Positions 1-64,000 of a stretch of 64,000 bases of DNA are shown in pieces (within the stretch, counting starts at the first letter, position 1; every line of letters begins with the position of its first letter). The notes beneath the pieces were generated by a model. That model saw only the letters and a list, made by a program, of their open reading frames with translations. It did not search any database and was not told the DNA's origin. The stretch is from Nesterenkonia populi (GTDB lineage Bacteria > Actinomycetota > Actinomycetes > Actinomycetales > Micrococcaceae), in NCBI RefSeq assembly GCF_007994735.1, contig NZ_VOIL01000001.1, positions 806,001 through 870,000 of the forward strand, given 5' to 3'. The position numbers and the translations under genes are program-made.

Positions 1-701
1 CCACTGCGAAGCCCACAGCTGTGGCGAGCATCGTCTGGCCCATCGTGTAGGGACCGGTTTGCTCTCCGAATGCGCCGATCAGCTTATAGAGCCCAGAGCC
101 GAAGACGGCCGGGATGGCAAGCAGGAAGGAATAGCGAGCCGCAGCCTCACGGGTGTAGCCCATGAGCAGGCCCGCGGTGATGGTGCCGCCGGACCGGGAG
201 ACCCCGGGCACCAGCGCCAACGCCTGCGCGAAGCCGAAAATGATGCCGTCGCGCACGCTCAGCCGATCCAGAGGTTTGCGCTGGGTGCCGACATGATCGG
301 CGAAGCCCAGCAGGATGCCGAAAGCGATGAGCATCGTCGCCACCAGCCACAGGCTGCGGAAGGTGGACATGATGAAGTCCTCCAGCGCCAGTCCCAGCAC
401 GACGATCGGAATGGTGCCGACAATGATCAGCCAGCCCATCCGCGCATCGGGGGAGCTGTGGGAGCCCCGGCCGAGCACCGCTCTCCCCCAGGCGCCCAAG
501 ATCCTCAGGATGTCGCGCCAGAAGAACACCAGTACGGCCGCCTCGGTCCCGAGCTGGGTGATGGCGGTGAACGCCGCGCCGGGGTCATGGGCCCCCGGCA
601 GGAACTCTCCGACGATCCTCAGGTGGGCGGAGGAAGAGACGGGCAGGAACTCCGTGAGGCCCTGAACCAGGCCGAGGATGATCGCTTCGATCCATTGCAC
701 C
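1..701 (-). CDS. uppP: Undecaprenyl-diphosphatase UppP (3' end beyond the window)
   Basis: Integral membrane phosphatase that converts undecaprenyl diphosphate to the monophosphate, recycling the lipid carrier of cell-wall synthesis. The minus-strand frame opens with a GTG at 701 followed by [19 protein letters not shown] and SSSAH, the N-terminal signature with the catalytic Glu. The second signature PGVSRSGGT lies near residue 162, within hydrophobic segments. The frame stays open to position 1, so about 233 residues of a usual ~275 are visible and the C-terminus is missing. It lies 35 bases downstream of the BMP lipoprotein gene on the same strand and may be co-transcribed. The GTG start is inferred from alignment to the family N-terminus. 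Confidence 0.93.
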
Positions 702-736
702 TGCTGAGACTACTCCCGCCGACACCGTGCCGGCGG

Positions 737-1825
737 CTACTGCTGGGGGGCGTTCTCACTTTCGAGAACGGTCTCGCCTGAGATGATCTCCTCGCGGAGG
801 CGCTCCAGGTCATCACTGACCTGCTGAGGCACCTCGTCCTCGAACGTGTGGAACGGAGCCAGGCCTACGCCCTCGTTCTCGAGGTCCCCGATGTATGTCT
901 CGTTGCTGAACCGGCCTGCCTCACCCTCCTCGATGGTGTCGTACACCGCCTCAGAGATCTGCTTCTTCACCGAGGTGAGGATGACGTCGCCGTAGCGGGT
1001 GGAGTGGTAGCCGTCGGAGTCCACCCAGATCATCGCCGCCTCCGCCTCGACGATCATGTCGCCGGCGCCCAGGCCGGCGTTGCCGGCGACCGGCATGATG
1101 ATGTCAGCGCCCCAGGCCAGCAGCTGCTCGGTGACGAGCTCACCCTGGGTCGTGTCGGTGAAGTCCCCGGAGAAGGAGCCTTCCTGCGTCTCCTTGTCCC
1201 AGCCCACAAGCTCGACGTCCTCACCGTTGTCCTCGTTGTAGCGGTCCACGCCGTCGGCGAAGCCGTCCATGAACACGGCCACCGAGGGGAGCTGAATGCC
1301 GCCCCAGGTGCCCACGGTGCCTGACTCGGTCATGGCCGCGGCCAGGTAGCCGGCCAGGTAGGCGGCCTCACCGGTGTTGAACACCAGGGTCCTGGCGTTC
1401 TCGTGCTCCTCGGAGATGACCTCGTCGATGAGGGCGAACTCAGTGTCCGGCTGAGCCGCAGCTGTGGCGTTGATCGTCTCCTCGAGCATGAAGCCGACGC
1501 CGAAGATGAGGTCGCACTCAGCCTCAAGCATCTCCTCCATATTCGGCTCGTAGTCCCACTCATAGGTGGACTGGGCCTCGTCGTGCCCGATGCCGAAGTC
1601 GTCGACGGCGCGCATCACGCCCTCGTAGGCGGACTGGTTGAAGGATTCGTCGTCCCAGCCGCCCTGATCAGAGATGAGGCAGGCACCGTAATGGGCGTCC
1701 GAGGGGCGTACGTCAACCTCCTCCTCCTCCTCGGGCTCCTCCTCGTTGGCGCCGCCGCAGGCGGTCAGGACGAGGGCGGCAGTCGTTGCCAGGGCCGTTC
1801 CGACACGAGAAAATATGGAGTTCAT
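737..1825 (-). CDS. BMP/Med-family solute-binding lipoprotein
   Basis: Extracellular lipoprotein of the BMP (PnrA/Med) family, which binds nucleosides or related small molecules for ABC importers or acts as a surface protein. A 22-residue signal peptide ends in the lipobox LTAC with lipid-carrying Cys23, followed by an extremely acidic linker (about residues 28-40, mostly Glu). The body has the periplasmic-binding fold with ISDQGGWDDESFN near its start, typical of the family. No ABC permease or ATPase lies beside it, so its partner is elsewhere or it acts alone. The upstream region holds TAGGAT-like promoter bases and a purine-rich ribosome site. The substrate cannot be read from the sequence. 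Confidence 0.88.
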   Translation of the reverse strand: MNSIFSRVGTALATTAALVLTACGGANEEEPEEEEEVDVRPSDAHYGACLISDQGGWDDESFNQSAYEGVMRAVDDFGIGHDEAQSTYEWDYEPNMEEMLEAECDLIFGVGFMLEETINATAAAQPDTEFALIDEVISEEHENARTLVFNTGEAAYLAGYLAAAMTESGTVGTWGGIQLPSVAVFMDGFADGVDRYNEDNGEDVELVGWDKETQEGSFSGDFTDTTQGELVTEQLLAWGADIIMPVAGNAGLGAGDMIVEAEAAMIWVDSDGYHSTRYGDVILTSVKKQISEAVYDTIEEGEAGRFSNETYIGDLENEGVGLAPFHTFEDEVPQQVSDDLERLREEIISGETVLESENAPQQ

Positions 1826-2002
1826 TGTGGAGAGGGTCCTCAGTGGTGCGGGAGTGAAGAACTGCGTCGTTCCATCGCAATCCTAAGGAAAAAACTCTAC
1901 CCCCTCCGCGTTGCCGGCGGGTGAACCGGGAACGGCGGGGAAAATCCGGCGTCATAAAGTGCTGCGGCCTGCGCCCGGCAGGTTCCGCCTAGACTCATGC
2001 GG

Positions 2003-3058
2003 ATGAGCACATCTTCCAGCACCGACCCGGCAGCCCACCCGCGGACCTTCGCCTCGGACAACTACTCCGGGGCCCACCCCGAGGTGCTCGCCGCCGTCGC
2101 TGAGGCCAACGTCGGCCATGCCCCCGCCTATGGGGAGGATCCCTGGACCGCCCAGCTGCAGGAGCTGATCCGTGATCTGTTCGCCCCGGACGCCGTCGCC
2201 TGCCCTGTTTTCAACGGGACCGGGGCCAACGTGGTCGGCCTGCAGGCTGCCCTTCCCCGCTGGGGCGCGGTCATCTGCGCGGCCTCCGCGCACATCAACA
2301 GCGACGAGGGCGGGGCTCCGGAGAAGACCGCCGGCCTCAAGCTGCTCCCCGTGGAAGCGCCTGAGGGGAAGCTCACTCCAGAGCTGGTCGACAAGCACGC
2401 CTGGGGGTGGGGCGACCCGCACCGCGCCCAGCCGCTGGCTGTCTCCATCTCCCAGAGCACTGAGTTCGGAACCTGCTACACCCCCGGGGAGGTCCGAGCC
2501 CTCGCCGACCATGCGCACGAGAGCGGCATGATCCTGCATATGGACGGATCCCGGCTCGGCAACGCCGCTGCGCACCTGGGCACCGGCCTCGCAGCGATCA
2601 CCAGCGACGCCGGCGTCGACATGCTCAGCCTCGGCGGAACCAAGAACGGTCTCCTCGGGGCCGAAGCCGTGGTCGTGCTCAGCCCGGAGTCTGCCCCCGG
2701 ACTCGAGTACCTGCGGAAGTCCACCATGCAGCTGGGCTCCAAGATGCGGTTCGTCTCCGCTCAGCTGACGGCTCTGTACGGCGGCGACCTCTGGCAGCGC
2801 TCTGCAGGGCAGGCCAACGCGATGGCCGCACGGCTGCGCGCCGGGCTGGAGCAGGCCCCCGGCGTCGGACTGCCGGTGCCCACACAGTCCAACGTCGTCT
2901 TCGCCACTCTGCCTGCTGAGGCCAAGGCCCGGGCGCGGCAGGCCTTCCACTTCTACGACTGGCCCGGCGATCCTGCCCTCGTGCGGCTGATGTGCTCCTT
3001 CGACACCACCGCCGAGGATGTCGACGCGCTCCTCGCCGCGATCACCGGACAGCCCTGA
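2003..3058 (+). CDS. ltaE: Low-specificity L-threonine aldolase family (PLP enzyme)
   Basis: PLP-dependent fold-type I enzyme predicted to cleave L-threonine or L-allo-threonine to glycine and acetaldehyde. Family landmarks are FASDNYSGAHPEV at the N-terminus, the cofactor-binding DGSRLGNA (Asp near residue 181), and the Schiff-base Lys in SLGGTKNG (near residue 214). Length 351 is normal. A TAGACT box (1990-1995) sits 7 bases before the ATG at 2003, so I prefer this ATG to the one at 1997; the transcript is probably leaderless. The stop codon overlaps the ATG of the next gene (TGATG), so translation is likely coupled through the following two genes. Confidence 0.92.
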   Translation: MSTSSSTDPAAHPRTFASDNYSGAHPEVLAAVAEANVGHAPAYGEDPWTAQLQELIRDLFAPDAVACPVFNGTGANVVGLQAALPRWGAVICAASAHINSDEGGAPEKTAGLKLLPVEAPEGKLTPELVDKHAWGWGDPHRAQPLAVSISQSTEFGTCYTPGEVRALADHAHESGMILHMDGSRLGNAAAHLGTGLAAITSDAGVDMLSLGGTKNGLLGAEAVVVLSPESAPGLEYLRKSTMQLGSKMRFVSAQLTALYGGDLWQRSAGQANAMAARLRAGLEQAPGVGLPVPTQSNVVFATLPAEAKARARQAFHFYDWPGDPALVRLMCSFDTTAEDVDALLAAITGQP

Positions 3059-3735
3059 TGGCCGCAGATCAGAGCGGGCACGAGGAAGCCGCGTGGGTGA
3101 GCCTGGTGCGCAACGGCGCCCTGGTCGCCGTGGTGCTGCTGATGATCTGGCTGGCGTTCAACGCGGACCTGCCCGCGCTGGAGACGCTGCAGCAGATGGC
3201 CGCGGACTGGGGACTGCTGGGGATGGTCGCGTTCATCGGCCTGTACGCCGCAGTCGCCGTCACTCCCATCCCCGTCACCATTATGGCAACAGCCGCCGGA
3301 GTGCTCTACGGAGTGGGGCTGGGGAGCATCGTCGCGGTGATCGGCGTGACGATCGGTGCGTGGGGCGGATACTGGCTCGCCCGGGTCCTCGGAGAGAGGA
3401 CCGTGCTGCGGATGCTCGGCCGCTACCGGGGACGTATCGAAGGCCACCTCTCCCGCGCAGGGTTCGAGGCGATCTGCATGATGCGGCTCATGCCCGGCAT
3501 CCCCTACTGGCCGGTGAACTACGGGGCGGGGGTATTCGGAGTCAGGCAGCGCGTGTACGTGAGCGCCAGTCTTCTCAGCATCGTCCCCGGGCAGGTCTCC
3601 CTGGTGGCGATCGGCGCGTTCGCCGCGAGCCCGACCCTCCTCACCGCCCTGCCCGTGCTGGTCTCCTGGGCGGTGGTGATTGTCCTGACCGTCGGGGCGT
3701 ACCGCCGGTGGCGGTCGGTGGAGGCCGAAGCCTGA
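3058..3735 (+). CDS. TVP38/TMEM64 (DedA-like) family membrane protein
   Basis: Polytopic inner-membrane protein of 225 residues in the TVP38/TMEM64 group, related to DedA proteins that act in lipid-carrier or phospholipid translocation. Roughly six hydrophobic segments are visible. The central family region contains GAWGGYWLARVLGE and, later, RLMPGIPYWPVNYGAG, which matches the conserved re-entrant motif (R-x-x-P-x-x-P/x-x-x-x-N-Y-x-x-G). The start ATG overlaps the aldolase stop and the stop overlaps the next ATG, so the three genes form one tightly coupled unit. The function in this host is unknown. Confidence 0.85.
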   Translation: MAADQSGHEEAAWVSLVRNGALVAVVLLMIWLAFNADLPALETLQQMAADWGLLGMVAFIGLYAAVAVTPIPVTIMATAAGVLYGVGLGSIVAVIGVTIGAWGGYWLARVLGERTVLRMLGRYRGRIEGHLSRAGFEAICMMRLMPGIPYWPVNYGAGVFGVRQRVYVSASLLSIVPGQVSLVAIGAFAASPTLLTALPVLVSWAVVIVLTVGAYRRWRSVEAEA

Positions 3736-4424
3736 TGGACGCGACGACGACGGCGCAGTACACGGTGCTGCAGCCCGGAGTGAGGGTCGCTGCGGAGATT
3801 GAGCGGAAGAAGTCCCGCTTCCTCGCCGTGCTCACCCGCAGCGACGCCGTCGAGGACGCGCAGGCGCTGGTGGACGAGCTGCGCCGGGAGCACCACGCCG
3901 CACGGCACCACTGCTCCGCATGGGTCATCGGTCCTGACCGGCGCATCCAGCGGGCCAACGACGACGGCGAGCCCTCCGGCACGGCCGCGGCCCCCATGCT
4001 CGAAGCGCTGAACAAGGCTGACATGCCCGGCGGAGCGCAGGACCTCTCCGACGCGGCCGTCGTCGTCGTGCGCTGGTTCGGCGGCACCCTGCTGGGCGCG
4101 GGCGGACTCGTCAGCGCCTATTCGGATGCTGTCCTCGCCGCTCTGGAGCAGGCGCGGGGGAAGTTCCTCCTCCGTCGCAGAATGCGGCTCTTCAGCCTCC
4201 TGGCCCCCATCGCCCAGGCGGGCCAGTGGGAGAACGAGCTGCGCAGCCACGGCATCCAGGTCCCCGGCGCGGACTACACATCAGCGGGGGAGGCAGCGCT
4301 GCGTCTGGCTGTGCCCGACACGGACGAGGACCTCGCCGTGCTCACCGCCCGGACTGCCGCGCTCACCCACGGCCAAGGCGAACTGGCCTCAGCCGGGGTC
4401 GAGTGGGTCGACGTCACCGGCTGA
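3735..4424 (+). CDS. yigZ: YigZ/IMPACT family protein (UPF0029)
   Basis: A 229-residue protein of the YigZ/IMPACT family, which has an N-terminal ribosomal-S5-like domain and a C-terminal domain of ferredoxin-like fold. Visible landmarks are ERKKSRFLAVL near the N-terminus, HHCSAWVIG, DDGEPSGTAAAPML and VVVRWFGGTLLGAGGL, the last two being the family signature. Relatives bind ribosomes or nucleic acids and modulate translation; the bacterial role is not settled. The ATG overlaps the stop of the upstream membrane protein. A weak 5-bp hairpin follows the stop (4437-4451), so transcription may end there. Confidence 0.92.
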   Translation: MDATTTAQYTVLQPGVRVAAEIERKKSRFLAVLTRSDAVEDAQALVDELRREHHAARHHCSAWVIGPDRRIQRANDDGEPSGTAAAPMLEALNKADMPGGAQDLSDAAVVVVRWFGGTLLGAGGLVSAYSDAVLAALEQARGKFLLRRRMRLFSLLAPIAQAGQWENELRSHGIQVPGADYTSAGEAALRLAVPDTDEDLAVLTARTAALTHGQGELASAGVEWVDVTG

Positions 4425-4468
4425 GGCCAGCGAGCGGCAGGAACGGCCTGCGCGCCCCCGGAACCGAC

Positions 4469-6499
4469 TCAGATGTGGTCCCGCGGAATCGTCCTCTCCC
4501 AGGTCTTGGAGGCCAACCGGGTCTCGCCCTCATAGGCATCCAGCTCGGCGTAGACGAGGAACTCAGTGGGAGTGGAGGTCAGCACCGTCTTGGTGCGGAT
4601 CTCGGTGCTCCAATCGCCGCGGGAGAAGCCCATGGTCCAGTCGGTCTCGCCGCGGACGGAGTCATAGTCCCGGCCCACGAAGCTGTACTTCTCGTAGGCC
4701 CGCCGGGTCAGGTTCAGATCGATGTCCGGCAGGTTCACCACACCCAGGTCCTTGACCACCTCGAGGGACCCTGAGAGGTCCACCAGGCTGCGGGAGACCT
4801 TCCAGTCCAGATCCCCGGGGATGACCTGATCCACTGCGATGGGCTCAGTGCCCTCCGGCTCGCCGAACTGCGGCACCAGCGAGGCGTCCTCATCGTTCTC
4901 AAAGGGCCGCTCGGGCAGGATCAGCGCAGACTCCTCCGGGTGCACGGTCAGGCGCACCGGCTCGGGGGAGGGCCAGGTCACGGGCCAGTAGGAGGTCGAC
5001 ACGGACAGCCGCAGCCGGTGGCCGGCGGGGAAGGACTGCGCCATGCCGTTGAGGTGCACGCGCACCGTGTACTTCCTGCCGGGCTCCAGCTCTTCGGGGG
5101 AGTCGTGCCCGTTGAGATGGTTGAGGTTGGCCACCCCGTAGGAGACCCGTGTGGCGGCGTCGTCGGGGGCGACGTCGGAGAGCCGGACAGCCACCTGCGC
5201 GACCGGCCGGTCCACCTCGAAGGTCAGCTCAGCCACCGGTGCGCCGAGCAGCTCAAGGCGCTCATCCAGCGGCTCGGCGGTGAAGATCATCGCGCCGCCG
5301 TCCTCCTCGCGCTGGTCGTAGGGGAGATCCGGCGGGGCGTTGTAGGAGCACCATTTGCCGCCGTAGAGCCCCACCGACAGGGGCGAGGAGATGCTCACCG
5401 GCGGGCTGGGCTCCGGCTTGTCAGGGGCCAGGATGGAGTGCCGGCCCAGCGGGTGCCGGATCTCGTTGATGCGCGGGCTGGGCCAGGAGGGCTCGCCCAC
5501 CCAGCGGCCCGGCCGGTCGTCGTAGGCGGTGGCCGGCTCGATCGTGTCCTGCATCCAGATGGACAGGTCCGGACCGTCGGCGGCGCCGTTGTCCTTCCTG
5601 TCCTTCAGCCAGTGGTCCCACCAGGCGACCACCTCCTGCAGCCAGCCGATGGCGGGGCCGGGCTCGCCCTGGTGCGGGTACTTGTGGCTCCAGGGGCCGA
5701 TGAGCCCCCGGGTGGGAGCGTTCAGGCCCTCGAGCAGGCGGAATACGGAGTTGGAGTAGCCGTCGGCCCACCCGCTGACTGCGAAGACCGGCACCTCGAC
5801 GTCGTCGAAGTTCTCGCTGATGGAGCCGTGCTTCCAGTAGTCGTCGCGGCGCTGGTGCTTCAGCCACTTCTCCAGCCACAGGCCGGAGCCCTCGATCCGC
5901 TCACGCCACATGTCGCGCCACTTCTCGCCGACGACGTCGGGGTCGGGCGGGCAGGTGGAGTAGGCGAGCATGGTGGAGGCCCAGGACAGGTTGTCGGTGA
6001 GCATGAGCCCGCCCATGTAGTGGACGTCGTCGGCGTAGCGGTCATCCGTGGAGGCCACGGTGACCACTGCGCCCAGGGACTCGGGCCGGCGGGCTGCGAC
6101 CTGGAGCCCGTTGAACCCGCCCCATGAGATGCCCATGATGCCGGTCCTCCCGGAGCACCACGGCTGGGAGGCCATCCAGGCGAGGACCTCCTCGATGTCC
6201 TGCAGCTCCCGCTCGAGGTACTCGTCCTCCAGCACGCCCTCGGAGTCGCCGGAGCCGCGCAGGTCCAGGCGGAGGCAGGCGTAGCCGTGGCCGGCCATGT
6301 AAGGGTGGTGGACCGAGTCCCGCTGGGCGGTCATGTCCCGCTTGCGGTACGGGATGGCCTCCACGATCCCCGGGACGGGCTCCTCCTCAGCGGCGACCGG
6401 CCTCCACAGCCGGGCCGAGAGGCGGGTGCCGTCGGAGAGCGGAATCCAGAGGTGCTCGGTCTCCTCGACGTCGTAGGGAAGTGAGGTCACAGTGTGCAA
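4469..6499 (-). CDS. CocE/NonD family alpha/beta hydrolase (peptidase S15 type)
   Basis: Serine hydrolase of the X-Pro dipeptidyl-peptidase/CocE class: an N-terminal alpha/beta hydrolase domain with the nucleophile elbow GISWGG (Ser125), LDLRGSGDSEG near residue 80, and a C-terminal jelly-roll domain rich in beta strands. GPWSHK probably carries the catalytic His. The length of 676 residues is normal. No signal peptide is evident, so it is probably cytoplasmic. The first codon is TTG at 6499, preceded by AGGAGG; a GTG nine bases further in is an alternative. The gene starts 14 bases after the ATP-grasp gene and its ribosome site lies at that gene's stop, which suggests joint expression. Esters or peptides are possible substrates. 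Confidence 0.88.
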   Translation of the reverse strand: MHTVTSLPYDVEETEHLWIPLSDGTRLSARLWRPVAAEEEPVPGIVEAIPYRKRDMTAQRDSVHHPYMAGHGYACLRLDLRGSGDSEGVLEDEYLERELQDIEEVLAWMASQPWCSGRTGIMGISWGGFNGLQVAARRPESLGAVVTVASTDDRYADDVHYMGGLMLTDNLSWASTMLAYSTCPPDPDVVGEKWRDMWRERIEGSGLWLEKWLKHQRRDDYWKHGSISENFDDVEVPVFAVSGWADGYSNSVFRLLEGLNAPTRGLIGPWSHKYPHQGEPGPAIGWLQEVVAWWDHWLKDRKDNGAADGPDLSIWMQDTIEPATAYDDRPGRWVGEPSWPSPRINEIRHPLGRHSILAPDKPEPSPPVSISSPLSVGLYGGKWCSYNAPPDLPYDQREEDGGAMIFTAEPLDERLELLGAPVAELTFEVDRPVAQVAVRLSDVAPDDAATRVSYGVANLNHLNGHDSPEELEPGRKYTVRVHLNGMAQSFPAGHRLRLSVSTSYWPVTWPSPEPVRLTVHPEESALILPERPFENDEDASLVPQFGEPEGTEPIAVDQVIPGDLDWKVSRSLVDLSGSLEVVKDLGVVNLPDIDLNLTRRAYEKYSFVGRDYDSVRGETDWTMGFSRGDWSTEIRTKTVLTSTPTEFLVYAELDAYEGETRLASKTWERTIPRDHI

Positions 6500-6513
6500 T
6501 GGAATAGCCCTCC

Positions 6514-7791
6514 TCAGAGGTCTTCGATCTCGAAGTTCAGCTCGTCGACGACCTTGTTGTAGGTCTCGACCATCTCTTCCTCGGTCTGCCCGGCGGTGAA
6601 GATCTCCGCCAGCGTGTAGCTGTAGGCGTCCTCGGCCACGTCCCCGGAGAGCTTCCGGTCCGCCTTCTTCTCGATCTGGATGGCGGTGCCGGGGTGCTTC
6701 TCCTCAACGGCCCGGACTTCCTCCGGGGTGGGGACCCGGCTGATCCAGCCGTCCTGGAAGCGGCGGAGGAACCAGGTGCCGGCCACCTTGAACTCACCGT
6801 TCTGAGCGGGCATGGCCGGACGGTTTCCGAGGGCCAGATCCACCATGCAGGCATGGTTGGGGCGTCCGTCAACCAGGTAGAACAGCTGGGCGTGGGACTG
6901 GGAGTGCCGGGAATTGATCTCCAGCAGGCGCAGCTTCTGCCGCTCGGCGTCCCAGAAGTACTCGATGTTGAAGGTGCTGTGGTGCAGGCCGACTGCCTCA
7001 ATGACCCGCCTGGAGACATCGCCGATGTGCTCCTGGACGTCTGCGGGCAGCTGGGAGGGGTACTGGTAGCGCAGGAAGCTGGAGGTGCCCTCGTAGAGGT
7101 GGGAGTCGATGACGCCGTAGACGTGCACCTCGCTCTTGTAGCTGTATCCCTCCACGGTGAGCATGGAGCCGGAGGCCTCCTCCTCGACCATGGCGGCGCT
7201 GCCGCCGATCTCGGCGATCTCCTGGGGGAGGTCGACCCGTTCGAGGATTTCGTTGAAGCCGCCGCCCATCCGGTCGACCACCTGGCGCTCCTCCTCGAGC
7301 GCCTCGTTCAGGGCGGTGCTGTCGGTGATCCGGTAGGCGCCCTCGGACGATGTGGACTTGATGGGCTTGATCCAGGCCGGGAAGCTCATGTCTCCGGGCA
7401 GGGAGACCTCGGGGTCGTTGAGGTCGATCAGCCCGAAGCCGGGGATCTCCTCGCCGGCGACCTTCTGCTGCTCCAAACGGCTCCAGTACTTGTGCTCAAC
7501 GGTGACGATGCCTCTGAGGTTCGCATGGGGCAGGCTGTGCCGCTCGGCGAGGATGGGGGCCATCGCGGTGGCCGGGAAGTCCCAGTAGGCGACGATCGCG
7601 TCAATGCTGCCGTCGAAGGCGTCGAGCTGCTGCTCGGCCTTCTCGAGGAGGTCATTGACGGTGAAGGCGCCGTCCTGCAGCGCGTCGAAGCTCAGCAGCT
7701 GGTGGAACGTGTAGTCCTCGGCTCCGGGGAGCTTCTTCAGGGCACGATGATTGAGGTCATCGAGGCCCAGGACAAAGATATTCAGACCCAA
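6514..7791 (-). CDS. ATP-grasp domain protein, probable carboxylate-amine ligase
   Basis: A 425-residue protein of the ATP-grasp superfamily, members of which activate a carboxylate as acyl phosphate and join it to an amine or thiol. Visible parts are an N-terminal pre-ATP-grasp domain (FVLGLDDLN), the ATP-binding Lys strand FPAWIKPIKSTSSEGAY, a glutamate strand around MVEEEASGSM, and the metal-binding LRLLEINSRHSQSH. No known biosynthetic family fits closely. The start is TTG at 7791 with AAGGAG five bases upstream. It is followed after 14 bases by the CocE-type hydrolase. The pair could make and break, or make and modify, an amide or ester product, but that is inference only. Confidence 0.82.
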   Translation of the reverse strand: MGLNIFVLGLDDLNHRALKKLPGAEDYTFHQLLSFDALQDGAFTVNDLLEKAEQQLDAFDGSIDAIVAYWDFPATAMAPILAERHSLPHANLRGIVTVEHKYWSRLEQQKVAGEEIPGFGLIDLNDPEVSLPGDMSFPAWIKPIKSTSSEGAYRITDSTALNEALEEERQVVDRMGGGFNEILERVDLPQEIAEIGGSAAMVEEEASGSMLTVEGYSYKSEVHVYGVIDSHLYEGTSSFLRYQYPSQLPADVQEHIGDVSRRVIEAVGLHHSTFNIEYFWDAERQKLRLLEINSRHSQSHAQLFYLVDGRPNHACMVDLALGNRPAMPAQNGEFKVAGTWFLRRFQDGWISRVPTPEEVRAVEEKHPGTAIQIEKKADRKLSGDVAEDAYSYTLAEIFTAGQTEEEMVETYNKVVDELNFEIEDL

Positions 7792-7878
7792 TGTTGCTCC
7801 TTGTGCACATGTTGTCCTTGCGTATGATCCGTACGGGTGGAAGCTAACACCAGGTCTCTGAACGGGAACCTGTGCTGA

Positions 7879-7929
7879 CCTGGGGCGATGCTCACGCCTC
7901 TCTGAACAGAAGCTTGAGCCCGCCCCAGG
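7879..7929. terminator. Two-part hairpin between spermidine-synthase-like gene and ATP-grasp gene
   Basis: CCTGGGGCG (7879-7887) pairs perfectly with CGCCCCAGG (7921-7929), and inside it GCTCA (7890-7894) pairs with TGAGC (7915-7919). It lies 104 bases after the stop at 8033 and about 90 bases before the TTG at 7791, both on the minus strand. It could end transcription of the upstream gene or be a leader structure of the ATP-grasp gene. No clear U-tract follows. The rest of 7792-8032 holds no convincing gene. Confidence 0.5.
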
Positions 7930-8032
7930 CTCCGCCAGGTGGGGGATCAGCAGGTCACGGCAGAGCGGATACGGAGAACGAGGCCGGGACGAACTCGCTG
8001 TCCTCGAGCGGCGCTGGGAGCGGCCGAATATG

Positions 8033-8845
8033 TCACGGTGCAGAACGTGGTGGGATGCCCCACTGCCGCAGCTCGTCTCCGCTGAGGAGGTCGCCGGGGT
8101 GGGGCCCGGCGGCCCAGATCTGGTTCAGCTCGGCGTCGGTGAAGTCCTCCCCGGCGACGGCGAGGATGAGGTTCCCCTCGGCGTGGGCGCTGAGCACCTG
8201 GTCCGGGCCGGCGACGAGCACGCGTGAGGCTTCTTCGTCAGCAGCGGCGAGCACGGTGCGGGTGAGGGTGCGTGCGAACCGCATGCCGGCGTCGTCGCCG
8301 AAGTTCATCAGAAGCAGCCCTCCCCGTCGCACCAGGGCCAGTGCCTGCCGGAAGAAGCTCTCCTCGGTGAGGTGGGCCGGAGCCTCAGCGGAGTTGAACA
8401 GGTCGATGACGACAACGTCATACTGCTGCCCGGCCAGGTGGGCGGTGAGCGCCTCCGCGGCGTCGGCGACCACGGACGCGGGGACGGACCGCATCGGAAG
8501 GTGCTCCAGGACGAAGCCGACAAGTTCGGGCTCATAGTCGACCACGGTCTGCTCGATGCCGCTCCAGCGGTCGTCCATCCACCGCGGCAGGGTCAGCGCC
8601 CCGGCCCCCAGGTGAAGCGCGGACTCCGGCGTCCAGTGCTGGGAGGACGAGACGGCGGTGAGCACGGAACGCATCCGCCGGATGTAGTCATGGAGGAGAA
8701 AGGCGGGATCATCGACCTCCACATGTGACTGCTCGGCCTCGCCGATCAGCAGCACCGCCCCAGACTCGGTGATCGGATCCTTCTCCAGCACCGCCAGCTC
8801 TCCTGAGCGGCTCAGCCGGACAGTCTGCGGAAGCTCAGCACCCAT
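8033..8845 (-). CDS. Spermidine-synthase-like methyltransferase-fold protein
   Basis: A 270-residue Rossmann-fold protein of the spermidine synthase/SAM-binding group. Motif I is ALHLGAGALTLPRWM, motif II the acidic VDYEPELV, and DVVVIDLFNSAEAPAHL matches the catalytic-loop region of aminopropyltransferases, though here DLFN replaces the usual DxxDP. Many actinobacteria carry such orphan members of unknown substrate, so polyamine synthesis should not be assumed. A GAGAAT box six bases before the ATG could be a weak leaderless promoter. It faces the end of the symporter gene with a large inverted repeat in between. Confidence 0.78.
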   Translation of the reverse strand: MGAELPQTVRLSRSGELAVLEKDPITESGAVLLIGEAEQSHVEVDDPAFLLHDYIRRMRSVLTAVSSSQHWTPESALHLGAGALTLPRWMDDRWSGIEQTVVDYEPELVGFVLEHLPMRSVPASVVADAAEALTAHLAGQQYDVVVIDLFNSAEAPAHLTEESFFRQALALVRRGGLLLMNFGDDAGMRFARTLTRTVLAAADEEASRVLVAGPDQVLSAHAEGNLILAVAGEDFTDAELNQIWAAGPHPGDLLSGDELRQWGIPPRSAP

Positions 8846-8884
8846 CCCCTCATTCTCCCACCCGCCGTCCCCAAGCGCGCAGGC

Positions 8885-9028
8885 CGGAGGTCATCGGCCC
8901 CGCAGGCGACGCGAGCGAAGGCCCCAACCCCGGAGGACTCCTTGTATGCAAGCCGCGGAGCGGCGTCATAGAGGAGGAGGGGGTCAGGGCCTTCGCTCGC
9001 GCTGTCAGGTCAGGAGCCGATGACCTCC
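8885..9028. repeat. Nested inverted repeat overlapping the 3' end of the symporter gene
   Basis: Two perfect inverted-repeat arms are nested. The outer arm GGAGGTCATCGGC (8885-8897) pairs with 9016-9028, and the inner arm GCGAGCGAAGGCCC (8911-8924) pairs with 8987-9000. The loop 8925-8986 has further partial pairing and a small CCGC/GCGG hairpin. The outer right arm encodes the last residues of the symporter (stop at 9010). It probably folds into a long hairpin in the mRNA of that gene and may end transcription or protect the 3' end. It is far larger than the simple terminators elsewhere here. Confidence 0.7.
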
Positions 9029-10689
9029 TCAGCCTTGCGGGCCTGGGGGTAGCGGATCTCCTCCACCATCTCCTGGATCTCCTCGCTCGGCGGCTTGGTG
9101 GCCAGCGAGACGACGACGACCAGGGTGGTGTTGATCAGGGCGCCGATGGCGCCGATGCCCTCCGGCGAGATGCCGAAGACGTGGTCGTTGGCGCTGGTGC
9201 CGAAGATCTCCAGGGTGTAGATCATGTAGCTTCCGGAGAAGATCAGGCCGGCCAGCATGCCGGTGACGGCACCCTTGGCGTTGGCCTTCTTCCAGAAGAC
9301 TCCGAGGATCAGCACCGGCAGCATGGTGGAGGCCGCGATGCCGAACGCCAGTGCGACCACCTGAGCAACGAACCCGGGCGGGTTCAGGCCTCCGATGACG
9401 GCCACGACGACTGCGGCGGCCATGGCCACGCGTGCCACGAGCATCTGCTTGGCGTTGGATGCCTGCTCCTTGGAGATCATCCGGTAGTAGATGTCGTGGC
9501 TGGCTGCCGAGGAGATGACCAGCAGCAGCCCGGCTGCGGTGGAGAGGGCGGCCGCCATGCCGCCGGCTGCCATGAGCCCGATGATGGGGGCCGGCAGACC
9601 GCCGATCTCGGGGGAGGCGAGGACCATGATGTCGTTGGAGACGATGAGGTCGGCGCCTGAGGCGGCCTGGTTGGAGACGGTCTGGATGATGCCGTCGGTG
9701 TTGAGGGTGACGTACCCGGCGTCGGACCAGGGCTCGATCCAGGACGGCAGCTCTTCGGGGGAGGACCCCTGTGCCCCGCGCAGCAGGTTCAGCTTGGTGA
9801 ACGCGCCGACGGCGGGTGCGGTCAGGTACAGGATGCCGATGAAGAACAGTGCCCAGAACACGGAGTAGCGTGCGCCGCGGACCGTCCTAGTGGTGTAGAA
9901 GCGGATGATCACGTGGGGCAGGCCGGCCGTGCCGAGCATGATGGTCAGGGTCACGAGGAACACGTCGAGCATGCCGCCGGGGCGACCGGCGAACGCGTTG
10001 GTGAATTCGTTGAGCCCGAAGTCCCGCTGCAGCCCGTCCAGCTCGTTGAGGATCTGCCCGAAGGTGATCTGTGGGACCGGAATCCCGCTGATCTGGGTGG
10101 AGACGGCGACGGCGGGGATCATGTACGCGGTGATCAGCACGATGTACTGGGCAACCTGGGTGTACGTGATTCCCTTCATCCCGCCGAGCACGGCGTAGAA
10201 GAAGATCACTGCGGCACAGGTGATCACGGCCCATTCGGCGGGCAGGCCGAGGAACCGGGCGAAGACGACGCCGCCGCCGGTCATCTGGCCGACCACGTAG
10301 GTGAAGGAGGCGATGATGGCACAGGCTGCGGCTACCACGCGCACACTGTCGGAGTAGCGGTCGCCGACGAACTCGGGGACGGTGAACTTGCCCCACTTGC
10401 GCAGGTAGGGGGCCAGCAGCAGGGCCAGGAGCACGAAGCCGCCGGTCCAGCCCATCAGGTAGACGGAGGCGTCGGATCCCATGAAGGCGACCATGCCTGC
10501 CATGCCGATGAAGCTGGCCGCGCTCATCCAGTCCGCACCGACGGCCGCGCCGTTGGTGACCGCGGAGACGCCGCGGGAGGCGACGTAGAAGTCTTTGGAC
10601 TGGCTGACGCGGGCGCGCCAGGCGATGACGATGTAGATCCCGAAGGTCAGGATCAGGAAGAAGAATGTCCAAAACTGCAGGCTGCTCAT
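9010..10689 (-). CDS. Sodium:solute symporter, large subunit (acetate-permease-like, VC_2705 type)
   Basis: A 559-residue SSS-family transporter with about 13 membrane segments, related to the acetate permease ActP. The N-terminal segment contains ASRGVSAVTNGAAVGADWMS, the family's conserved early motif, and later SNDIMVLASPEIGGLPAPI and a GGMAAALSTAAGLLL stretch. It belongs to the subgroup encoded together with a small DUF4212 partner: its ATG overlaps the stop of that gene by four bases. The likely substrates are short monocarboxylates such as acetate or lactate, imported with Na+. A CRP-like palindrome upstream of the pair suggests control by a cAMP-receptor-type regulator. Confidence 0.88.
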   Translation of the reverse strand: MSSLQFWTFFFLILTFGIYIVIAWRARVSQSKDFYVASRGVSAVTNGAAVGADWMSAASFIGMAGMVAFMGSDASVYLMGWTGGFVLLALLLAPYLRKWGKFTVPEFVGDRYSDSVRVVAAACAIIASFTYVVGQMTGGGVVFARFLGLPAEWAVITCAAVIFFYAVLGGMKGITYTQVAQYIVLITAYMIPAVAVSTQISGIPVPQITFGQILNELDGLQRDFGLNEFTNAFAGRPGGMLDVFLVTLTIMLGTAGLPHVIIRFYTTRTVRGARYSVFWALFFIGILYLTAPAVGAFTKLNLLRGAQGSSPEELPSWIEPWSDAGYVTLNTDGIIQTVSNQAASGADLIVSNDIMVLASPEIGGLPAPIIGLMAAGGMAAALSTAAGLLLVISSAASHDIYYRMISKEQASNAKQMLVARVAMAAAVVVAVIGGLNPPGFVAQVVALAFGIAASTMLPVLILGVFWKKANAKGAVTGMLAGLIFSGSYMIYTLEIFGTSANDHVFGISPEGIGAIGALINTTLVVVVSLATKPPSEEIQEMVEEIRYPQARKAEEVIGS

Positions 10690-11003
10690 GACTGAACCCC
10701 TCCGCTGGTCTCAGCGACGCCGAACTCGTTGTCGATCCGGTCCATCCAGATGGCGTAGGCCAGCGTGATGAGGATGAAGGTGATGATGGATCCCTGCTGG
10801 GCGAACCAGAGGCCCAGCGGGAACCCGAGGATGACGATGCTGTTCAGGGGTTCGATGAGAATGACGCTCAGGCCCAGGGAGGCGAACGCCCAGATGCTCA
10901 GCAGAATGATGAGCATCCTCACGTTCTTCTTCCAGTAACGTTTGCGCCAGCTGAGGTCCGGCGGCGGACTGCCGGCCTCCTGATGCTGGGTCACGTCTGA
11001 CAT
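10686..11003 (-). CDS. DUF4212 small subunit of the Na+/solute symporter
   Basis: A 105-residue protein with two hydrophobic segments (about residues 30-52 and 62-86) and the family pattern RYWKKNVRMLIILLSIW followed by LGFPLGLWFAQQGSI. DUF4212 proteins are encoded directly before SSS transporters of the VC_2705 group and are thought to be a membrane subunit. The overlap of four bases with the large-subunit gene supports coupled translation. The promoter region (11004-11285) carries a perfect CRP-type palindrome at 11082-11097. Confidence 0.88.
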   Translation of the reverse strand: MSDVTQHQEAGSPPPDLSWRKRYWKKNVRMLIILLSIWAFASLGLSVILIEPLNSIVILGFPLGLWFAQQGSIITFILITLAYAIWMDRIDNEFGVAETSGGVQS

Positions 11004-11081
11004 GGTTTCTCCTTCTCTTCATGGAGGTGATGCGTTCCCCGACGCGTCTGTGCACCAGGGCCTGAAGCCAGAGAACCTGAA

Positions 11082-11097
11082 TGTGACCCGAGTCACA
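11082..11097. promoter_or_regulatory. CRP/GlxR-type operator upstream of the symporter operon
   Basis: TGTGAC and GTCACA form a perfect 6-bp inverted repeat around CCGA, matching the CRP/GlxR consensus TGTGA-N6-TCACA. It lies 79 bases before the DUF4212 start (minus strand) and about 190 bases before the divergent membrane-protein gene. In corynebacteria GlxR controls uptake of acetate and related carbon sources, so the site fits the predicted role of the symporter. The remainder of 11004-11285 holds the leaderless promoter of the plus-strand gene and nothing else recognised. Confidence 0.65.
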
Positions 11098-11285
11098 ACT
11101 GAATCGGGACGAACGGCCGCCGCTCTCCATTGAGCGGTCACTTCTCAGCCGTGAACGGGTTTGGCAGGAGGGTCCGGTGCCGCCTGATCGGCGTGCGGCA
11201 CCGCTCGGCGCGGATACTCGGCCGCTCATCGAAGGTTTCCAGCGAACCTATAGATATGTGATGTGGCTCACCCTAGTCTGAGGCC

Positions 11286-11834
11286 ATGGCAGCCACACAG
11301 CAGTCCAAAACCTCGAAACCCGCCGAAGTCGGCACCATCCAGTCAGCCGCAGAGCTGCAGGGCCTCGCCGGCGTCGCAGAACGGCTCAAGGCCGGCAGCC
11401 GCCAAGGCTTCGGAATCTTCCATATGGGCAGCCTCGCCATGCTCGGCGCAGGCTTCATGCTCCTCATCGCCACGTTCTCCCCCTGGGTCTACGTGACCCT
11501 CACCCAGGACATCATCGGCGAAGCATTCGTCCTCCGCGGCACCGACGGCCCCGGCCTGGTCACTGTCTGCATGGGCGTCCTCGCGCTCGCCGGCGGGTTC
11601 TTCCCCAAGAGGCGTCTGGCCATCGCCCACGCGCTCATCGCGGGCGGACTGACCGGCGTCCTCGTCGCCTGGCAGACATGGAACCTCATCAGCGCCTCGA
11701 TCTCCACCCAATGGGGCTCCTTCCTTCCTGGGATGGGGCTTGTGCTCTCCGCGGGTGCGACGCTGCTGCTGCTGCACGCCGCCGTCCGGATGATCCGCGG
11801 GTGGGAGCAGCCCGGCCGGAAGGCCGTGGAGTGA
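11286..11834 (+). CDS. Membrane protein of unknown function
   Basis: A 182-residue protein with four predicted membrane segments (starting near residues 44, 86, 115 and 145) after a polar N-terminus of about 40 residues. I do not recognise a family. A TAGTCT box (11274-11279) lies six bases before the ATG, so the mRNA is probably leaderless. The TGA stop overlaps an ATG (11834) that opens the damaged regulator reading frame, so the two genes appear to be a coupled pair. The protein could be the membrane partner or signal input of that LytTR regulator, which is an inference from position only. Confidence 0.75.
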   Translation: MAATQQSKTSKPAEVGTIQSAAELQGLAGVAERLKAGSRQGFGIFHMGSLAMLGAGFMLLIATFSPWVYVTLTQDIIGEAFVLRGTDGPGLVTVCMGVLALAGGFFPKRRLAIAHALIAGGLTGVLVAWQTWNLISASISTQWGSFLPGMGLVLSAGATLLLLHAAVRMIRGWEQPGRKAVE

Positions 11835-11895
11835 TGTCCGCCGTGCGTGCTCTCATCCTGGACAGGGACCCGCTCACCCGGCATCGGCCCGCGGA

Positions 11896-12381
11896 GTGGA
11901 GATCATCGGCGAGGTCAGCTGCCCGGAGGAGGCGATGGCCCTGCTCGAGCGGCTCGGCGCGAACGTGCTGATCACCTCCGACCAGAACGGCCGGTCGGCT
12001 CCGCGTGCGGAGCTGGAGCATGAGGCCGTGCGGATCCCGGTGCAGCGTCAGGGCCGGACCGTGCTCGTGGATGCTTCCCGGATCGTCTTCGCCGACGCCG
12101 CCGGCGGCTACGCCCGTCTGAAGCTCGGCGACGAGCGGCTCCTGGTCTCCTTCTCCCTGAGCGAGCTGGAGCGCCGGCTGCCGGAGCACTTCTTCCGAGC
12201 CCACCGCTCCTGCCTGGTGAACCTGCACCTGGTCCGGGAGCTCACCCCGGACTTCGGGGGAGCGCTCACCTTGGTGATGGGGGACAGGGAGCGCTCCCGC
12301 GTGGGGGTCTCCCGGCGCCGCGCCCGGGAGCTGCGTGCCCGGCTGGGAGTCCCAGCCACCCGGGCCGCCTCACCGGAGTAG
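11896..12381 (+). CDS. LytTR-type DNA-binding regulator with a broken receiver-like N-terminus
   Basis: The 161-residue frame from a GTG at 11896 starts with a receiver-like fragment (EIIGEVSCPEEAMALLERLGA), then has a full LytTR DNA-binding domain: IPVQRQGRTVLVDASRIVFADA, LVSFSLSELERRLPEHFFRAHRS and CLVNLHLVRELTP. A second frame starts at ATG 11834, overlapping the upstream stop, and reads SAVRALILDRDPLTRHRPAE, which looks like the first strand of a response-regulator receiver. Joining the two needs a -1 shift near 11896, and about eight residues of the usual helix are absent. The conserved phospho-acceptor region is also missing. It may therefore be a regulator that no longer uses phosphorylation, or a partly decayed gene. 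Confidence 0.7.
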   Translation: MEIIGEVSCPEEAMALLERLGANVLITSDQNGRSAPRAELEHEAVRIPVQRQGRTVLVDASRIVFADAAGGYARLKLGDERLLVSFSLSELERRLPEHFFRAHRSCLVNLHLVRELTPDFGGALTLVMGDRERSRVGVSRRRARELRARLGVPATRAASPE

Positions 12382-12392
12382 GCCCTGGATGC

Positions 12393-12432
12393 GGAAGTGC
12401 CCCGCCCGGAGGGTTCCGGACGGGGCACTTCC
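12393..12432. terminator. Bidirectional terminator hairpin
   Basis: An 18-base arm at 12393-12410 (GGAAGTGCCCCG then CCCGGA) pairs with 12415-12432 with one C-A mismatch and a GGGT loop. It sits between the convergent LytTR and BCCT genes and can serve both strands. Confidence 0.85.
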
Positions 12433-12460
12433 CTCTGCTCGGCGAAGGGCGGCTGCTCGC

Positions 12461-14572
12461 CTAGTCCTTCTTGGGCCTGACGTTCGGCTCGACAGTCTCG
12501 ATGGCGCCGGTGGCCACGGTGACGTCGAAGAACTCCTCGGACTCGTTCTCCCAGCCTTCGTAGGACTCGGAGTACTCGCGGGAGTCGAAGCCGGTGTCCG
12601 TCAGCGGATCGGTGTACCCGTCCTTGCGGTTCCAGCCGAGCACGCCGGTCTCGGTGTCCACCGTGGTGGCCTGGGCCGGGACCTCCTCGACAGCCAGGAC
12701 CAGGTCATCGTTCGCCATGCCCTCAGCCAGCTGGCGCTCGCTGGACCTGGCCGGCAGCCCGGCCAGGGTGGCGGAGGCCCCGCCGAACATGGAGCGCAGC
12801 GACTTGGTCTGCTTGTTCAGCAGGCCCAGCAGGGTGCGCTCCACCTCGGTGCCCTCGTCCTTGCCGGCCTCCTCGCGGGCCGCCTTGACCATGGCCGCCT
12901 TGGTGGCATGGCGCCGTACCCGCACGTACTTCGACGAGGTGCGGCCCTCATAGAGGAACAGGCGCAGCTGGGCGACGACCGCCAGCGCGTAGACGATCGA
13001 CAGAGGTGCGGCCGCCATGATCGCTGACATCTGCAGCACTGTCATGGAGGCCTCCGGGTCCGGAGCCGCAGAGAGCAGCACGATGGCGGTCACTGCGATC
13101 AGCACGGTCCAGAAGGTCCGGGTCAGCTTGGGGGTCTCGGTGCGGCCGCCGTAGGACAGCACGTCGGTCACCAGGGAGCCGGAGTCGCCGGAGGTGATGA
13201 AGAACAGGGTGATGATGATGATTGCGACCACGGAGGTGATGGTGGCGATCGGCAACTGCTCGAGCAGCAGGAACAGCGACTCCTCGGTGCCGATCTCGGC
13301 GTTGCCCTCCTCATCGAAGTCCACCATGACGCCTTCGGTGATCTGGTACCAGAGGCCGGAGTTGCCGAAGATGGAGAACCACAGGATGCCCACCATGGTG
13401 GGGGCCAGCAGCACGCCGAGCACGAACTCGCGCACGGTGCGGCCGCGGGAGATCCGGGCGATGAACATGCCCACGAAGGGTGCCCAGGACATCCACCAGC
13501 CCCAGTAGTACACGGTCCAGTCGACCGAGAAGCTGCCCAGCAGGCCGCCTTCGTCGGTCACTCCCTCGCCGCCGGCGCCGGCGTAGTCCATGGAGGACTC
13601 GAAGAGCATCTGCGGGAAGATCTGGATGTACTCACCGATGTTGGACACGAAGGACTGCAGCAGGAACAGGGTCGGGCCGGCGGCCAGCACGAACAGCGCC
13701 AGGCAGGCCGCGGTGATCATGTTGATGTTGGACAGCCACTTCAGCCCCTTGTTCACGCCGGTGATCACCGAGACGGTTGCGATCGCCATGATGATGACGA
13801 CGACCATCGTCAGCAGGAACTGATCCGAGCCGTCCTCGACCCAGCCCATGAAGCCCAGGCCGGCGGCGATCTGCTGGGTGCCGAAGCCCAGGGAGGTCAC
13901 GACGCCGAAGACGGTGCCGGTGATCGCGACGATGTCGATGAGGTGGCCCACCCAGGATTCGATGAGCCTGCGGCCGAAGATCGGCTCCAGCAGCCAGCGG
14001 ATGGACAGCGGGCGGCCGCGCCGGAAGGTCATGTAGGCCAGGCCCAGTCCCACCACCACGTAGATGGCCCAGGCGTGCAGGCCCCAGTGGAAGGCGGAGA
14101 CGCCGAGCGCGGAGCCCATCAGGTCGGACTGGGTGGTCATGCCCTCGGCAGTGGCGTCGCCGGTGACCTCCGGGGGCGCCACAAAATGCCACAGCGGCTC
14201 GGCCACGCCCCAGAACACCAGGCCGATGCCCATGCCGGCGGCGAAGAGCATCGTGAACCAGGAGCCGAGCGCGAACTCAGGCTTCTCATCGTCGCGGCCC
14301 AATCGGATGCTCCCTGCCTTGGAGAGGCCGGCCCAGAAGGCGAATCCGACAAAGATCGCGGTCAGGATGACGTACCACCAGCCGATGGTCTCCACGACGG
14401 TGTCGTTGAGCTGCTCGAAGCCCTCACCGCCGTACTGAGCGCCCCACCAGGTGGCAAAGATAAGCCCTGCGATGATGATGATCACCGCAGGGATGAATAC
14501 GGGCTTGTTCAGTCCTCGCCAGACATCCGGCAGTGACCAGTCCCGGAGCTTCGACTCGGGCTCCACAGTCAT
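12461..14572 (-). CDS. BCCT family betaine/choline/carnitine transporter
   Basis: A 703-residue secondary transporter of the BCCT family with about 12 membrane segments, importing quaternary-ammonium compounds, often as osmoprotectants. The family signature YWGWWMSWAPFVGMFIARIS followed by RGRTVREF is present, as are GMGIGLVFWGVAEPLWHF in an early segment and ITSGDSGSLVTDVLS later. After the last segment comes a long hydrophilic, acidic tail of roughly 150 residues, typical of osmosensing members. I place the start at ATG 14572, ten bases after AGGAAGG; an upstream in-frame ATG would add 54 residues unlike the family. An inverted repeat at 14707-14726 lies in the divergent promoter region. 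Confidence 0.9.
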   Translation of the reverse strand: MTVEPESKLRDWSLPDVWRGLNKPVFIPAVIIIIAGLIFATWWGAQYGGEGFEQLNDTVVETIGWWYVILTAIFVGFAFWAGLSKAGSIRLGRDDEKPEFALGSWFTMLFAAGMGIGLVFWGVAEPLWHFVAPPEVTGDATAEGMTTQSDLMGSALGVSAFHWGLHAWAIYVVVGLGLAYMTFRRGRPLSIRWLLEPIFGRRLIESWVGHLIDIVAITGTVFGVVTSLGFGTQQIAAGLGFMGWVEDGSDQFLLTMVVVIIMAIATVSVITGVNKGLKWLSNINMITAACLALFVLAAGPTLFLLQSFVSNIGEYIQIFPQMLFESSMDYAGAGGEGVTDEGGLLGSFSVDWTVYYWGWWMSWAPFVGMFIARISRGRTVREFVLGVLLAPTMVGILWFSIFGNSGLWYQITEGVMVDFDEEGNAEIGTEESLFLLLEQLPIATITSVVAIIIITLFFITSGDSGSLVTDVLSYGGRTETPKLTRTFWTVLIAVTAIVLLSAAPDPEASMTVLQMSAIMAAAPLSIVYALAVVAQLRLFLYEGRTSSKYVRVRRHATKAAMVKAAREEAGKDEGTEVERTLLGLLNKQTKSLRSMFGGASATLAGLPARSSERQLAEGMANDDLVLAVEEVPAQATTVDTETGVLGWNRKDGYTDPLTDTGFDSREYSESYEGWENESEEFFDVTVATGAIETVEPNVRPKKD

Positions 14573-14706
14573 AGCTGCTTGTCCTTCCTCTTGTTCGGCT
14601 GTGTACTCCGTGGCCCACCATACTCTCGCTGGGCGGGGCAACAACTGCGAGGTGAAAGCTTGCTGGAAGCCGCGGACGCGTGGTCCCGGCGGCGCCTCAG
14701 CCATGG

Positions 14707-14726
14707 ACGTTACGGCTTTATAACGT
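14707..14726. promoter_or_regulatory. Inverted repeat in the divergent BCCT / EEP-like promoter region
   Basis: ACGTTA (14707-14712) and TAACGT (14721-14726) are perfect inverted repeats separated by the AT-rich CGGCTTTA. The region 14573-14786 lies between two divergent genes, so this could be an operator for the osmolyte transporter. No regulator gene is adjacent. Confidence 0.4.
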
Positions 14727-14786
14727 TTCTTCAAATCTGAAAATCATGGGTTGGCACTGTCATTCGTCCCCGCTACCGTGGAACGC

Positions 14787-16091
14787 ATGCCCAAAGGCTT
14801 CACTCAGCCTGCGCGCCTCAAGGGGGGACCATTGACGGTCGGCTCGGCCGCCGCCGCCTGCCTCATCATGGTCTCCGCACCGGCAGCGCAGTCAGCACCC
14901 GCCCCGGGGACCGCCCATGTGGCGGTCTCCAACCCGGTGTACCCCACACCGGGTCAGCCGGCGACGAGCGAGCCCAGCGCGGAGGGCGAGCCCACCACCG
15001 TGGAGAAGGGCGATGACGATCTGCGCGTCGCGACCCTGCACGCCGGGCTCACCGCATCCGACCCGGAGGACTCCGATCCTCTGGACGCCCTGATCGGTGA
15101 GCTTGCCGGCGGAAACCACTCCGAGGCCCGAACCGTCGCGGAGACGGCCCAGATCAACCAGCCTGACGTGCTGGTCCTCACCGGCGTCAGCTATGACGAG
15201 GATGGCCGCATCGCCGAGATCCTCAAGAACCAGTACCTCGCCAGCGGCCAGAACGGCCAGGCCGGGCAGGAGTACTCCCACGTCTTCACCGCTCCCACCA
15301 ACTCCGGCATCGACTCCGGTGTGGACCTCGACGGCGACGGCACCGTCGGCGGTCCCGGCGATGCGATGGGGTACGGCCAGTACCCCGGAGAGGAGGGGAT
15401 CATCATCTTCTCCAAGGAGCCCCTCGACACAGACGGCGCACGCACCTTCCGAGAGTTCCTCTGGCAGGACCTCCCGGGCTCGTCCCTCCAGGATGAGGAT
15501 TTCACCCAGGCTGAGGAGTCCATCCTCCGGCTGGCCTCGACGACCCTCTGGGACGTGCCGGTGCTGGTCGAGGACGGCGAGCCCGTCCACCTCATCGCCA
15601 CGGCGACCGCTGCCCCGGAGGACCCCGGTCCGCTCGAGGAGATCCGTTCCGAGGACATGGCGCAGCTGATCAGCGACTACGTCTCCTCGGAGGCGTGGTA
15701 TCTCTATGACGACGAGGGAGCTGAAGGCGGGCTTGCGCCCGGCGCAGACGCCGTCGTCGTCGGAGAGCCCTCCCTCAGCGAGGAAACAGGCCTGGACCGC
15801 CTGACAGACCACCCGGTGCTGGAGGACCCCGAACCCGAGGCGGTCACCGAGACCGAGCTCCTTTCCCGCTCCGGTCCGGTCGCTCAGACGGACGGAACCG
15901 CCACCCGATGGGTTGATGGCGGGGAGGATCAGCGAGCCTCCGTGGTCCTGCCCTCCAGCGGGCTGGATGTCAGCGGCTCCGGAATCTTCTGGCCCGGAGA
16001 GGGCGAGTTCGGCTACGAGACTGTTGATCCCTCCGACCCCCGCAGCCTGGAGGACCGCCTCGTCTGGCTGGACATCACCTCTGAGGGCTGA
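14787..16091 (+). CDS. Secreted EEP-fold protein lacking catalytic residues
   Basis: A 434-residue exported protein with a Sec-type signal (cleavage after a segment ending PAAQSA). The body aligns with secreted actinobacterial endonuclease/exonuclease/phosphatase proteins: LRVATLHAGLTA, INQPDVLVLTGVSYDEDG, VDLDGDGTVGGPGDAMGYGQ, REFLWQDLPGS and the C-terminal SGIFWPGEG. At each point where the EEP active site should stand the residue differs: His for the first Asn, Gly for the metal-binding Glu, no His in the HLIATATAAP strand, VGEPSLS where GDxN is expected, and LEDR for SDHR. It is probably a pseudoenzyme. TACCGT (14774-14779) lies seven bases before this ATG, fixing the start and implying a leaderless mRNA. 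Confidence 0.78.
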   Translation: MPKGFTQPARLKGGPLTVGSAAAACLIMVSAPAAQSAPAPGTAHVAVSNPVYPTPGQPATSEPSAEGEPTTVEKGDDDLRVATLHAGLTASDPEDSDPLDALIGELAGGNHSEARTVAETAQINQPDVLVLTGVSYDEDGRIAEILKNQYLASGQNGQAGQEYSHVFTAPTNSGIDSGVDLDGDGTVGGPGDAMGYGQYPGEEGIIIFSKEPLDTDGARTFREFLWQDLPGSSLQDEDFTQAEESILRLASTTLWDVPVLVEDGEPVHLIATATAAPEDPGPLEEIRSEDMAQLISDYVSSEAWYLYDDEGAEGGLAPGADAVVVGEPSLSEETGLDRLTDHPVLEDPEPEAVTETELLSRSGPVAQTDGTATRWVDGGEDQRASVVLPSSGLDVSGSGIFWPGEGEFGYETVDPSDPRSLEDRLVWLDITSEG

Positions 16092-16143
16092 GCCTCTCCG
16101 TCGAGGCTGACCCGCCCCGGTGCGTGCCCGTAGACTGCCGACC

Positions 16144-17184
16144 ATGGCCCCGAAAAGCATCATCCCCTTCCGCGGCGGCGACGACGAGCCGCTGGCCGCG
16201 AACCCGGCTCCCAAAGCTGCACAGAAGAAGCAGGCCAGCAATTCTGTGCTCCGCAGCGCGGCCACCGGCTACGCGGCGGCGAAGGGAGTCAGCTTCGTCT
16301 CCCAGCAGGCGTTCACCGAGGATGGCAGCCTCACCCCGGCCGCCGAGGACTGGCTGACCCGCGCGGTCACGGTTCAGCGGCCCGTGGTGCTGGCGAACCT
16401 GCGCCGCCTGCGCAAAGCTCACCCCACCCACACCAACCGGCAGCTGGCCTATGAGCTCGACAAGGAGTTCAAGCGCACGATGACCGGGTCCGGTGCGGCG
16501 ATCGGCGCCACAGCCGCCGTCCCCGGCGTGGGAACGGTGGCCTCGTTGAGCATCTCCGCGGCCGCCACCGGGGGCTTCCTGGAGCTGTGCGCCATCTACG
16601 CGCAGTCCATGGCGGAGCTCTCGGGAATCACCACCGAGGACCCGCAGAAGGCGAAGCTGCTGGTGATGGGGGTGATGCTCGGCGAGGACGGCCGCAAGCT
16701 GCTCTCGGAGCTCAACACTCAGGCTGGCGGACAGGGCGCCGGCCCCATCGGCTCGATGGTTCCTCTGAGCTCCTGGGGAGCCTCCTCCGCGGGCTCCTCC
16801 ACCATGGCGAGCTTGGTTGCCAATCAGATCAGGAAACAGTTCCTGAGGCGCTTCTTCGTCCGGCAGGGATCATCCATGTTCGCTCGTGCCATCCCCTTCG
16901 GCATCGGTGCAGTCGTCGGAGGAGCGACCAATCGTGCCCTCTCCTCCCGGGTGGTGGAGACCGCGCACAAGACCTTCGGCCAGCTGCCTGAGGAGACTCC
17001 GGCATCCCTGGTGGAGGACTTCAGGCGTGGTCTCGAGCGGGAGAAGCACCGCACGGAGCGCAAGGAGCGCCGTCATCGGAAGAAGGCGCTCAAGGCGGAG
17101 GGAAGGGCTCAGCGCAGGGAGCGCAAAGAGCTGAAGGAGACGGAGCCCAAGGACGGCGGCATCGCGGCCGAGGGCGCCGCCTGA
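16144..17184 (+). CDS. EcsC-like membrane-associated protein
   Basis: A 346-residue protein resembling the EcsC family. A glycine/alanine-rich hydrophobic stretch (GSGAAIGATAAVPGVGTVAS) is followed by GGFLELCAIYAQSMAELSG, the typical EcsC core, then a second hydrophobic glycine-rich segment (AIPFGIGAVVGGATNRAL). The C-terminal ~60 residues are highly charged, rich in Arg, Lys and Glu, and could bind nucleic acid or an acidic partner. The role of the family is poorly known. TAGACT (16131-16136) stands seven bases before this ATG, so I prefer it to the start 24 bases upstream. Confidence 0.72.
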   Translation: MAPKSIIPFRGGDDEPLAANPAPKAAQKKQASNSVLRSAATGYAAAKGVSFVSQQAFTEDGSLTPAAEDWLTRAVTVQRPVVLANLRRLRKAHPTHTNRQLAYELDKEFKRTMTGSGAAIGATAAVPGVGTVASLSISAAATGGFLELCAIYAQSMAELSGITTEDPQKAKLLVMGVMLGEDGRKLLSELNTQAGGQGAGPIGSMVPLSSWGASSAGSSTMASLVANQIRKQFLRRFFVRQGSSMFARAIPFGIGAVVGGATNRALSSRVVETAHKTFGQLPEETPASLVEDFRRGLEREKHRTERKERRHRKKALKAEGRAQRRERKELKETEPKDGGIAAEGAA

Positions 17185-17273
17185 GCGGGTTCACACACTG
17201 TTCACCTGACGTTCCACCTGGGTTTCTCCTGCTGGTCGCCCCCCGTTGATCTGTGCTCTCTACAGTGCGGAGC

Positions 17274-18188
17274 GTGACGACAGCCGCAGTCAGCGTCCAG
17301 TCCGCCTCCTCGTGCACCCCGCCTGCCGCCCCTCGACGGCGTGCAGGGATCTTCGCCCACCGCGGAGCCTCGGGGGTCTTCGCTGAGCACACCCGAGCGG
17401 CCTACCTCCGGGCGCTCGAAGAGGGCGCTGACGGGCTTGAGATCGATGTGCACCTCACTCGGGACGGAGAGGTCGTCTGCTTCCACGACGCCACCCTGGA
17501 GCGCACCACGGACGGGCGGGGCGCTCTGGCAGGACTCACTCTCGCCCAGCTGCGCACCCTGGACGTCACCAGCTGGAGGACTCCGGATCTGCCCCGCGAG
17601 TACGGATCGCCCAGCCGGCAGCTCATGACCCTGCAGGACACCCTCGATGTGCTCTCCCATGCTGGGCGGAGTGTGCACCTGGCCGTTGAGCTCAAGCACC
17701 CTTCGCCCTTCGGGCACCAGCTGGAGGATCGAGTCCTCCGGGTGCTGCTGGCCTACGGATGGGATCCCGAGACCTCCACGATCCGCTCGGGGCAGCACAC
17801 GGTGGAGGTCTCCTTCATGAGCTTCTCTCCCGGCTCTCTGCGCCATCTGGGGGAGCTGGTGCCGGCGGAGAGGCTGTGCGCCCTGCTCGCGCCGGTCACC
17901 GGTCACCACGTCCGCGCCCGTTCGGCGGCCATGCGGGGGGCGGTAAGGGGCTCTGAAGCGCTGGTGTGGAACCGGCAGATCGGCATGGCAGGGCCCGGGA
18001 TCAGCTACGTGCGGGCTCACCGGGCCGAGGCCAAAGCCTGGATAGCCCGCGGCGCCCGGCTGCGGGTCTGGACCGTGGATACGCAGGACGACGCCGAGAT
18101 GCTGCTGTCCCTCGGCGTCCAGGAGATCACCACCAACTATCCCGAGCGGATCATCCGGGCCGTCTCCTCGCCCCCGGCGCTGGTCTGA
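17274..18188 (+). CDS. Glycerophosphodiester phosphodiesterase (GDPD)
   Basis: A 304-residue TIM-barrel enzyme that hydrolyses glycerophosphodiesters to glycerol 3-phosphate and an alcohol. The catalytic signature is complete: FAHRGASGVFAEHT (first His and Arg), GLEIDVHLTRDG (metal-binding Glu-x-Asp) and CFHDATLERTTDG (second His). Later VWTVDTQDDA and ITTNYPERI are typical C-terminal motifs. No convincing signal peptide is seen, so a cytoplasmic role is likely. Of several possible GTG starts I choose 17274, because TACAGT (17261-17266) lies seven bases upstream, the leaderless pattern used by many genes here. Confidence 0.9.
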   Translation: MTTAAVSVQSASSCTPPAAPRRRAGIFAHRGASGVFAEHTRAAYLRALEEGADGLEIDVHLTRDGEVVCFHDATLERTTDGRGALAGLTLAQLRTLDVTSWRTPDLPREYGSPSRQLMTLQDTLDVLSHAGRSVHLAVELKHPSPFGHQLEDRVLRVLLAYGWDPETSTIRSGQHTVEVSFMSFSPGSLRHLGELVPAERLCALLAPVTGHHVRARSAAMRGAVRGSEALVWNRQIGMAGPGISYVRAHRAEAKAWIARGARLRVWTVDTQDDAEMLLSLGVQEITTNYPERIIRAVSSPPALV

Positions 18189-18275
18189 TCACACGCCCCG
18201 GGCGCAAGGTCCCTGCCGGCGTCGGGGCCCTCGGCGTACTATGGGAGGACCGAACCCCAGTGAGGGAGGTCACTC

Positions 18276-19331
18276 GTGACGGACGCACCTGAGAGCACCA
18301 GCCCGGCCGCTGGAGCGGTCGTCGGCGTCGACGGCTCCGAGCAGTCCCTGCGCGCGGCGCACTGGGCCGCCGCGGAGGCCCATCGCCGCAAGATGCGGCT
18401 GACCGTGCTCACCGCCTACTCCATGCCCGCCTTCGCCGCCTCCTCCATGGATGGGGGCTACGCCATGATGGATGATTCCGGGCTGCGCGCCGGGGCGGAG
18501 GGGGTGATCGACCAGGCCAAGGAGTTCCTGCGGGACTACCCCGGGGAGGTCGCCTACCGGATCGAGCCCGGAGACCCCTCCACCGTGCTGCTTGAGGAGT
18601 CCCGGACCGCCGAGCTGATCGTCATCGGCACACGCGGCCGGGGCGGCTTCCTCGGCCGGCTGCTCGGCTCCGTCTCCTCCGCGCTGCCGGCCCATGCGCA
18701 CTCGCCCGTGGTGCTGGTGCCGCTGCAGTACTCATCCCGGGCTGAGAATGCCGTCACCACCGCCACCGGGGCCATCCCGATCGTCTCCGCCGCGGATGCA
18801 CCCGGCGCTGAGCCGCCGCAGAGCCTCCTGGACCAGGGCGCCACTCCCATTCACGAGCGCGACAGCCGCCCCGTCGTCGCCGGTGTGGACGGCTCCGACT
18901 ATGGGCGCGTGGCGGCGCTGACCGCGGCGCGGGAAGCCTCTGAGCGGCAGACCAGCCTCAAACTGGTCTGCGCCCTGCCGCCGGTCAGCGCCATCACCAT
19001 GTGGGCGCCCACCCACATCGATGACGCCGATGCCGTCGAAGAGCTGCAGGGCAAGCTCTACGCCGGTGCGCTCTGGCTGAACTACCACTACCCGACGCTG
19101 CACATCGAGTACGAAGTCCACTCCGGGACTTCTGTGGACGTGCTGGTGGAGCAGACCCGCTACGCGCAGCTCACCGTGCTGGGCACTCGGGGCCGCGGCG
19201 GATTCGCCGGGATGCTGCTCGGCTCCACCTCACAGGGAGTCATCCAGCACGCCGAGGGTCCGCTCATGGTGGTCCCGGAGGAGGAGGACCGCCGCATCGG
19301 GAACCGTGATGAGTTCGGTCCCGTCCTTTAG
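18276..19331 (+). CDS. Tandem UspA-domain universal stress protein
   Basis: A 351-residue protein with two universal-stress domains (about residues 12-150 and 198-335). Each has the ATP-binding loop G-2x-G-9x-G-S/T: IGTRGRGGFLGRLLGSVSS in the first domain and LGTRGRGGFAGMLLGSTSQ in the second. Both domains open with a VVxGVDGS motif. Such tandem proteins in actinobacteria are often induced by hypoxia or stationary phase. The start is GTG 18276 with GGGAGG upstream and a TACTAT box about 35 bases before, so this gene has a short leader. A strong terminator follows. Confidence 0.92.
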   Translation: MTDAPESTSPAAGAVVGVDGSEQSLRAAHWAAAEAHRRKMRLTVLTAYSMPAFAASSMDGGYAMMDDSGLRAGAEGVIDQAKEFLRDYPGEVAYRIEPGDPSTVLLEESRTAELIVIGTRGRGGFLGRLLGSVSSALPAHAHSPVVLVPLQYSSRAENAVTTATGAIPIVSAADAPGAEPPQSLLDQGATPIHERDSRPVVAGVDGSDYGRVAALTAAREASERQTSLKLVCALPPVSAITMWAPTHIDDADAVEELQGKLYAGALWLNYHYPTLHIEYEVHSGTSVDVLVEQTRYAQLTVLGTRGRGGFAGMLLGSTSQGVIQHAEGPLMVVPEEEDRRIGNRDEFGPVL

Positions 19332-19343
19332 AGGCTGAGCGCA

Positions 19344-19383
19344 CACGCAGGCCCCGGGGTGTCCGATCCCCGGGGCCTGCGTG
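19344..19383. terminator. Strong terminator after the stress protein gene
   Basis: A perfect 16-bp stem (CACGCAGGCCCCGGGG, 19344-19359, with 19368-19383) closes an 8-base loop. It lies between the convergent stress-protein and NlpC/P60 genes and can act in both directions. Confidence 0.9.
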
Positions 19384-19445
19384 CTCTTCTCAGTGTTCGG
19401 CGTTCCGCCCTACCGCAGAGCGGGGCGCCGAAATCCTCTTATGGG

Positions 19446-21650
19446 TCAGCCCACGCGCTGGCCGTGCGAGGCGCCGCCCCACATCCGGCGCTCTGTGACG
19501 CCGGAGGTCGGGGTGCCTGCGTCGAGGACCATGCCGCCGCCGGCGTAGATCGCGACGTGGTAGGCGCTGCCGCGGCCGCCCCAGAACACCAGGTCACCGG
19601 GCTGAAGGTCGCTGATCGAGACGGTGGTGCCCACTGTGGACTGCAGGGCCGCAGTGCGGGGCAGGCTGATGCCGGCTGAGCGGAAGGCCGCCACGGTGAA
19701 GCCCGAGCAGTCGTAGCCGCGCGGGCCGTTGCCGGCGTGCTGGTAACGCACACCGGGCGTGTTGACGATGCCGCGGGCCGTGCTCACGGCGGCGGAGCGT
19801 GCGCCGCTTCCGCCGCTCCCGGCGGCCTGGGCCCCTGTCCCAGAAGTGGGGGACTGGGTTTGAGCAGGGGCACTGGAGGACTGGGTCGGAGCAGGCGCGC
19901 TGGAGGAGCTCGAGCTGCCGGAGCTTGATGACCCGGAGTCTGAGCTGCCCGAAGTGCCCGAGCTCCCACTCTCCGTATTCTCAAGGTGCCTGACGCGAAT
20001 GGTCAGTTCCACCTGAGATGCTTGACCGGAGCCGTCGGTCAGGTCGGGGTTGTTCAGTACAGCCTGGTAGTAGTCGCTGCCGGAGCCGGAGAACCCGGGC
20101 TCAAGCTCAGCGCCGCGCTCCATGAGCCGCCGCATGTCGGCGCTCAGGTTCCCGTAGGACTGCGGCGAGGGTGCCGATGAGCTCTGCGTGGGGGAGGGTG
20201 AGGGGCTCGAGCTCCGGCTCGGTGTCGAGGAGGGAGTCGACGACGGGGTGGAGCTTGGAGTGCTCGAGGGGCTCGAGCTGCTCTGGGAGGGACTCGGCGT
20301 GGAGGATGGTGTGGGTGAGGCCTGGGAGTCGAGGTAGCGGACGTGCTCACGCATCGCGCCGAAGTCGAACGAGCCGTCCGAGTTCATGAACGTGTCGTTG
20401 CTCTGCGCCAGGGTGTAGTAGTTCGAGGCGCTGGAGATGTCCTCAAGCTCTGCGGCTTGGCCCAGCAGGTCCTGCTGATCGGAGGAGAGCTGGCCGAACG
20501 ATGCCGGGCCGGAGGATGCGCTCTCTGTGGGGCTCGGAGTGGAGCTCGGGGTCGGGGCAGCCGTTTCGCTGGGAGTCGGCTCCTCCGAGGGGGTCGGCTC
20601 CTCAGAGGCAGTCGGCTCTTCAGAGGGCGTCGGCTCCGCGGTCTCGCTCGGGGTGGGGGATGCCGTTTCGGAGGGGGTCGGCGTCGCAGTCTCGCTGGGC
20701 TCCTCGGTGGGGGTGGGCTCAGCGGTTTCGGAGGGCGACGGCGAGCTGCTCTCCTCGGAGGGTGCGGCTTCCCCTTCCGCATCCTCCGAGGAAGTGTTGG
20801 AGGCGGGCTGAGCCTCGACGTCCTCATCGGTGACCTCAGCCTGCTCGGCCTCAGCGCGCAGCTGCTGCACCCGGTAGGCGAGAGCCTGGTAGTCCACGTC
20901 GCCGTCGTCGTCGAGGAAGTCGGAGTTGCCGAGCACCAGCTCGTAGAACTCCTGGAGGCTGTAGCCTTCGCCCTCGAGCTCGTGGAGGGCAACCATCTGT
21001 CGGTGGACGTTCTCGCCGAGCTCCTCGACGTCCTGGACGGCGGAGTCGGTGCTGCCGGCGATCCCGGCGGATGCCTCCTCGGCCTCCTCCGCCAGTCGCT
21101 CGGCCTCGGCCTCAGCCTCGCGGGCAGCCTGCTCGGCGGCGACGGCGTCGGACTCGGCCTGCTCCTCGAGCTGCTGGTCGGTGGCGTCCTCGGCGAGGCT
21201 GCTCTCATCGCCCAGGAGCACGTCAGCGGCGGAGGTGTCCTCGTCCTCGGTGTCGATCTCGAGGGCGGCCGCGGCCTCGGCTCGTGCCTGCTCGGCGGCC
21301 TCCTCGGCCTCCTCTGCGGCGGCGAGGCGCTCAGCGGCCTCAGCCTGCTCACGCATCAGGCTCTGCTCGAGCTCGTCGGCGCGGGCACTGGCCTGGTCGA
21401 TGCGGCCGGCAATGTCAGCGATCATCTGGTCGCTGGCGTCGCGGTCGCCCTTGACGCCGGAGATCTCGTCGACGGACGGTGCGTCGGGCAGCGAGGTGGT
21501 GGTTCCGCCTTCGACGGTGCCGTCCTGCCCCTGCTGCTCGACCGCATTGTTGGTGCGGTCGGCCACGATGTCGGGCAGGGTGGTCCCTACCAGCGCGGTG
21601 GTCACGATGACGGCGGTGACGGCCGCCACCGCAAGATTACGGTTCTTCAC
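19446..21650 (-). CDS. Secreted NlpC/P60 peptidoglycan hydrolase with coiled coil and three repeat modules
   Basis: A 734-residue exported cell-wall hydrolase. An N-terminal signal segment (residues 1-30) is followed by an acidic coiled coil (about 75-215, Ala/Glu-rich) and two Ser/Thr/Pro low-complexity linkers (about 300-380 and 444-495). A C-terminal NlpC/P60 domain has catalytic Cys648 in YDCSGF and His698 in AYHVAIYAG. Such enzymes cut the D-Glu-meso-DAP or D-Glu-Lys bond of stem peptides and act in daughter-cell separation. Three copies of a ~50-residue module (about 215-264, 389-442, 502-558) are threaded between the linkers. The gene is monocistronic, with an unusually structured upstream region and a terminator downstream. 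Confidence 0.9.
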   Translation of the reverse strand: MKNRNLAVAAVTAVIVTTALVGTTLPDIVADRTNNAVEQQGQDGTVEGGTTTSLPDAPSVDEISGVKGDRDASDQMIADIAGRIDQASARADELEQSLMREQAEAAERLAAAEEAEEAAEQARAEAAAALEIDTEDEDTSAADVLLGDESSLAEDATDQQLEEQAESDAVAAEQAAREAEAEAERLAEEAEEASAGIAGSTDSAVQDVEELGENVHRQMVALHELEGEGYSLQEFYELVLGNSDFLDDDGDVDYQALAYRVQQLRAEAEQAEVTDEDVEAQPASNTSSEDAEGEAAPSEESSSPSPSETAEPTPTEEPSETATPTPSETASPTPSETAEPTPSEEPTASEEPTPSEEPTPSETAAPTPSSTPSPTESASSGPASFGQLSSDQQDLLGQAAELEDISSASNYYTLAQSNDTFMNSDGSFDFGAMREHVRYLDSQASPTPSSTPSPSQSSSSPSSTPSSTPSSTPSSTPSRSSSPSPSPTQSSSAPSPQSYGNLSADMRRLMERGAELEPGFSGSGSDYYQAVLNNPDLTDGSGQASQVELTIRVRHLENTESGSSGTSGSSDSGSSSSGSSSSSSAPAPTQSSSAPAQTQSPTSGTGAQAAGSGGSGARSAAVSTARGIVNTPGVRYQHAGNGPRGYDCSGFTVAAFRSAGISLPRTAALQSTVGTTVSISDLQPGDLVFWGGRGSAYHVAIYAGGGMVLDAGTPTSGVTERRMWGGASHGQRVG

Positions 21651-22019
21651 AGCAGTTCCTCACTTTGTTCCTCGGGCGCAGCGGGAGTCCACCGGGGACC
21701 GGGCCGGCACAGGTCGGATGAGGCGGAAGCGATGGGAAGCTCCTCATCCGGCTGTCGAGCGATGGGAAGGCTCTGAACCGGTTCGGTCCTTTCGTGGTGC
21801 TACTGACGATCACGTTAATTGCGAAAAGGTCACGCCCACAAGGTGTGTCGCTGTTTCTGTGATCGAGCTGTGAGGCATTGATCCTTGTGATTCCGGGGAT
21901 CGAAGGTCACAAAAAGGTCTCACCGAACCTTCAAGCTACTTGAAGGTTGAGGGTTACCAAGGTTTGTCACAGGCCTGTGCTAGATCGGTCGAAGCACCCA
22001 GCGGGGCTCCAGCTTCGGT
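21651..22019 (-). promoter_or_regulatory. Long regulatory region upstream of the NlpC/P60 gene
   Basis: This 369-base gap holds no gene. Near the start codon are two hairpins whose loops share the 12-base sequence AGCGATGGGAAG (plus strand, 21728-21739 and 21758-21769). One has an 8-bp GGATGAGG/CCTCATCC stem. Further upstream is a perfect dyad (21926-21948), several TGTGAC/GTCACA-like half sites and the palindrome CACAGGCCTGTG (21968-21979). Promoters of resuscitation and cell-wall hydrolase genes in actinobacteria often carry such GTCACA repeats (MtrA- or CRP-type sites). I compared it with the c-di-AMP riboswitch consensus and found no match. Confidence 0.5.
21926..21948. promoter_or_regulatory. 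Perfect dyad, MerR/SoxR-like operator candidate
   Basis: AACCTTCAAG (21926-21935) and CTTGAAGGTT (21939-21948) are exact inverted repeats around CTA. The form resembles operators of MerR-family activators, such as the SoxR CCTCAAG dyad. It lies about 280 bases before the NlpC/P60 start. No MerR gene is in the window. Confidence 0.5.
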
Positions 22020-22385
22020 TCAGTTCCAGCCCAGACGGTGCAGGGTCTCATCATCGATGCCGAAGAAATGCGCCACCTCATGCACCACAGTGATCCGCAC
22101 CTGTCGAATGACGTCCTCCCGGGTTTCGCAGATGCTCAGGGTCGGCTCCTTGTACAGGGTGATCCGGTCCGGCATCGCCCAGGGGGCCTCGCTGCGCTCC
22201 GTCAGCGGGATTCCCTCGTACAGGCCCAGCAGAACGGTGTCCGAGTCCTCCCACGGCTCCGGGATGTAGGTGTCCTCCACAAAGACTGCGACGTTCTCGA
22301 TCTTGGAGGCCAGCTGCTCTGGGATGGACTCCAGAGCAACGGCGACGGCGTCGTCGAACTCCTCGTCGGACATCTCAGCGGCCAT
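22020..22385 (-). CDS. Metallopeptidase family protein (minimal zincin)
   Basis: A 121-residue protein with the zinc-binding motif HEVAHFFGIDD near residue 103, preceded by VRITVVHE and followed by a C-terminal LHRLGW. It matches the small 'metallopeptidase family' proteins common in actinobacteria, a compact zincin fold with two His and a Glu. The N-terminal half carries LESIPEQLASKIENVAVFVED, also typical. Its cellular substrate is unknown. TAGAGT (22392-22397, minus strand) lies six bases before this ATG, supporting the start at 22385 and a leaderless transcript. Confidence 0.9.
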   Translation of the reverse strand: MAAEMSDEEFDDAVAVALESIPEQLASKIENVAVFVEDTYIPEPWEDSDTVLLGLYEGIPLTERSEAPWAMPDRITLYKEPTLSICETREDVIRQVRITVVHEVAHFFGIDDETLHRLGWN

Positions 22386-22486
22386 ACGGCCACTCTAAGG
22401 CCGTCGAAGCTGATTTGATGCCCCTGTGCGGCACCGACTATCCTGATGTGGTCTCCATGTTGGGCACTGTCCATATGTGGGTTCGG

Positions 22487-22559
22487 GCCCCCATCGTCTA
22501 GCGGCCTAGGACACCGCCCTTTCACGGCGGCGGCACGGGTTCGAATCCCGTTGGGGGTA
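22487..22559 (+). tRNA. tRNA-Glu (TTC)
   Basis: Acceptor GCCCCCA pairs with TGGGGGT, discriminator A at 22559, anticodon TTC in the loop CCTTTCACG, T-arm GGGTTCGAATCCC. CCA is not encoded. Confidence 0.97.
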
Positions 22560-22684
22560 CGGAGTCTTCGGCTCGGTCATGCGCAATGGCCGGGCCTTTG
22601 GCCTGAAGATCGGAATTGGACGTTGCAGGAAGATTGCTGGTAACGTTCTTCCTCGGCCGTTAAGGTCGAAACAAGTAAGAATAA

Positions 22685-22761
22685 GGCCCTGTGGCGCAGT
22701 TGGTTAGCGCGCCACCCTGTCACGGTGGAGGTCGCGGGTTCAAGTCCCGTCAGGGTCGCCA
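22685..22761 (+). tRNA. tRNA-Asp (GTC), CCA encoded
   Basis: Acceptor GGCCCTG pairs with CAGGGTC, discriminator G, with CCA encoded at 22759-22761. The anticodon GTC lies in the loop CTGTCAC and the T-arm GGGTTCAAGTCCC is standard. Confidence 0.97.
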
Positions 22762-22779
22762 GGCATCGGATTCAGTCAG

Positions 22780-22852
22780 GGCTCTGTAGCTCAGTTGGTA
22801 GAGCGTTCGACTGAAAATCGAAAGGTCACCGGATCGACGCCGGTCGGAGCCA
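22780..22852 (+). tRNA. tRNA-Phe (GAA) with A at position 54
   Basis: Acceptor GGCTCTG pairs with CGGAGCC, discriminator A, anticodon GAA in CTGAAAA. The T-stem ACCGG/CCGGT encloses the loop ATCGACG, so the nearly universal T54 is A. CCA is not encoded. A terminator follows 18 bases later. Confidence 0.96.
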
Positions 22853-22870
22853 CAAATCCGGTGTCACAGC

Positions 22871-22906
22871 AAAACCCCCGAGCTTCTGCGGAAGTTCGGG
22901 GGTTTT
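22871..22906 (+). terminator. Terminator of the tRNA cluster
   Basis: A 16-bp stem beginning AAAACCCCCGAG (22871-22886) pairs with 22891-22906 around the loop TGCG, with one G-T wobble. It ends in a T-run and is a classical intrinsic terminator. Confidence 0.92.
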
Positions 22907-23024
22907 CTGCGTAATACATGGTTATCCCTCGTTTCCGGGCCTCTTGCCTGGAAGGATGTGCGCAGGCGGCCGTATCCCGCCCTGCAGACAGCGGTCATCA
23001 CACACCTGAGAGGCAGGAACCAGA

Positions 23025-23555
23025 ATGACTCAGCCCCCGACCCCTCCCGCTCCGGAGCCGAACAGTGAGGGTCCCAGCAGTCAGGGTCCGAACGCTCCGC
23101 AGCCTCCCCACCCCGGCGTGCCCCAGGGCGGAGGCAATCAGCCCCCTCCGCAGTACCCGGGCGGCTCACAGGGCAGCCTCGGCGGATCTGACGAGCCGAG
23201 GAAGAACCAGACGGAGGGCAGGGGCTTCTTCAGCGCCCTCTTCGACCTGAGCTTCAAGAGCTTCGTGGCGGTCAAGTTCGCCTCCTTCATCTATGTGCTG
23301 CTGATGATCGCTATCGTCATCGGCTGGCTGATCACCATGATCGGCACTCTCATCACCACGGTCGCCGCGGCCTCGGAGAACGGGTTCGTCGCCTTCCTCC
23401 TCTTCCTGGCCGGTGTGGTCGGGGGAACGATCTGGGCGTTCGTGCAGCTGATCATCCTGCGTGTGGTGCTCGAGTTCATGATCGCTGCCATCCGCACTGC
23501 GCAGAACACCGGTGCCGCGGTGGAGGAGCTGGAGGATCTCAACGCCAAGAAGTGA
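23025..23555 (+). CDS. DUF4282 membrane protein
   Basis: A 176-residue protein with a Pro/Gly/Gln-rich N-terminal tail (residues 1-62), then the DUF4282 core: FFSALFDLSFKSFVAVKFAS, a first membrane segment (about 85-112), a second (about 120-146) and a C-terminal RVVLEFMIAAIRTAQNT. Function is unknown. The start ATG follows GGCAGGAACC. It is the first of two adjacent genes with the same architecture, MTQPP opening and all. Confidence 0.85.
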   Translation: MTQPPTPPAPEPNSEGPSSQGPNAPQPPHPGVPQGGGNQPPPQYPGGSQGSLGGSDEPRKNQTEGRGFFSALFDLSFKSFVAVKFASFIYVLLMIAIVIGWLITMIGTLITTVAAASENGFVAFLLFLAGVVGGTIWAFVQLIILRVVLEFMIAAIRTAQNTGAAVEELEDLNAKK

Positions 23556-23636
23556 GGCGGAATGCCTTCCCCGCCGTGTACGTGACCAGCCAGGATGGGC
23601 TTCCGCAAGCTCTACCGTTCAACAGGAGTGCCTACT

Positions 23637-24083
23637 ATGACGCAGCCGCCCAACCCGCCCGAGCAGCCAGGTGAGAACGAGAGTCCTGGCGCGCCCCATC
23701 CGCCGCCGGGCCCTGGCCGGCCCGGGTCGCAGCATCCCGCCCCTCAGCAGCGGCCGCAGGGTCAGCAGGGCTACTACCCGCACAGCGAGCCCAAGGCTCA
23801 GGGGCCCAGCTTCGGCGCGATCTTCAGCTTCGACAAGTTCCAGACGCCGAAGCACGCCAGAATCTTCTTCCTGCTGATCGTGGTCCTGGTCGGCCTGTGG
23901 TGGTTCTTCGGGATCATCGACACCGTCGTGCAGGCATCCGCCTTCCCGGGGGATTTCCCCGTATGGGCCGTGCTGGAGAGCCTGCTGTTCAGTTGGGTCA
24001 TCCCTCTGCTGGTGATCGTCTTTGGCCGGCTCGGCGTGGAGCTGACGGCCGCGGCCGCGACGCTTGCGCAGAAGGGGGCCTGA
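23637..24083 (+). CDS. DUF4282-like membrane protein, tandem paralog
   Basis: A 148-residue protein with the same plan as its upstream neighbour: MTQPPNPPEQP opening, a Pro-rich tail of about 55 residues, then FGAIFSFDKFQTPKHARIFF, two membrane segments and the end GVELTAAAATLAQKGA. It is shorter and lacks the RTAQ tail. I choose the ATG at 23637, preceded by ACAGGAGTG; an earlier in-frame ATG would add 14 residues unlike the paralog. The genes are 81 bases apart and probably co-transcribed. Function unknown. Confidence 0.8.
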   Translation: MTQPPNPPEQPGENESPGAPHPPPGPGRPGSQHPAPQQRPQGQQGYYPHSEPKAQGPSFGAIFSFDKFQTPKHARIFFLLIVVLVGLWWFFGIIDTVVQASAFPGDFPVWAVLESLLFSWVIPLLVIVFGRLGVELTAAAATLAQKGA

Positions 24084-24104
24084 CAGCTGGAGAATCTCAG
24101 AGAG

Positions 24105-24120
24105 GGGCTCAGCTGAGCCC
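24105..24120. terminator. Palindromic terminator between convergent genes
   Basis: GGGCTCAGCTGAGCCC is a perfect 16-base palindrome in the 51-base gap between the DUF4282 paralog and xth, able to form a 6-bp hairpin with a 4-base loop on either strand. Confidence 0.6.
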
Positions 24121-24134
24121 TGGGTGAACCCTGA

Positions 24135-24938
24135 TCAGCTGAGGTCTGCCAGAACGGGGGCATGGTCGCTGGCGCCCTTGCCGCGGCGCTCGTCCTTGTC
24201 GATGAATGCGTGCTCCGTTCGCTGCGTCAGAGCGGGGGACGCCAGCAGGAAGTCGATCCGCATGCCCTGCCGCTTCTGGAAGCGCAGGCTCGTATAGTCC
24301 CAGAACGTGTAGACGCCGGGCCCCGGGGTGTGCGGCCGGACGATGTCGGTGTACCCGGCGTCCACAAACTCCTGGAAAGCTGCCCTTTCGGGCCCAGTCA
24401 CGTGGGTCATCCGGTTCTTCTCGAAGAAGTCGATGTCCCAGACATCCTCGTCCTCCGGCGCGATGTTCCAATCCCCGGCCAGAAGGATCTGCGCCTGCGG
24501 GTCCTCAGCCAGCCACGCTGAAGCGTGTTCGCGCATCTTGCGCAGCCAGGCCAGCTTGTAGGTCATGTGCTCGTCCTCACGGGAACGCCCGTTCGGGACG
24601 TACAGGGACCAGACGCGCACGCCGTCGCACGTCGCGCCGATGGCGCGAGCCTCCTGCACCGGGTCCTTGCCGCCCTTGCCGAAGGGCGGCTGGTTCGGGA
24701 AGGTCCGCTCCACGTCCTTCAGCCCCACACGGGAGGCGATCGCCACACCGTTCCACTGGCTGAAGCCGAAGTGAGCGACGTCGTACCCGTTGTGCTCGAA
24801 GACTTCCCACGGGAAGCTCTCGTCCTTGCACTTGGTCTCCTGGATGGCCAGAACGTCCACGTCCTGACGCTCCAGGAACTCCTCCACCCGGTCAGCCCGG
24901 GCCCGCAGTGAGTTCACATTCCATGTAGCGATCCGCAT
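24135..24938 (-). CDS. xth: Exodeoxyribonuclease III
   Basis: A 267-residue AP endonuclease/3'-5' exonuclease of the EEP superfamily acting in base-excision repair. All active-site motifs are present: WNVNSLRAR (Asn), DVLAIQETKCKD (metal-binding Glu), YVPNGR (Tyr), LLAGDWNIAPEDEDV (Asp-x-Asn) and GASDHAPV (Asp-His). Length is normal. TAGCGT (24946-24951, minus strand) is seven bases before the ATG, so expression is probably leaderless. It lies 13 bases from nadE on the same strand but seems to have its own promoter. Confidence 0.96.
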   Translation of the reverse strand: MRIATWNVNSLRARADRVEEFLERQDVDVLAIQETKCKDESFPWEVFEHNGYDVAHFGFSQWNGVAIASRVGLKDVERTFPNQPPFGKGGKDPVQEARAIGATCDGVRVWSLYVPNGRSREDEHMTYKLAWLRKMREHASAWLAEDPQAQILLAGDWNIAPEDEDVWDIDFFEKNRMTHVTGPERAAFQEFVDAGYTDIVRPHTPGPGVYTFWDYTSLRFQKRQGMRIDFLLASPALTQRTEHAFIDKDERRGKGASDHAPVLADLS

Positions 24939-24951
24939 CGGCAGAACGCTA

Positions 24952-25782
24952 TCAGGAGCCGGACTTCCACCAGTCGTCGGCGATGGTGGTCGGGACGGTC
25001 CGCTTGTGGCGGGTCTTCAGCCACTGCTTCTCCAGCTTCGCAGCCGCCTCAGGGTCAATCTCGCGGCCCTCCAGATAGTCGTCGATCTGGTCGTAGGTCA
25101 GGCCCAGCTCCGCCTCGTCCAGCTGGCCCGGGTTCTCGTCCAGCAGATCCGCGGTGGGCGCCTTGGTGTAGAGACGCTCGTCGGCGCCCAGATGCTTGAG
25201 GATCTGCCGGACCTGCCGCTTGTTCAGAGTGAACAGCGGAGCGACATCCACCCCGCCGTCCCCGTACTTGGTGAAGAACCCCGTGACGCCCTCCGCGCCG
25301 TGGTCGGTCCCGACCACCAGCGAGCTGTGCTCGCCTGCCACCGCGTACTGGGCGACCATCCGTAGCCGGGCCTTCACGTTGCCGCGGTGGTAGTCCTGCA
25401 GCTGCCGCCCGTGCTCCTCGGCGAACGCCACATCCACCCCTGTGACGGCCTTCTCAATGTTGAACGTATGCGTCTTGTCCGGAGCGACGAACTCCAGGGC
25501 CCGCTTGGCGTCCTCCTCGTCCTGCTGGCTGCCGTGCGGCAGCCGCATCGCATGGAAGACGGCCTCGCAGCCCTCGCCGCGGAGCTTCTCGACGGCCAGC
25601 TGGCAGAGTCGCCCCGCCAAGGATGAGTCCACGCCCCCGGAGATCCCCAGCACCAGGCCGGCGGCGCCGGCGGCCTTGGCATACTCGGCGAGGAACGTGC
25701 TGCGTCGCTCGACCTCCTCCGCCGGGTCGATGGCGGGCTTCACACCCATCTCGTCCAGAATCTGTGCTCGCAGTTCACCCAT
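24952..25782 (-). CDS. nadE: Ammonia-dependent NAD+ synthetase
   Basis: A 276-residue enzyme that amidates nicotinic acid adenine dinucleotide to NAD+ using ammonia and ATP. The N-type PP-loop LGISGGVDSSLAGRL is complete, and KYGDGGVDVAPLFTLNKRQVR and TADLLDENPGQLDEAELG are family motifs. There is no glutaminase domain, so ammonia is the nitrogen donor. I choose the ATG at 25782 because TAGACT (25790-25795, minus strand) lies seven bases upstream; the in-frame ATG at 25803 is on the wrong side of that box. Confidence 0.95.
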   Translation of the reverse strand: MGELRAQILDEMGVKPAIDPAEEVERRSTFLAEYAKAAGAAGLVLGISGGVDSSLAGRLCQLAVEKLRGEGCEAVFHAMRLPHGSQQDEEDAKRALEFVAPDKTHTFNIEKAVTGVDVAFAEEHGRQLQDYHRGNVKARLRMVAQYAVAGEHSSLVVGTDHGAEGVTGFFTKYGDGGVDVAPLFTLNKRQVRQILKHLGADERLYTKAPTADLLDENPGQLDEAELGLTYDQIDDYLEGREIDPEAAAKLEKQWLKTRHKRTVPTTIADDWWKSGS

Positions 25783-25894
25783 GCCTCGGAGTCTAGCGAG
25801 CACTCCATGTCAGGCGCGTGAATGGCCGCTGAAAGAACCCTCAACACGGCGGGCGCGGCGCCGTGCGGCATCCCCCGAGCCATAGGATGCGGGT

Positions 25895-26455
25895 ATGACT
25901 TCCATCGCCGACCGCGACCGCCTGAACCAGCTCATCCGTGACCTCGCCGTGGTGCGGGGCCGGGTCACCCTGTCCTCCGGCAAGGAGGCCGACTACTACG
26001 TGGACCTGCGCCGGGTCACCCTCCACCATGAGGCCTCCGGGCTGGTCGGCAGGGTCATGCTTGACCTGCTGGACGAGGCAGGCATCGAGTTCGACGCCGC
26101 CGGCGGGCTGACCATGGGTGCGGATCCGGTGGGCACCGCGCTGATGCACGCAGCCCGGGAGAAGGGCCGCAGCGTGGACGCCTTCGTGGTCCGCAAGAAG
26201 CAGAAGGACTACGGGATGGGGCGGCAGGTCGAGGGGCCCGCTGTGAACGGCCGCCGAGTGGTGGTGCTGGAGGACACCTCCACCACCGGCGGCTCCGCCC
26301 TGACCGCCGTGGATGGCGTGCGCAGCGCCGGCGGCATCGTCCAGGCGGTTGCCGTCATCGTGGACCGCGCCACCGGTGCAGGCGACCACATTGCCGAAGA
26401 GGCTGATGTCCCCTACCTCTACGCCTACTCCAAGACTGACCTCGGCCTGGAGTGA
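25895..26455 (+). CDS. pyrE: Orotate phosphoribosyltransferase
   Basis: A 186-residue type I phosphoribosyltransferase of pyrimidine synthesis: orotate plus PRPP gives OMP. The PRPP-binding motif is VVVLEDTSTTGGSAL, with LSSGKEADYYVDLRRVT at the N-terminus and a Lys-rich flexible loop VRKKQKDYGMGRQVEG. TAGGAT (25883-25888) is six bases before the ATG, the leaderless pattern. No other pyr gene is adjacent. Confidence 0.95.
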   Translation: MTSIADRDRLNQLIRDLAVVRGRVTLSSGKEADYYVDLRRVTLHHEASGLVGRVMLDLLDEAGIEFDAAGGLTMGADPVGTALMHAAREKGRSVDAFVVRKKQKDYGMGRQVEGPAVNGRRVVVLEDTSTTGGSALTAVDGVRSAGGIVQAVAVIVDRATGAGDHIAEEADVPYLYAYSKTDLGLE

Positions 26456-26480
26456 TGGGCGAACGGCCCCGCAGCGACGC

Positions 26481-27005
26481 TCAGCCGAGCTGCCTCTGCA
26501 GCAGGTAGGTGCCGAGGCTGCGGCCGTGCTTGGCGCCGACATCGGGCAGGTGGCCCACAGCTCGGAACCCGAGCTTGGTGTGCAGGGCGTAGGAGGCCTC
26601 TGTCTCCACGTCGGTGAGCACTCCTATCATCTGCCGGTGCCCAGCCTCCGCGCAGCGGTCGACCAGGGCGCTCAGCAGCGCGGTGCCGGTGCCGCGGCCC
26701 CCGGCCGAGGGGGAGAGGTAGATGCTGTCCTCCACAGCGGTGCGGCAGGCGGATTTGGGCCGCCACCAGTCCGTATAGGCGAAGCCGACGACGTCTGAGC
26801 TCGCCCCCGGCTCATCCCCGTGCACCTCCGCAACCAGAAAGGGGAGTCCCTGCTGCCGCTTGTGCGTGAGGCGCTCCTCCCACTGGGCCGGAGTGGGCGC
26901 CTCTTCGGCGAAGGTCGCCACGGTGTCACGGACGTAGTGGTCCATGATCGCGGCGACGGCGGGCAGGTCGGCTGGCTGGGCGTCACGAATGATCGGTTCG
27001 GTCAC
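26481..27005 (-). CDS. GNAT family N-acetyltransferase (PAT-like)
   Basis: A 174-residue acetyltransferase related to the phosphinothricin/methionine-sulfoximine group. Visible are IRDAQPADLPAVAAIMDHYV at the N-terminus, VEDSIYLSPSAGGRGTGTALL with the acetyl-CoA loop (Gly-Arg-Gly-x-Gly), and ASYALHTKLGFRAVGHL, motif B. The natural substrate is probably an amino acid or analogue. I place the start at GTG 27005: TACTCT (27013-27018, minus strand) is seven bases upstream, and the longer open frame beyond it is antisense to the neighbouring aminotransferase. Confidence 0.88.
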   Translation of the reverse strand: MTEPIIRDAQPADLPAVAAIMDHYVRDTVATFAEEAPTPAQWEERLTHKRQQGLPFLVAEVHGDEPGASSDVVGFAYTDWWRPKSACRTAVEDSIYLSPSAGGRGTGTALLSALVDRCAEAGHRQMIGVLTDVETEASYALHTKLGFRAVGHLPDVGAKHGRSLGTYLLQRQLG

Positions 27006-27028
27006 CCGCCCGAGAGTAGCTGACGAGG

Positions 27029-28219
27029 TCAGGCGAGCGCGCGGCCGATGCGCTCCACGGCCTCCATGAGCACGGCCTGGGAGCAGGCGAAGTTCAGGCG
27101 TGCGTGGCGCTCCCCGCCGGTTCCGAAGGCATGTCCGCCCGTCAGTGCGACCCTGGCGTCGGTGAGCAGGCGCCTGGCCGGCCCCTGTATGGGCGACTCG
27201 AGCCCGCCGGCCGGCTCGTCCTCGAAGCCGTAGGCGGAGAAGTCCAGCCACGCCAGGTAGGTCCCCTCCGGCATGGTGTATCCAACCTTCGGGGCGTGCT
27301 CGGCGAGCAGGTCCCCCAGCAGGCGGCGGTTGGCGTCCAAGCCTCCGAGCAGGGAGTCCAGCCACGCGCCGCCGTCGCGGTAGGCCGCGGTCTGGGCGAG
27401 CACGCCGAAGTGGCTGGGCCCGTAGGCGACCTCCGGCGGCAGGTTCTCCAGGTCCTCGACGGCGCCCTCCCCGGCGATCAGCAGCCCCGCCTTGGTGCCC
27501 GCGAGGTTCCATGCCTTCGAGGCGGACATCAGGGTCAGACCCCTCGGATCAACTGTCAGATAAGGGGTGAAGCCGCGGTCCTCGTGCACCAGGGGGGCGT
27601 GGATCTCATCGGCCACGACTCTGACCCCGTAGGAGTCTGCCAGCTCGGCGACCCTCTCAAGCTCCTCCCGGGTGTGGACCACGCCGGTGGGGTTCTGCGG
27701 GCTGCACAGCAGGAACACCGCGGTTCCGCCCGAGGTGCGGAGGTTGAAGGACTCCTCGAGCGTCTCGAAGTCGATGCGCCCGTCTGGGCCGAGCGGGGAC
27801 TCCACCACGCGCAGGCCCCCGGAGACGGGGTATTTGAAGAAGGGCGGGTACACCGGGGAGTTCACGATGACCGTGTCCGCGAGCTCAGTGATGAGGTGCA
27901 GGGCGTTGACCACTCCGCTCATCACGTCCCGGACCGGGCGCACCTGCGCTGCGGCGACCTCCCAGTCCCAGCGTTGGGCGGCGAAGCTGCGGAACGCCTC
28001 CACATATGGCCCGGTGGACGGGTAGCCGGTGTCGCCGAGGTCCACGGCCCGCCGCAGGGTCTCAGCGACCGGCTCAGCGAGGGGGGTGTCCTGCTCAGCC
28101 ACCCAGAGGGGCAGCACGTCGTCGCCGAAGACCCGCCACTTGGCGGAGCTGCGCTGACGCAGCTGCTCCAGGGAGAGCTGCTCCAGAGGATTGTCGGGAG
28201 ATTCTGCTGTCTGGCCCAT
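27029..28219 (-). CDS. MalY/PatB-type PLP aminotransferase or C-S lyase
   Basis: A 396-residue fold-type I PLP protein of the MalY/PatB group, members of which are cystathionine beta-lyases or aminotransferases. Landmarks are KWRVFGDDVLPLWVAEQD at the N-terminus, LCSPQNPTGVVHTREEL, VVADEIHAPLVH and the Schiff-base Lys in MSASKAWNLAGTKAG. With metY in this window a role in sulfur amino-acid metabolism is possible. The ATG is six bases after TACGCT (28226-28231, minus strand), part of a palindrome shared with the divergent SpoU gene. Confidence 0.88.
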   Translation of the reverse strand: MGQTAESPDNPLEQLSLEQLRQRSSAKWRVFGDDVLPLWVAEQDTPLAEPVAETLRRAVDLGDTGYPSTGPYVEAFRSFAAQRWDWEVAAAQVRPVRDVMSGVVNALHLITELADTVIVNSPVYPPFFKYPVSGGLRVVESPLGPDGRIDFETLEESFNLRTSGGTAVFLLCSPQNPTGVVHTREELERVAELADSYGVRVVADEIHAPLVHEDRGFTPYLTVDPRGLTLMSASKAWNLAGTKAGLLIAGEGAVEDLENLPPEVAYGPSHFGVLAQTAAYRDGGAWLDSLLGGLDANRRLLGDLLAEHAPKVGYTMPEGTYLAWLDFSAYGFEDEPAGGLESPIQGPARRLLTDARVALTGGHAFGTGGERHARLNFACSQAVLMEAVERIGRALA

Positions 28220-28225
28220 GCGTTG

Positions 28226-28238
28226 AGCGTAGTACGCT
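28226..28238. promoter_or_regulatory. Palindromic bidirectional -10 element shared by two divergent leaderless genes
   Basis: AGCGTAGTACGCT is a perfect palindrome about a central G. Read on the plus strand it ends in TACGCT (28233-28238), seven bases before the SpoU ATG (28246). Read on the minus strand it ends in TACGCT (28226-28231), six bases before the aminotransferase ATG (28219). Both genes would thus start from one symmetric -10 region with no leader. Only 26 bases separate the two start codons. Confidence 0.65.
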
Positions 28239-28245
28239 CAGCCGG

Positions 28246-28908
28246 ATGAGTCAGGGCGCCGGTGCAGAAGATGACGAGCGCGGAGATGCTGAGCCTGCGC
28301 GCGAGGTGGGCGTCGGGCCCTGGGAGGGCCCCTGGCCTGAGGGCGAGCATTGGGATCCGGAGCTGCTGGAGCAGGGGGACCGTCGCAACGTCGTCGACCT
28401 CTACCGGTACTGGAAGCGTGAGGCGGTCGTCGCGGACCTGGATGCCCGTCGTCACGAGTTCCATGTGGCGATCGAGAACTGGCAGCACGACTTCAACATC
28501 GGCACCGTGGTCCGCACAGCCAACGCGTTCCTGGCCAAAGAGATCCACATCATCGGAAAGAAGCGGTGGAACCGGCGTGGGGCCATGGTGACCGACAGGT
28601 ACCAGCACGTCCGTCACCACCCCACGGTGGAGGACTTCGTCGCCTGGGCGGAGAACGAGGGGCTCCCCGTGCTGGGGGTGGACCTGTTCCCCGACTCAGT
28701 GCCGCTGGAGACCTACGACCTGCCGCGCAGGTGCGCACTCGTCTTCGGGCAGGAGGGCCCGGGGCTGAGCGAGCAGATCCGCGACGCCGCTGCGGCGACG
28801 CTCTCGATCGCGCAGTTCGGCTCCACCCGCTCCATCAATGCAGGCGTGGCAGCTGGGATCGCCATGCATGCCTGGATCCGCCAGCACGCGGCACCGGGGG
28901 TGCCCTAG
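28246..28908 (+). CDS. SpoU-family RNA 2'-O-methyltransferase
   Basis: A 220-residue SPOUT methyltransferase that probably methylates a ribose 2'-OH in tRNA or rRNA. Motif 1 is NIGTVVRTANAF, motif 2 ALVFGQEGPGLSE and motif 3 STRSINAGVAAGIAMHAW; the trefoil-knot SAM site is therefore complete. The N-terminal 40 residues are acidic and low in complexity. The target nucleotide cannot be assigned. The start is fixed by TACGCT seven bases upstream. Its stop overlaps the stop of the convergent murI by a few bases. Confidence 0.9.
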   Translation: MSQGAGAEDDERGDAEPAREVGVGPWEGPWPEGEHWDPELLEQGDRRNVVDLYRYWKREAVVADLDARRHEFHVAIENWQHDFNIGTVVRTANAFLAKEIHIIGKKRWNRRGAMVTDRYQHVRHHPTVEDFVAWAENEGLPVLGVDLFPDSVPLETYDLPRRCALVFGQEGPGLSEQIRDAAAATLSIAQFGSTRSINAGVAAGIAMHAWIRQHAAPGVP

Positions 28909-29582
28909 AGGCCGCTGCGCGGCGGCGAGCCCAGCACGCGGGCGACTTGGCCGGCGACGGCGTCCGAGGGCTCCAGCACGGTGACGCCGCGCTCCGGGAG
29001 CTCGGCGGCGAGCTGGGCTTCGATCCGCTCCTTGAGCCAGTGGTAATGCGTGCAGGCCAGCACGACGACATCGGCGCCGGAGCCCCGCACCTCCTCAACC
29101 AGCGGGGCCAGGTCCACGACCTCGGGTCCTTCGCGTTCGACAGCGGCAGCCCAGGCGGAGCAGTCCGGCTCCAGTACGCGCGTCTGCGGCGCCCAGGCAT
29201 CCTTGAGCCGCTGATAGCGGCCGCTGCGCAGAGTGGCCGGGGTGGCGCATACAGCAATGACCCCGCTGCGGCTCATCGCCGCGGCCGGCTTGACCATCGG
29301 CTCCAGGCCGACGAAGGGGATCGCCGGGATGTCTCTGCGCAGATGGTCGATGGCAGCCGCGGTGGCGGTGTTGCAGGCGAGCACCACCGCATCGCAGCCG
29401 GCATCCAGCAGCGGCTTCACACCTTCAGCGGTGAGCCGCTGCACCTCCTCGTCGGACCGGCTCCCATACGGCACGTTCGCTGCGTCGTCGGCCGTGAGCA
29501 CGTCTGATCCCGGCAGCAGCTCCCGCAGGCGAGAAGCAACGGCCTCACCTCCGCGCCCGGAATCAAACACCCCGATCCTCAT
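28905..29582 (-). CDS. murI: Glutamate racemase
   Basis: A 225-residue racemase supplying D-glutamate for peptidoglycan. The two catalytic cysteines are in VVLACNTATAAA and VVLACTHYHWL, and the N-terminal motif reads GVFDSGRGG where many family members have DSGVGG. VPYGSRS is the conserved substrate-binding loop. I choose the ATG at 29582, seven bases after TATCGT (29590-29595, minus strand), rather than the in-frame start at 29615. It is convergent with SpoU and divergent from azlC. Confidence 0.93.
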   Translation of the reverse strand: MRIGVFDSGRGGEAVASRLRELLPGSDVLTADDAANVPYGSRSDEEVQRLTAEGVKPLLDAGCDAVVLACNTATAAAIDHLRRDIPAIPFVGLEPMVKPAAAMSRSGVIAVCATPATLRSGRYQRLKDAWAPQTRVLEPDCSAWAAAVEREGPEVVDLAPLVEEVRGSGADVVVLACTHYHWLKERIEAQLAAELPERGVTVLEPSDAVAGQVARVLGSPPRSGL

Positions 29583-29621
29583 CGAAGAAACGATAGCCCG
29601 GATTCCTACTAGCATTGCGCT

Positions 29622-30341
29622 GTGCCCAGGACCGAGGATGAGGACGAGGCGCTGCTGCGCGTGACGCCTGCGAGCCGGATGGCTGCCTCCATCACCCTGG
29701 CGGTCTCTCTGTACGGGATCTCCTTCGGGGCGCTGGCGGTGGCCGCCGGCTTCAGCTTCTGGCAGACGACGGCGCTGAGCGTGCTGATGTTCACCGGCGG
29801 CTCCCAGTTCGCATTCATCGGGGTGGTCGCCGCGGGCGGCTCGCCGGCCGCGGCGTTCAGCAGCGCGACCCTCCTCGGGGTGCGCAACACCCTCTACGGG
29901 ATCCAGATCAAAGCCCTGCTCAGACCCCTCGGGCTGAAGAAGCTCCTCTCCGCCCAGGTCACGATCGATGAGAGCATGGCGGCCGCCACGGCCCAGGAGA
30001 CCAGGCCCGAGCAGCGGCGAGGCTTCTGGCTCACCGGCATCGGAATCTGGATCGGCTGGTCCGCCGCCACGGCGATCGGGGCGCTGCTGGGCGATGCGAT
30101 GGCGGATCCGGAGGCGTTCGGCCTCGACGGGGCGGTCGTCGCCGCATTCCTGGGGCTGCTCTGGCCCCGGCTGAAGGCCCGCGAGCCCTGGGCGCTGGCA
30201 GTGGTCGCGGCGCTGGTGACAGTGCTGACGATGCCGCTTGCGCCGGCCGGTGTGCCGATCCTCATCGCCGCAGCGGCTGCGATCCTATGGGGCCTGCTCG
30301 CGGCCCGCATGGAACGTGCCTCCCAGGAGGCCGACGCATGA
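29622..30341 (+). CDS. azlC: AzlC family branched-chain amino acid exporter, large subunit
   Basis: A 239-residue membrane protein of the AzlC (LIV-E) family that exports branched-chain amino acids with AzlD. The N-terminal core GISFGALAVAAGFSFWQTTA and VLMFTGGSQFAFIGVVAAGG is diagnostic, as is GVRNTLYGIQI. Six or seven membrane segments are seen. The start is GTG, six bases after TAGCAT (29610-29615). The stop overlaps the ATG of azlD (ATGA). Confidence 0.9.
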   Translation: MPRTEDEDEALLRVTPASRMAASITLAVSLYGISFGALAVAAGFSFWQTTALSVLMFTGGSQFAFIGVVAAGGSPAAAFSSATLLGVRNTLYGIQIKALLRPLGLKKLLSAQVTIDESMAAATAQETRPEQRRGFWLTGIGIWIGWSAATAIGALLGDAMADPEAFGLDGAVVAAFLGLLWPRLKAREPWALAVVAALVTVLTMPLAPAGVPILIAAAAAILWGLLAARMERASQEADA

Positions 30342-30649
30342 GCATGTGGACATGGGTGCTGCTCGCCTGCGCGGCGGCCTTCGCGCTGAAGCTTCTGGGC
30401 TATTCGGTGCCCGCCACGTGGCTGGCGCACCCGCTTGTGGGCCGCATCTCCGGGCTGCTGACCATCGGGCTGCTGGCCGCGCTGGTCGCGCTCAACACAG
30501 TCTCCTACGAGGACGGCTTCGTCTTCGACGCCCGGCTCGGGGCGCTGGCGGCAGCCGCCGTCGCCCTGATGCTGCGGGCGCCGTTCATCGTCGTCGTGCT
30601 CATCGGTGCGCTCTCCGCCGCGGGGCTGCGGCTGCTGGGGCTACCCTGA
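30338..30649 (+). CDS. azlD: AzlD family branched-chain amino acid exporter, small subunit
   Basis: A 103-residue protein with three to four membrane segments and the family pattern FALKLLGYSVP near its start and RLGALAAAAVALMLRAPFIVV later. It forms the second subunit of the AzlCD exporter. The ATG at 30338 overlaps the azlC stop by four bases, so translation is coupled. Its last codons contain the TACCCT promoter box of the next gene. Confidence 0.88.
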   Translation: MSMWTWVLLACAAAFALKLLGYSVPATWLAHPLVGRISGLLTIGLLAALVALNTVSYEDGFVFDARLGALAAAAVALMLRAPFIVVVLIGALSAAGLRLLGLP

Positions 30650-30653
30650 ACCT

Positions 30654-31163
30654 ATGAGCCCGATCAGCCCCACCACGCTCACCACACCGGACGGCCCCTT
30701 CACCATCCTCGCCGATGAGGAGCACGTGCTCGCCTCGGGATGGACCGCTGAGGCCGACCAGCTCCTGCAGCTGATCCATCCTTCGCTGCGCGACGAGCTG
30801 GAAGGCGCGGCGCCGACCGTGCTGGTGCAGGCGGAGGAAGCGGTGCGGAAGTACTACGCCGGCGACCACGCGGCCGTCGGCCTGGTGCCGGTGCTGCAGA
30901 GGTCAGGGCCCTTCCGTCAGCAGGCCTGGGAGGCGCTCCGCACGGTGACGCCAGGGGAGCCCATCACCTACCGGGAGTACGCGGACCGGTCCGGCTCACC
31001 CCTGGCGGTGCGCGCGGCGGCGGGCGCCTGCGCCTCCAACGCAGCTGCGCTGTTTGTGCCGTGCCATCGCATCATCCGGACGGACGGCAGCCTCGGCGGC
31101 TTCCGCTACGGCGCAGAGGTCAAGCAGAGCCTGCTCAGGCGCGAGGCGACCGTCTCCGTGTGA
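30654..31163 (+). CDS. ogt: Methylated-DNA--protein-cysteine methyltransferase
   Basis: A 169-residue suicide repair protein that moves alkyl groups from O6-alkylguanine to its own cysteine. The active site is FVPCHRIIRTDGSLGGFRYG, with GEPITYREYADRSGSP (helix-turn-helix, Tyr) before it. Length is normal for Ogt without a regulatory domain. TACCCT (30642-30647) is six bases before this ATG, inside the end of azlD, so it appears to be transcribed separately and leaderless. Confidence 0.94.
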   Translation: MSPISPTTLTTPDGPFTILADEEHVLASGWTAEADQLLQLIHPSLRDELEGAAPTVLVQAEEAVRKYYAGDHAAVGLVPVLQRSGPFRQQAWEALRTVTPGEPITYREYADRSGSPLAVRAAAGACASNAAALFVPCHRIIRTDGSLGGFRYGAEVKQSLLRREATVSV

Positions 31164-31165
31164 GT

Positions 31166-31222
31166 GGCCAAATTCGGCACCATCGGGAGCCGAATCAGGT
31201 CCGGATGCTGCACATTTTGGCC
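31166..31222. terminator. Paired inverted repeats between convergent ogt and DoxX-like genes
   Basis: ATTCGGC (31172-31178) pairs with GCCGAAT (31189-31195) and GGCCAAA (31166-31172) with TTTGGCC (31216-31222). They fill the gap between two convergent genes and probably end both transcripts. Confidence 0.55.
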
Positions 31223-31230
31223 GCTGGGCC

Positions 31231-31656
31231 TTACTGCTTCCGGCGGAAGAGGTCATCCAGGATGAGGGTCACGCCAGCCCCGAGCATCACGATGTCCTTG
31301 GCGATGGGGGTGCCGACCTCAGTGGGACGCACGCCGTCGTCCTTGGTCATCTCAGGGGACTTCAGATACATCCGGAGCAGGCCGCCGGAGAACGCGGTGA
31401 GCCCTGCGCCGGCCAGCCAGGAGGGGATCGCGGGCAGCAGCAGGGCAGCGCCGAGGGTGAGCTCGGAGTCGGAGAGAACCTCCCGGAAGTCCTTGGTCTT
31501 GAGTCTGTTGACCTCGGGCATTGCCTTGGCGCCCATTTCCTGCACGCCCTCGGCGGCTTCCTCGGGCAGCTGGCGGATATCCCAGCCGGCGTTGAGGATG
31601 AGCGCGCCGGCGGCGATGCGGACGGGCATGTGGGAGAGCTTGACCTTCGGGAACAT
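31231..31656 (-). CDS. DoxX-like membrane protein
   Basis: A 141-residue protein with three to four hydrophobic segments (RIAAGALILNAGWDIRQL, LTLGAALLLPAIPSWLAGAG, and a C-terminal DIVMLGAGVTLILDDLF). It resembles the DoxX/YphA superfamily of small membrane proteins, but the match is weak and the function unknown. I choose the ATG at 31656, with AGGGG about nine bases upstream; earlier in-frame codons lie in the divergent promoter region of fba and look non-coding. Confidence 0.7.
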   Translation of the reverse strand: MFPKVKLSHMPVRIAAGALILNAGWDIRQLPEEAAEGVQEMGAKAMPEVNRLKTKDFREVLSDSELTLGAALLLPAIPSWLAGAGLTAFSGGLLRMYLKSPEMTKDDGVRPTEVGTPIAKDIVMLGAGVTLILDDLFRRKQ

Positions 31657-31820
31657 GGCGACAACCCCTGTCTGGTTCGGTTCGGGCTTGCACGGTCGCG
31701 GCCAACCTAACAAGGGAGAGGTCCTCCCGGGGTTACGTGTGGCTCTCGTCTCGTTAGGATGGGGTGAGGGCGCCGCAGACGCCGTTGTCAGTACCGACTT
31801 CACTCATAGAGGAGCATCAC

Positions 31821-32843
31821 GTGGCCGTTGCAACGCCGGACAAGTACACCGAGATGATCGACGCCGCCAAGGCCGGCGGCTATGCCTACCCTGCGGTCAA
31901 CGTGACCAGCTCCCAGACTCTGAACGCCGCGATCAAGGGCTTCGCCGATGCCGAGTCCGATGGGATCATCCAGGTCTCCACCGGCGGCGCCGCCTACTGG
32001 TCCGGCCCCTTCGTGAAGGACATGGTGACCGGCGCGAAGGGCTTCGCCGCCCTCGCGAAGGAGGTCGCGAAGAACTACGGGGTGAACATCGCGCTGCACA
32101 CTGACCACTGCCCGAAGGATCACCTGGACAGCTTTGTGCTGCCGCTGCTGGAGGCTTCCGAGGCGGAGGTGAAGGCCGGCCGCGACCCGATCTTCAACTC
32201 GCACATGTGGGACGGCTCCGCGGAGGCCCTGGATGAGAACCTCCGGATTGCCGCCGAGCTGCTGCCACGCTCCGCGGCCGCCAAGCAGATCCTCGAGGTG
32301 GAGATCGGCACCGTCGGCGGCGAGGAGGACGGTGTGGAGAATGAGATCAACGAGAAGCTCTACACCACTGCTGAGGACGCCCTGGCAACCCTTGAGGCGC
32401 TGGGCACCGGTGAGAAGGGCCGGTACATCACCGCCCTGACCTTCGGAAACGTCCACGGCGTCTACAAGCCGGGCAACGTCAAGCTGCGTCCGGAGATCCT
32501 GGACGAGATCCAGAGGGCGACTGCGGAGAAGTACGGCAAGGAGCGCCCGTTCGACCTGGTGTTCCACGGCGGCTCCGGCTCGAGCCAGCAGGAGATCGAG
32601 GACGCTGTGAGCTACGGCGTCATCAAGATGAACATCGACACGGACACTCAGTACGCGTTCACCCGCCCGGTGGCCGGACACATGTTCGAGAACTACGACG
32701 GCGTGCTGAAGGTCGACGGCGAGGTCGGGAACAAGAAGACCTACGACCCCCGCGTCTGGGGGAAGAAGGCCGAGGAATCCATGGCTGCCCGGATTGTGGA
32801 GGCCGCACAGTCTCTGGGGAGTGCCGGCAAGACCATCAGGTAG
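31821..32843 (+). CDS. fbaA: Class II fructose-bisphosphate aldolase
   Basis: A 340-residue zinc enzyme of glycolysis and gluconeogenesis cleaving fructose 1,6-bisphosphate. Motifs are YAYPAVNVTSSQT, the zinc/catalytic HTDHCPKD, LEVEIGTVGGEEDG, FGNVHGVYKPGNV and VFHGGSGSSQQEI, with NIDTDTQYAF near the C-terminus. The start is GTG 31821 preceded by GAGGAG; a TAGGAT promoter box lies near 31756. A 17-bp terminator hairpin follows, so it is monocistronic. Confidence 0.96.
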   Translation: MAVATPDKYTEMIDAAKAGGYAYPAVNVTSSQTLNAAIKGFADAESDGIIQVSTGGAAYWSGPFVKDMVTGAKGFAALAKEVAKNYGVNIALHTDHCPKDHLDSFVLPLLEASEAEVKAGRDPIFNSHMWDGSAEALDENLRIAAELLPRSAAAKQILEVEIGTVGGEEDGVENEINEKLYTTAEDALATLEALGTGEKGRYITALTFGNVHGVYKPGNVKLRPEILDEIQRATAEKYGKERPFDLVFHGGSGSSQQEIEDAVSYGVIKMNIDTDTQYAFTRPVAGHMFENYDGVLKVDGEVGNKKTYDPRVWGKKAEESMAARIVEAAQSLGSAGKTIR

Positions 32844-32857
32844 GCCGGAGTCTGCTG

Positions 32858-32897
32858 GAAGGGGTCTCGTGGGCTTGTGCGCCCACGGGGCCCCTTC
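32858..32897 (+). terminator. Terminator of the aldolase gene
   Basis: A 17-bp stem (GAAGGGGTCTCGTGGGC, 32858-32874, with 32881-32897, two G-T wobbles) closes a 6-base loop 15 bases after the stop. Confidence 0.88.
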
Positions 32898-32970
32898 TGC
32901 GTCTGCAACACTTGCGTCACATGACAGTCCCCTGACATTGAGGACGGTTCGTCCGCTGTACAGTATCTGC

Positions 32971-33042
32971 ATGGACGCTCCGTCCCTGATCCCTGCCGCA
33001 TCTTCCTGTGAGGGCCTTCCCCGTGCTGACCACTGCCGCTGA
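32971..33042 (+). CDS. Possible 23-residue leaderless upstream ORF overlapping the HAD gene
   Basis: TACAGT (32959-32964 region) stands six bases before an ATG at 32971, exactly the leaderless arrangement seen at many genes here. The frame encodes MDAPSLIPAASSCEGLPRAD and three more residues, then stops at 33042, inside the HAD gene in another frame. It could be a real leader peptide influencing HAD translation, or the ATG may simply mark the transcription start. No similarity is recognised. Confidence 0.3.
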   Translation: MDAPSLIPAASSCEGLPRADHCR

Positions 33043-33835
33043 CCGGCGCAAGCTGCTCATCCTGGACTTCGACGGCACCGTCTGCCTCGGCGACGAGCCG
33101 GCGACGTTCTATGCCCGTCGTGCAGACGCCCTGGTCGCCGAGAGCGGGCTTCCTGGGCTGGGCCGGAGCATCTCCCGCATCGTGGCTCAGGCGCTGTCCG
33201 CCGACTCCCTGGACATCCCGGAGATCGAGCTGGATGCCGCCGGGGAGCCGAAGGTCCTTGCCGAGGAGGCCGAGGCGGAGGGCGCCCACCCGCTCGCATG
33301 GCCGCTCCAGGACGGGTATCAGCTGGTTCAGATGCTGGGCCGGCAGGCCGGGCTGAGCAGTCCTGAGCTGGGGACGGCCTTCATGGCAGCCCGGGAGGAC
33401 ATCACCCGGGAGGGGCTGGAGCAGACCGACGTCCACGCCCCGGAAGGCGCACCGGAGCTTATCGCCGAGCTGCAGGCTGCAGGGGTGCGGATTGCGCTGA
33501 TCACCAACTCGCCGGCGGCCGGCTTCGAGCAGTGGCTCTCAGCGCTGGGCCTGGACGGTGCTTTCGACGTCGTCGTCAACAGTGCCCGCAAGCCCTTCGG
33601 CATGCAGGATGCGATGCAGGAGGCGGCGGGAGAGGCTCAGCTTGCTGAGTGCCGCATCCTCTCGGTCGGCGACATCTGGAAGAACGACCTGGCCCCGGCG
33701 GCGGAGCTCGGGGGCAGGACCATCCTGCTCGACCGGTTCGGCACGGGTCTGGGACGCCCGCACGAGAGGCTAGCCTCCTTCGAGGAAGCCGTCCCGCACA
33801 TCCGCACCTGGGCGGAAGACTCGGCCGCCAGTTAA
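33023..33835 (+). CDS. HAD-superfamily hydrolase
   Basis: A 270-residue phosphatase-type protein. Motif I is LLILDFDGTVCLGD with the nucleophile and acid Asp, motif II IALITNSPAAGF, the Lys of motif III probably in SARKPFGMQDAM, and motif IV SVGDIWKNDLAPA. A cap domain of about 130 residues lies between motifs I and II. The substrate is unknown. I prefer GTG 33023 with GAGGG nine bases upstream; an in-frame GTG at 33008 has no ribosome site. It follows fbaA but has its own promoter after the terminator. Confidence 0.82.
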   Translation: MLTTAADRRKLLILDFDGTVCLGDEPATFYARRADALVAESGLPGLGRSISRIVAQALSADSLDIPEIELDAAGEPKVLAEEAEAEGAHPLAWPLQDGYQLVQMLGRQAGLSSPELGTAFMAAREDITREGLEQTDVHAPEGAPELIAELQAAGVRIALITNSPAAGFEQWLSALGLDGAFDVVVNSARKPFGMQDAMQEAAGEAQLAECRILSVGDIWKNDLAPAAELGGRTILLDRFGTGLGRPHERLASFEEAVPHIRTWAEDSAAS

Positions 33836-33997
33836 TTCTGGGTGACGTCTGTGAAAACTCGCCTGTCACAAGTTGAGGGGCTGTTCAGCGCGACCATAGA
33901 GTAAGCATCAGGCTTCCGTGCCGCAGATCACCTCTCTGGGCTGATCGGGCTCAGGGACCTGCACTTGCACCTGGATCTATGGACTAAGGACGTTCAC

Positions 33998-35077
33998 ATG
34001 CGTATGAACACCAAGTCGGCCTTCGCGCTGGCATCCGTGCTGACTCTCTCCCTGGCTGCCTGTGCCGGCGACGAGGGCGACATCGACACCGGCGACGAGG
34101 ACGCTGAGGATCAGACTGAAGAGGATGCGAACGGGGACGGCGCCGCCGACGATGAGGGCGGCGAGGCAGCCGGCGAGATCGAGTCCGTGGACTCCATCAC
34201 CATCGGCCTGGTGCCCGCCACCGATTCAGCGACCGAGGCTGAGGAGGAGAACGCTGAGGCGCTGGCCGAGCAGCTCTCCGAGGCACTGGACGGATTCGAG
34301 GTGGAGATCTTCTTCGCCGACAGCTACCAGGGCGTCATCTCCGGCATGCAGTCCGGTGACGTGCAGCTGGTGATGTCCGGGCCGGTGGGCATGATCCAGG
34401 CTGAGGATGAGGCGGACGGCACCCCCATCCTGCAGTCCATCCGCTTCGGCGCGGACACGTATGTCACCCAGTGGTTCACCAACGACCCCGACACCTACTG
34501 CCTCGACGAGCCGGTGGCTGACGAGGACGGGTACCTGTTCTGCAACGACATCTACGACGAGGACTCCGGCGAGCTGGCCGAGTACGGCCCGATGGGCGAG
34601 GACGCTCTCGAGCTGATCGAGGACGGCACTCCGGTCGCCTACGTGGAGGAGGGCTCAGCCTCCGGCTTCTACTTCCCGCAGACCCAGCTCAACGAGCTCG
34701 GCGTCGAGGTGGACCCCCAGTTCGCCGGTGGTCACGACGACGCCGTGCTGAATGTCTACAACGGCGACTTCGAGATCGGCACCTCCTTCGACGACGCGCG
34801 CACCAACATCGTGGACGACAACCCGGACGTCGGCGAGGAGCTGGTGGTCTTCGCATGGGCCGGCCCGATCCCGAACGACGGCATCGTCGCCTCCGACGAG
34901 TTCACTGAGGACGAGCTGGAGGTCCTGACCGACGCGTGGCTGAGCTTCGCGGACTCCGGTGACCTGGATGAAGGCGACCCGCTCTACGACGTCTACGAGA
35001 TCAACGGTCTGGCCGAAGCTGACGAAGAGGCGCTCGACGTCGCCCGTCAGGTCTACCTGGACTTCGGCGACGAGTGA
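33998..35077 (+). CDS. phnD: PhnD-type phosphonate/phosphite solute-binding lipoprotein
   Basis: A 359-residue extracellular lipoprotein, first gene of a phnD-phnC-phnE-phnE operon. The lipobox is LAAC with Cys22, followed by a linker of about 40 residues that is mostly Asp and Glu. The binding domain has ITIGLVPATDSATEAEEEN, FADSYQGVISGMQSGDVQLVM and the late VFAWAGPIPNDGIVAS, matching PhnD/PtxB proteins that bind phosphonates or inorganic phosphite. AAGGA precedes this ATG by eight bases. A strong hairpin follows the gene. No C-P lyase or phosphonatase is nearby, so the ligand is open. Confidence 0.9.
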   Translation: MRMNTKSAFALASVLTLSLAACAGDEGDIDTGDEDAEDQTEEDANGDGAADDEGGEAAGEIESVDSITIGLVPATDSATEAEEENAEALAEQLSEALDGFEVEIFFADSYQGVISGMQSGDVQLVMSGPVGMIQAEDEADGTPILQSIRFGADTYVTQWFTNDPDTYCLDEPVADEDGYLFCNDIYDEDSGELAEYGPMGEDALELIEDGTPVAYVEEGSASGFYFPQTQLNELGVEVDPQFAGGHDDAVLNVYNGDFEIGTSFDDARTNIVDDNPDVGEELVVFAWAGPIPNDGIVASDEFTEDELEVLTDAWLSFADSGDLDEGDPLYDVYEINGLAEADEEALDVARQVYLDFGDE

Positions 35078-35118
35078 CCCGACCGCTCACCTTCAGCTGA
35101 GAGGAAATCTCTGAGATG

Positions 35119-35161
35119 CTGGGGTGCGGTCCGCGGTATGGAGCCGCGGCCCGCACCCCAG
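35119..35161 (+). terminator. Intercistronic hairpin between phnD and phnC
   Basis: An 18-base arm starting CTGGGGTGCGG (35119-35136) pairs with 35144-35161 with one mismatch and a 7-base loop. It ends 19 bases before the phnC start. It probably stops part of the transcription or protects the phnD mRNA, so that the binding protein is made in excess over the membrane parts. Confidence 0.75.
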
Positions 35162-35180
35162 TCGTCAGAACCTTTTCACC

Positions 35181-36011
35181 ATGATCAAGTTTGAGAACGT
35201 CGACGTCGTCTACCCCAACGGCTTCAAGGGGCTGAGCGACATCAGCGTGGACATCGGCCAGGGCGAGTTCGTCGCCATCATCGGTCTCTCCGGTGCGGGC
35301 AAGTCGACCCTCATCCGCGCGGTCAACGGGCTGGTGCCCTACACGAACGGCTCCATCAGCGTCGGGGACACCGTGGTGGACCCGAGGAACAAGTCCAAGC
35401 TGCGGAGGCTGCGCTCCAGGGTCGGAATGATCTTTCAGCAGTTCAACAACGTCGGGCGGATCTCTGTTCTCAACAACGTGCTGATCGGCCGCTCTGCTGT
35501 CACGCCCACCTGGCGCTCCCTCCTCGGCTGGTTCGGGCAGGAGGACAAGGAGGTCGCCTTCCAGTCGCTGGAGCGTGTGGGGATCGTTGACAAGGCCTAT
35601 AACCGGGCCTCCGCCCTCTCAGGCGGCCAGCAGCAGCGTGTGGCGATCGCCCGCGTGCTTGCCCAGGACCCAGAGGTGATCCTGGCCGATGAGCCGGTCG
35701 CCTCCCTGGACCCGCCGACGGCGCGCAAGGTCCTCGGCGACCTCCGCCGCATCCAGCGAGAGCTGGGCATCACCTGCATCGTAAACATGCATCACCTCGA
35801 TCTCGCCCGTGACTACGCAGACCGGATCATTGGGATGCGCAACGGTGAGGTCGTCTTCGACGGCACCACAGCAGAGGCGACCGACGCTGTCATCGAGGAC
35901 GTCTACCAGCGGTCCCTCTCCGAGGATGAGAGCTCTGCTCCGGCCCCGGCTGCCGCAGAGGATGCCGCGGAGGCCGAGGCAGTGGGCGCGGGCCAGGCAG
36001 GGAAGCCCTGA
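35181..36011 (+). CDS. phnC: Phosphonate ABC transporter ATP-binding protein
   Basis: A 276-residue ABC ATPase of the PhnC type. Walker A is GLSGAGKSTLIRAVNGL, the Q-loop lies in GMIFQQFNNVGRISVLNNV, the signature is LSGGQQQRVAIARVL, Walker B ILADEPVASLDP, and the switch His is in NMHHLDLARDYADRI, all close to PhnC. A C-terminal tail of about 30 residues is rich in Ala and Glu. The ATG at 35181 is preceded by a weak ribosome site. The phnE1 start follows two bases after its stop. Confidence 0.92.
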   Translation: MIKFENVDVVYPNGFKGLSDISVDIGQGEFVAIIGLSGAGKSTLIRAVNGLVPYTNGSISVGDTVVDPRNKSKLRRLRSRVGMIFQQFNNVGRISVLNNVLIGRSAVTPTWRSLLGWFGQEDKEVAFQSLERVGIVDKAYNRASALSGGQQQRVAIARVLAQDPEVILADEPVASLDPPTARKVLGDLRRIQRELGITCIVNMHHLDLARDYADRIIGMRNGEVVFDGTTAEATDAVIEDVYQRSLSEDESSAPAPAAAEDAAEAEAVGAGQAGKP

Positions 36012-36012
36012 C

Positions 36013-37086
36013 GTGACCGCTGTCGCTGATCGGGCCCCCAGCACGGCCGAGCCCACTCCGGTGAAGCGACCAGAGCCGCCCAAGCCCCCGCTGCAGAACT
36101 ACCTGCTTCTGGTCGGCATCGCGGTCCTCGCCCTCGCCTTCTTCTGGTGGACCCGGGAATCCACTGAGGTGCTCTTTCTGCCCCTGGGGTTCACCACCCT
36201 GTGGGCGCCTCAGTGGCCGCTGATCGGCTTCCTGGTGATGCTCGGGGTGCTGGCGCTGTGCTGGTTCACCCGCACGGGTGCGATGGCGGCCTTCGGAGCG
36301 CTGAGCTTTGTGATCATCAGCTACTGGGCCGGCGCCAACATCTACTTCTTGGACCGGATCACCGAGCTGCCGGGCCGCCTGACCGGCGGAAGCACCCGGG
36401 AGCAGCTGGTCGGCTACTTCAACCCGGACTGGTCCTACCTGCTCTTCTCCAACGTGGCCGGCACCTCCCGGCCGATCTGGGGAGAGTGGCTGATCACTCT
36501 GTGCATGGCGATCGTCGCCACCATCATCGGCTGTCTGATCGGACTGCTGCTCGCCATGCTGGCCTCGCCGGTCTCCAGCCCCAACAGGTTCACCAGCCAG
36601 GGAGTGAAGAGCCTCAACTCCGTGGTCCGTTCCATCCCCGACGTGGCATGGGCGCTGCTCTTCGCGGCGTTCATCGGCAGTACAGCCTACGGGTTCGGTG
36701 CGCTGGCGGCGGTCCTGGCCCTCATCATGTTCAACATCGGGATCGTCGCCAAGCTCTTGGGCGAGTCCATCGATGCCGTGGAGATGGGGCCCCTGGAGGC
36801 CGCGGACGCCGCTGGCGCCAGTCTCATTCAGCGCGACCGGGCGGCTGTGCTGCCGGCCGTGATGCCCAGCTTCATCTCCTACAGCCTGTACGTGTTCGAG
36901 CTGAACATCCGCGCCTCCGCCGCTCTCGGCGTCGTGGGAGTGGCCGGCATCGGCGGAGAGCTGAGCCGGCAGATCGGCCGCATGTCCCAGGGCTATGAGA
37001 ACGTCGGCGCGATCCTGTGGGCGCTGGTGCTGGTGGTCCTGCTGGTGGACCTGCTGTCCCTGTGGATTCGGAGGAAGCTGCTGTGA
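36013..37086 (+). CDS. phnE: Phosphonate ABC transporter permease, first copy
   Basis: A 357-residue permease with a C-terminal BPD_transp_1 domain (EAA loop near LEAADAAGASLIQRDRAAVLP) and the PhnE-typical LYVFELNIRASAALGVVG. The usual PhnE is about 260-280 residues; here an extra N-terminal part of about 100 residues adds three membrane segments. The GTG start at 36013 lies directly behind the phnC stop. Its stop overlaps the start of the second permease (GTGA), so both should be made in equal amounts. Confidence 0.9.
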   Translation: MTAVADRAPSTAEPTPVKRPEPPKPPLQNYLLLVGIAVLALAFFWWTRESTEVLFLPLGFTTLWAPQWPLIGFLVMLGVLALCWFTRTGAMAAFGALSFVIISYWAGANIYFLDRITELPGRLTGGSTREQLVGYFNPDWSYLLFSNVAGTSRPIWGEWLITLCMAIVATIIGCLIGLLLAMLASPVSSPNRFTSQGVKSLNSVVRSIPDVAWALLFAAFIGSTAYGFGALAAVLALIMFNIGIVAKLLGESIDAVEMGPLEAADAAGASLIQRDRAAVLPAVMPSFISYSLYVFELNIRASAALGVVGVAGIGGELSRQIGRMSQGYENVGAILWALVLVVLLVDLLSLWIRRKLL

Positions 37087-38258
37087 GCCACGGGTATAAA
37101 ATCGCCTCAGCCGTGGTCGGCTCTGTGCTGCTGGCCGCGGTCAGCTTCCTGCTGACCTACACGCCGGCCGCCGAGTCCTCACCGGTGCTGCTCCGTGCCC
37201 TGTGGGGTCTGGCGATCTGCAGCGCCGTCGTCGCGCTCGGCGCAGGCATCTACGGGCTCGCCTACCTGCGCACCGGCCGCCAGCGTGCCGAGGAGCACCG
37301 TCGCATCTCGTCCGGGGCCTCCGGCTACAGCCCGGATCGCCTGGACATGCGCCCGGTCAAGCCGGTCAAGTTCTGGTACAATATGGCGCTCATCTTTGTG
37401 GGCGTGCTGTTCATCTCGGCCGCCGCCGGCACCGGGATGACTCTTTCCGCCCTTCTTGAGATGCCCGCCCGCATTTGGGACTACAGCGTCCAGATGGTCA
37501 GCGGGGTGGCCCAGATCCCGGATGAGGACGCCCGCGACGACTGGTCCAGTGCGTTCGAGGCGATGCTGGAGTCCGTGGCGATCGCCTGGATCGGCACACT
37601 GGTCGGGGCGATCTTCTCCCTGCCCTGCGGCATTCTCGCGGCCCGCAACATGGCCCCGCTGGCCATCTACATCCCCATGCGGTTCATCCTTTCGGTCATT
37701 CGCGCGGTCCCGGAGCTGGTGTTCGCCGTGGCGATCTTCATCCCGCTGCTGGGTGTGGGACCGGCTCAGATGGGCGGTGCGATGGCTGGTGCCTTCGCGC
37801 TGGGCATCAGCTCCATCGGTACGCTCTCCAAGCTGATCTCTGAGGCGATCGAGGGCGTGGACCCGGGCCCTCTGGAGGCCTCCACCGCGGCTGGCGCCAC
37901 CCATGTCCAGCGCGTCCGGTGGGCGGTGCTTCCGCAGGTGCTGCCGGAGGTTCTGGCGATCTGGCTCTACCGATTCGAGGTCAACATCCGTGCCTCGGCC
38001 ATCCTGGGTGCGCTGGGTGCAGGCGGCATCGGCCGTCTCATCAGCCCGCCCAACGGGCTCTTCGGCCAGCGCCCCTACGACTGGGAGGCGATCGGCATCA
38101 CCCTGTTCGTCATCATCGCGATCACCATGGTGGTGGATCAGGTCTCCGGGTTCGTCCGGCACCGGGTCATCCATGGCGCCAAGGTGAGGCAGAAGAAGTC
38201 GAAGAGGGGCAGCGGCGGCTCCGCTGAGGAGACCAGGGCCGCCGCAGTGCCGGTGTGA
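37083..38258 (+). CDS. phnE: Phosphonate ABC transporter permease, second copy
   Basis: A 391-residue permease paralogous to the preceding one: LEASTAAGATHVQRVRWAVLP is the EAA loop and IWLYRFEVNIRASAILGALG the following PhnE motif. It also has an N-terminal extension with three membrane segments, and a basic C-terminal tail. GTG 37083 overlaps the previous stop by four bases. Two different PhnE subunits imply a heterodimeric channel. The operon ends here; DUF3151 downstream has its own promoter box. Confidence 0.9.
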   Translation: MSHGYKIASAVVGSVLLAAVSFLLTYTPAAESSPVLLRALWGLAICSAVVALGAGIYGLAYLRTGRQRAEEHRRISSGASGYSPDRLDMRPVKPVKFWYNMALIFVGVLFISAAAGTGMTLSALLEMPARIWDYSVQMVSGVAQIPDEDARDDWSSAFEAMLESVAIAWIGTLVGAIFSLPCGILAARNMAPLAIYIPMRFILSVIRAVPELVFAVAIFIPLLGVGPAQMGGAMAGAFALGISSIGTLSKLISEAIEGVDPGPLEASTAAGATHVQRVRWAVLPQVLPEVLAIWLYRFEVNIRASAILGALGAGGIGRLISPPNGLFGQRPYDWEAIGITLFVIIAITMVVDQVSGFVRHRVIHGAKVRQKKSKRGSGGSAEETRAAAVPV

Positions 38259-38283
38259 GCCTGTTCCCGGTTAGGCTGGGGCC

Positions 38284-38709
38284 ATGTCTATCCTCGGCAA
38301 GAACCTCATGGAGCCTGAGCCCACCCTGCTGCCCCCGGAGCCGGAGGTGACTGAGTCCCTCGCAGCCGGCGAGGAGCCGGTGGACCTGGCGGCCAAGCAC
38401 CCCACATCGTCGTTGGTGTGGGCGCTGCTGGCCGAGGACGCGCTCGACGGCGGCTACACCGTCGAGGGCTACGCCTACGCCCGCGTGGGCTACCACCGCG
38501 GCTTGGACTCCCTGCGCCAGAACGGCTGGAAGGGCACCGGCCCGGTCCCCTACAGCCACGAGCCCAATCATGGGTTCCTGCGCGCCCTCTATTCCCTGGG
38601 CCAGGCGGCCGCCGCCATCGGCGAGGAGCAGGAAGTCCTCCGCATCAGCAAGCTCCTCGACGACTGCGACCCCAGCGCCGAGGAGCAGATCGCCAAAGTT
38701 CGCGGCTAG
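38284..38709 (+). CDS. DUF3151 family protein
   Basis: A 141-residue protein matching DUF3151, an actinobacterial family of helical, TPR-like proteins of unknown role. Typical are PTSSLVWALLAEDAL, ARVGYHRGLDSLRQNGWKG, and HEPNHGFLRALYSLGQAAAAIGE. In related genomes it is often found near fba and purA, as here. TAGGCT (38272-38277) is six bases before the ATG, so the mRNA is probably leaderless. Its stop overlaps the stop of the convergent 500-residue gene by four bases. Confidence 0.9.
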   Translation: MSILGKNLMEPEPTLLPPEPEVTESLAAGEEPVDLAAKHPTSSLVWALLAEDALDGGYTVEGYAYARVGYHRGLDSLRQNGWKGTGPVPYSHEPNHGFLRALYSLGQAAAAIGEEQEVLRISKLLDDCDPSAEEQIAKVRG

Positions 38710-40175
38710 GCCTGCACCCAGGCGATGGGGTTGCGGATGCCGTGGCCCTCGACGTCGTCGTGGTGCTCCGGCAGTGAGGGCCCTTCGGTGAGGATCCCGT
38801 ACTGCTCCGCGAAGGCGTCCACCTCCTCGATGCTCAGCGGGTCCGGAATGTCCCGATGCTCGGCAATCTTCTTCATCGCCTCCTGATAGCGGAACGGGGC
38901 CCCGGTATCCATCGGGTAGGCATCCCAGTCCACACCGATCACCTCAGCCCGCTCCTGGACGTGCTCCGCGGCGAGCCGCTCCCACTCCTCGGGGCTCACC
39001 AGGGCAGGCGAACGCACACCGTGGGCGAAGAGGCTCACAAAGATCTCCCTGTACGGCTCCGCAGTCTCCAAATACTCGGAGAAGACATCGAAGCTCGGCT
39101 GTTTGTGGAACCTGTTCCAGAACGGCACCGACCGGGTCGCCAGCGTCCAATACGGGTCCACGTGCGTGTACATCTGGGCCAGCATCCGGTGGCCCCCGTC
39201 GCCGAGGCGGTCGTACCAGTCCCGGTACAGCTCCGCGACGAAGGCCGAGGAGTCCTGGGGCTCGTTCGTATACAGCCGACGACGCCGAAGCCCAGCCTGC
39301 TGCGCGAAACGGTCCACGTCCTCGGTGAGTGCGGGAGCTGTCCCCCACTCTCCGTCCGGGGTGCGGGTGGTCGGCTCCGGCGGGGACCAGGACCGGCGCT
39401 CCGAGCCCTGATCGGCGAGGAACTCCGCGACGCGCTCGGAACCAGCGGTGTACTCCTCCTCCGGGAGCCCGCCGAGGCAGCCGAACTGAAAATAGCTGCG
39501 CTGTCCGGTCTCCGTGGCCCGCCAGGTGCGGGTGCTCTCCAACGTGAGCAGGACCCCGTCAGGTGCCAGGTGGGTCCGGATGAACTGCTCATACACCGGT
39601 CCGAGCTCCTGGCGCTTGAGGCGGAAGAACGCCGCCTGCTGCATCATCGGACGGTCCTGAGCCGGGTCATGCATGTGGTGCACGGTGACCCGCGGGTTCT
39701 GCGCGGCGATCTGTCGGGCCGCGGGGGCCCACGCCTCCATGGCACCGGCGATGTCATCCGGGTGCGTGTCGCCGTCGGCGAGCGACACCAGGGTGGTCTG
39801 CGGCAGGTAAGGCGCTCCCAGCGCGGCGGAGAGGAAGAACGCAGCACCGGAGACCGCACCCACCACGATCACCGGGAACTGCTGGGGCCGTCCTTCGGCG
39901 TCGTCCTTGGAGTACTGGTCCACCACCCATTGATCAATGGTGTCCGCCCTGATGTCTCCGAGCTTGGTGGGCGACAGGGCCTCCGCGCGGCCTGCCCACT
40001 CAAAAGCTTTGGCCCGAGCGCCTTCAGGCAGCGACGCGGCGACGCCGGCCAGGCCCTCCGAGGACGGGCCGGTGCCCATCGCCGCGTGTCCCTCACCCTC
40101 GAGGAACCCCGAGACCGCACGGACCGCATTGATGGAAGATTCGAAGTCGGTGACGAGGCGGGCTCCGTCTGTCAC
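38706..40175 (-). CDS. Large protein of unknown function, coupled to a small membrane gene
   Basis: An unrecognised protein of about 489 residues. Its middle has a hydrophobic glycine/alanine strand-turn element, QFPVIVVGAVSGAAFFLSAA, followed by LVSLADGDTHPDDIAGAMEAW and VTVHHMHDPAQDRPMMQQA, suggestive of an alpha/beta nucleotide- or metabolite-binding fold. The C-terminal half is rich in aromatic residues (HVDPYWTLATRSVPFWNRFH) and charged. There is no signal peptide. The start is GTG 40175, which overlaps the TGA of the 48-residue gene upstream (GTGA) and has AAGGGG before it. The pair lies divergent from purA. Possibly a lineage-specific enzyme; no function can be named. Confidence 0.72.
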   Translation of the reverse strand: MTDGARLVTDFESSINAVRAVSGFLEGEGHAAMGTGPSSEGLAGVAASLPEGARAKAFEWAGRAEALSPTKLGDIRADTIDQWVVDQYSKDDAEGRPQQFPVIVVGAVSGAAFFLSAALGAPYLPQTTLVSLADGDTHPDDIAGAMEAWAPAARQIAAQNPRVTVHHMHDPAQDRPMMQQAAFFRLKRQELGPVYEQFIRTHLAPDGVLLTLESTRTWRATETGQRSYFQFGCLGGLPEEEYTAGSERVAEFLADQGSERRSWSPPEPTTRTPDGEWGTAPALTEDVDRFAQQAGLRRRRLYTNEPQDSSAFVAELYRDWYDRLGDGGHRMLAQMYTHVDPYWTLATRSVPFWNRFHKQPSFDVFSEYLETAEPYREIFVSLFAHGVRSPALVSPEEWERLAAEHVQERAEVIGVDWDAYPMDTGAPFRYQEAMKKIAEHRDIPDPLSIEEVDAFAEQYGILTEGPSLPEHHDDVEGHGIRNPIAWVQA

Positions 40176-40318
40176 TGGCGGGCCCCCTTCCGGCGGGAGC
40201 AGAACCACCGCAGCAGCTTCACCGCCGCCAGGATCAGCAGAACCTTCGGCATGGCGAACTTCGCCAAAACCCGTGCTTTCAGAAACGTGGTCATCATCTT
40301 CATCAGTGCTGCACCCAT
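40172..40318 (-). CDS. 48-residue basic membrane protein
   Basis: A short gene encoding MGAALMKMMTTFLKARVLA followed by one hydrophobic segment (AMPKVLLILAAVKLLRWF) and a basic tail with CSRRKGARQ. It has a single membrane segment with a positive C-terminus. Two signals support it: TAGGGT (40326-40331, minus strand) stands seven bases before the ATG, and its stop overlaps the GTG of the 489-residue gene by four bases. It may anchor or regulate its partner. No family is recognised. Confidence 0.6.
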   Translation of the reverse strand: MGAALMKMMTTFLKARVLAKFAMPKVLLILAAVKLLRWFCSRRKGARQ

Positions 40319-40413
40319 AGCACCGACCCTAGTCAGCGCCCCTGGGCGATTCCTCAAAGCCCGGTTGGTAGACTCCAGACGGTCCATTCGCCAGTTCTCT
40401 CAAGGAGCCAACT

Positions 40414-41700
40414 ATGCCCGCCATTGTGATCGTCGGCGCCCAGTGGGGCGACGAAGGAAAGGGCAAGGCCACCGACGTGCTGGGCTCCCGAGTGGACTAC
40501 GTGGTCAAGCCCAACGGCGGCAACAATGCCGGCCACACCGTCGTCGTCGGCGGCGAGAAGTTTGAGCTGAAGCTCCTTCCCGCAGGCATCCTCTCCCCCA
40601 ACGCCGTACCTGTCATCGGCAACGGCGTGGTGGTGAACCTGGAAGCACTCTTCGAGGAGATCGACGGGCTCGAGGCCCGCGGCGCGGACACTTCAAAGCT
40701 GCGGATCAGCGCCAACGCCCACCTGGTGGCCCCGTACCACCAGACCCTGGACAAGGTGACCGAGCGGTTCCTGGGCAAGCGTGCCATCGGCACCACCGGC
40801 CGCGGCATCGGGCCCACCTACATGGACAAGGTCGGCCGGCTCGGCATCCGGGTCCAGGACATCTTCGACGAGTCCATCCTCCGGCAGAAGATCGAAGGCG
40901 CCCTCCGGCAGAAGAACGAGCTGCTGGTCAAGCTCTACAACCGCCGGGCCGTGGAGGTCGACGAGATCGTCGAATACTTCCTCAGCTTCGCCGAGCGCCT
41001 GCGCCCCATGGTCGTCGACGCCACCAACCTGCTCAACGACGCGCTGGACGAGGGCAAGGTCGTGCTGATGGAGGGCGGCCAGGCCACCTACCTGGACGTG
41101 GACCACGGCACCTACCCGTTCGTGACCTCATCCAACCCCACCGCAGGGGGCGCGTCCGTAGGCTCGGGCATCGGCCCCACCCGCATCGACCGGTCCATCG
41201 GCATCATCAAGGCCTACACCACCCGCGTGGGGGCCGGTCCGTTCCCCACTGAGCTGTTCGACGAGTGGGGCGAGTATCTGCAGAGGACAGGCGGAGAGTT
41301 CGGCGTGAACACCGGCCGCCCCCGCCGCTGCGGCTGGTACGACGCCGTCATGGCGAAGTACGCGACCCGCATCAACGGCTTCACCGACTACTTCCTCACC
41401 AAGCTGGACGTGCTCACCGGCATCGAGTCCATCCCAGTCTGCGTGGCCTACGAGGTCGACGGCGTCCGGCACGACCAGATGCCGATGACCCAGACCGAGT
41501 TCCACCACGCCAAGCCGATCTTCGAGCACTTCGACGGCTGGACCGAGGACATCACCGGCGCCCGCACCATGGAAGACCTCCCGGAGAACGCCCAGAAGTA
41601 CGTACGGGCCCTCGAGGAGCTCTCCGGCACCCGGTTCTCAGCGATCGGTGTCGGCCCCGGCCGCGACCAGGTCGTCCAGATCCACGACCTCGTGGACTAG
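40414..41700 (+). CDS. purA: Adenylosuccinate synthetase
   Basis: A 428-residue GTP-dependent enzyme joining IMP and aspartate in AMP synthesis. The P-loop-like [42 protein letters not shown] and the C-terminal [20 protein letters not shown] and IGVGPGRDQ are all present. Length is normal. AAGGAG lies six bases before the ATG and TAGACT about 45 bases upstream. A weak GGCCTC/GAGGCC hairpin (41720-41735) follows. Confidence 0.97.
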
Positions 41701-41719
41701 GTGCGAGAACGCCCCGGCT

Positions 41720-41735
41720 GGCCTCTGCGGAGGCC
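41720..41735 (+). terminator. Weak hairpin after purA
   Basis: GGCCTC and GAGGCC form a 6-bp stem with a TGCG loop 19 bases after the purA stop, followed by TTCCTC. It may be a modest terminator. Confidence 0.4.
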
Positions 41736-41817
41736 TTCCTCAAGCCTGAGTCCGCTTCCGCGGCGCCGCTGAGAGTGACCCTCCAGCTGATGGTCAGGTG
41801 CTGAGGAGCTTCACGAC

Positions 41818-41919
41818 ATGACTATTTCACTCATTGGTAACTTCAAATGTCTTGTTCGGCCTTCCCCTCCCCTCGAGGATGGACGGGACGTCGGAGATTC
41901 CGGCGTTCTGATTGAGTAA
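41818..41919 (+). CDS. Doubtful 33-codon ORF, or promoter region of the next small gene
   Basis: An ATG at 41818 with GAGGAG nine bases upstream opens a 33-residue frame starting MTISLIGNFKCLVRPSPPLE and ending 12 bases before the next small gene. Its first third uses codons with low third-position GC, unlike all genes around it, and this AT-rich stretch (41818-41860) may instead be the promoter of the next gene. I give it little weight as a protein. Confidence 0.2.
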   Translation: MTISLIGNFKCLVRPSPPLEDGRDVGDSGVLIE

Positions 41920-41931
41920 GGGAGGCCCTTC

Positions 41932-42033
41932 ATGGTCACTGGACCCCTGGACAGCATTCTCGACGGAGCCGGCGAGCTCGTGGGCAACGTCGGGGAGCTG
42001 ACGCTCGACCTGCTGCAGGCGCTCGGTCTCTGA
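41932..42033 (+). CDS. 33-residue acidic amphipathic peptide gene
   Basis: The frame encodes MVTGPLDSILDGAGELVGNV followed by GELTLDLLQALGL. GGGAGG lies about seven bases before the ATG, third codon positions are mostly G or C as in real genes here, and a strong terminator follows within 20 bases. Hydrophobic residues recur every three to four positions (6, 9, 10, 13, 16, 17, 20, 23, 27, 28, 31) while five Asp/Glu and no Lys/Arg lie on the other face, so an amphipathic helix with charge about -5 is expected. No signal peptide. It could be a membrane-active or signalling peptide, or bind a protein partner. Confidence 0.5.
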   Translation: MVTGPLDSILDGAGELVGNVGELTLDLLQALGL

Positions 42034-42052
42034 CGCCTCACGGCAGAAGCAG

Positions 42053-42121
42053 AAGATCCCCCTGCCGCTTCCCGAGGTCTCTCGCTGAGAAGACCTGCTC
42101 TGGAAGCAGCAGGGGGATCTT
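42053..42121. terminator. Large bidirectional terminator
   Basis: A 20-base arm beginning AAGATCCCCCTG (42053-42072) pairs with 42102-42121 with one mismatch; inside, AGGTCT (42075-42080) pairs with AGACCT (42091-42096). It separates the 33-residue peptide gene from the convergent CoA-binding gene. Confidence 0.85.
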
Positions 42122-42136
42122 GCGTCTGCTGAAGCC

Positions 42137-42688
42137 TCAGGCGTCCCGCAGCTGGCGCTTGGCGCTGATGACGCCGGTGTCGAAGCCGCCCAGGTGCAGA
42201 TTGCCGTGGAACCGGCCGTGCTCAATCTTGATGCACCGGTTCTGCACTGCGCTGATGCCCAGATCCGTGGCACGCTGCATGGCCTCCTCGGAGTGGATGC
42301 CCAGCTGGACCCACAAGGTCTTCGCGCCGATCTGGGCGGCCTCCTCGGCAAGGCCCGGAAGATCAGCAGGCCTGCGGAAGGCCACCACAATGTCGGGGGC
42401 CTCCGGCAGGTCCTGCAGAGAGGCGTAGCCCGGCTCTCCCAGCACCGTCTTCCCCACCAGGGCGGGGTTGACCCAGTACAGCTTGTAGCTGGAGTCGGAC
42501 TGCAGATAGGTGGCCACAAAATAGCTGGCGCGGGCGGGCTTGTTGCTCATGCCCACGATCGCCACCGACTTCGCCGCGCGCAGCAGCTGCAGACGACGGG
42601 CCGGGCCCGGCTCCTCCCAGGCGCCGTTGGGGCGTTCGCTCGCTGACCGCTCTGCGGTGCCCGCAGCGCGGGACCTTTGCTCGCTCAC
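42137..42688 (-). CDS. YccU-type CoA-binding domain protein
   Basis: A 183-residue Rossmann-fold protein of the CoA_binding_2 (YccU) family. The core runs from KSVAIVGMSNKPARASYFVA through YWVNPALVGKTVLGEP, LPEAPDIVVAFRRPADLP and AKTLWVQLGIHSEEAM to VQNRCIKIEH. The N-terminal ~30 residues are a low-complexity extension. Function is unknown, but the gene commonly follows O-acetylhomoserine sulfhydrylase in actinobacteria, and here its start overlaps the metY stop by four bases. It is the last gene of the SAM-riboswitch operon. Confidence 0.9.
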   Translation of the reverse strand: MSEQRSRAAGTAERSASERPNGAWEEPGPARRLQLLRAAKSVAIVGMSNKPARASYFVATYLQSDSSYKLYWVNPALVGKTVLGEPGYASLQDLPEAPDIVVAFRRPADLPGLAEEAAQIGAKTLWVQLGIHSEEAMQRATDLGISAVQNRCIKIEHGRFHGNLHLGGFDTGVISAKRQLRDA

Positions 42689-43986
42689 TTGGAGCCTCCT
42701 TCTGTAGCAGCTTCCAGAGCCTGGTCCAGGTCCCAGATAATGTCGTCAACGTCCTCCAGGCCCACAGAAATCCTGATCAGGTCATCCGGGATTCCGGCCG
42801 CCTCCAGCTGCTCGGCCGAGAGCTGCTGGTGGGTGGTGGACGCCGGGTGGAGCACCAGGGTACGGGCATCGCCCACATTGGCCAGGTGGGAGGCCAGCTG
42901 CAGGGACTCGATGAAGCGCTCACCGTTCTCCCGGCCGCCGGCAATGCCGAAGCTGAATACGGAGCCCACACCGTTGGGCAGCAGCTGCTTGCCGCGCTCG
43001 TGGTGGGGGTGTTCGGCCAGGCCCGCATAGTTCACGTAGTCCACGCGCTCGTCGGCCTCAAGCCATTCGGCGACCTTCTGGGCGTTGGCCACATGCTCCT
43101 CCATGCGCTGGGGCAGGGTCTCAATCCCCTGGATCAGCTGGAATGCGGCCTGCGGGGTCAGAGAGGGCCCGAAGTCGCGCAGCTGCTCGGCGCGGATCTT
43201 GGTGAGGAAGCCGTACTCGGCAAAGTTGCCCCACCAGGACAGACCGCCGTAGGAGGCGACCTCCTCGGTCATCTGCGGGAAGTTGCCGTTGTTCCACGGG
43301 AAGGTCCCGGCCTCCACGATCACACCGCCCAGGGTGGTGCCGTGCCCGCCCAGGAACTTGGTGACCGAGTGGGTGACGATGTCCGCGCCGTGCTCAATGG
43401 GCCGCAGCAGGTACGGGGTGGTCAGCGTGGAGTCCACCACCAGAGGGATGCCGTGCTCGTGGGCCACCTCGGCCAGGCCGGGCAGATCCACGATGTCCGA
43501 GCTGGGGTTGGAGACCACCTCGGTGAAGATCAGCTTGGTGTTCTCCTGCAGAGCGGCCTTGAAGTCCTCCGCCTCGTCCGAGTTCACGAACGTGGTCTCG
43601 ATGCCGAACCGGCGCAGCGAGACGTCCAGCTGGGTGACGGTGCCGCCGTAGAGCTTGGAGCTGGCCACAATGTGGTCGCCCTGCTCGCACAGCGCGGCGA
43701 ACACCAGGAACTCCGCGGACATGCCGGAGGCGGTGGCCACAGCGCCGATGCCGCCGTCCAGGGAGGCGAGCCGCTCCTCCATCGCGGCGACCGTCGGATT
43801 GCCGATGCGGGAATAGATGTTGCCGAACTTCTGGAGTGCGAAGAGGTTCGCGGCGTCATCGCTGTCCTTGAAGACGAAGGACGTGGACTGGTGGATAGGC
43901 ACCGCCCGGGTGCCGTAGGTGGCGTCCGGGACGGCGCCGGCGTGCAGTGCCCGGGTGCGGAACCCGAACTGGCGGTCGCTGCTCAT
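42685..43986 (-). CDS. metY: O-acetylhomoserine aminocarboxypropyltransferase (sulfhydrylase)
   Basis: A 433-residue PLP enzyme of the Cys/Met-metabolism family, making homocysteine from O-acetylhomoserine and sulfide. Signatures are GFRTRALHAGAVPD, YSRIGNPTVAAMEERLASL, ASSKLYGGTVTQL, VVDSTLTTPYLLRPIEHGAD and the Schiff-base Lys in THSVTKFLGGHGTTLGG. The ~430-residue length and the WNNGNFPQMTEE insertion distinguish it from cystathionine gamma-synthase. It overlaps acs upstream and the CoA-binding gene downstream by four bases each, so this is a tightly coupled operon. Confidence 0.92.
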   Translation of the reverse strand: MSSDRQFGFRTRALHAGAVPDATYGTRAVPIHQSTSFVFKDSDDAANLFALQKFGNIYSRIGNPTVAAMEERLASLDGGIGAVATASGMSAEFLVFAALCEQGDHIVASSKLYGGTVTQLDVSLRRFGIETTFVNSDEAEDFKAALQENTKLIFTEVVSNPSSDIVDLPGLAEVAHEHGIPLVVDSTLTTPYLLRPIEHGADIVTHSVTKFLGGHGTTLGGVIVEAGTFPWNNGNFPQMTEEVASYGGLSWWGNFAEYGFLTKIRAEQLRDFGPSLTPQAAFQLIQGIETLPQRMEEHVANAQKVAEWLEADERVDYVNYAGLAEHPHHERGKQLLPNGVGSVFSFGIAGGRENGERFIESLQLASHLANVGDARTLVLHPASTTHQQLSAEQLEAAGIPDDLIRISVGLEDVDDIIWDLDQALEAATEGGSK

Positions 43987-46043
43987 CGTGCTGCCTCTTT
44001 CCTTTGGGGTGCTGTTGCGCGCGCCTCACAGATCTCAGCGATCTGCGGCACGCAGGGTTCGTTCTGCAGGCTGGTGGTGTCGCCGAGCTGCTCGCCGTCG
44101 TGCAGCTGGGTCAGCAGGCGGCGCATGATCTTGCCCGACCGCGTCTTCGGGACCTCCGGGACCGGGATGATGTCCCGGGGCTTCGCGACCGGGCCGATCA
44201 CCTTGGCCACATGGTCGCGCAGGCTCCTGGCCAGCTCCGTCTCTGCCTCGGGGGAGCCGTCGAGACGTGCGGCGGCCGCAGCGCTGAGCACGGTGAATGC
44301 GACTGCGGCGTGGCCGGTCTTCGCGTCCTGGCAGGGAGCCACGCCGGCCTCCACGACATCAGGGTGGGAGACCAGGGCGGACTCGATCTCGATGGTGGAG
44401 AGCAGGTGCCCGGAGACGTTGATCGCGTCATCGATGCGCCCCAGGATCCAGATGTCTCCGTCCTCGTCCCGCTTGGCGCCGTCCCCGGCGAGGAACCAGC
44501 CCCGGGCGGAGTGCTTCTCCCAGTAGGAGGTGTAGAACCGCTCCGGGTCTCCCCACACTCCGCGCGCCATCGAGGGGCCGAACTCGGTGACCACGATGCT
44601 GCCCTGCTCACCGGCGGCGGCGGGGGCGCCGTCGTCGTCGACCACCTCCGCGCCCCAGCCGGGCAGGGGGCGCGTCGCAGAGCCCGGCTTGAAGGTCTGG
44701 TCCTCGGGCCGGGGGGAGAGGACGGTGGAGCCGGACTCGGACTGCCACCAGGTGTCCACCATCGGCAGGGCCGGGCGGCCCTCGGCGTCCACCGTGTCCC
44801 GGCCGATCTGGCCGCGCAGCCACCACCAGGCCTCCGGGTTCACCGCCTCGCCCACGGTGCCGCCCAGCCGGACGGAGGAGAGGTCGTACTCGGCGGGAAT
44901 CCCCGTGGGCCACCAGCCCATCAGGGAGCGGACCAGGGTGGGGGCGGTGTAGTAGCTGGTCACCCGGTGCCGCTGGATGATCTCGAAGTGCCGGCCAGGG
45001 TGCGGCACGTTCGGCACACCCTCGTAGATCACCTGTGCGGCGCCGGCCGCCAGCGGGCCGTACATCTCATAGGTGTGCGCGGTCACCCAGGCGAGGTCCG
45101 CGGTGCACCAGTGCACGTCGTTCTCCCGCCGGGCCGGCTCTGGGTGGGCGAAGAGCCGCAGGTAGGAGTACAGGCTGCCGGTGAGGTACCCCGCCGTGGT
45201 GTGCACCAGGCCCTTCGGCTTTCCCGTGGTGCCCGAGGTGTACATGATGAACAGCTCATTCTCCGCGTCGAACATCGGCGCCTCATGCTGCTCCTCAGCC
45301 GGGTCGACGACCTCGTGCCACCACACGTCACGGCCCAGCCCGTCCCCGTTGAGGTCGCTTCCCTCCCAGCTGATCTCGGAGCCGGTCCGGCGCAGCACCA
45401 GCACGTGCTCCACGCTGCCGCCGGCGTCTGCGGTGAGACCCTCCACGGCGGCGTCGGCATTCTCCTTGACCGGGACTGCCTGGCCGCGGCGGAACTGGCC
45501 GTCCGTGGTGACCAGCAGCTTCGCGCCGGTGTCCTCCACGCGGAAGCGCAGCGCCTCGGCGGAGAAGCCGCCGAACACCAGCTGGTGCACCGCGCCGATC
45601 CTGGCGCAGGCCAGGGTGATCACGATGGTCTCCACCAGAACCGGGAGATAGACCACCACCCGGTCCCCATGGCCGATCCCGAGAGACTCCAGGGCGTTGG
45701 CGGCCTTGCTGACCCGGCGCCGCAGCTCCGCGTAGGTGACTGACTCCCGGTCGCCCGGCTCGCCCTCGAAATGCAGGGCGACCTTCTCCCCGCGGCCGGC
45801 GTCCACATGCCGGTCCACGCAGTTCACCGCGGCGTTGAGGGTCCCGCCCTCGAACCAGCGCATCACCGGCCCGCGCCGCGCCTCCGGGTTCGGCGGCTCC
45901 CAGGCGCGCACACTGTGCCACTCCGACTCCCAGTCCAGCAGCCCCGCTGCGCGCTCCCAGTGCGCCAGCCGGCCGGCATGGTCAGTAGGCTCAGGCCAGG
46001 CGTGCACGTCGGCGAAGAGCGGGTGCTCAGCGGGCTTCGGCAA
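43983..46043 (-). CDS. acs: Acetyl-CoA synthetase family (AMP-forming)
   Basis: A 686-residue acyl-adenylating enzyme closest to acetyl-CoA synthetase. A3 is MYTSGTTGKPKGLVHTTAGY, the acyl-pocket region reads VDTWWQSESGS where most Acs have WWQTETG, and A8 is AGDGAKRDEDGDIWILGR. The catalytic, acetylation-controlled Lys is Lys638 in PKTRSGKIMRR. It sits between ssuC and metY in an operon under a SAM riboswitch, which is unusual for acs; it may supply acetyl-CoA for homoserine acetylation, or activate another short acid. The Thr-to-Ser changes in the pocket leave the exact acid uncertain. Confidence 0.88.
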   Translation of the reverse strand: MPKPAEHPLFADVHAWPEPTDHAGRLAHWERAAGLLDWESEWHSVRAWEPPNPEARRGPVMRWFEGGTLNAAVNCVDRHVDAGRGEKVALHFEGEPGDRESVTYAELRRRVSKAANALESLGIGHGDRVVVYLPVLVETIVITLACARIGAVHQLVFGGFSAEALRFRVEDTGAKLLVTTDGQFRRGQAVPVKENADAAVEGLTADAGGSVEHVLVLRRTGSEISWEGSDLNGDGLGRDVWWHEVVDPAEEQHEAPMFDAENELFIMYTSGTTGKPKGLVHTTAGYLTGSLYSYLRLFAHPEPARRENDVHWCTADLAWVTAHTYEMYGPLAAGAAQVIYEGVPNVPHPGRHFEIIQRHRVTSYYTAPTLVRSLMGWWPTGIPAEYDLSSVRLGGTVGEAVNPEAWWWLRGQIGRDTVDAEGRPALPMVDTWWQSESGSTVLSPRPEDQTFKPGSATRPLPGWGAEVVDDDGAPAAAGEQGSIVVTEFGPSMARGVWGDPERFYTSYWEKHSARGWFLAGDGAKRDEDGDIWILGRIDDAINVSGHLLSTIEIESALVSHPDVVEAGVAPCQDAKTGHAAVAFTVLSAAAAARLDGSPEAETELARSLRDHVAKVIGPVAKPRDIIPVPEVPKTRSGKIMRRLLTQLHDGEQLGDTTSLQNEPCVPQIAEICEARATAPQRKEAAR

Positions 46044-46067
46044 TGCGGACCTCCTTCGCAGGCCTTC

Positions 46068-46937
46068 TCAGGCCCAGGTGTTCAGCGCTTTGCGCTCGAC
46101 CAGGCCGAGCAGCGCGTCAGTGATTTTGCCCAGGATGGCCAGCAGCACGATCGCCAGCAGGAGCCGGTCCACCCGGCCGTTGTTCTGCGACTCGGTGAGC
46201 AGGAAGCCCAGGCCCTCCGCGGCGGCCAGCAGCTCCGCCGCCACCAGGAACAGCCAGGACTGCGCCAGACCCAGCCGCAGCCCGGAGAACACCGGAGGCA
46301 CGACGGCGGGCAGCTGCACCGTGGTCAGCAGGCGTACCCCGTGGAAGCCGAACGCCCGCCCGGCCTCCACCAGCTGCGGGTCAACATGCCGCAGGGCCGA
46401 GTGCACCGAGGTGAACACCGGGAAGAACGCGCCGATGGCGATCAGCAGGTACTTGCCGTCCTCACCGATGCCGACCCACAGCAGGATCAGCGGCACCCAG
46501 GCCAGGGAAGGCACCGCGCGGAAGGCTCCCACTGTGGGGTGGAGCAGCGCGTCGGCCGCCTTGGACAGGCCCAGCAGGGAGCCCAGGACCAGGCCTGCGC
46601 CCGCGCCCAGGGCGAAGCCGACGAGCACACGCTGCACCGAGATGCCCACATGGCTGAAGAGCGCCCCCGACTCGAGCAGCCCCTGCCCGGCCTCGAAGAC
46701 TGCGAGGGGAGAGGGCAGCTGGACGGGGGTGAAGATCTCAAGAGCGTCAGTGACCAGCCACCACACGGCGAGCAGCGCGAGGGGCACGATCGCGCCGACC
46801 ACCACCTTCACGGGACCGTTGAGGCCACCGCTGCGGGCAGGTTTCGCCTTGCCGGTGGCCATCTGCTCCGCGGCGAGGGAGGACGCCGTGCTGTTCGCGG
46901 TGCCCGCGTCGGGAGACTGCTGGACTGTCTGGCTCAC
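46068..46937 (-). CDS. ssuC: Sulfonate/nitrate/taurine-type ABC permease
   Basis: A 289-residue permease of the SsuC/TauC/NrtB class with about six membrane segments after a polar N-terminus of 40 residues. The EAA loop lies in LVEAGRAFGFHGVRLLTTVQLP, with FRAVPSLAWVPLILLWVGIGE before it and AAELLAAAEGLGFLL after. Its start overlaps the binding-protein stop by four bases. The acs start follows 24 bases after its stop. The transported compound is probably an organic sulfur source, judged from the riboswitch and metY. Confidence 0.88.
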   Translation of the reverse strand: MSQTVQQSPDAGTANSTASSLAAEQMATGKAKPARSGGLNGPVKVVVGAIVPLALLAVWWLVTDALEIFTPVQLPSPLAVFEAGQGLLESGALFSHVGISVQRVLVGFALGAGAGLVLGSLLGLSKAADALLHPTVGAFRAVPSLAWVPLILLWVGIGEDGKYLLIAIGAFFPVFTSVHSALRHVDPQLVEAGRAFGFHGVRLLTTVQLPAVVPPVFSGLRLGLAQSWLFLVAAELLAAAEGLGFLLTESQNNGRVDRLLLAIVLLAILGKITDALLGLVERKALNTWA

Positions 46938-47989
46938 GCGTCCTCGTCCTCCTCGATCTCGGCCTGCTCCGCGGCGTCGTCAGCGCCCTCAGCGTCGGTG
47001 GCCTCAGCCTCCTCGGCGTACTCGGGCCAGAACAGCTCGTCCAGGGCGTCCTGGACCTGCTCCTCGGAGTCGACGTCGCCGGTCTCCACGAAGAACGGGG
47101 CCACCGGCTCCAGGGAGGTGTGCAGGTCATCGCCGGGAACAGGGCTGATGTCGAAGTTCACCCGCTCGCTGATGACCAGCTCGGCGACGTCCAGCTCGAT
47201 GCCGGCGTGCTCGGCGAGGATCTCAGCGGTCTCGTCCGGGTTCTCCACGGCCCACTGGCGGGCCTGCTCGTACACGTTCACCACGGTCTGGGCGACCTCC
47301 GGGTAGTCCTCCAGGAAGTCCGCGGTGGCGTTGATGGTGGAGAAGGTGTTGAAGTCGATGTCCCGGTGGACCAGCTCCGCGCCGGCCAGCTCGGCGTCGC
47401 CCATGATCGGGTCTAGGCCCATCCAGGCGTCCACGTCGCCGTTCTCCATGGCCTGGCGGCCGTCGGCGTGCTGCAGGGCCTGCACCTCGACGTCGTCCAG
47501 AGACAGGTCGGCCTCCTCCAGTGAGCGGGCCAGGAAGAAGAACGGGTCGGTGGCCAGAGTGGCGGCCACGGAGGCGCCCTCCAGATCCTCGGGGCCCTCA
47601 ATGCCGGACTCCGGGCGGGCCACCAGGGCCGCCCACTCCGGCTGGGACTCCACGTAGAAGGTGTGCACATCCGCGCCCACCGAACGGTTCAGCAGCGCCG
47701 CGGAGCCGGCGGTGGAGCCCACGTGCAGCTCGTCGGCGCGCAGCATCTCATTGGCCCGGTTGGAGCCGTGGGACTGGATCCAGGTGACGTCGGTGCCGAG
47801 CTCCTCGAGCTCCTCCTCCAGCCATCCGTGCTCCAGGATCACCAGGGAGAGCGGGTTGTAGGTGGCGAAGTCGATGTTCAGGGTGTCCAGCTCGCCGTCG
47901 GAGTCGTCGCCGCAGGCTGACAGCGCCAGCAGGGCGGCCGCGCCGAGGGCGGTGACGGACTGGGCGGAGCGGGAGAAGGAGGTGGGCAT
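46934..47989 (-). CDS. ssuA: SsuA-like solute-binding lipoprotein
   Basis: A 351-residue lipoprotein of the NMT1/SsuA class. The lipobox is LSAC with Cys26. The mature protein has LNIDFATYNPLSLVILEHGWLE at the start and GADVHTFYVESQPEWAALVARP in the middle, typical of sulfonate- and nitrate-binding proteins. The last ~25 residues are almost all Glu, Asp and Ala, an acidic tail of unknown purpose. It follows ssuB after 91 bases that contain a GC-rich hairpin. No FMNH2 sulfonate monooxygenase is nearby, so the ligand is open. Confidence 0.88.
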   Translation of the reverse strand: MPTSFSRSAQSVTALGAAALLALSACGDDSDGELDTLNIDFATYNPLSLVILEHGWLEEELEELGTDVTWIQSHGSNRANEMLRADELHVGSTAGSAALLNRSVGADVHTFYVESQPEWAALVARPESGIEGPEDLEGASVAATLATDPFFFLARSLEEADLSLDDVEVQALQHADGRQAMENGDVDAWMGLDPIMGDAELAGAELVHRDIDFNTFSTINATADFLEDYPEVAQTVVNVYEQARQWAVENPDETAEILAEHAGIELDVAELVISERVNFDISPVPGDDLHTSLEPVAPFFVETGDVDSEEQVQDALDELFWPEYAEEAEATDAEGADDAAEQAEIEEDEDA

Positions 47990-48026
47990 AGGTGGGCCTT
48001 TCGCGGTGTCAGCAGGTCATGGGGGC

Positions 48027-48047
48027 GGGCCTGCCCGGGGCAGGCCC
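48027..48047 (-). other. Intercistronic hairpin between ssuB and ssuA
   Basis: GGGCCTGCC (48027-48035) pairs with GGCAGGCCC (48039-48047). It lies in the ssuB-ssuA gap of the sulfur operon, about 40 bases before the ssuA start, and may stabilise or process the mRNA to favour the binding protein. Confidence 0.5.
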
Positions 48048-48080
48048 AGAGAGCGTGAGGATGGGAGCCGTGCGGGACGG

Positions 48081-48932
48081 TCAGTGGGCGGCCACGCCGA
48101 GGCCGGCGTAGAGCTGGGACTTCAGGTCCGCCAGCTCAGCGGAGGTGCGATCACGGGGCCGGCTCCCCGGCACGGCCAGCAGACGCTTGGTGGTAGCGCC
48201 TTCCGCTGCGGTGGGGTCGCCGGCGCTGCGGTCGTCCCTGCCGAGCAGCAGGATTCGGTCTGCCAGCTGCAGGGACTCGTCGACGTCGTGGGTGACCAGC
48301 AGCACGGTGGTTCCGGTCTGGGCGTGGATGTCCAGCAGCAGGTCCTGCATCTTCAGGCGGGTCAGAGCGTCCAGCGCCCCGAAGGGCTCATCCAGCAGCA
48401 GCACCCCGGGGCGGCGGGCCAGGGCCCGGGCCAGGGAGGCCCGCTGGGCCATGCCCCCGGAGATCTCACGGGGCTTCAGGCGGGCCCGGTCGGCCAGGCC
48501 GACCAGCTCCAGCAGCTCATCCACCCGGGCCTCCCCCTCAGCCTTGGATAGGCCGCGGGGCAGGCCCATCTGGACGTTCTTCCGCACGGAGCGCCAGGGC
48601 AGCAGGCGGGGCTCCTGGAAGCCCACGGCGGTGCGGTCGTCATAGGGCCTCACCGGTTCCCCGGCGATGGTCAGCTCGCCGCTGAACCCGGTGTCCAGGC
48701 CGGCCAGCGCCCGCAGCAGGGTGGACTTGCCGCAGCCGGAGGTGCCCAGGATGGCGAGCACCTCGCCGGGGGCGATCTCGAGGCTGACGTCCCGCAGCAC
48801 GGTGCGGCCGCCGAAGCTGCGGCCGACGCCGTCGAAGCGGACGTTCAGCGAGTAGCGGCCGGTCGCCTCGGCGACGGCGGACTGGGGGGCAGGGGCTGCC
48901 GCAGGCGCCTCGAGGGTGGCAGAAGAGGTCAT
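48081..48932 (-). CDS. ssuB: Sulfonate-type ABC transporter ATPase
   Basis: A 283-residue ABC ATPase of the SsuB/TauB class: Walker A LGTSGCGKSTLLRALAGLD, signature ISGGMAQRASLARAL, Walker B VLLLDEPFGALDALTR and switch His VTHDVDESLQLAD. The Q-loop GFQEPRLLPW is typical of sulfonate and nitrate ATPases. I place the start at ATG 48932: the in-frame codons upstream (to 48968) lie in the SAM riboswitch. The GGGAG ribosome site 11 bases upstream forms part of the riboswitch P1 helix. First gene of the operon. Confidence 0.9.
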   Translation of the reverse strand: MTSSATLEAPAAAPAPQSAVAEATGRYSLNVRFDGVGRSFGGRTVLRDVSLEIAPGEVLAILGTSGCGKSTLLRALAGLDTGFSGELTIAGEPVRPYDDRTAVGFQEPRLLPWRSVRKNVQMGLPRGLSKAEGEARVDELLELVGLADRARLKPREISGGMAQRASLARALARRPGVLLLDEPFGALDALTRLKMQDLLLDIHAQTGTTVLLVTHDVDESLQLADRILLLGRDDRSAGDPTAAEGATTKRLLAVPGSRPRDRTSAELADLKSQLYAGLGVAAH

Positions 48933-48945
48933 GCGAGAATTCACT

Positions 48946-49043
48946 CCCATCGTTCCTGGCATTAGCACCGAGCCCGCAGATGAGTGCTCTGCAGTGGTTG
49001 CTGCGGCGTCATCGAGCCAGATCTCTCAGCCGCTCCGGATGGA
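48946..49043 (-). promoter_or_regulatory. SAM (S-box class) riboswitch controlling the sulfur operon
   Basis: The minus-strand RNA carries the S-box landmarks in order: AGCGGCTGAGAGATCTGGC, then CGATGACGCCGCAGCAACC, a variable hairpin, and GGTGCTAATGCCAGG, closed by a P1 helix. P1 pairs UCCAUC (49043-49038) with GAUGGG (48951-48946). The bases GGGAG of the ssuB ribosome site overlap the 3' P1 strand, and there is no room for a separate terminator, so SAM binding should block translation. It fits the metY-containing operon: methionine-replete cells would shut it off. Confidence 0.88.
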
Positions 49044-49116
49044 TACCCGCAAGACTGTACGCGAGAGCCCCTGGCGTGCACAAAGAGGGACAGTCACAAA
49101 CGTAATATCTGCGGCC

Positions 49117-50106
49117 TCAGGCCCCCGGGGGCCGGCCTCCCCAGCGGCGCAGGGCGGCACGGACCGCCAGATGGTCCGAGGGGAAGGCGTTCTGCCGCTG
49201 GGAGGGGATGTGCCGAGCGGCGCCCCCGTACTCGGTGAAGCCCGGGTCAGCTGGTGCGTCGGCGTCGTCGGCCGCCCCGCCCAGATGATCAGCGCTCACC
49301 ACCTCGAGCCCGCGCACGAACACGAAATCGATGCGGTCTCGCGGCTCCGTCTCCGGATCCTCGATCTGCGACCAGGTCAGCCCCGGAGCCTGGGCAGGGT
49401 CCGGGTGGGCCTCACGGAACGCGTCGGCGAAGCCGGCCTCCATGAACAGCCGCGGGGCCGGCCACCGGGCCGACGGGCGATGCTCGCCGTTCCAGTCCAA
49501 GGAGGACGGCACATTGAAGTCCCCGGCGATGACCACCGGCACCTCGCCGAGCTCCTCCAGCAGCTGATCGGTCTCGGAGAGGATCTGCTGCGCCTGTGCC
49601 GTGCGCTCCTGCTCACCCGGCTGGCCGAACACCTCCTCCGCAGCATGCGGCAGCTCATCCCCGCGATACGGGCCGTAGTCCGGGGAGGCCAGGTGCACCG
49701 ACCAGGCCAGCACAGCCCCGGCGCGGGTCTGCACCAGCGCCGCAGTCGCATAGGGAGCAGTGTCCGTGGGCAGCAGCCGCATCGGGCTGGGGCTGAGCAC
49801 CGCACAGTTGAAGTCCTGCTGGGCCGCAGTCATCCCTGCCCGGCGGGCCAGGCGCACCCCGGCGGTGCCGAAGCACTCCTGCAGCATCACAATGTCAGCG
49901 TCCTGATCCTCGAGCACCGCAGCCTGCTTGGCGGCCGCGTCGTCGATCTCACGGCCGCCGAACCACAGGTTCCAGGAGAACACCTGCAGGGTCCGCAGCT
50001 CACGAAGCTTGGCCGCGGCGGCCTCCTGCGGGCTGGTGAGCTGGTCGACGGGCTCGTCAGCCAGGGTGTCCTGAGGACGGCGGGTGGGCTGAGGGGTCTG
50101 AGGCAA
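49117..50106 (-). CDS. Endonuclease/exonuclease/phosphatase family protein
   Basis: A 329-residue EEP-fold hydrolase with the active site intact: FSWNLWFGG (Asn), DADIVMLQECFG (Glu), AWSVHLASPDYGPYRG (His), VVIAGDFNVPSSLDW (Asp-x-Asn), DRIDFVFVRG (Asp) and FPSDHLAVRA (Asp-His). No signal peptide. It could be a phosphodiesterase or phosphatase acting on small molecules. It is the last gene in line with the HAD phosphatase and the ABC importer genes (42-base gap), suggesting processing of an imported phosphate compound. Confidence 0.88.
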   Translation of the reverse strand: MPQTPQPTRRPQDTLADEPVDQLTSPQEAAAAKLRELRTLQVFSWNLWFGGREIDDAAAKQAAVLEDQDADIVMLQECFGTAGVRLARRAGMTAAQQDFNCAVLSPSPMRLLPTDTAPYATAALVQTRAGAVLAWSVHLASPDYGPYRGDELPHAAEEVFGQPGEQERTAQAQQILSETDQLLEELGEVPVVIAGDFNVPSSLDWNGEHRPSARWPAPRLFMEAGFADAFREAHPDPAQAPGLTWSQIEDPETEPRDRIDFVFVRGLEVVSADHLGGAADDADAPADPGFTEYGGAARHIPSQRQNAFPSDHLAVRAALRRWGGRPPGA

Positions 50107-50148
50107 GGGGACTCCGTAACGGTTGGGTGCGAGAGGCGCGCGACGGCT

Positions 50149-50838
50149 CTATCCGGCGGCCGCAGCGAGCTCCACGGCGGTCAGGGCGGTCAGGCGGTGG
50201 TGGCAGGGCAGAGACACATCCGGGTCCGCATTGACCCCCACCACCGTCAGGCCCGCGGCCATCGCTGCCGAGGCGCCCGCGGCGGAATCCTCAAAGGCCG
50301 CCGCCTCCTCGGGGGCGACGCCGAGACGGCGGCAGGCTTCACGGTACAGGTCCGGGGCCGGCTTGCCGGAGGCGACCTCATCCACTGTGCACACCGCCTG
50401 GGCGGTCTCCCACAGCCCGGAGGCGCGCAGCATCAGACGCACATCGGGGCGCAGGCCGTTGCTGGCCACCGCAGTCGGCACAGCGCTCGCCAAGCCGGTG
50501 AAGACCTCCACCGCACCAGGCATCGGCTCTGTGCCCTCCTGAAGGAGCTGGGAGTAGCGGCGGGTGAGCTCGGCGGCGACCGCAGCGGCATCGCCGCGCA
50601 CCTGCGGGAGCGCGGCCAGACGCGTGGCTGTGTCATCCACCGACAGCCCGTGAAAATCAGCGGCGGCGGCACCCGCGACGCCGCGGTCGGCCAGCCAGGC
50701 GGAGATCATCTCCAGCCACACCGACTCGGAGTCCACCAGCAGCCCGTCACAGTCGAACACCGCCGCGGAGACGCCCAGCTCCACCGGGCCCTCCGCCGTG
50801 GACAGGCGCAGGGCTGCGCTGCGGGCCTCCGCGCTCAT
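50149..50838 (-). CDS. HAD phosphatase of the phosphoglycolate/beta-phosphoglucomutase group
   Basis: A 229-residue HAD enzyme. Motif I VFDCDGLLVDSESVW holds both catalytic Asp residues, motif II is VASNGLRPDV, the motif III Lys is in VASGKPAPDLY and motif IV is AFEDSAAGASAA. The cap is of the helical C1 type. Its ATG overlaps the stop of the ABC ATPase by four bases, so it belongs to the importer operon. It probably dephosphorylates the imported ligand or a product; a true phosphonatase (PhnX) would need a cap Lys that I cannot place. Confidence 0.9.
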   Translation of the reverse strand: MSAEARSAALRLSTAEGPVELGVSAAVFDCDGLLVDSESVWLEMISAWLADRGVAGAAAADFHGLSVDDTATRLAALPQVRGDAAAVAAELTRRYSQLLQEGTEPMPGAVEVFTGLASAVPTAVASNGLRPDVRLMLRASGLWETAQAVCTVDEVASGKPAPDLYREACRRLGVAPEEAAAFEDSAAGASAAMAAGLTVVGVNADPDVSLPCHHRLTALTAVELAAAAG

Positions 50839-51902
50839 GCAGCGGCCCCGGCCGGCAGGCGCAGCGCCGGCTCCGAGATGACCTGTGGGCGCACCCGGGT
50901 GCCCGGCACCAGCCCGGCGGCCTCTGAGGCTGAGACCGAGCTCACCAGCTCCAGGTCCCCCTCCGGGGCGGCCGCCCGAATGATGGTGCGCTCGCCGGTG
51001 TACACCTGGGAGGCCACGGTGCAGTCCCCGTCCTCGGCGGGAACCAGCATCAGGTCCTCCGGCCGGACGAAAAGAGTGTCCAGGTTCTCGCCCGGCTGCC
51101 GGGCGGCCAGCTCACCGCCGGCGAACCCGCTCGGGGCGCCCAGCTCCGTCACCGTGCCCACGAACCGGGCCACAAACTCGCTGGCCGGACGCTGGTACAC
51201 CTCATGGGGCGCGTCGATCTGCTCGATCACCCCGGAGTTCAGCACCGCGACCCGGTCCGCGATCGCCAGCGCCTCCTCCTGATCATGGGTGACGAACATG
51301 GTGGTGATCCCCAGCTGCTGCTGCAGCCGGCGGATCTCGTCACGGATCTGCACACGGACCGTGGCGTCCAGGGCGGAGAGCGGCTCGTCGAGCAGCAGGA
51401 CCTCCGGCTGGGTGGCCAGGGCGCGGGCGAGCGCCACCCGCTGCTGCTGGCCGCCGGAGAGCTGGTGCGGGAACCGGGAGCCGAACTGCTCCAGCCCGCA
51501 CATCTCCAGCATGTCCTGGGCGGTCCGGCGACGCTTCTCCTTGGCGACCTTCCGGACCCGCAGGCCGTACTCGACGTTCTCCTGCACGGTCATGTTCGGG
51601 AAGAGGCTGTAGGCCTGGAAGACCATGCCGATGCCGCGGCGGTTCGGCGCGATGCCGGTGAGGTCCCGACCGCCGACCAGCACCCGACCGGTGGTGGGAT
51701 TCTCGAACCCGGCGAGGATCCGCAGGGCCGTGGTCTTCCCGCAGCCGGAGGGTCCCAGCACGGTCACGAACTCGCCGGCGGTCAGGGTCAGATCCATGTT
51801 CTGCAGGACTGTAGTGGGGCCGAAGGCCTTGGAGACCCCCTCGAGCACCACCTCGTTGGAGGGGGTCTCAGCGGGGCGGGAGCGTTCAGCGGCGGTAGTC
51901 AT
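50835..51902 (-). CDS. PotA/FbpC-class ABC transporter ATPase
   Basis: A 355-residue ATPase: Walker A GPSGCGKTTALRILAGFE, Q-loop GMVFQAYSLFPNMTV, signature LSGGQQQRVALARALA, Walker B VLLLDEPLSALDATVR and switch His VTHDQEEALAIADR. A C-terminal TOBE-type domain of about 110 residues follows, with LFVRPEDLMLVP. Members serve polyamine, iron, thiamine or 2-aminoethylphosphonate importers. The stop overlaps the HAD gene and the start the permease stop by one base, so the whole unit is coupled. Confidence 0.9.
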   Translation of the reverse strand: MTTAAERSRPAETPSNEVVLEGVSKAFGPTTVLQNMDLTLTAGEFVTVLGPSGCGKTTALRILAGFENPTTGRVLVGGRDLTGIAPNRRGIGMVFQAYSLFPNMTVQENVEYGLRVRKVAKEKRRRTAQDMLEMCGLEQFGSRFPHQLSGGQQQRVALARALATQPEVLLLDEPLSALDATVRVQIRDEIRRLQQQLGITTMFVTHDQEEALAIADRVAVLNSGVIEQIDAPHEVYQRPASEFVARFVGTVTELGAPSGFAGGELAARQPGENLDTLFVRPEDLMLVPAEDGDCTVASQVYTGERTIIRAAAPEGDLELVSSVSASEAAGLVPGTRVRPQVISEPALRLPAGAAA

Positions 51903-52759
51903 CAGGCAGCGGCTTTCTGGCTGGATTTCTGCAGGGCACGTTCGGCGCGGGCTGCACGGCCCGCGGGGGAGAACCGATCAGCGGACAGCGTTGCGACGAA
52001 CAGCAGGGCCCAGGTGGTCAGGTTCAGGAGCACCGCAATGGCGATCGAGGCGCGAAAGTTGTTGGAGGACACGTCATAGAGCCACACCGGGACGGTCTGC
52101 TGGCCCAGGGTGGCTGCCAGGGAGAACTCCCCGAAGCACAGGGCGGTGGCGAAGAACACCGAGAACAGCATCGAGCCGCGGATGTTCGGGATCACCACCC
52201 GCCAGATCGTCCCCCAGGTGCTGGAGCCCAGCACCGCGGAGCCCTCCACCATCGCCTTCAGCGGGATGGTCCGCAGCCCGGCGTCGATGGATCGGAAGGT
52301 GAACGGCAGGCACAGCACCACATAGGTGCCCACCAGGATCAGGGGCAGGTCCGGGTTCTGCAGGAACTGGCTGATCTGGCTGGCCATGGATCCGCGGCCC
52401 TGCTGGGCGCCCCAGCGCAGAAGGGCGACGACGCCGGCGGCGATCGCGATGGGAGGGACCACCAGCGGCAGGGTGCACAGGATCTCCAGGACGGGGCGCA
52501 GCTTGGGCGCCCACAGGTGGACCGCCACCAGGGCCGGCACCAGCGTCGCCACCAGGACCACGATGGTCAGGCCGGTGATCAGGAAGGTGCGGGATGCTGC
52601 GGCGGCCAGGCTGGCGTCCTCGGTGATCACCGAGTATGCCCCGAGCGAGAAGCTTCCGCCGGGGAAGACGGCGTAGTAGATGCTGCACAGCACCGGGATG
52701 GTCACGTAGAGGGCGACGGCGAGCACCGGCACCCAGTTGGCGAATCTCAGCCGACCCAT
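51902..52759 (-). CDS. ABC importer permease, second subunit
   Basis: A 285-residue permease of the PotC/PhnV class with six membrane segments; the EAA loop region is AMVEGSAVLGSSTWGTIWRV VIP-like, followed by the conserved FFATALCFGEFSLAATL segment. I choose the ATG at 52759, with a purine-rich GGAGGACC before it; the longer open frame is antisense-like and overlaps the other permease. The two permease genes overlap by 13 bases, typical of fixed stoichiometry. Confidence 0.88.
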   Translation of the reverse strand: MGRLRFANWVPVLAVALYVTIPVLCSIYYAVFPGGSFSLGAYSVITEDASLAAAASRTFLITGLTIVVLVATLVPALVAVHLWAPKLRPVLEILCTLPLVVPPIAIAAGVVALLRWGAQQGRGSMASQISQFLQNPDLPLILVGTYVVLCLPFTFRSIDAGLRTIPLKAMVEGSAVLGSSTWGTIWRVVIPNIRGSMLFSVFFATALCFGEFSLAATLGQQTVPVWLYDVSSNNFRASIAIAVLLNLTTWALLFVATLSADRFSPAGRAARAERALQKSSQKAAA

Positions 52760-53664
52760 CGTGCGGTCCTCCTCTGCAGCCGGTTGAAGACGATCAGCAC
52801 GACGACGGCGATGACCACCATCGTGATGCCCAGTGCCATGGCGATGGGCTGGCTGGCTGGGGACTGGCCCAGCAGCGAGGAGATGTTCAGCGGGATCAGC
52901 GGGAAGCCGCCGGCACCGATCAGCACCGCCGCGGAGGCGTGGGTGGCAAAGGCTGCGCCGAAGCACAGGATCCAGCCGCCCAGCAGCGCAGGGGCGGCGA
53001 TCGGAAGGCCCACCCGCAGCCAGAAGGTCGGCGCCGAGCCGCCGAGCACGGCATTGGCCTCACGCCACTCCTTCCGGATTCCCATGAAGGTCGGCAGGGT
53101 CACCATGACCATCGTGGGGATCAGGAAGTACTGGTACATCACCACCAGGCCCTGCCAGGAGTACAGGGAGAAGCCGATGGCGCTGAGGTTCAGCGCGGCG
53201 TAGATCACTCCGGCATTGCCCAGCGTGACGATGAAGGAGAAGGCCAGCGGGGCGCCGCCGTCGTTCGCCAGCACCGAGGAGAACACTGCCACCACAGAGT
53301 CCAGCTTCTTGGAGCGGATGTGGGAGATGCAGAACGCGGTCAGCGCGCCGACCACGGAGGCGACCGCCGAGCCCACGAGGCTCACCTGGAGGGAGTTGAC
53401 GATGGCCTGGGAGTGGGAGCCCCCGGTGAGGGCCATGAAGTGGTCCAGGCCGATGGTCGTGCTGCCGTCCTCGGCCTCCACGGAGAGCGCGATGACCGCC
53501 ATGCCAGCGATCGGCAGGATGAAGAACAGTGCCAGGATCAGGCCCAGCGGCAGCAGGGAGAGCGCGGCCGGGGACCGCAGTGCGGCCCCCGCGCCCTGCC
53601 AGCGGGCGCGGCTGAGAAGGCCCGGCCGCGGCCCGCTGGCGGGCTGGGTGATGGGCAGGCTCAC
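52747..53664 (-). CDS. ABC importer permease, first subunit
   Basis: A 305-residue permease of the PotB/PhnU class with six membrane segments. REANAVLGGSAPTFWLRVGLP is the EAA loop. The GTG start at 53664 overlaps the stop of the binding-protein gene (GTGA), which is more convincing than the ATG 18 bases upstream inside that gene. The following permease gene overlaps by 13 bases. Substrate inferred only from context. Confidence 0.88.
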   Translation of the reverse strand: MSLPITQPASGPRPGLLSRARWQGAGAALRSPAALSLLPLGLILALFFILPIAGMAVIALSVEAEDGSTTIGLDHFMALTGGSHSQAIVNSLQVSLVGSAVASVVGALTAFCISHIRSKKLDSVVAVFSSVLANDGGAPLAFSFIVTLGNAGVIYAALNLSAIGFSLYSWQGLVVMYQYFLIPTMVMVTLPTFMGIRKEWREANAVLGGSAPTFWLRVGLPIAAPALLGGWILCFGAAFATHASAAVLIGAGGFPLIPLNISSLLGQSPASQPIAMALGITMVVIAVVVLIVFNRLQRRTARWVG

Positions 53665-54800
53665 TGCACCGTACCGTCCCACTGCTCGTTGACGATCTGC
53701 TGGTTGGCCTCACGCTGCTCCAGGGTGGGCTGCGGGGCCTCGATGCCGTCCTGGCTGGGCAGCTCGGCGAGGGCGTCCTCGTCCACGGTGTCCTGCTCGA
53801 TCATCGCGTCCAGGCGGACCGGGGAGACATAGCCCTCCAGCAGGATGTTCTGGCCCTCGTCGGAGAACAGGAACTCGTAGAACAGGCGTGCCACAGCCGG
53901 GTTCGGGGCGTCCTCGTTGATGGAGGCGGCGTAGAAGGAGGAGACCTGGCCGTCCTCTGGCAGGTTGATCTCCATCTCGATGCCGGCGTCGTCCTCAAGG
54001 TCGTTGGCGATGGGCTGCAGCAGGTAGTCCCAGTCGAGCACGATGGGGGTCTCGCCGGTCTCGATGGTGCCGGCGTCGCCCTCCACGGGGACGAGGTTGC
54101 CCATCTCGGAGAGCTCGCCGAAGAACTCGATGCCGGGCGTGATGTCGTCGAAGCTGCCGCCGCTGGCCTCCGCCGCGGCGTGGACGATCATGAACGAGCC
54201 CTCAGAGGCGGTCGGGTTGGAGGGCAGGGCCACCTGCCCGGAGTACTGGGGGTCCAGCAGGTCCTCGAAGTTCTCGGGGCAGTCGTCGACCCGCGAGGTG
54301 TCGCAGCCGATGGCGACGGTCCCGCCCAGGTGGTTGATCCAGGTGCCGGACTCGGAGACGAACTCCTCATCGATGTCATCGATGGTCTGCGGGGAGTACT
54401 CGGCGAGCAGGCCGTCCTCCGCGGCGTCCTCGGCGAAGCTCACGCCGGTGTCCAGGTAGTCCAGGGAGTTGTCCTGGCCCTGGCGGTTCACCACGGCGTT
54501 GATGAGGTCCTGGCTGGAGCCGGTGGAGGTGTCGTTGCTGATCTCGATGTCGTACTCCTCGGAGAACGTCTCGAGCAGCTCGCCGTAGTTCGCCCAGTCC
54601 TCGTAGAGGCCCATTGCGTTGAACTGGCCCTCGGCCTGGGCGTCCTCGATGAGCTGGTCCATTCCTCCGCCGTCCTCCACGGAGGCGGCCTCGCGCCAGT
54701 TCTGGGATGCCTCGGATTCGCCTCCTTCGTCGCCGCAGGCGGTCAGGGCGATGGCGGCGGCCGCGGAGGCGCCGAGAGCCTTTTGGGTGCGAGTGAACAT
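53661..54800 (-). CDS. Extracellular solute-binding lipoprotein (class PotD/PhnS/Fbp)
   Basis: A 379-residue lipoprotein, lipobox LTAC with Cys22 and an acidic N-terminal linker. The mature part has the type II binding fold: FSEEYDIEISNDTSTGSSQD, GLLAEYSPQTIDDIDEEFV, VALPSNPTASEGSFMIVHA and a C-terminal FYEFLFSDEGQNILLEGYV. Similar proteins bind iron, polyamines, thiamine or 2-aminoethylphosphonate. It leads an operon that ends with two phosphatase-fold enzymes and is read away from a GntR/UTRA regulator. I favour a phosphorylated or phosphonate ligand, as inference. Confidence 0.88.
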   Translation of the reverse strand: MFTRTQKALGASAAAAIALTACGDEGGESEASQNWREAASVEDGGGMDQLIEDAQAEGQFNAMGLYEDWANYGELLETFSEEYDIEISNDTSTGSSQDLINAVVNRQGQDNSLDYLDTGVSFAEDAAEDGLLAEYSPQTIDDIDEEFVSESGTWINHLGGTVAIGCDTSRVDDCPENFEDLLDPQYSGQVALPSNPTASEGSFMIVHAAAEASGGSFDDITPGIEFFGELSEMGNLVPVEGDAGTIETGETPIVLDWDYLLQPIANDLEDDAGIEMEINLPEDGQVSSFYAASINEDAPNPAVARLFYEFLFSDEGQNILLEGYVSPVRLDAMIEQDTVDEDALAELPSQDGIEAPQPTLEQREANQQIVNEQWDGTVQ

Positions 54801-54880
54801 GGTCTTCCCTTCGGTGCGTCAGACAGTTGTGAGCGATTCAGTGAGGCTTCAGCGGATCAGACCGCCAGCGCCACCTATCC

Positions 54881-54923
54881 TCACTAGTGAACTACACTCA
54901 GTCAAATGGAAGATCACCAGTGA
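54881..54923. promoter_or_regulatory. Two GntR operator candidates in the divergent control region
   Basis: TCACTAGTGA (54881-54890) is a perfect palindrome and TCACCAGTGA (54914-54923) a one-base variant; their centres are 33 bases apart, about three helical turns. They lie between the importer operon (start 54800, minus) and the gntR gene (start 54993, plus), the expected place for operators of an autoregulated GntR repressor. Confidence 0.6.
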
Positions 54924-54992
54924 GTGAACTCTGTATGAACTCCTGGGCGCGCACCCCCGCCTAGGATGGTGGACGATGGAAGAGGCGGCAGC

Positions 54993-55754
54993 GTGAGCAC
55001 ATTCGCGTTCACACATATTGCGCAGGCGCTGCGCGACGAGATCCAAGCGGGGACATACCCGGTGGGCGCCTCGCTGCCCTCTGAGCGGGAGCTCTCCCAA
55101 CGATTCGAGGTCTCACCCGGCACCGTCCGGGTGGCGCTGAAGAAGCTGGTGGAGGAGGGCACCGTCGACGGCAGCCGCGGCCGGCCCAAACGGGTGGTGC
55201 GGCTGCCGCGCCGCCAGGGCAGCTATGAGGAGTTCCGCTCCTTCGCCCAATGGGCGCACCAGCAGGGCTTGGTGCCCGGGGGACAGGTGCTGGACGCCCA
55301 GTGGCAGATCGCAGGCCGGACCGATGCGGACCTCCTTCAGGTCCCGCGCGGACGCCGGGTGCTCTCCGTGGTGCGGCTGCGCACCCTCGGCGGCGAGACC
55401 GTCATGCTCGAGCACACCCACTACCCGGAATGGCTCGGCGAGATCGTTGAGGCCCTGGAGGAGGACGCCCCGTCCGTCACCTCGGTGCTCGCCGAGGAGC
55501 ACGGGGTGCACTTCAGCCACGCCGAGCATCTTTTCGGCGCGGAGGGGGCCAAAGCAAAGGAGGCCGCCCGGCTCGGGGTCTCCCGGGGGGCGCCGCTGCT
55601 GGTGCATCGGCGCATCTCCCGGGACCCGTCCGGACGGCCTCTGGAATGGTCCACCGACCGCTACATCAGCGGCCGCATCATGCTTTCGGCGGGAAGCTCC
55701 TGGCACTCCTCGCCGCTGCAGTGGACGATGCCGGGCTCAGCAGACTTCGCCTGA
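54993..55754 (+). CDS. GntR-family regulator with UTRA ligand-binding domain
   Basis: A 253-residue HutC-subfamily regulator. The winged helix covers residues 1-70 (HIAQALRDEIQAGTYPVGAS then LPSERELSQRFEVSPGTVR), and the UTRA domain covers about 95-245 (RVLSVVRLRTLGGETVMLEH, then PLEWSTDRYISGRI). It probably senses the ligand of the divergent importer and represses both units. I choose GTG 54993 with AGAGG eight bases upstream; the ATG at 54966 lies on a TAGGAT promoter box. It is convergent with the Acs C-domain gene after 18 bases. Confidence 0.9.
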   Translation: MSTFAFTHIAQALRDEIQAGTYPVGASLPSERELSQRFEVSPGTVRVALKKLVEEGTVDGSRGRPKRVVRLPRRQGSYEEFRSFAQWAHQQGLVPGGQVLDAQWQIAGRTDADLLQVPRGRRVLSVVRLRTLGGETVMLEHTHYPEWLGEIVEALEEDAPSVTSVLAEEHGVHFSHAEHLFGAEGAKAKEAARLGVSRGAPLLVHRRISRDPSGRPLEWSTDRYISGRIMLSAGSSWHSSPLQWTMPGSADFA

Positions 55755-55772
55755 GCCCGGCGGGCGGGGCGG

Positions 55773-56366
55773 TCACTGCCCTCCGGCGGAGGCACTGGCC
55801 TTGGCGGTGCCCATCTCCTGGCAGAGCTTCTTGATGGAGGCCAGGCACTTCTGGTTCTGGACGCCCGAGGCGTCCTCCGGGTCCTCCCCGGCGTAGAGGC
55901 GGCCCAGCACCCGGCTGATCACCTGCCCCTCCTTATCCTTCGGCATCTCCAGGACTGGGATGATCTTGCGCGGCACGGCCTCCTCGGAGACCTTCTCGGC
56001 CACCAGGGCCTGGACGGAGTCCACCAGCTTCTTCTCCCCTGGGGGGACGGAGCGTGTCTGCGAGCCGTCGTCGGGCGGCAGGCGGGTCGCGTTGACCTCG
56101 TCCCGGGCTGCCGCGCTGAGCACGACGAACGCCACCGGTATGCTGCCGGCTTCGTCGTCGCTGATCGAACAGACCCCCGACTCCAGGACGCCCTCATGGG
56201 AGTTCATCGCGTCACGGATGTCGTTGAGGTGCACCTCCTGGCCATTGACGGTGACCTCGTCATCGTGCATCGCCTCAAGGTCCTCCTCGGGCGGATCCGT
56301 GTGGAAGCGGGGCTCCCCCGTCTTCGTCTGGTCCGGGTCCATCTTGGTGCGGTCAGTGGTGCTCAC
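55773..56366 (-). CDS. Freestanding acetyl-CoA-synthetase C-terminal domain protein, key Lys replaced by Gln
   Basis: A 197-residue protein that aligns with only the C-terminal (AMP-binding C) domain of acetyl-CoA synthetase. Comparing it with the full Acs at 43983-46043: DEVTVNGQEVHLNDI matches DAINVSGHLLSTI, IPVAFVVLS matches AAVAFTVLS, RKIIPVLEMPKDKEGQVISR matches RDIIPVPEVPKTRSGKIMRR, and VQNQKCLASI matches LQNEPCVPQI. The catalytic Lys of Acs is Gln148 here. There is no adenylation core in the gene or beside it. AGGAGG lies seven bases before GTG 56366. It cannot adenylate by itself; it may bind CoA, Acs or the Acs-modifying enzymes. Function unknown. Confidence 0.82.
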   Translation of the reverse strand: MSTTDRTKMDPDQTKTGEPRFHTDPPEEDLEAMHDDEVTVNGQEVHLNDIRDAMNSHEGVLESGVCSISDDEAGSIPVAFVVLSAAARDEVNATRLPPDDGSQTRSVPPGEKKLVDSVQALVAEKVSEEAVPRKIIPVLEMPKDKEGQVISRVLGRLYAGEDPEDASGVQNQKCLASIKKLCQEMGTAKASASAGGQ

Positions 56367-56445
56367 GAGACTGCCTCCTCGCACTGGATTCCTTGGGGTG
56401 TGACTCTTCCCAACCTGGCAGAGAAGCCTGGACGAAAGCTCCTCG

Positions 56446-57735
56446 TCACCGGGAGGCGCGTTCCAGGATCTCCTCCATCACCGCGTCGTTGACCTTCCGC
56501 GGCTCCCCGTAGCTGGGGTAGTGGAACTGCGCGATGTTCGCGTACGGGTTCACGTCCAGCACGACCGCTCCCTCCGGTGACTCCAGGTCCGGTACCAGCA
56601 GGTCCACGCCCGCGGCGCCCAGGCCTGGGATCGCCTGCAGGCCGTCGACGGCGAGGTCCTTCAGCTCGTCGGCGAGGCTGTCCAGCACGTCCAACGCCAG
56701 GCCGCCGCCGCGGGTGGTGTCGGCGATCTGGGTGAGCATCACCAGCTCACCCATCGGAGGCACCGTGCTGCGGGTGATCCCGGCGGGGGCGAGGAACGCG
56801 TCGTCGACCTCCGGCTGGCGGGGCCTGAGGTAGTCGTTGGCGCGGCGCCGTGCGATCTCCTCATCGGCCAGCCGGCCCACTGAGGTCACCCCGTCGCCGA
56901 TGACGTACAGCGGAATGCGGGCCACCGCGCCCACCACCTGGCTGCCGACCACATACGCACGGACGTCCAGGCCGGGGGTGTGCTCCTCCACCACGATCAG
57001 GTAGCGGGAGTCCGAGGTGGCGGACCGGGCTGCCATCGCCTTCGCCCAGGCGGCCCGCAGATCGGACTCGCGGGTGATGTCCGCGGTGATCCCCTTGCCG
57101 ATCCGGCCGGACGACGGTTTGACCGCTACCCGTTTGCCGAGCGACTTCATCGTCTTCACCGCCCGGGAGAACTCGGTGGGGCTGATCGCCTTGCCGCGCG
57201 GGGTGGGCACCTCGGAGGCCTGCAGGTACCGCTTGGTCATGGCCTTGGACCGGGAGAGCCGGCGTGCCTGGTGGGAGACCAGCGAGGTGATGACCCCGTC
57301 GGTGCCGCCGACGACCACCCCGGAGAGGAAGAAGAGCTGGTTGGACTCGGAGATGATCTTGATGGTCATCCGCTTGCGGCGGGCGGCCCGCTGCAGCAGG
57401 GCCTGGTGCGGCATGGTCGAAGACCAGCGGCGCATCTGCTCGTACCGGGGCTCCACCTGCTCCACGATGAACTGGGCCGTAGCGGAGGCATCCTCCGGAA
57501 GGCGGACCGCGGGGCGGACCTCCGGCAGGGCGTGGCGCTCCTGCGTCTCCGGTGCCGCCGGCTGCGGAGCGGGGGGCCCAGCGGGAGGGAGGGGGAAGTT
57601 CGGGCTGCCCGCTCCGGCGTCGGGACCGGCCGGCCGCGGGGCCGTCTCATCGGGGGCGGGCGCCTGCGGGGCGCCGCGGCGGGCACGGCCCGGGCGACGC
57701 GCGCCGATGGGGAAAGTGTGCGGCTCAGAGCTCAT
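56446..57735 (-). CDS. ATP-grasp ligase related to cyanophycin synthetase/GshF
   Basis: A 429-residue protein. The first ~75 residues are a Pro/Ala-rich tail; then an N-terminal domain (RMTIKIISESNQLFFLSGVV), and an ATP-grasp core with KRYLQASEVPTPRGKAIS, the ATP Lys in VAVKPSSGRIGKGI, VVEEHTPGLDVRAYVVGSQV and IGDGVTSVGRL, which resembles cyanophycin synthetase and the GshF ligase domain. The metal-binding DVNPYANIAQFH closes the site. It should join an amino acid or peptide to another by acyl phosphate. Its ATG lies nine bases after TAGGCT. A core-less paralog precedes it by 21 bases. Confidence 0.82.
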   Translation of the reverse strand: MSSEPHTFPIGARRPGRARRGAPQAPAPDETAPRPAGPDAGAGSPNFPLPPAGPPAPQPAAPETQERHALPEVRPAVRLPEDASATAQFIVEQVEPRYEQMRRWSSTMPHQALLQRAARRKRMTIKIISESNQLFFLSGVVVGGTDGVITSLVSHQARRLSRSKAMTKRYLQASEVPTPRGKAISPTEFSRAVKTMKSLGKRVAVKPSSGRIGKGITADITRESDLRAAWAKAMAARSATSDSRYLIVVEEHTPGLDVRAYVVGSQVVGAVARIPLYVIGDGVTSVGRLADEEIARRRANDYLRPRQPEVDDAFLAPAGITRSTVPPMGELVMLTQIADTTRGGGLALDVLDSLADELKDLAVDGLQAIPGLGAAGVDLLVPDLESPEGAVVLDVNPYANIAQFHYPSYGEPRKVNDAVMEEILERASR

Positions 57736-57756
57736 CGTGGGGCCAGCCTAGCGGCT

Positions 57757-58500
57757 TCACACTGCCGCGGCGGCGAGGATCTGCTCGGCGATCGCCGCGC
57801 TGACCGGCCGGCCGGGCCCCAGGGTGGGGAAGTGGTGCGGCAGGGGGGAGGCCTCCTCGGAGACGGCGACGACCACGGCGCCCTGCGCGGTGTCCAGGGA
57901 GGGCGCGCTCAGCACGGCTGCCCCGGCGAGCACCCCGGGGACGGCGCGGAGCGCGTCGGTGCCGAGCTGCTTGAGCTCGTCGGCGGCGAGGTCGGTGACG
58001 TCCACCGCGATGGTCTGCGGGTCATCGGGCCGGGGCTCGGCCAGCTGCTCCCGGTCCACGAGGGCGAGCACGCTGACAGCCTCCCGTCCGGCGGTGTAGA
58101 TCTCCAGGGTCAGCGGCTGGACGGTTTTCTCCGCGGCGGGCGCGGTGCCTTCGGGACGCTCTTCGGCCGGCCCATCCTGTGCGTCCCCGGCGGCGCTGCG
58201 GGGACCGATGCGGTGGGGGATCTCCATGAGGTCCAGGTGGGCGGCGAGACTCTCGGGGCTGGCGAGCACGCGGCGCCCGTGAGCGCTGACGAGAGTGGTG
58301 ACCCCGTTGGCCCACCCGCCGATGATGGCGCCGCCGAAGATGAACACCCACCGGCCGTCGGTGATCCTCTTCAGGCGGATGCGCCGCTCAGCCAGTGCCA
58401 GGCCCAGCAGGTGCTGGGCAGAGGGGAGGTCTCCGTCGGTGCGGAAGGAGTCGCGCTGCGGGGCGATGTGCTCAGAGACGAGCCGGGGCAGATCCATCAC
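57757..58500 (-). CDS. Core-less paralog of the adjacent ATP-grasp ligase
   Basis: A 247-residue protein aligning with both ends of the neighbouring ligase. The N-terminal part RIRLKRITDGRWVFIFGGAI then GVTTLVSAHGRRVLA matches RMTIKIISESNQLFFLSGVV then GVITSLVSHQARRLS. The C-terminal part AADELKQLGTDALRAVPGVL matches LADELKDLAVDGLQAIPGLG, and QGAVVVAVSEEASPLPHHFP matches EGAVVLDVNPYANIAQFHYP. The ATP-binding Lys, Glu strand and metal-binding Asn are all absent. It may form a heterodimer with the active ligase or be decaying. The start is GTG 58500, six bases after TACGCT (58507-58512), and the frame is intact. Confidence 0.75.
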   Translation of the reverse strand: MMDLPRLVSEHIAPQRDSFRTDGDLPSAQHLLGLALAERRIRLKRITDGRWVFIFGGAIIGGWANGVTTLVSAHGRRVLASPESLAAHLDLMEIPHRIGPRSAAGDAQDGPAEERPEGTAPAAEKTVQPLTLEIYTAGREAVSVLALVDREQLAEPRPDDPQTIAVDVTDLAADELKQLGTDALRAVPGVLAGAAVLSAPSLDTAQGAVVVAVSEEASPLPHHFPTLGPGRPVSAAIAEQILAAAAV

Positions 58501-58517
58501 CCGCTCAGCGTAATGGG

Positions 58518-58958
58518 TCAGGGCTTTGAGCCGCCCTCATTGGCCCAGTCGGTGCCCTTGCGCTCGGTGGTCTGGCCGGGGTCGGAGATCACGTCGCCGT
58601 TGTAGGTCGTCTTGGTCTCGGGCGACTTGTACTCTGCGGCAGCCTGCTGGACAGTCTCCTCGGCCTCGTCGATGATGTCCTCCGCCTTGTCGGCGGCCGC
58701 GTCGGCCTGCTCTGCGGCCTTCTTCACGGCGTCGGAGGCATAGGCGGCGGCTCGGCGGGACTGATCGGCGACCTCATGGGCGAGCTCCTCAGCTCGCTCG
58801 GAGGTCTTGGAGACGAAGTCCTGGACGTCGGGACGGTTCCAGGTCTCCCCAGCCTTCTTCTTGGCGGAGTCGAAGGTGGTCTCGACCTTTTCGCGGCCTT
58901 TGCTGGTGCCGATCGCGTAGCCGATGGCGATGCCGGCGCCCAGTGAGATGAGTCCCAT
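58518..58958 (-). CDS. YtxH-like small membrane-anchored helical protein
   Basis: A 146-residue protein with a glycine-rich N-terminal membrane segment (GLISLGAGIAIGYAIGTSKG) then a long Ala/Glu/Lys-rich helical region (about 28-105) resembling apolipoprotein-like or YtxH proteins, and an unstructured tail. Such proteins are linked to stress in Gram-positive bacteria. It lies 17 bases before the core-less paralog on the same strand, though that gene has its own promoter box. A TAGGTT box lies about 40 bases before its ATG. Confidence 0.8.
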   Translation of the reverse strand: MGLISLGAGIAIGYAIGTSKGREKVETTFDSAKKKAGETWNRPDVQDFVSKTSERAEELAHEVADQSRRAAAYASDAVKKAAEQADAAADKAEDIIDEAEETVQQAAAEYKSPETKTTYNGDVISDPGQTTERKGTDWANEGGSKP

Positions 58959-59026
58959 AGTGCTGCTCCATTCGTTCTGCGGTGGCTGGTGCTTCCCAAC
59001 CTAGCGGGACGACGGCGGGGTGTCAC

Positions 59027-59052
59027 CAGGGTCTGCCCCTGATCCGACCCTG
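59027..59052. terminator. Hairpin after the PucR gene
   Basis: CAGGGTC (59027-59033) and GACCCTG (59046-59052) form a perfect 7-bp stem two bases beyond the PucR stop (minus strand). Confidence 0.6.
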
Positions 59053-59054
59053 AT

Positions 59055-60344
59055 TCATCCGCTGAGCCTCTCCAGCAGCAGCGCGGTGTGCAGGGTGGCG
59101 AGCGTCTCGCCGTCGAGGTCGTGGCCGAGGGCGCGTTCGAGCCGGGCGATGCGGGAGTAGAGCGTGGGCCGGGAAATGCCCAGTGCCCGGGACAGCTCGG
59201 CCTTGTTTCCTCCCGCCCGGACCGCGGCATCGACCAGCTCCCGCATCGATTCGCCCTCGGCTCCGCGGAAGGGCGCGAGATAGTGATGGAGGAACCAGCT
59301 GGCAGACGGGTCTCCGGCGAGCCGGACCAGCAGGCCGGAGAGGCCGAGGTCCGCGGCGGTCCAGTACCCGGCCCGGGGTGATGGGGTGGCGGCTTCGGGC
59401 AGGCGGCCCAGCCGGCTCAGGGCGGAGGCGGCGGCCGCGGTCCGGGCGGTGCGGGGGAGAGCGTCGGGAACCTCAGTGAGGCTGATGGAGTCCAGGTCGG
59501 CCCCGACTGTGTACCGAGGAATGATCTCCTGGGTGCGCCGCCGCACCACAGCCTGGCGGACGGCGGCGCAGAGCTTGCGGGGGTCGCCGTGGGCCAGCAC
59601 GACCCAGACATCCCCGGGCTCCCCGGCGCCTACCAGGGCCGGAAGCTTCAGCGAGTTGGCCGCACTGCGGATGAGGGTCGCCAGCGAGGGAGCCTGCCGT
59701 TCGGCGGCGGTTGAGGCGCCCGCGTAGTCATGGGTGGTGAAGACCAGGGGCGTGTAACGAGCGCCGGCCGGCATGCCGAGGGCCTTGGCTCGGGCGGCCA
59801 CCTCCTCGGACGGCAGGCCGCCGGGGGAGGCGAGATCGTCGAACAGGTTGGTGGTCGCACTGACGATCGGATCCCAGGACTGCCCCTGCTGGGCGGCGCC
59901 GAGCTGCCGAGAGACGAGCTCCCGGTGGAGCGCCTCGGTGATCTCCACGAATCGGACCTGCCGGGTGAACCGCAGCAGCGGCACGAGGTTCCCGGCGGCG
60001 GGCTGGGCCTCCCGCTCGGCGGCGACCTCATCCAGGGCCGCATTGAGCAGCGGCCGGTCGGCCAGCACCTCCACCGCCAGGGCCGCGGCCCCGGTGGTGT
60101 CGAGATCCTCCAGGTACCCGCGGACGGCATCGGTCAGCTGCGGCCGGGACTCGTCGAGCCGGGGCAGCGTGGAGAGCACCAGCTCCCCGCCCTGCAGCAT
60201 CGCCCCCGGCCGGTCCTGGCCGATGATGTGCACCCATCTGATGGTGCGGGCCAGACCCGCCGCGGGGGTGAGCAGCTCCGGCTCACCGGCAGCCATGGGG
60301 TGGAGGCGCAGGCTCTCCTCCACGCTGAGCGTCACATCCACCAT
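59055..60344 (-). CDS. PucR-family transcriptional regulator
   Basis: A 429-residue regulator with an N-terminal PucR domain (about 1-130, VSxEESLRLHP to GNLVPLLRF), a middle GGDEF-like CdaR region, and a C-terminal helix-turn-helix of the HTH_30 class (VRAGGNKAELSRALGISRPT then LYSRIARLERALG). Members control purine, GABA, proline or polyamine catabolism. TAAAGT (60351-60356, minus strand) is six bases before the ATG, so it is probably leaderless. Being divergent from the SDR/aminotransferase operon, it is the likely activator of that operon. Confidence 0.9.
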   Translation of the reverse strand: MVDVTLSVEESLRLHPMAAGEPELLTPAAGLARTIRWVHIIGQDRPGAMLQGGELVLSTLPRLDESRPQLTDAVRGYLEDLDTTGAAALAVEVLADRPLLNAALDEVAAEREAQPAAGNLVPLLRFTRQVRFVEITEALHRELVSRQLGAAQQGQSWDPIVSATTNLFDDLASPGGLPSEEVAARAKALGMPAGARYTPLVFTTHDYAGASTAAERQAPSLATLIRSAANSLKLPALVGAGEPGDVWVVLAHGDPRKLCAAVRQAVVRRRTQEIIPRYTVGADLDSISLTEVPDALPRTARTAAAASALSRLGRLPEAATPSPRAGYWTAADLGLSGLLVRLAGDPSASWFLHHYLAPFRGAEGESMRELVDAAVRAGGNKAELSRALGISRPTLYSRIARLERALGHDLDGETLATLHTALLLERLSG

Positions 60345-60456
60345 GCCCAGACTTTACTCTCTGTAAGAACTGCTGCGCGTCACTTGACACTCTGCTTTCG
60401 TCGAAGTGCCGTGCGCCGAGCATCATGGTGGCGGACCCCACGCGAAGGAGAGCATC

Positions 60457-61221
60457 ATCGTTACCACCGGAACCGACCGTCGCATCCTCGTCACCGGCGC
60501 CTCTACCGGCATCGGTGAGAAGACCGTACGCCGCCTCGCCGAGCAGGGGCACCGGGTGGTGGCCTCTGCCCGCCGCAAGGAGCGGCTGGACGCGCTGGCC
60601 GAGGCGTACAGCAATGTGGAGCCCTACCGGCTGGACATCACCTCTGACGAGGAGGTCACCGCGCTCGTGGATCATCTGAAGGCCACCGGCGGCCTCGACG
60701 GCGTGGTGAACAACGCCGGCGGCGCACTCGGACTGGACAAGGTGGAGGACGGCGACCTGGACGGCTGGCGCTGGATGTACGAGCTCAACGTGCTGGGCAC
60801 TCTCCGGGTCACCCAGGCGGTGCTGCCGCTGCTGCGCGACGGCGACGGCGGGGACATCGTGGTGGTGACCTCCACCGCCGCGCACGAGCCCTACGAGGGC
60901 GGGGCCGGGTACACCGGGGTCAAGCACGCTGAGCGGATGCTCTCCACCACGCTGCGCCGGGAGATCGTGGGGGAGCCGGTGCGGATCATCGAGATCGCCC
61001 CCGGCAACGTGGCCACCGAGGAGTTCAGCCTCACCCGGTTCTCCGGGGACGCGGAACTCGCCAAGAAGGTTTACGAGGGCTACCAGCCCCTGCACGGCGA
61101 GGACATTGCTGAGGCCATCGGCTGGGCGCTGGACCGCCCCGAGCACGTCAACGTTGACCTGATGATCATCCGGCCCCGGGACCAGGCCCACAGCACCAAG
61201 ATTGCCAAGAAGGGTGTATGA
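60457..61221 (+). CDS. Short-chain dehydrogenase/reductase with a possible ATC start
   Basis: A 254-residue SDR of the classical type acting on NADP(H): the cofactor motif ILVTGASTGIGEKTVRRL with SARRKERLD after the second strand, NNAGGALGL, and the catalytic Ser/Tyr/Lys in VVTSTAAHEPYEGG and YTGVKHAERM. It resembles YdfG-type 3-hydroxy acid (serine) dehydrogenases. AAGGAG (60445-60450) lies six bases before an ATC codon at 60457, where the family N-terminus should begin; no ATG, GTG or TTG stands there. The nearest in-frame alternative, GTG 60406, lacks a ribosome site. TTGACA (60384-60389) is a fair -35. First gene of a three-gene operon. Confidence 0.82.
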   Translation: MVTTGTDRRILVTGASTGIGEKTVRRLAEQGHRVVASARRKERLDALAEAYSNVEPYRLDITSDEEVTALVDHLKATGGLDGVVNNAGGALGLDKVEDGDLDGWRWMYELNVLGTLRVTQAVLPLLRDGDGGDIVVVTSTAAHEPYEGGAGYTGVKHAERMLSTTLRREIVGEPVRIIEIAPGNVATEEFSLTRFSGDAELAKKVYEGYQPLHGEDIAEAIGWALDRPEHVNVDLMIIRPRDQAHSTKIAKKGV

Positions 61222-61222
61222 G

Positions 61223-62626
61223 ATGACGACGCCGACCGCCGTGGGCAGCCTCGCCCCGCACCGCGAGTTCAGCCAGGAGGAGATCGAGGCGGGCCGCACC
61301 GCCTACGCCCTGGACCGCGAGCACGTCTTCCACTCCTGGTCCGCTCAGGAGACCCTGGCCCCGATGACCGTCCTCGACGCCGAAGGCTCCTGGATCTGGG
61401 ACGGTGAGGGCAGCCCCCTGCTGGACCTCACGAGCCAGCTGATCTACACCAATGCCGGCCACAGGCATCCGCGCATTGTGCAGGCCGTCAGAGATCAGGC
61501 GGAGAAGCTCTGCACCGTCGCGCCCCAGCACGCCAACGACGCCCGCTCCGAGGCGGCCCGGCTGATCGTCGAACGGCTCCCTGCGGACATCAGCCACGTC
61601 TTCTTCACCGCCGGCGGTGCTGACGCCAACGAGCACGCCGTCCGGATGGCCCGGCACCACACCGGCCGGCGGAAGGTCCTCTCCGCGTACCGCAGCTACC
61701 ACGGCGGCTCCCAGCTGGCGGTGAACCTGACCGGTGACCCCCGCCGGATTCCGAATGAGGAGGACGCCGGGGTCGTCCACTTCCTGCCCGCCTACACCTA
61801 CCGCTCCTACTTCGCCCCTGAGGGTCAGAAGGACGCCTGGACGGAGCAGGACGAGGCGCAGGCGGCGCTGGCGCACCTGAAGCAGGTCCTGGAGCTGGAG
61901 CGTCCGAGCTCGGCCGCCGCCATCATCCTGGAGGCCATCCCCGGCACAGCCGGCATCTACCTGCCCCCGGCCGGATACCTGGAGGGCGTGCGGCAGCTCT
62001 GCGACGAGCACGGCATTGTGATGATCCTCGACGAGGTGATGGCCGGCTTCGGCCGCTCCGGGAAGTGGTTCGCCCACCAGCACTATGAGGTGGAGCCTGA
62101 CATCGTCACCTTCGCCAAGGGCGTGAACTCCGGGTACGTGCCCATGGGCGGGGTCGCTATGGATGATGCGATCTATTCGAGCTTCGCCGAGCAGGCCTAT
62201 CCGGGCGGGCTCACCTACTCCGGCCACCCGCTGGCCGCAGCAGCCGCAGTCGCCACCATCCGCGCCATGGCCGAGGAGGAGATGGTGGAGAACGCCGCCC
62301 GGCTGGGCGAGCACGTCATCGGGCCCAAGCTGCAGCAGATCAGGGAGAACCACCCGTCCGTCGGCGATGTCCGCGGCACCGGCGCGTTCTGGGCCGTCGA
62401 GCTGGTCCAGGACCGCGCCACCCGGGAGCCGCTGGCACCCTACGGACAGACCCACGAGGTCATGGGACGGATTGTCGCGGCCTGCAAGGAGCGGGGCGTG
62501 CTGCCGTTCGTGAACATGAACCGGATCCACGTCTGTCCGCCGCTGAACATCGCCGAGGAGGAGATCACCTTCGGCCTTGACGTCCTCGACGAGGTTCTCG
62601 CCCTCGCCGACGAGCACGCGGCCTGA
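61223..62626 (+). CDS. Class III PLP aminotransferase
   Basis: A 467-residue omega-aminotransferase of class III. Motifs are LLDLTSQLIYTNAGHRHPRI, FFTAGGADANEHAVRMARHH, YRSYHGGSQLAVNLTGDPRR, ILDEVMAGFGRSGKWFAHQH and the Schiff-base Lys in VTFAKGVNSGYVPMGG. The C-terminal NMNRIHVCPPLNIAEEEI resembles taurine- and beta-alanine-type transaminases. The ATG lies one base after the SDR stop. With an SDR and PucR it probably degrades an amine such as taurine, beta-alanine or a diamine; the substrate is not certain. Confidence 0.88.
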   Translation: MTTPTAVGSLAPHREFSQEEIEAGRTAYALDREHVFHSWSAQETLAPMTVLDAEGSWIWDGEGSPLLDLTSQLIYTNAGHRHPRIVQAVRDQAEKLCTVAPQHANDARSEAARLIVERLPADISHVFFTAGGADANEHAVRMARHHTGRRKVLSAYRSYHGGSQLAVNLTGDPRRIPNEEDAGVVHFLPAYTYRSYFAPEGQKDAWTEQDEAQAALAHLKQVLELERPSSAAAIILEAIPGTAGIYLPPAGYLEGVRQLCDEHGIVMILDEVMAGFGRSGKWFAHQHYEVEPDIVTFAKGVNSGYVPMGGVAMDDAIYSSFAEQAYPGGLTYSGHPLAAAAAVATIRAMAEEEMVENAARLGEHVIGPKLQQIRENHPSVGDVRGTGAFWAVELVQDRATREPLAPYGQTHEVMGRIVAACKERGVLPFVNMNRIHVCPPLNIAEEEITFGLDVLDEVLALADEHAA

Positions 62627-63463
62627 ATGGCGGAGGGCCAGGCGCCGACTGATCACCAGGCGCACGGCGCCATCACGGCATGGGCGCTGCCCGGAATCCC
62701 GGCGGTCCGGCCCGGCGATGACCTCGCCGCTCTGATCCTCGGCGCTCTTGCTGCGCAGGGTGAGGCCGGGGCGCTCGCCGACGGGGACATCCTGGTGGTG
62801 ACCTCCAAGATCGTCTCCAAGGCGGAGGGCCGGATCGTCGCCGCCGAGGATCGTGAGGAGGCGATCAGCGCCGAGACCGTCCGGGAGGTGGCCTCCCGTG
62901 CTCGCGCCGACGGTCCGGGCCGAACCCGGATCGTGGAGAACCGGCTCGGCATCGTCGCTGCGGCAGCCGGAGTCGACGCCAGCAACACGGAGGACGGCAC
63001 CGTCCTGCTGCTGCCGGAGGACCCGGATGCCTCCGCGGACAGGCTGCGACAGTCCCTCTCCGAGGAGCTGGATGTGCAGGCAGGCGTGCTGATCTCAGAC
63101 ACGCTGGGCAGGGCGTGGCGGATGGGCCAGACCGACGCCGCGATCGGTGCCTCCGGGGTGCGGGTCATCCACGACCACCGCGGCGGCACCGACTCCGCCG
63201 GCAAAGAGCTGACCGCCACGGCGATCGCCGCAGGGGATGAGATCTGCGCGATGGCGGACCTGGTCAAAGGCAAGGCGGCAGGCCTGCCGGTGGCGGTGGT
63301 CCGAGGTCTCGGCCACCTCGTGGCCCTGGAGGGGCCCGGCGCTCGGAGCCTGGTGCGCACCGGCCCGGGGGACATGTTCCGCCTCGGCACCGACGAAGCC
63401 ATCGCCGAAGGCCGCCGCCAAGCCTACGAAGAGATCGCGGCCGCAAGCTCCAAAGCGTCCTGA
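62627..63463 (+). CDS. cofE: Coenzyme F420-0:L-glutamate ligase
   Basis: A 278-residue GTP-dependent ligase adding glutamate to F420-0. Family landmarks are [57 protein letters not shown] then [33 protein letters not shown], and [20 protein letters not shown]. In mycobacteria the equivalent FbiB has an extra C-terminal flavin domain; this protein is the short, CofE-only form. The ATG directly follows the aminotransferase stop, so it may be transcribed with that operon. Its end overlaps the convergent cofD gene by 40 bases. Confidence 0.92.
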
Positions 63464-64000
63464 GCGAGCCGTCGGCTGGTGGTCTCATCCCGCATCCAGA
63501 GCGGGGCGGCCCGGGCTCGGATTCCTGCTCCCTCCAGGGCAGGGAGGGCGGCGGCGTCCTCCTCCGCGAGCAGCCAACCGTCCAGCAGGCCGCCCCCAGC
63601 GCGGGCGCCGTAGGCCTGGGCCGCAGCGGCGGCCGAGCAGTCATAGCCGAGCACCTCCAGGCACTGCCGGGCCATCCCCTGCACCGGCGCCGTCCCGATG
63701 ATCGGTGAGACCCCGACCACCGGGACGGCCGCTTCGCGCAGCGCCTCCCCGATCCCAGGGATACCCGGCAGACCCGGGCGCTCGCCGACGCCGGGAAGCC
63801 CCAGCACGGTGCCGATGGACACCACCGGGTTGGACGGCGCCAGCAGGATCACATCCGCTTCAGCCAGCGCCTCCTTCACCCCCGGGCCCGCTCGGGCCTG
63901 CTCGACGCCCCGCTGCACGAACCGCTGGGCCCGGGCTGAGGCACGGGTGCGCACCCACCACTCCTCAAAATGCATCTCCGTGACCTGACCGTCCTCCTCG
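63424..64000 (-). CDS. cofD: 2-phospho-L-lactate transferase CofD (5' end beyond the window)
   Basis: The C-terminal ~190 residues of CofD (FbiA), which couples the phospholactate-type side chain to the deazaflavin Fo during F420 synthesis. Visible are [20 protein letters not shown], the conserved [37 protein letters not shown] and the C-terminal [16 protein letters not shown]. The frame is open to position 64000, so the N-terminal half lies outside. It converges on cofE with a 40-base overlap of coding ends, unlike the usual cofD-cofE co-directional order. Confidence 0.92.

What the first reader, a model, noticed from the sequence alone, without database searches (positions are those of the whole stretch)
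55773..56366. Freestanding Acs C-terminal domain with Gln in place of the acetylatable catalytic lysine
The protein aligns end to end with the C-terminal domain of acetyl-CoA synthetase, including the tail beyond the active-site lysine (VQNQKCLASI against LQNEPCVPQI of the Acs in this window), but has no adenylation core. In Acs this lysine (Lys638 in the paralog here) makes the adenylate and is switched off by acetylation. Gln148 mimics acetyl-lysine. The protein could be a decoy for the acetyltransferase/deacetylase pair, a CoA sensor, or a regulatory subunit that swaps into Acs-like cores. Seen: alignment and substitution. Known: role of the Lys. Inferred: function.
Basis: partly seen in the sequence, partly recalled or inferred. 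Interest (0 to 1): 0.72.

Follow-up and report, generated by a model that had tools for sequence, protein, structure and literature searches.

The report
Freestanding dead lid of acetyl-CoA synthetase
A few Nesterenkonia bacteria keep a separate small protein made only of the hinged lid of the enzyme acetyl-CoA synthetase, without its catalytic lysine, and the gene looks maintained by selection, so it probably works by binding a partner rather than as an enzyme.

Summary
The 197-residue protein at 55773-56366 (-) is a complete acetyl-CoA synthetase (Acs) C-terminal 'lid' domain with no adenylation core. It looks like a real gene: Shine-Dalgarno sequence, coding composition, dN/dS near 0.1 against Nesterenkonia pannonica. 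It is rare: 3 of 395 Micrococcaceae genomes, all Nesterenkonia, plus one metagenome protein. It descends from the Acs upstream of metY in this genus.

The residue at the catalytic-lysine position is Q, Q, M and D in the four members: loss of Lys is conserved, the acetyl-lysine-mimicking Gln is not. The position of the CoA-contacting Arg is Glu in all four.

N. alba lacks the metY-linked Acs but keeps this gene beside metY, so that Acs core cannot be its only partner. Best explanation: a catalytically dead regulator acting by binding, most likely by occupying a Pat-type acetyltransferase, which both genomes checked encode. Identity and selection are well supported; the partner is inference, and the same family match also occurs in genomes without this gene. 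New variant of a known kind, moderate interest.

The parts
55773..56366 (-). AcsC: freestanding Acs C-terminal domain, 197 aa, catalytic Lys replaced (Q148), CoA Arg replaced (E44), hinge Asp D35 and G42 kept
56374..56379 (-). Shine-Dalgarno AGGAGG seven bases upstream of the GTG start
   Evidence: sequence read directly
56019..56084 (-). AcsC-specific segment, residues 95-116 (RLPPDD, SQ, PPGE, KL), 16 of 22 positions identical in three members and longer than in the full-length Acs rows; residues 94-108 have no strand or helix in the model
   Evidence: best-window permutation p = 0.08
43983..46043 (-). full-length Acs paralog, catalytic Lys638; metY-linked type, the family AcsC derives from
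42685..43986 (-). MetY-like enzyme (PF01053; name O-acetylhomoserine sulfhydrylase by recall), start codon overlaps the Acs stop (ATGA)
42137..42688 (-). CoA_binding_2 protein (PF13380), start overlaps the MetY stop (GTGA)
56446..57735 (-). ATP-grasp protein directly upstream of AcsC on the same strand; same neighbour in N. alba
54966..55754 (+). GntR/UTRA regulator, convergent with AcsC

Best explanation
AcsC is a catalytically dead pseudoenzyme made of the Acs lid domain alone. It arose by partial duplication of the metY-linked Acs of Nesterenkonia, then lost the adenylating lysine and the CoA-contacting arginine and gained its own loop. It is kept by purifying selection, so it presumably acts by binding. 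Most likely partner: the Pat-type lysine acetyltransferase that normally docks on Acs lids. AcsC would occupy Pat without being modified and so keep Acs active. Shown: identity, no core, loss of Lys and Arg in 4 of 4 members, selection, origin near the metY-linked Acs, a Pat-type gene in the two AcsC genomes checked. Inferred: expression as protein, binding, partner, direction of regulation. My confidence is about 0.95 for identity, 0.9 for a selected gene, and about 0.35 for Pat as the partner.
Against: A strong PF13607 match, the domain used to look for Pat, occurs in 28 of 30 genus genomes, so it does not track AcsC; the GNAT part was confirmed only in the two genomes scanned. The residues next to the lysine position are not conserved. 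In B. subtilis, replacing the Acs lysine by Ala weakened binding to AcuA (PMC11910552 section 7) and K549Q weakened it in part (PMC11255334 passages); AcuA is a different acetyltransferase. SlPatA did not acetylate the S. lividans Acs lid (PMC4053389), so docking cannot be assumed. The conserved-segment test is not significant (p = 0.08). Patchy distribution suggests the gene is dispensable.
Confidence: 0.4

Rival explanations
1. Lid in trans: AcsC binds the adenylation core of an Acs and blocks or gates its lid movements, acting as a built-in inhibitor.
For: Hinge Asp (D35) and the A8 glycine (G42) are kept; a lid without Lys could occupy the core without catalysis; a second, canonical-type Acs (53% identical to the window's) is present in N. 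alba.
Against: An intact Acs carries its own tethered lid, which should outcompete a free one (inference); N. alba lacks the closest core yet keeps AcsC; the CoA-side Arg is reversed to Glu.
Confidence: 0.2
2. AcsC is a structural partner of the sulfur module (MetY or the CoA_binding_2 protein), standing in for the lid of the Acs that is normally encoded just upstream.
For: The metY-linked Acs stands upstream of MetY in 28 of the 29 genus genomes that have this MetY; in the 29th, N. alba, AcsC stands there instead, with the CoA_binding_2 gene next.
Against: The N. alba adjacency is explained by one deletion of the genes between AcsC and metY (compare the window order); AcsC is about 12 kb from metY in the window and elsewhere in the cluster in N. 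pannonica.
Confidence: 0.15
3. Relic: the last piece of a decayed Acs copy, drifting towards loss.
For: Patchy presence (3 of 30 genus genomes); faster evolution than MetY and the ATP-grasp neighbour; a frame break in the N. pannonica copy.
Against: dN/dS about 0.1; intact frames in the window and N. alba despite 47% amino-acid divergence; a Shine-Dalgarno sequence; the N. pannonica break is shared by 13 of the 16 other genes matched in that locus, against 0 of 27 gene matches in four control loci, so it is probably sequencing error.
Confidence: 0.15
4. Gln148 mimics acetyl-lysine and lets AcsC act as a decoy for an AcuC-type deacetylase.
For: Q in the window and N. pannonica; a histone-deacetylase family match (PF00850) in 29 of 30 genus genomes.
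Against: M in P0003 and D in N. alba; the deacetylase family is present whether or not AcsC is.
Confidence: 0.03
5. Local gene break or assembly artefact of a full-length Acs.
For: The N. pannonica copy is frame-broken. In N. alba the match to full-length Acs runs on, at low identity, over 87 bases upstream of the start and across a stop codon, which could be a trace of the hinge region.
Against: No match to Acs residues 1-525 with E under 1 at any of the three loci; freestanding in two intact genomes plus a metagenome protein.
Confidence: 0.02

Closest known systems
[quoted passage not shown]
   Same: Fold, hinge Asp, A8 glycine, length to the C-terminus; groups with the metY-linked Acs of the same genus
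   Different: No adenylation core; catalytic Lys (Salmonella K609) is Q, Q, M or D; R526 position is Glu; longer segment at residues 95-116; N-terminal extension in three of four members
Isolated Acs C domains made in the laboratory (SeAcs D518-S652, SlAcs D519-D649; PDB 4u5y)
   Same: A lone Acs lid as a separate protein; the Salmonella one is a substrate of SlPatA (PMC4053389, passages)
   Different: Those carry the Lys and are constructs; AcsC is a natural gene without the Lys; SlPatA did not acetylate the S. lividans lid
Short AMP-binding_C proteins in databases (such as P0007, 171 aa)
   Same: Short protein with PF13193 as its only listed domain
   Different: P0007 keeps the lysine loop (PKTATGK) and reads as the end of another acyl-CoA synthetase with part of its core

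Membership tests
AMP-binding_C domain (PF13193) | Profile match over the curated cut-off | tested here: met
   34.8 bits against 24.5
AMP-binding_C domain (PF13193) | Acs C-domain fold | tested here: met
[quoted passage not shown]
   No PF00501 in the protein; no match to Acs residues 1-525 in 54700-58600
[quoted passage not shown]
   Q, Q, M, D in four members; Lys in 31 of 31 full-length rows
[quoted passage not shown]
   Glu in four of four members; Arg or Leu in the full-length rows
[quoted passage not shown]
   46.6 bits against 724.95
Pat antagonist or pseudosubstrate | Binds the Pat GNAT domain without being acetylated | not testable with these tools
   Pat-type proteins found in the window's genome and N. 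alba; no binding data
Acetyl-lysine-mimicking decoy | Conserved Gln at the lysine position | tested here: not met
   M and D in two of four members
Pseudogene | Neutral substitution pattern | tested here: not met
   dN/dS about 0.1 in two pieces, 0.27 against N. alba

The most novel reading that the evidence does not exclude
A bacterium has turned the lid of its own acetyl-CoA synthetase into a dedicated protein antagonist of lysine acetylation: a lysine-less lid that docks on the Pat acetyltransferase and spares Acs, an anti-acetylation counterpart to AcuA/Pat control.
Probability: 0.25. Interest if true: 0.7.

Novelty: new variant of a known kind. Interest (0 to 1): 0.42.

Why it matters
Acs acetylation is a model case of metabolic control by lysine acetylation. 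A natural, selected, lysine-less lid protein would be a new kind of part in that circuit, or show that the lid has a binding role independent of catalysis. N. alba, which lacks the matching Acs core but kept the lid, is a natural experiment that separates the possible partners.

Tried and rejected
Gln as acetyl-lysine mimic: rejected by the M and D members. Gene break: rejected, no match to the core (Acs residues 1-525) with E under 1 at the three loci; in N. alba the full-length match runs 87 bases upstream of the start across a stop codon at low identity, a possible trace that I did not follow. Drift: rejected by dN/dS, but the N. alba value rests on a high dS (1.65) and the N. pannonica values on a noisy assembly. 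Core swap with the metY-linked Acs as the only role: unlikely, N. alba lacks it. Wider family: a profile search returned 13 proteins: the window protein, P0003, N. alba, N. pannonica, and nine others (E 1.7e-4 to 0.36) that look like pieces of other acyl-CoA synthetases (eight list PF00501 and PF13193, P0007 lists PF13193 only; I read three of the nine). A pattern scan of GTDB genome contigs, with two peptide patterns, found only N. pannonica and N. alba; it may leave out the window's own genome. The search of 395 Micrococcaceae genomes reported only matches with E up to 1e-22, and the set was drawn from a larger group. The test of the AcsC-specific segment gave p = 0.08, so it is suggestive only. 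The promoter and terminator scan found nothing. On the tree the AcsC stem is long (2.58 substitutions per site), and the Nesterenkonia metY-linked Acs form a group without AcsC with a support of only 45, so the exact branching point is uncertain. Paper searches for freestanding, split or in-trans Acs lids gave nothing on point in their listings; a search for Nesterenkonia with acetyl-CoA synthetase listed three papers, none about this by title; a search for Acs with O-acetylhomoserine listed four, not read. These cover only open-licence PMC papers. Of PMC8556138 I saw passages only.

A first alignment carried one row on the wrong strand (L002); that row was not used. In the structure alignment I used 41 of 134 proteins at hand. 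The neighbourhood table covers 20 fetched genus loci plus N. alba and N. pannonica, not all 30 genomes, and drops matches under 40% identity. For dN/dS the N. pannonica pieces were cut to 105 and 80 codons (75 aligned in the second).

Full report

Who has it. The window lies in a 2.55 Mb Nesterenkonia genome (G000; genus inferred from its relatives). Of 30 genus genomes, three have a freestanding AcsC: G000, G004 (N. alba, named through P0005 and L053) and G016 (N. pannonica, L052). Among 395 Micrococcaceae genomes no other freestanding match was reported at E up to 1e-22; the two other frames under 400 residues there, in G009 and G016, belong to frame-broken full-length Acs. A protein search added one metagenome protein, P0003 (64% identical). 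The N. pannonica copy is split by a frame break, but 13 of the 16 other genes matched in that locus are also in more than one frame or hold stops (one of the remaining three is only a short cross-match, and one broken gene is cut by the locus end), against 0 of 27 gene matches in four control loci; the genome is rated 62% complete. The break is therefore probably sequencing error.

Is it selected? Against N. pannonica, dN/dS is 0.095 over 105 codons and 0.101 over 75 codons; against N. alba 0.265 over 156 codons with dS 1.65. MetY and the ATP-grasp neighbour give 0.071 and 0.188 for the same N. alba pair, so AcsC evolves faster than its neighbours but not neutrally. GC by codon position is 0.69/0.42/0.91, close to MetY (0.66/0.43/0.90).

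The lysine. Aligned with 31 full-length Acs C domains, all of which have Lys, the AcsC members have Q (window), Q (N. pannonica), M (P0003) and D (N. alba). The Salmonella numbering follows: hinge D517 is D35 and G524 is G42, both kept; R526 is E44, Glu in all four; K609 is Q148. The roles of D517, G524 and R526 are recalled, not taken from a call. The Gln is thus one of three replacements, and the acetyl-lysine-mimic idea falls.

Where it came from. In this genus a metY-linked Acs stands upstream of metY on the same strand, within about 100 bases by the reported coordinates, in 28 of the 29 genomes that have this MetY; one further genome (G001) lacks both. In the window Acs, metY and a CoA_binding_2 gene overlap (ATGA, GTGA), and the order Acs-MetY-CoA_binding_2 held in 20 of 20 fetched genus loci. 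AcsC is 31-42% identical to the Nesterenkonia metY-linked Acs C domains and shares their tail. On a tree its four rows form one clade (bootstrap 100) that groups with them, apart from two Acs of other Micrococcaceae and the window genome's other Acs (support 86), on a long stem. In the window it follows an ATP-grasp gene. In N. alba the order is ATP-grasp, AcsC, MetY, CoA_binding_2, and the metY-linked Acs is missing, as one deletion of the intervening genes would give (inference). In N. pannonica AcsC lies elsewhere in the same cluster, between the nuclease-like (EEP) gene and the sulfonate-type ABC ATPase gene.

How it may work. With Lys and Arg gone it should not adenylate or hold CoA as Acs does. 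N. alba keeps it without the metY-linked Acs, so that core is not its only possible partner. Lone Acs lids are known to be recognised by Pat acetyltransferases: SlPatA acetylates the isolated Salmonella lid but not the S. lividans lid, and recognition depends on residues 8-52 before and 5-17 after the Lys (PMC4053389; abstract, passages and section 27 seen). A GNAT-lid complex is in the PDB (4u5y, title seen). The two AcsC genomes that I checked, the window's and N. alba, encode a GNAT plus NDP-forming-ligase protein of the Pat type; N. pannonica was not checked for the GNAT part. The AcsC-only segment (residues 95-116, that is 32-53 before position 148) lies almost wholly in the stretch that governs Pat docking. 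Against this, a strong match to the Pat ligase-like domain occurs in 28 of 30 genus genomes, the Lys itself contributes to binding in the B. subtilis AcuA complex (PMC11910552 section 7; PMC11255334 passages), and the segment's conservation is not significant by my test (p = 0.08). I therefore hold the identity and selection as shown, and the partner as a guess with about one chance in three.

Verdict. A rare, apparently real and selected lid-only pseudoenzyme of Acs. It is a new variant of a known kind; its interest rises if a partner is shown.

Noticed in passing
42137-46043: Acs, MetY and a CoA_binding_2 protein overlap (ATGA and GTGA) and keep this order in 20 of 20 fetched genus loci; in the window a sulfonate-type ABC transporter lies upstream (SsuA family over its cut-off). 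MetY releases acetate (recalled), so the linked Acs may recapture it; N. alba lacks this Acs.
   Followed up: partly
43983-46043: The metY-linked Acs of one group of Nesterenkonia, including the window's, has Leu where Salmonella Acs has Arg526 (SGHLLS against SGHRLS).
   Followed up: no
56446-58500: Two neighbouring proteins: the first resembles the ATP-grasp part of cyanophycin synthetase; the second (57757-58500) is partly alike it (42% over 83 residues) and has no Pfam or NCBIfam match at E 0.1.
   Followed up: no
L039 (N. pannonica locus): The public N. pannonica DSM 29786 chromosome shows frame breaks or stops in 13 of 16 other genes matched in this cluster, so protein absences inferred from it are unsafe.
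   Followed up: yes
62627-63975: Genes that read by eye like F420 biosynthesis (CofE-like on +, CofC/CofD-like on -); recalled resemblance, not searched.
   Followed up: no
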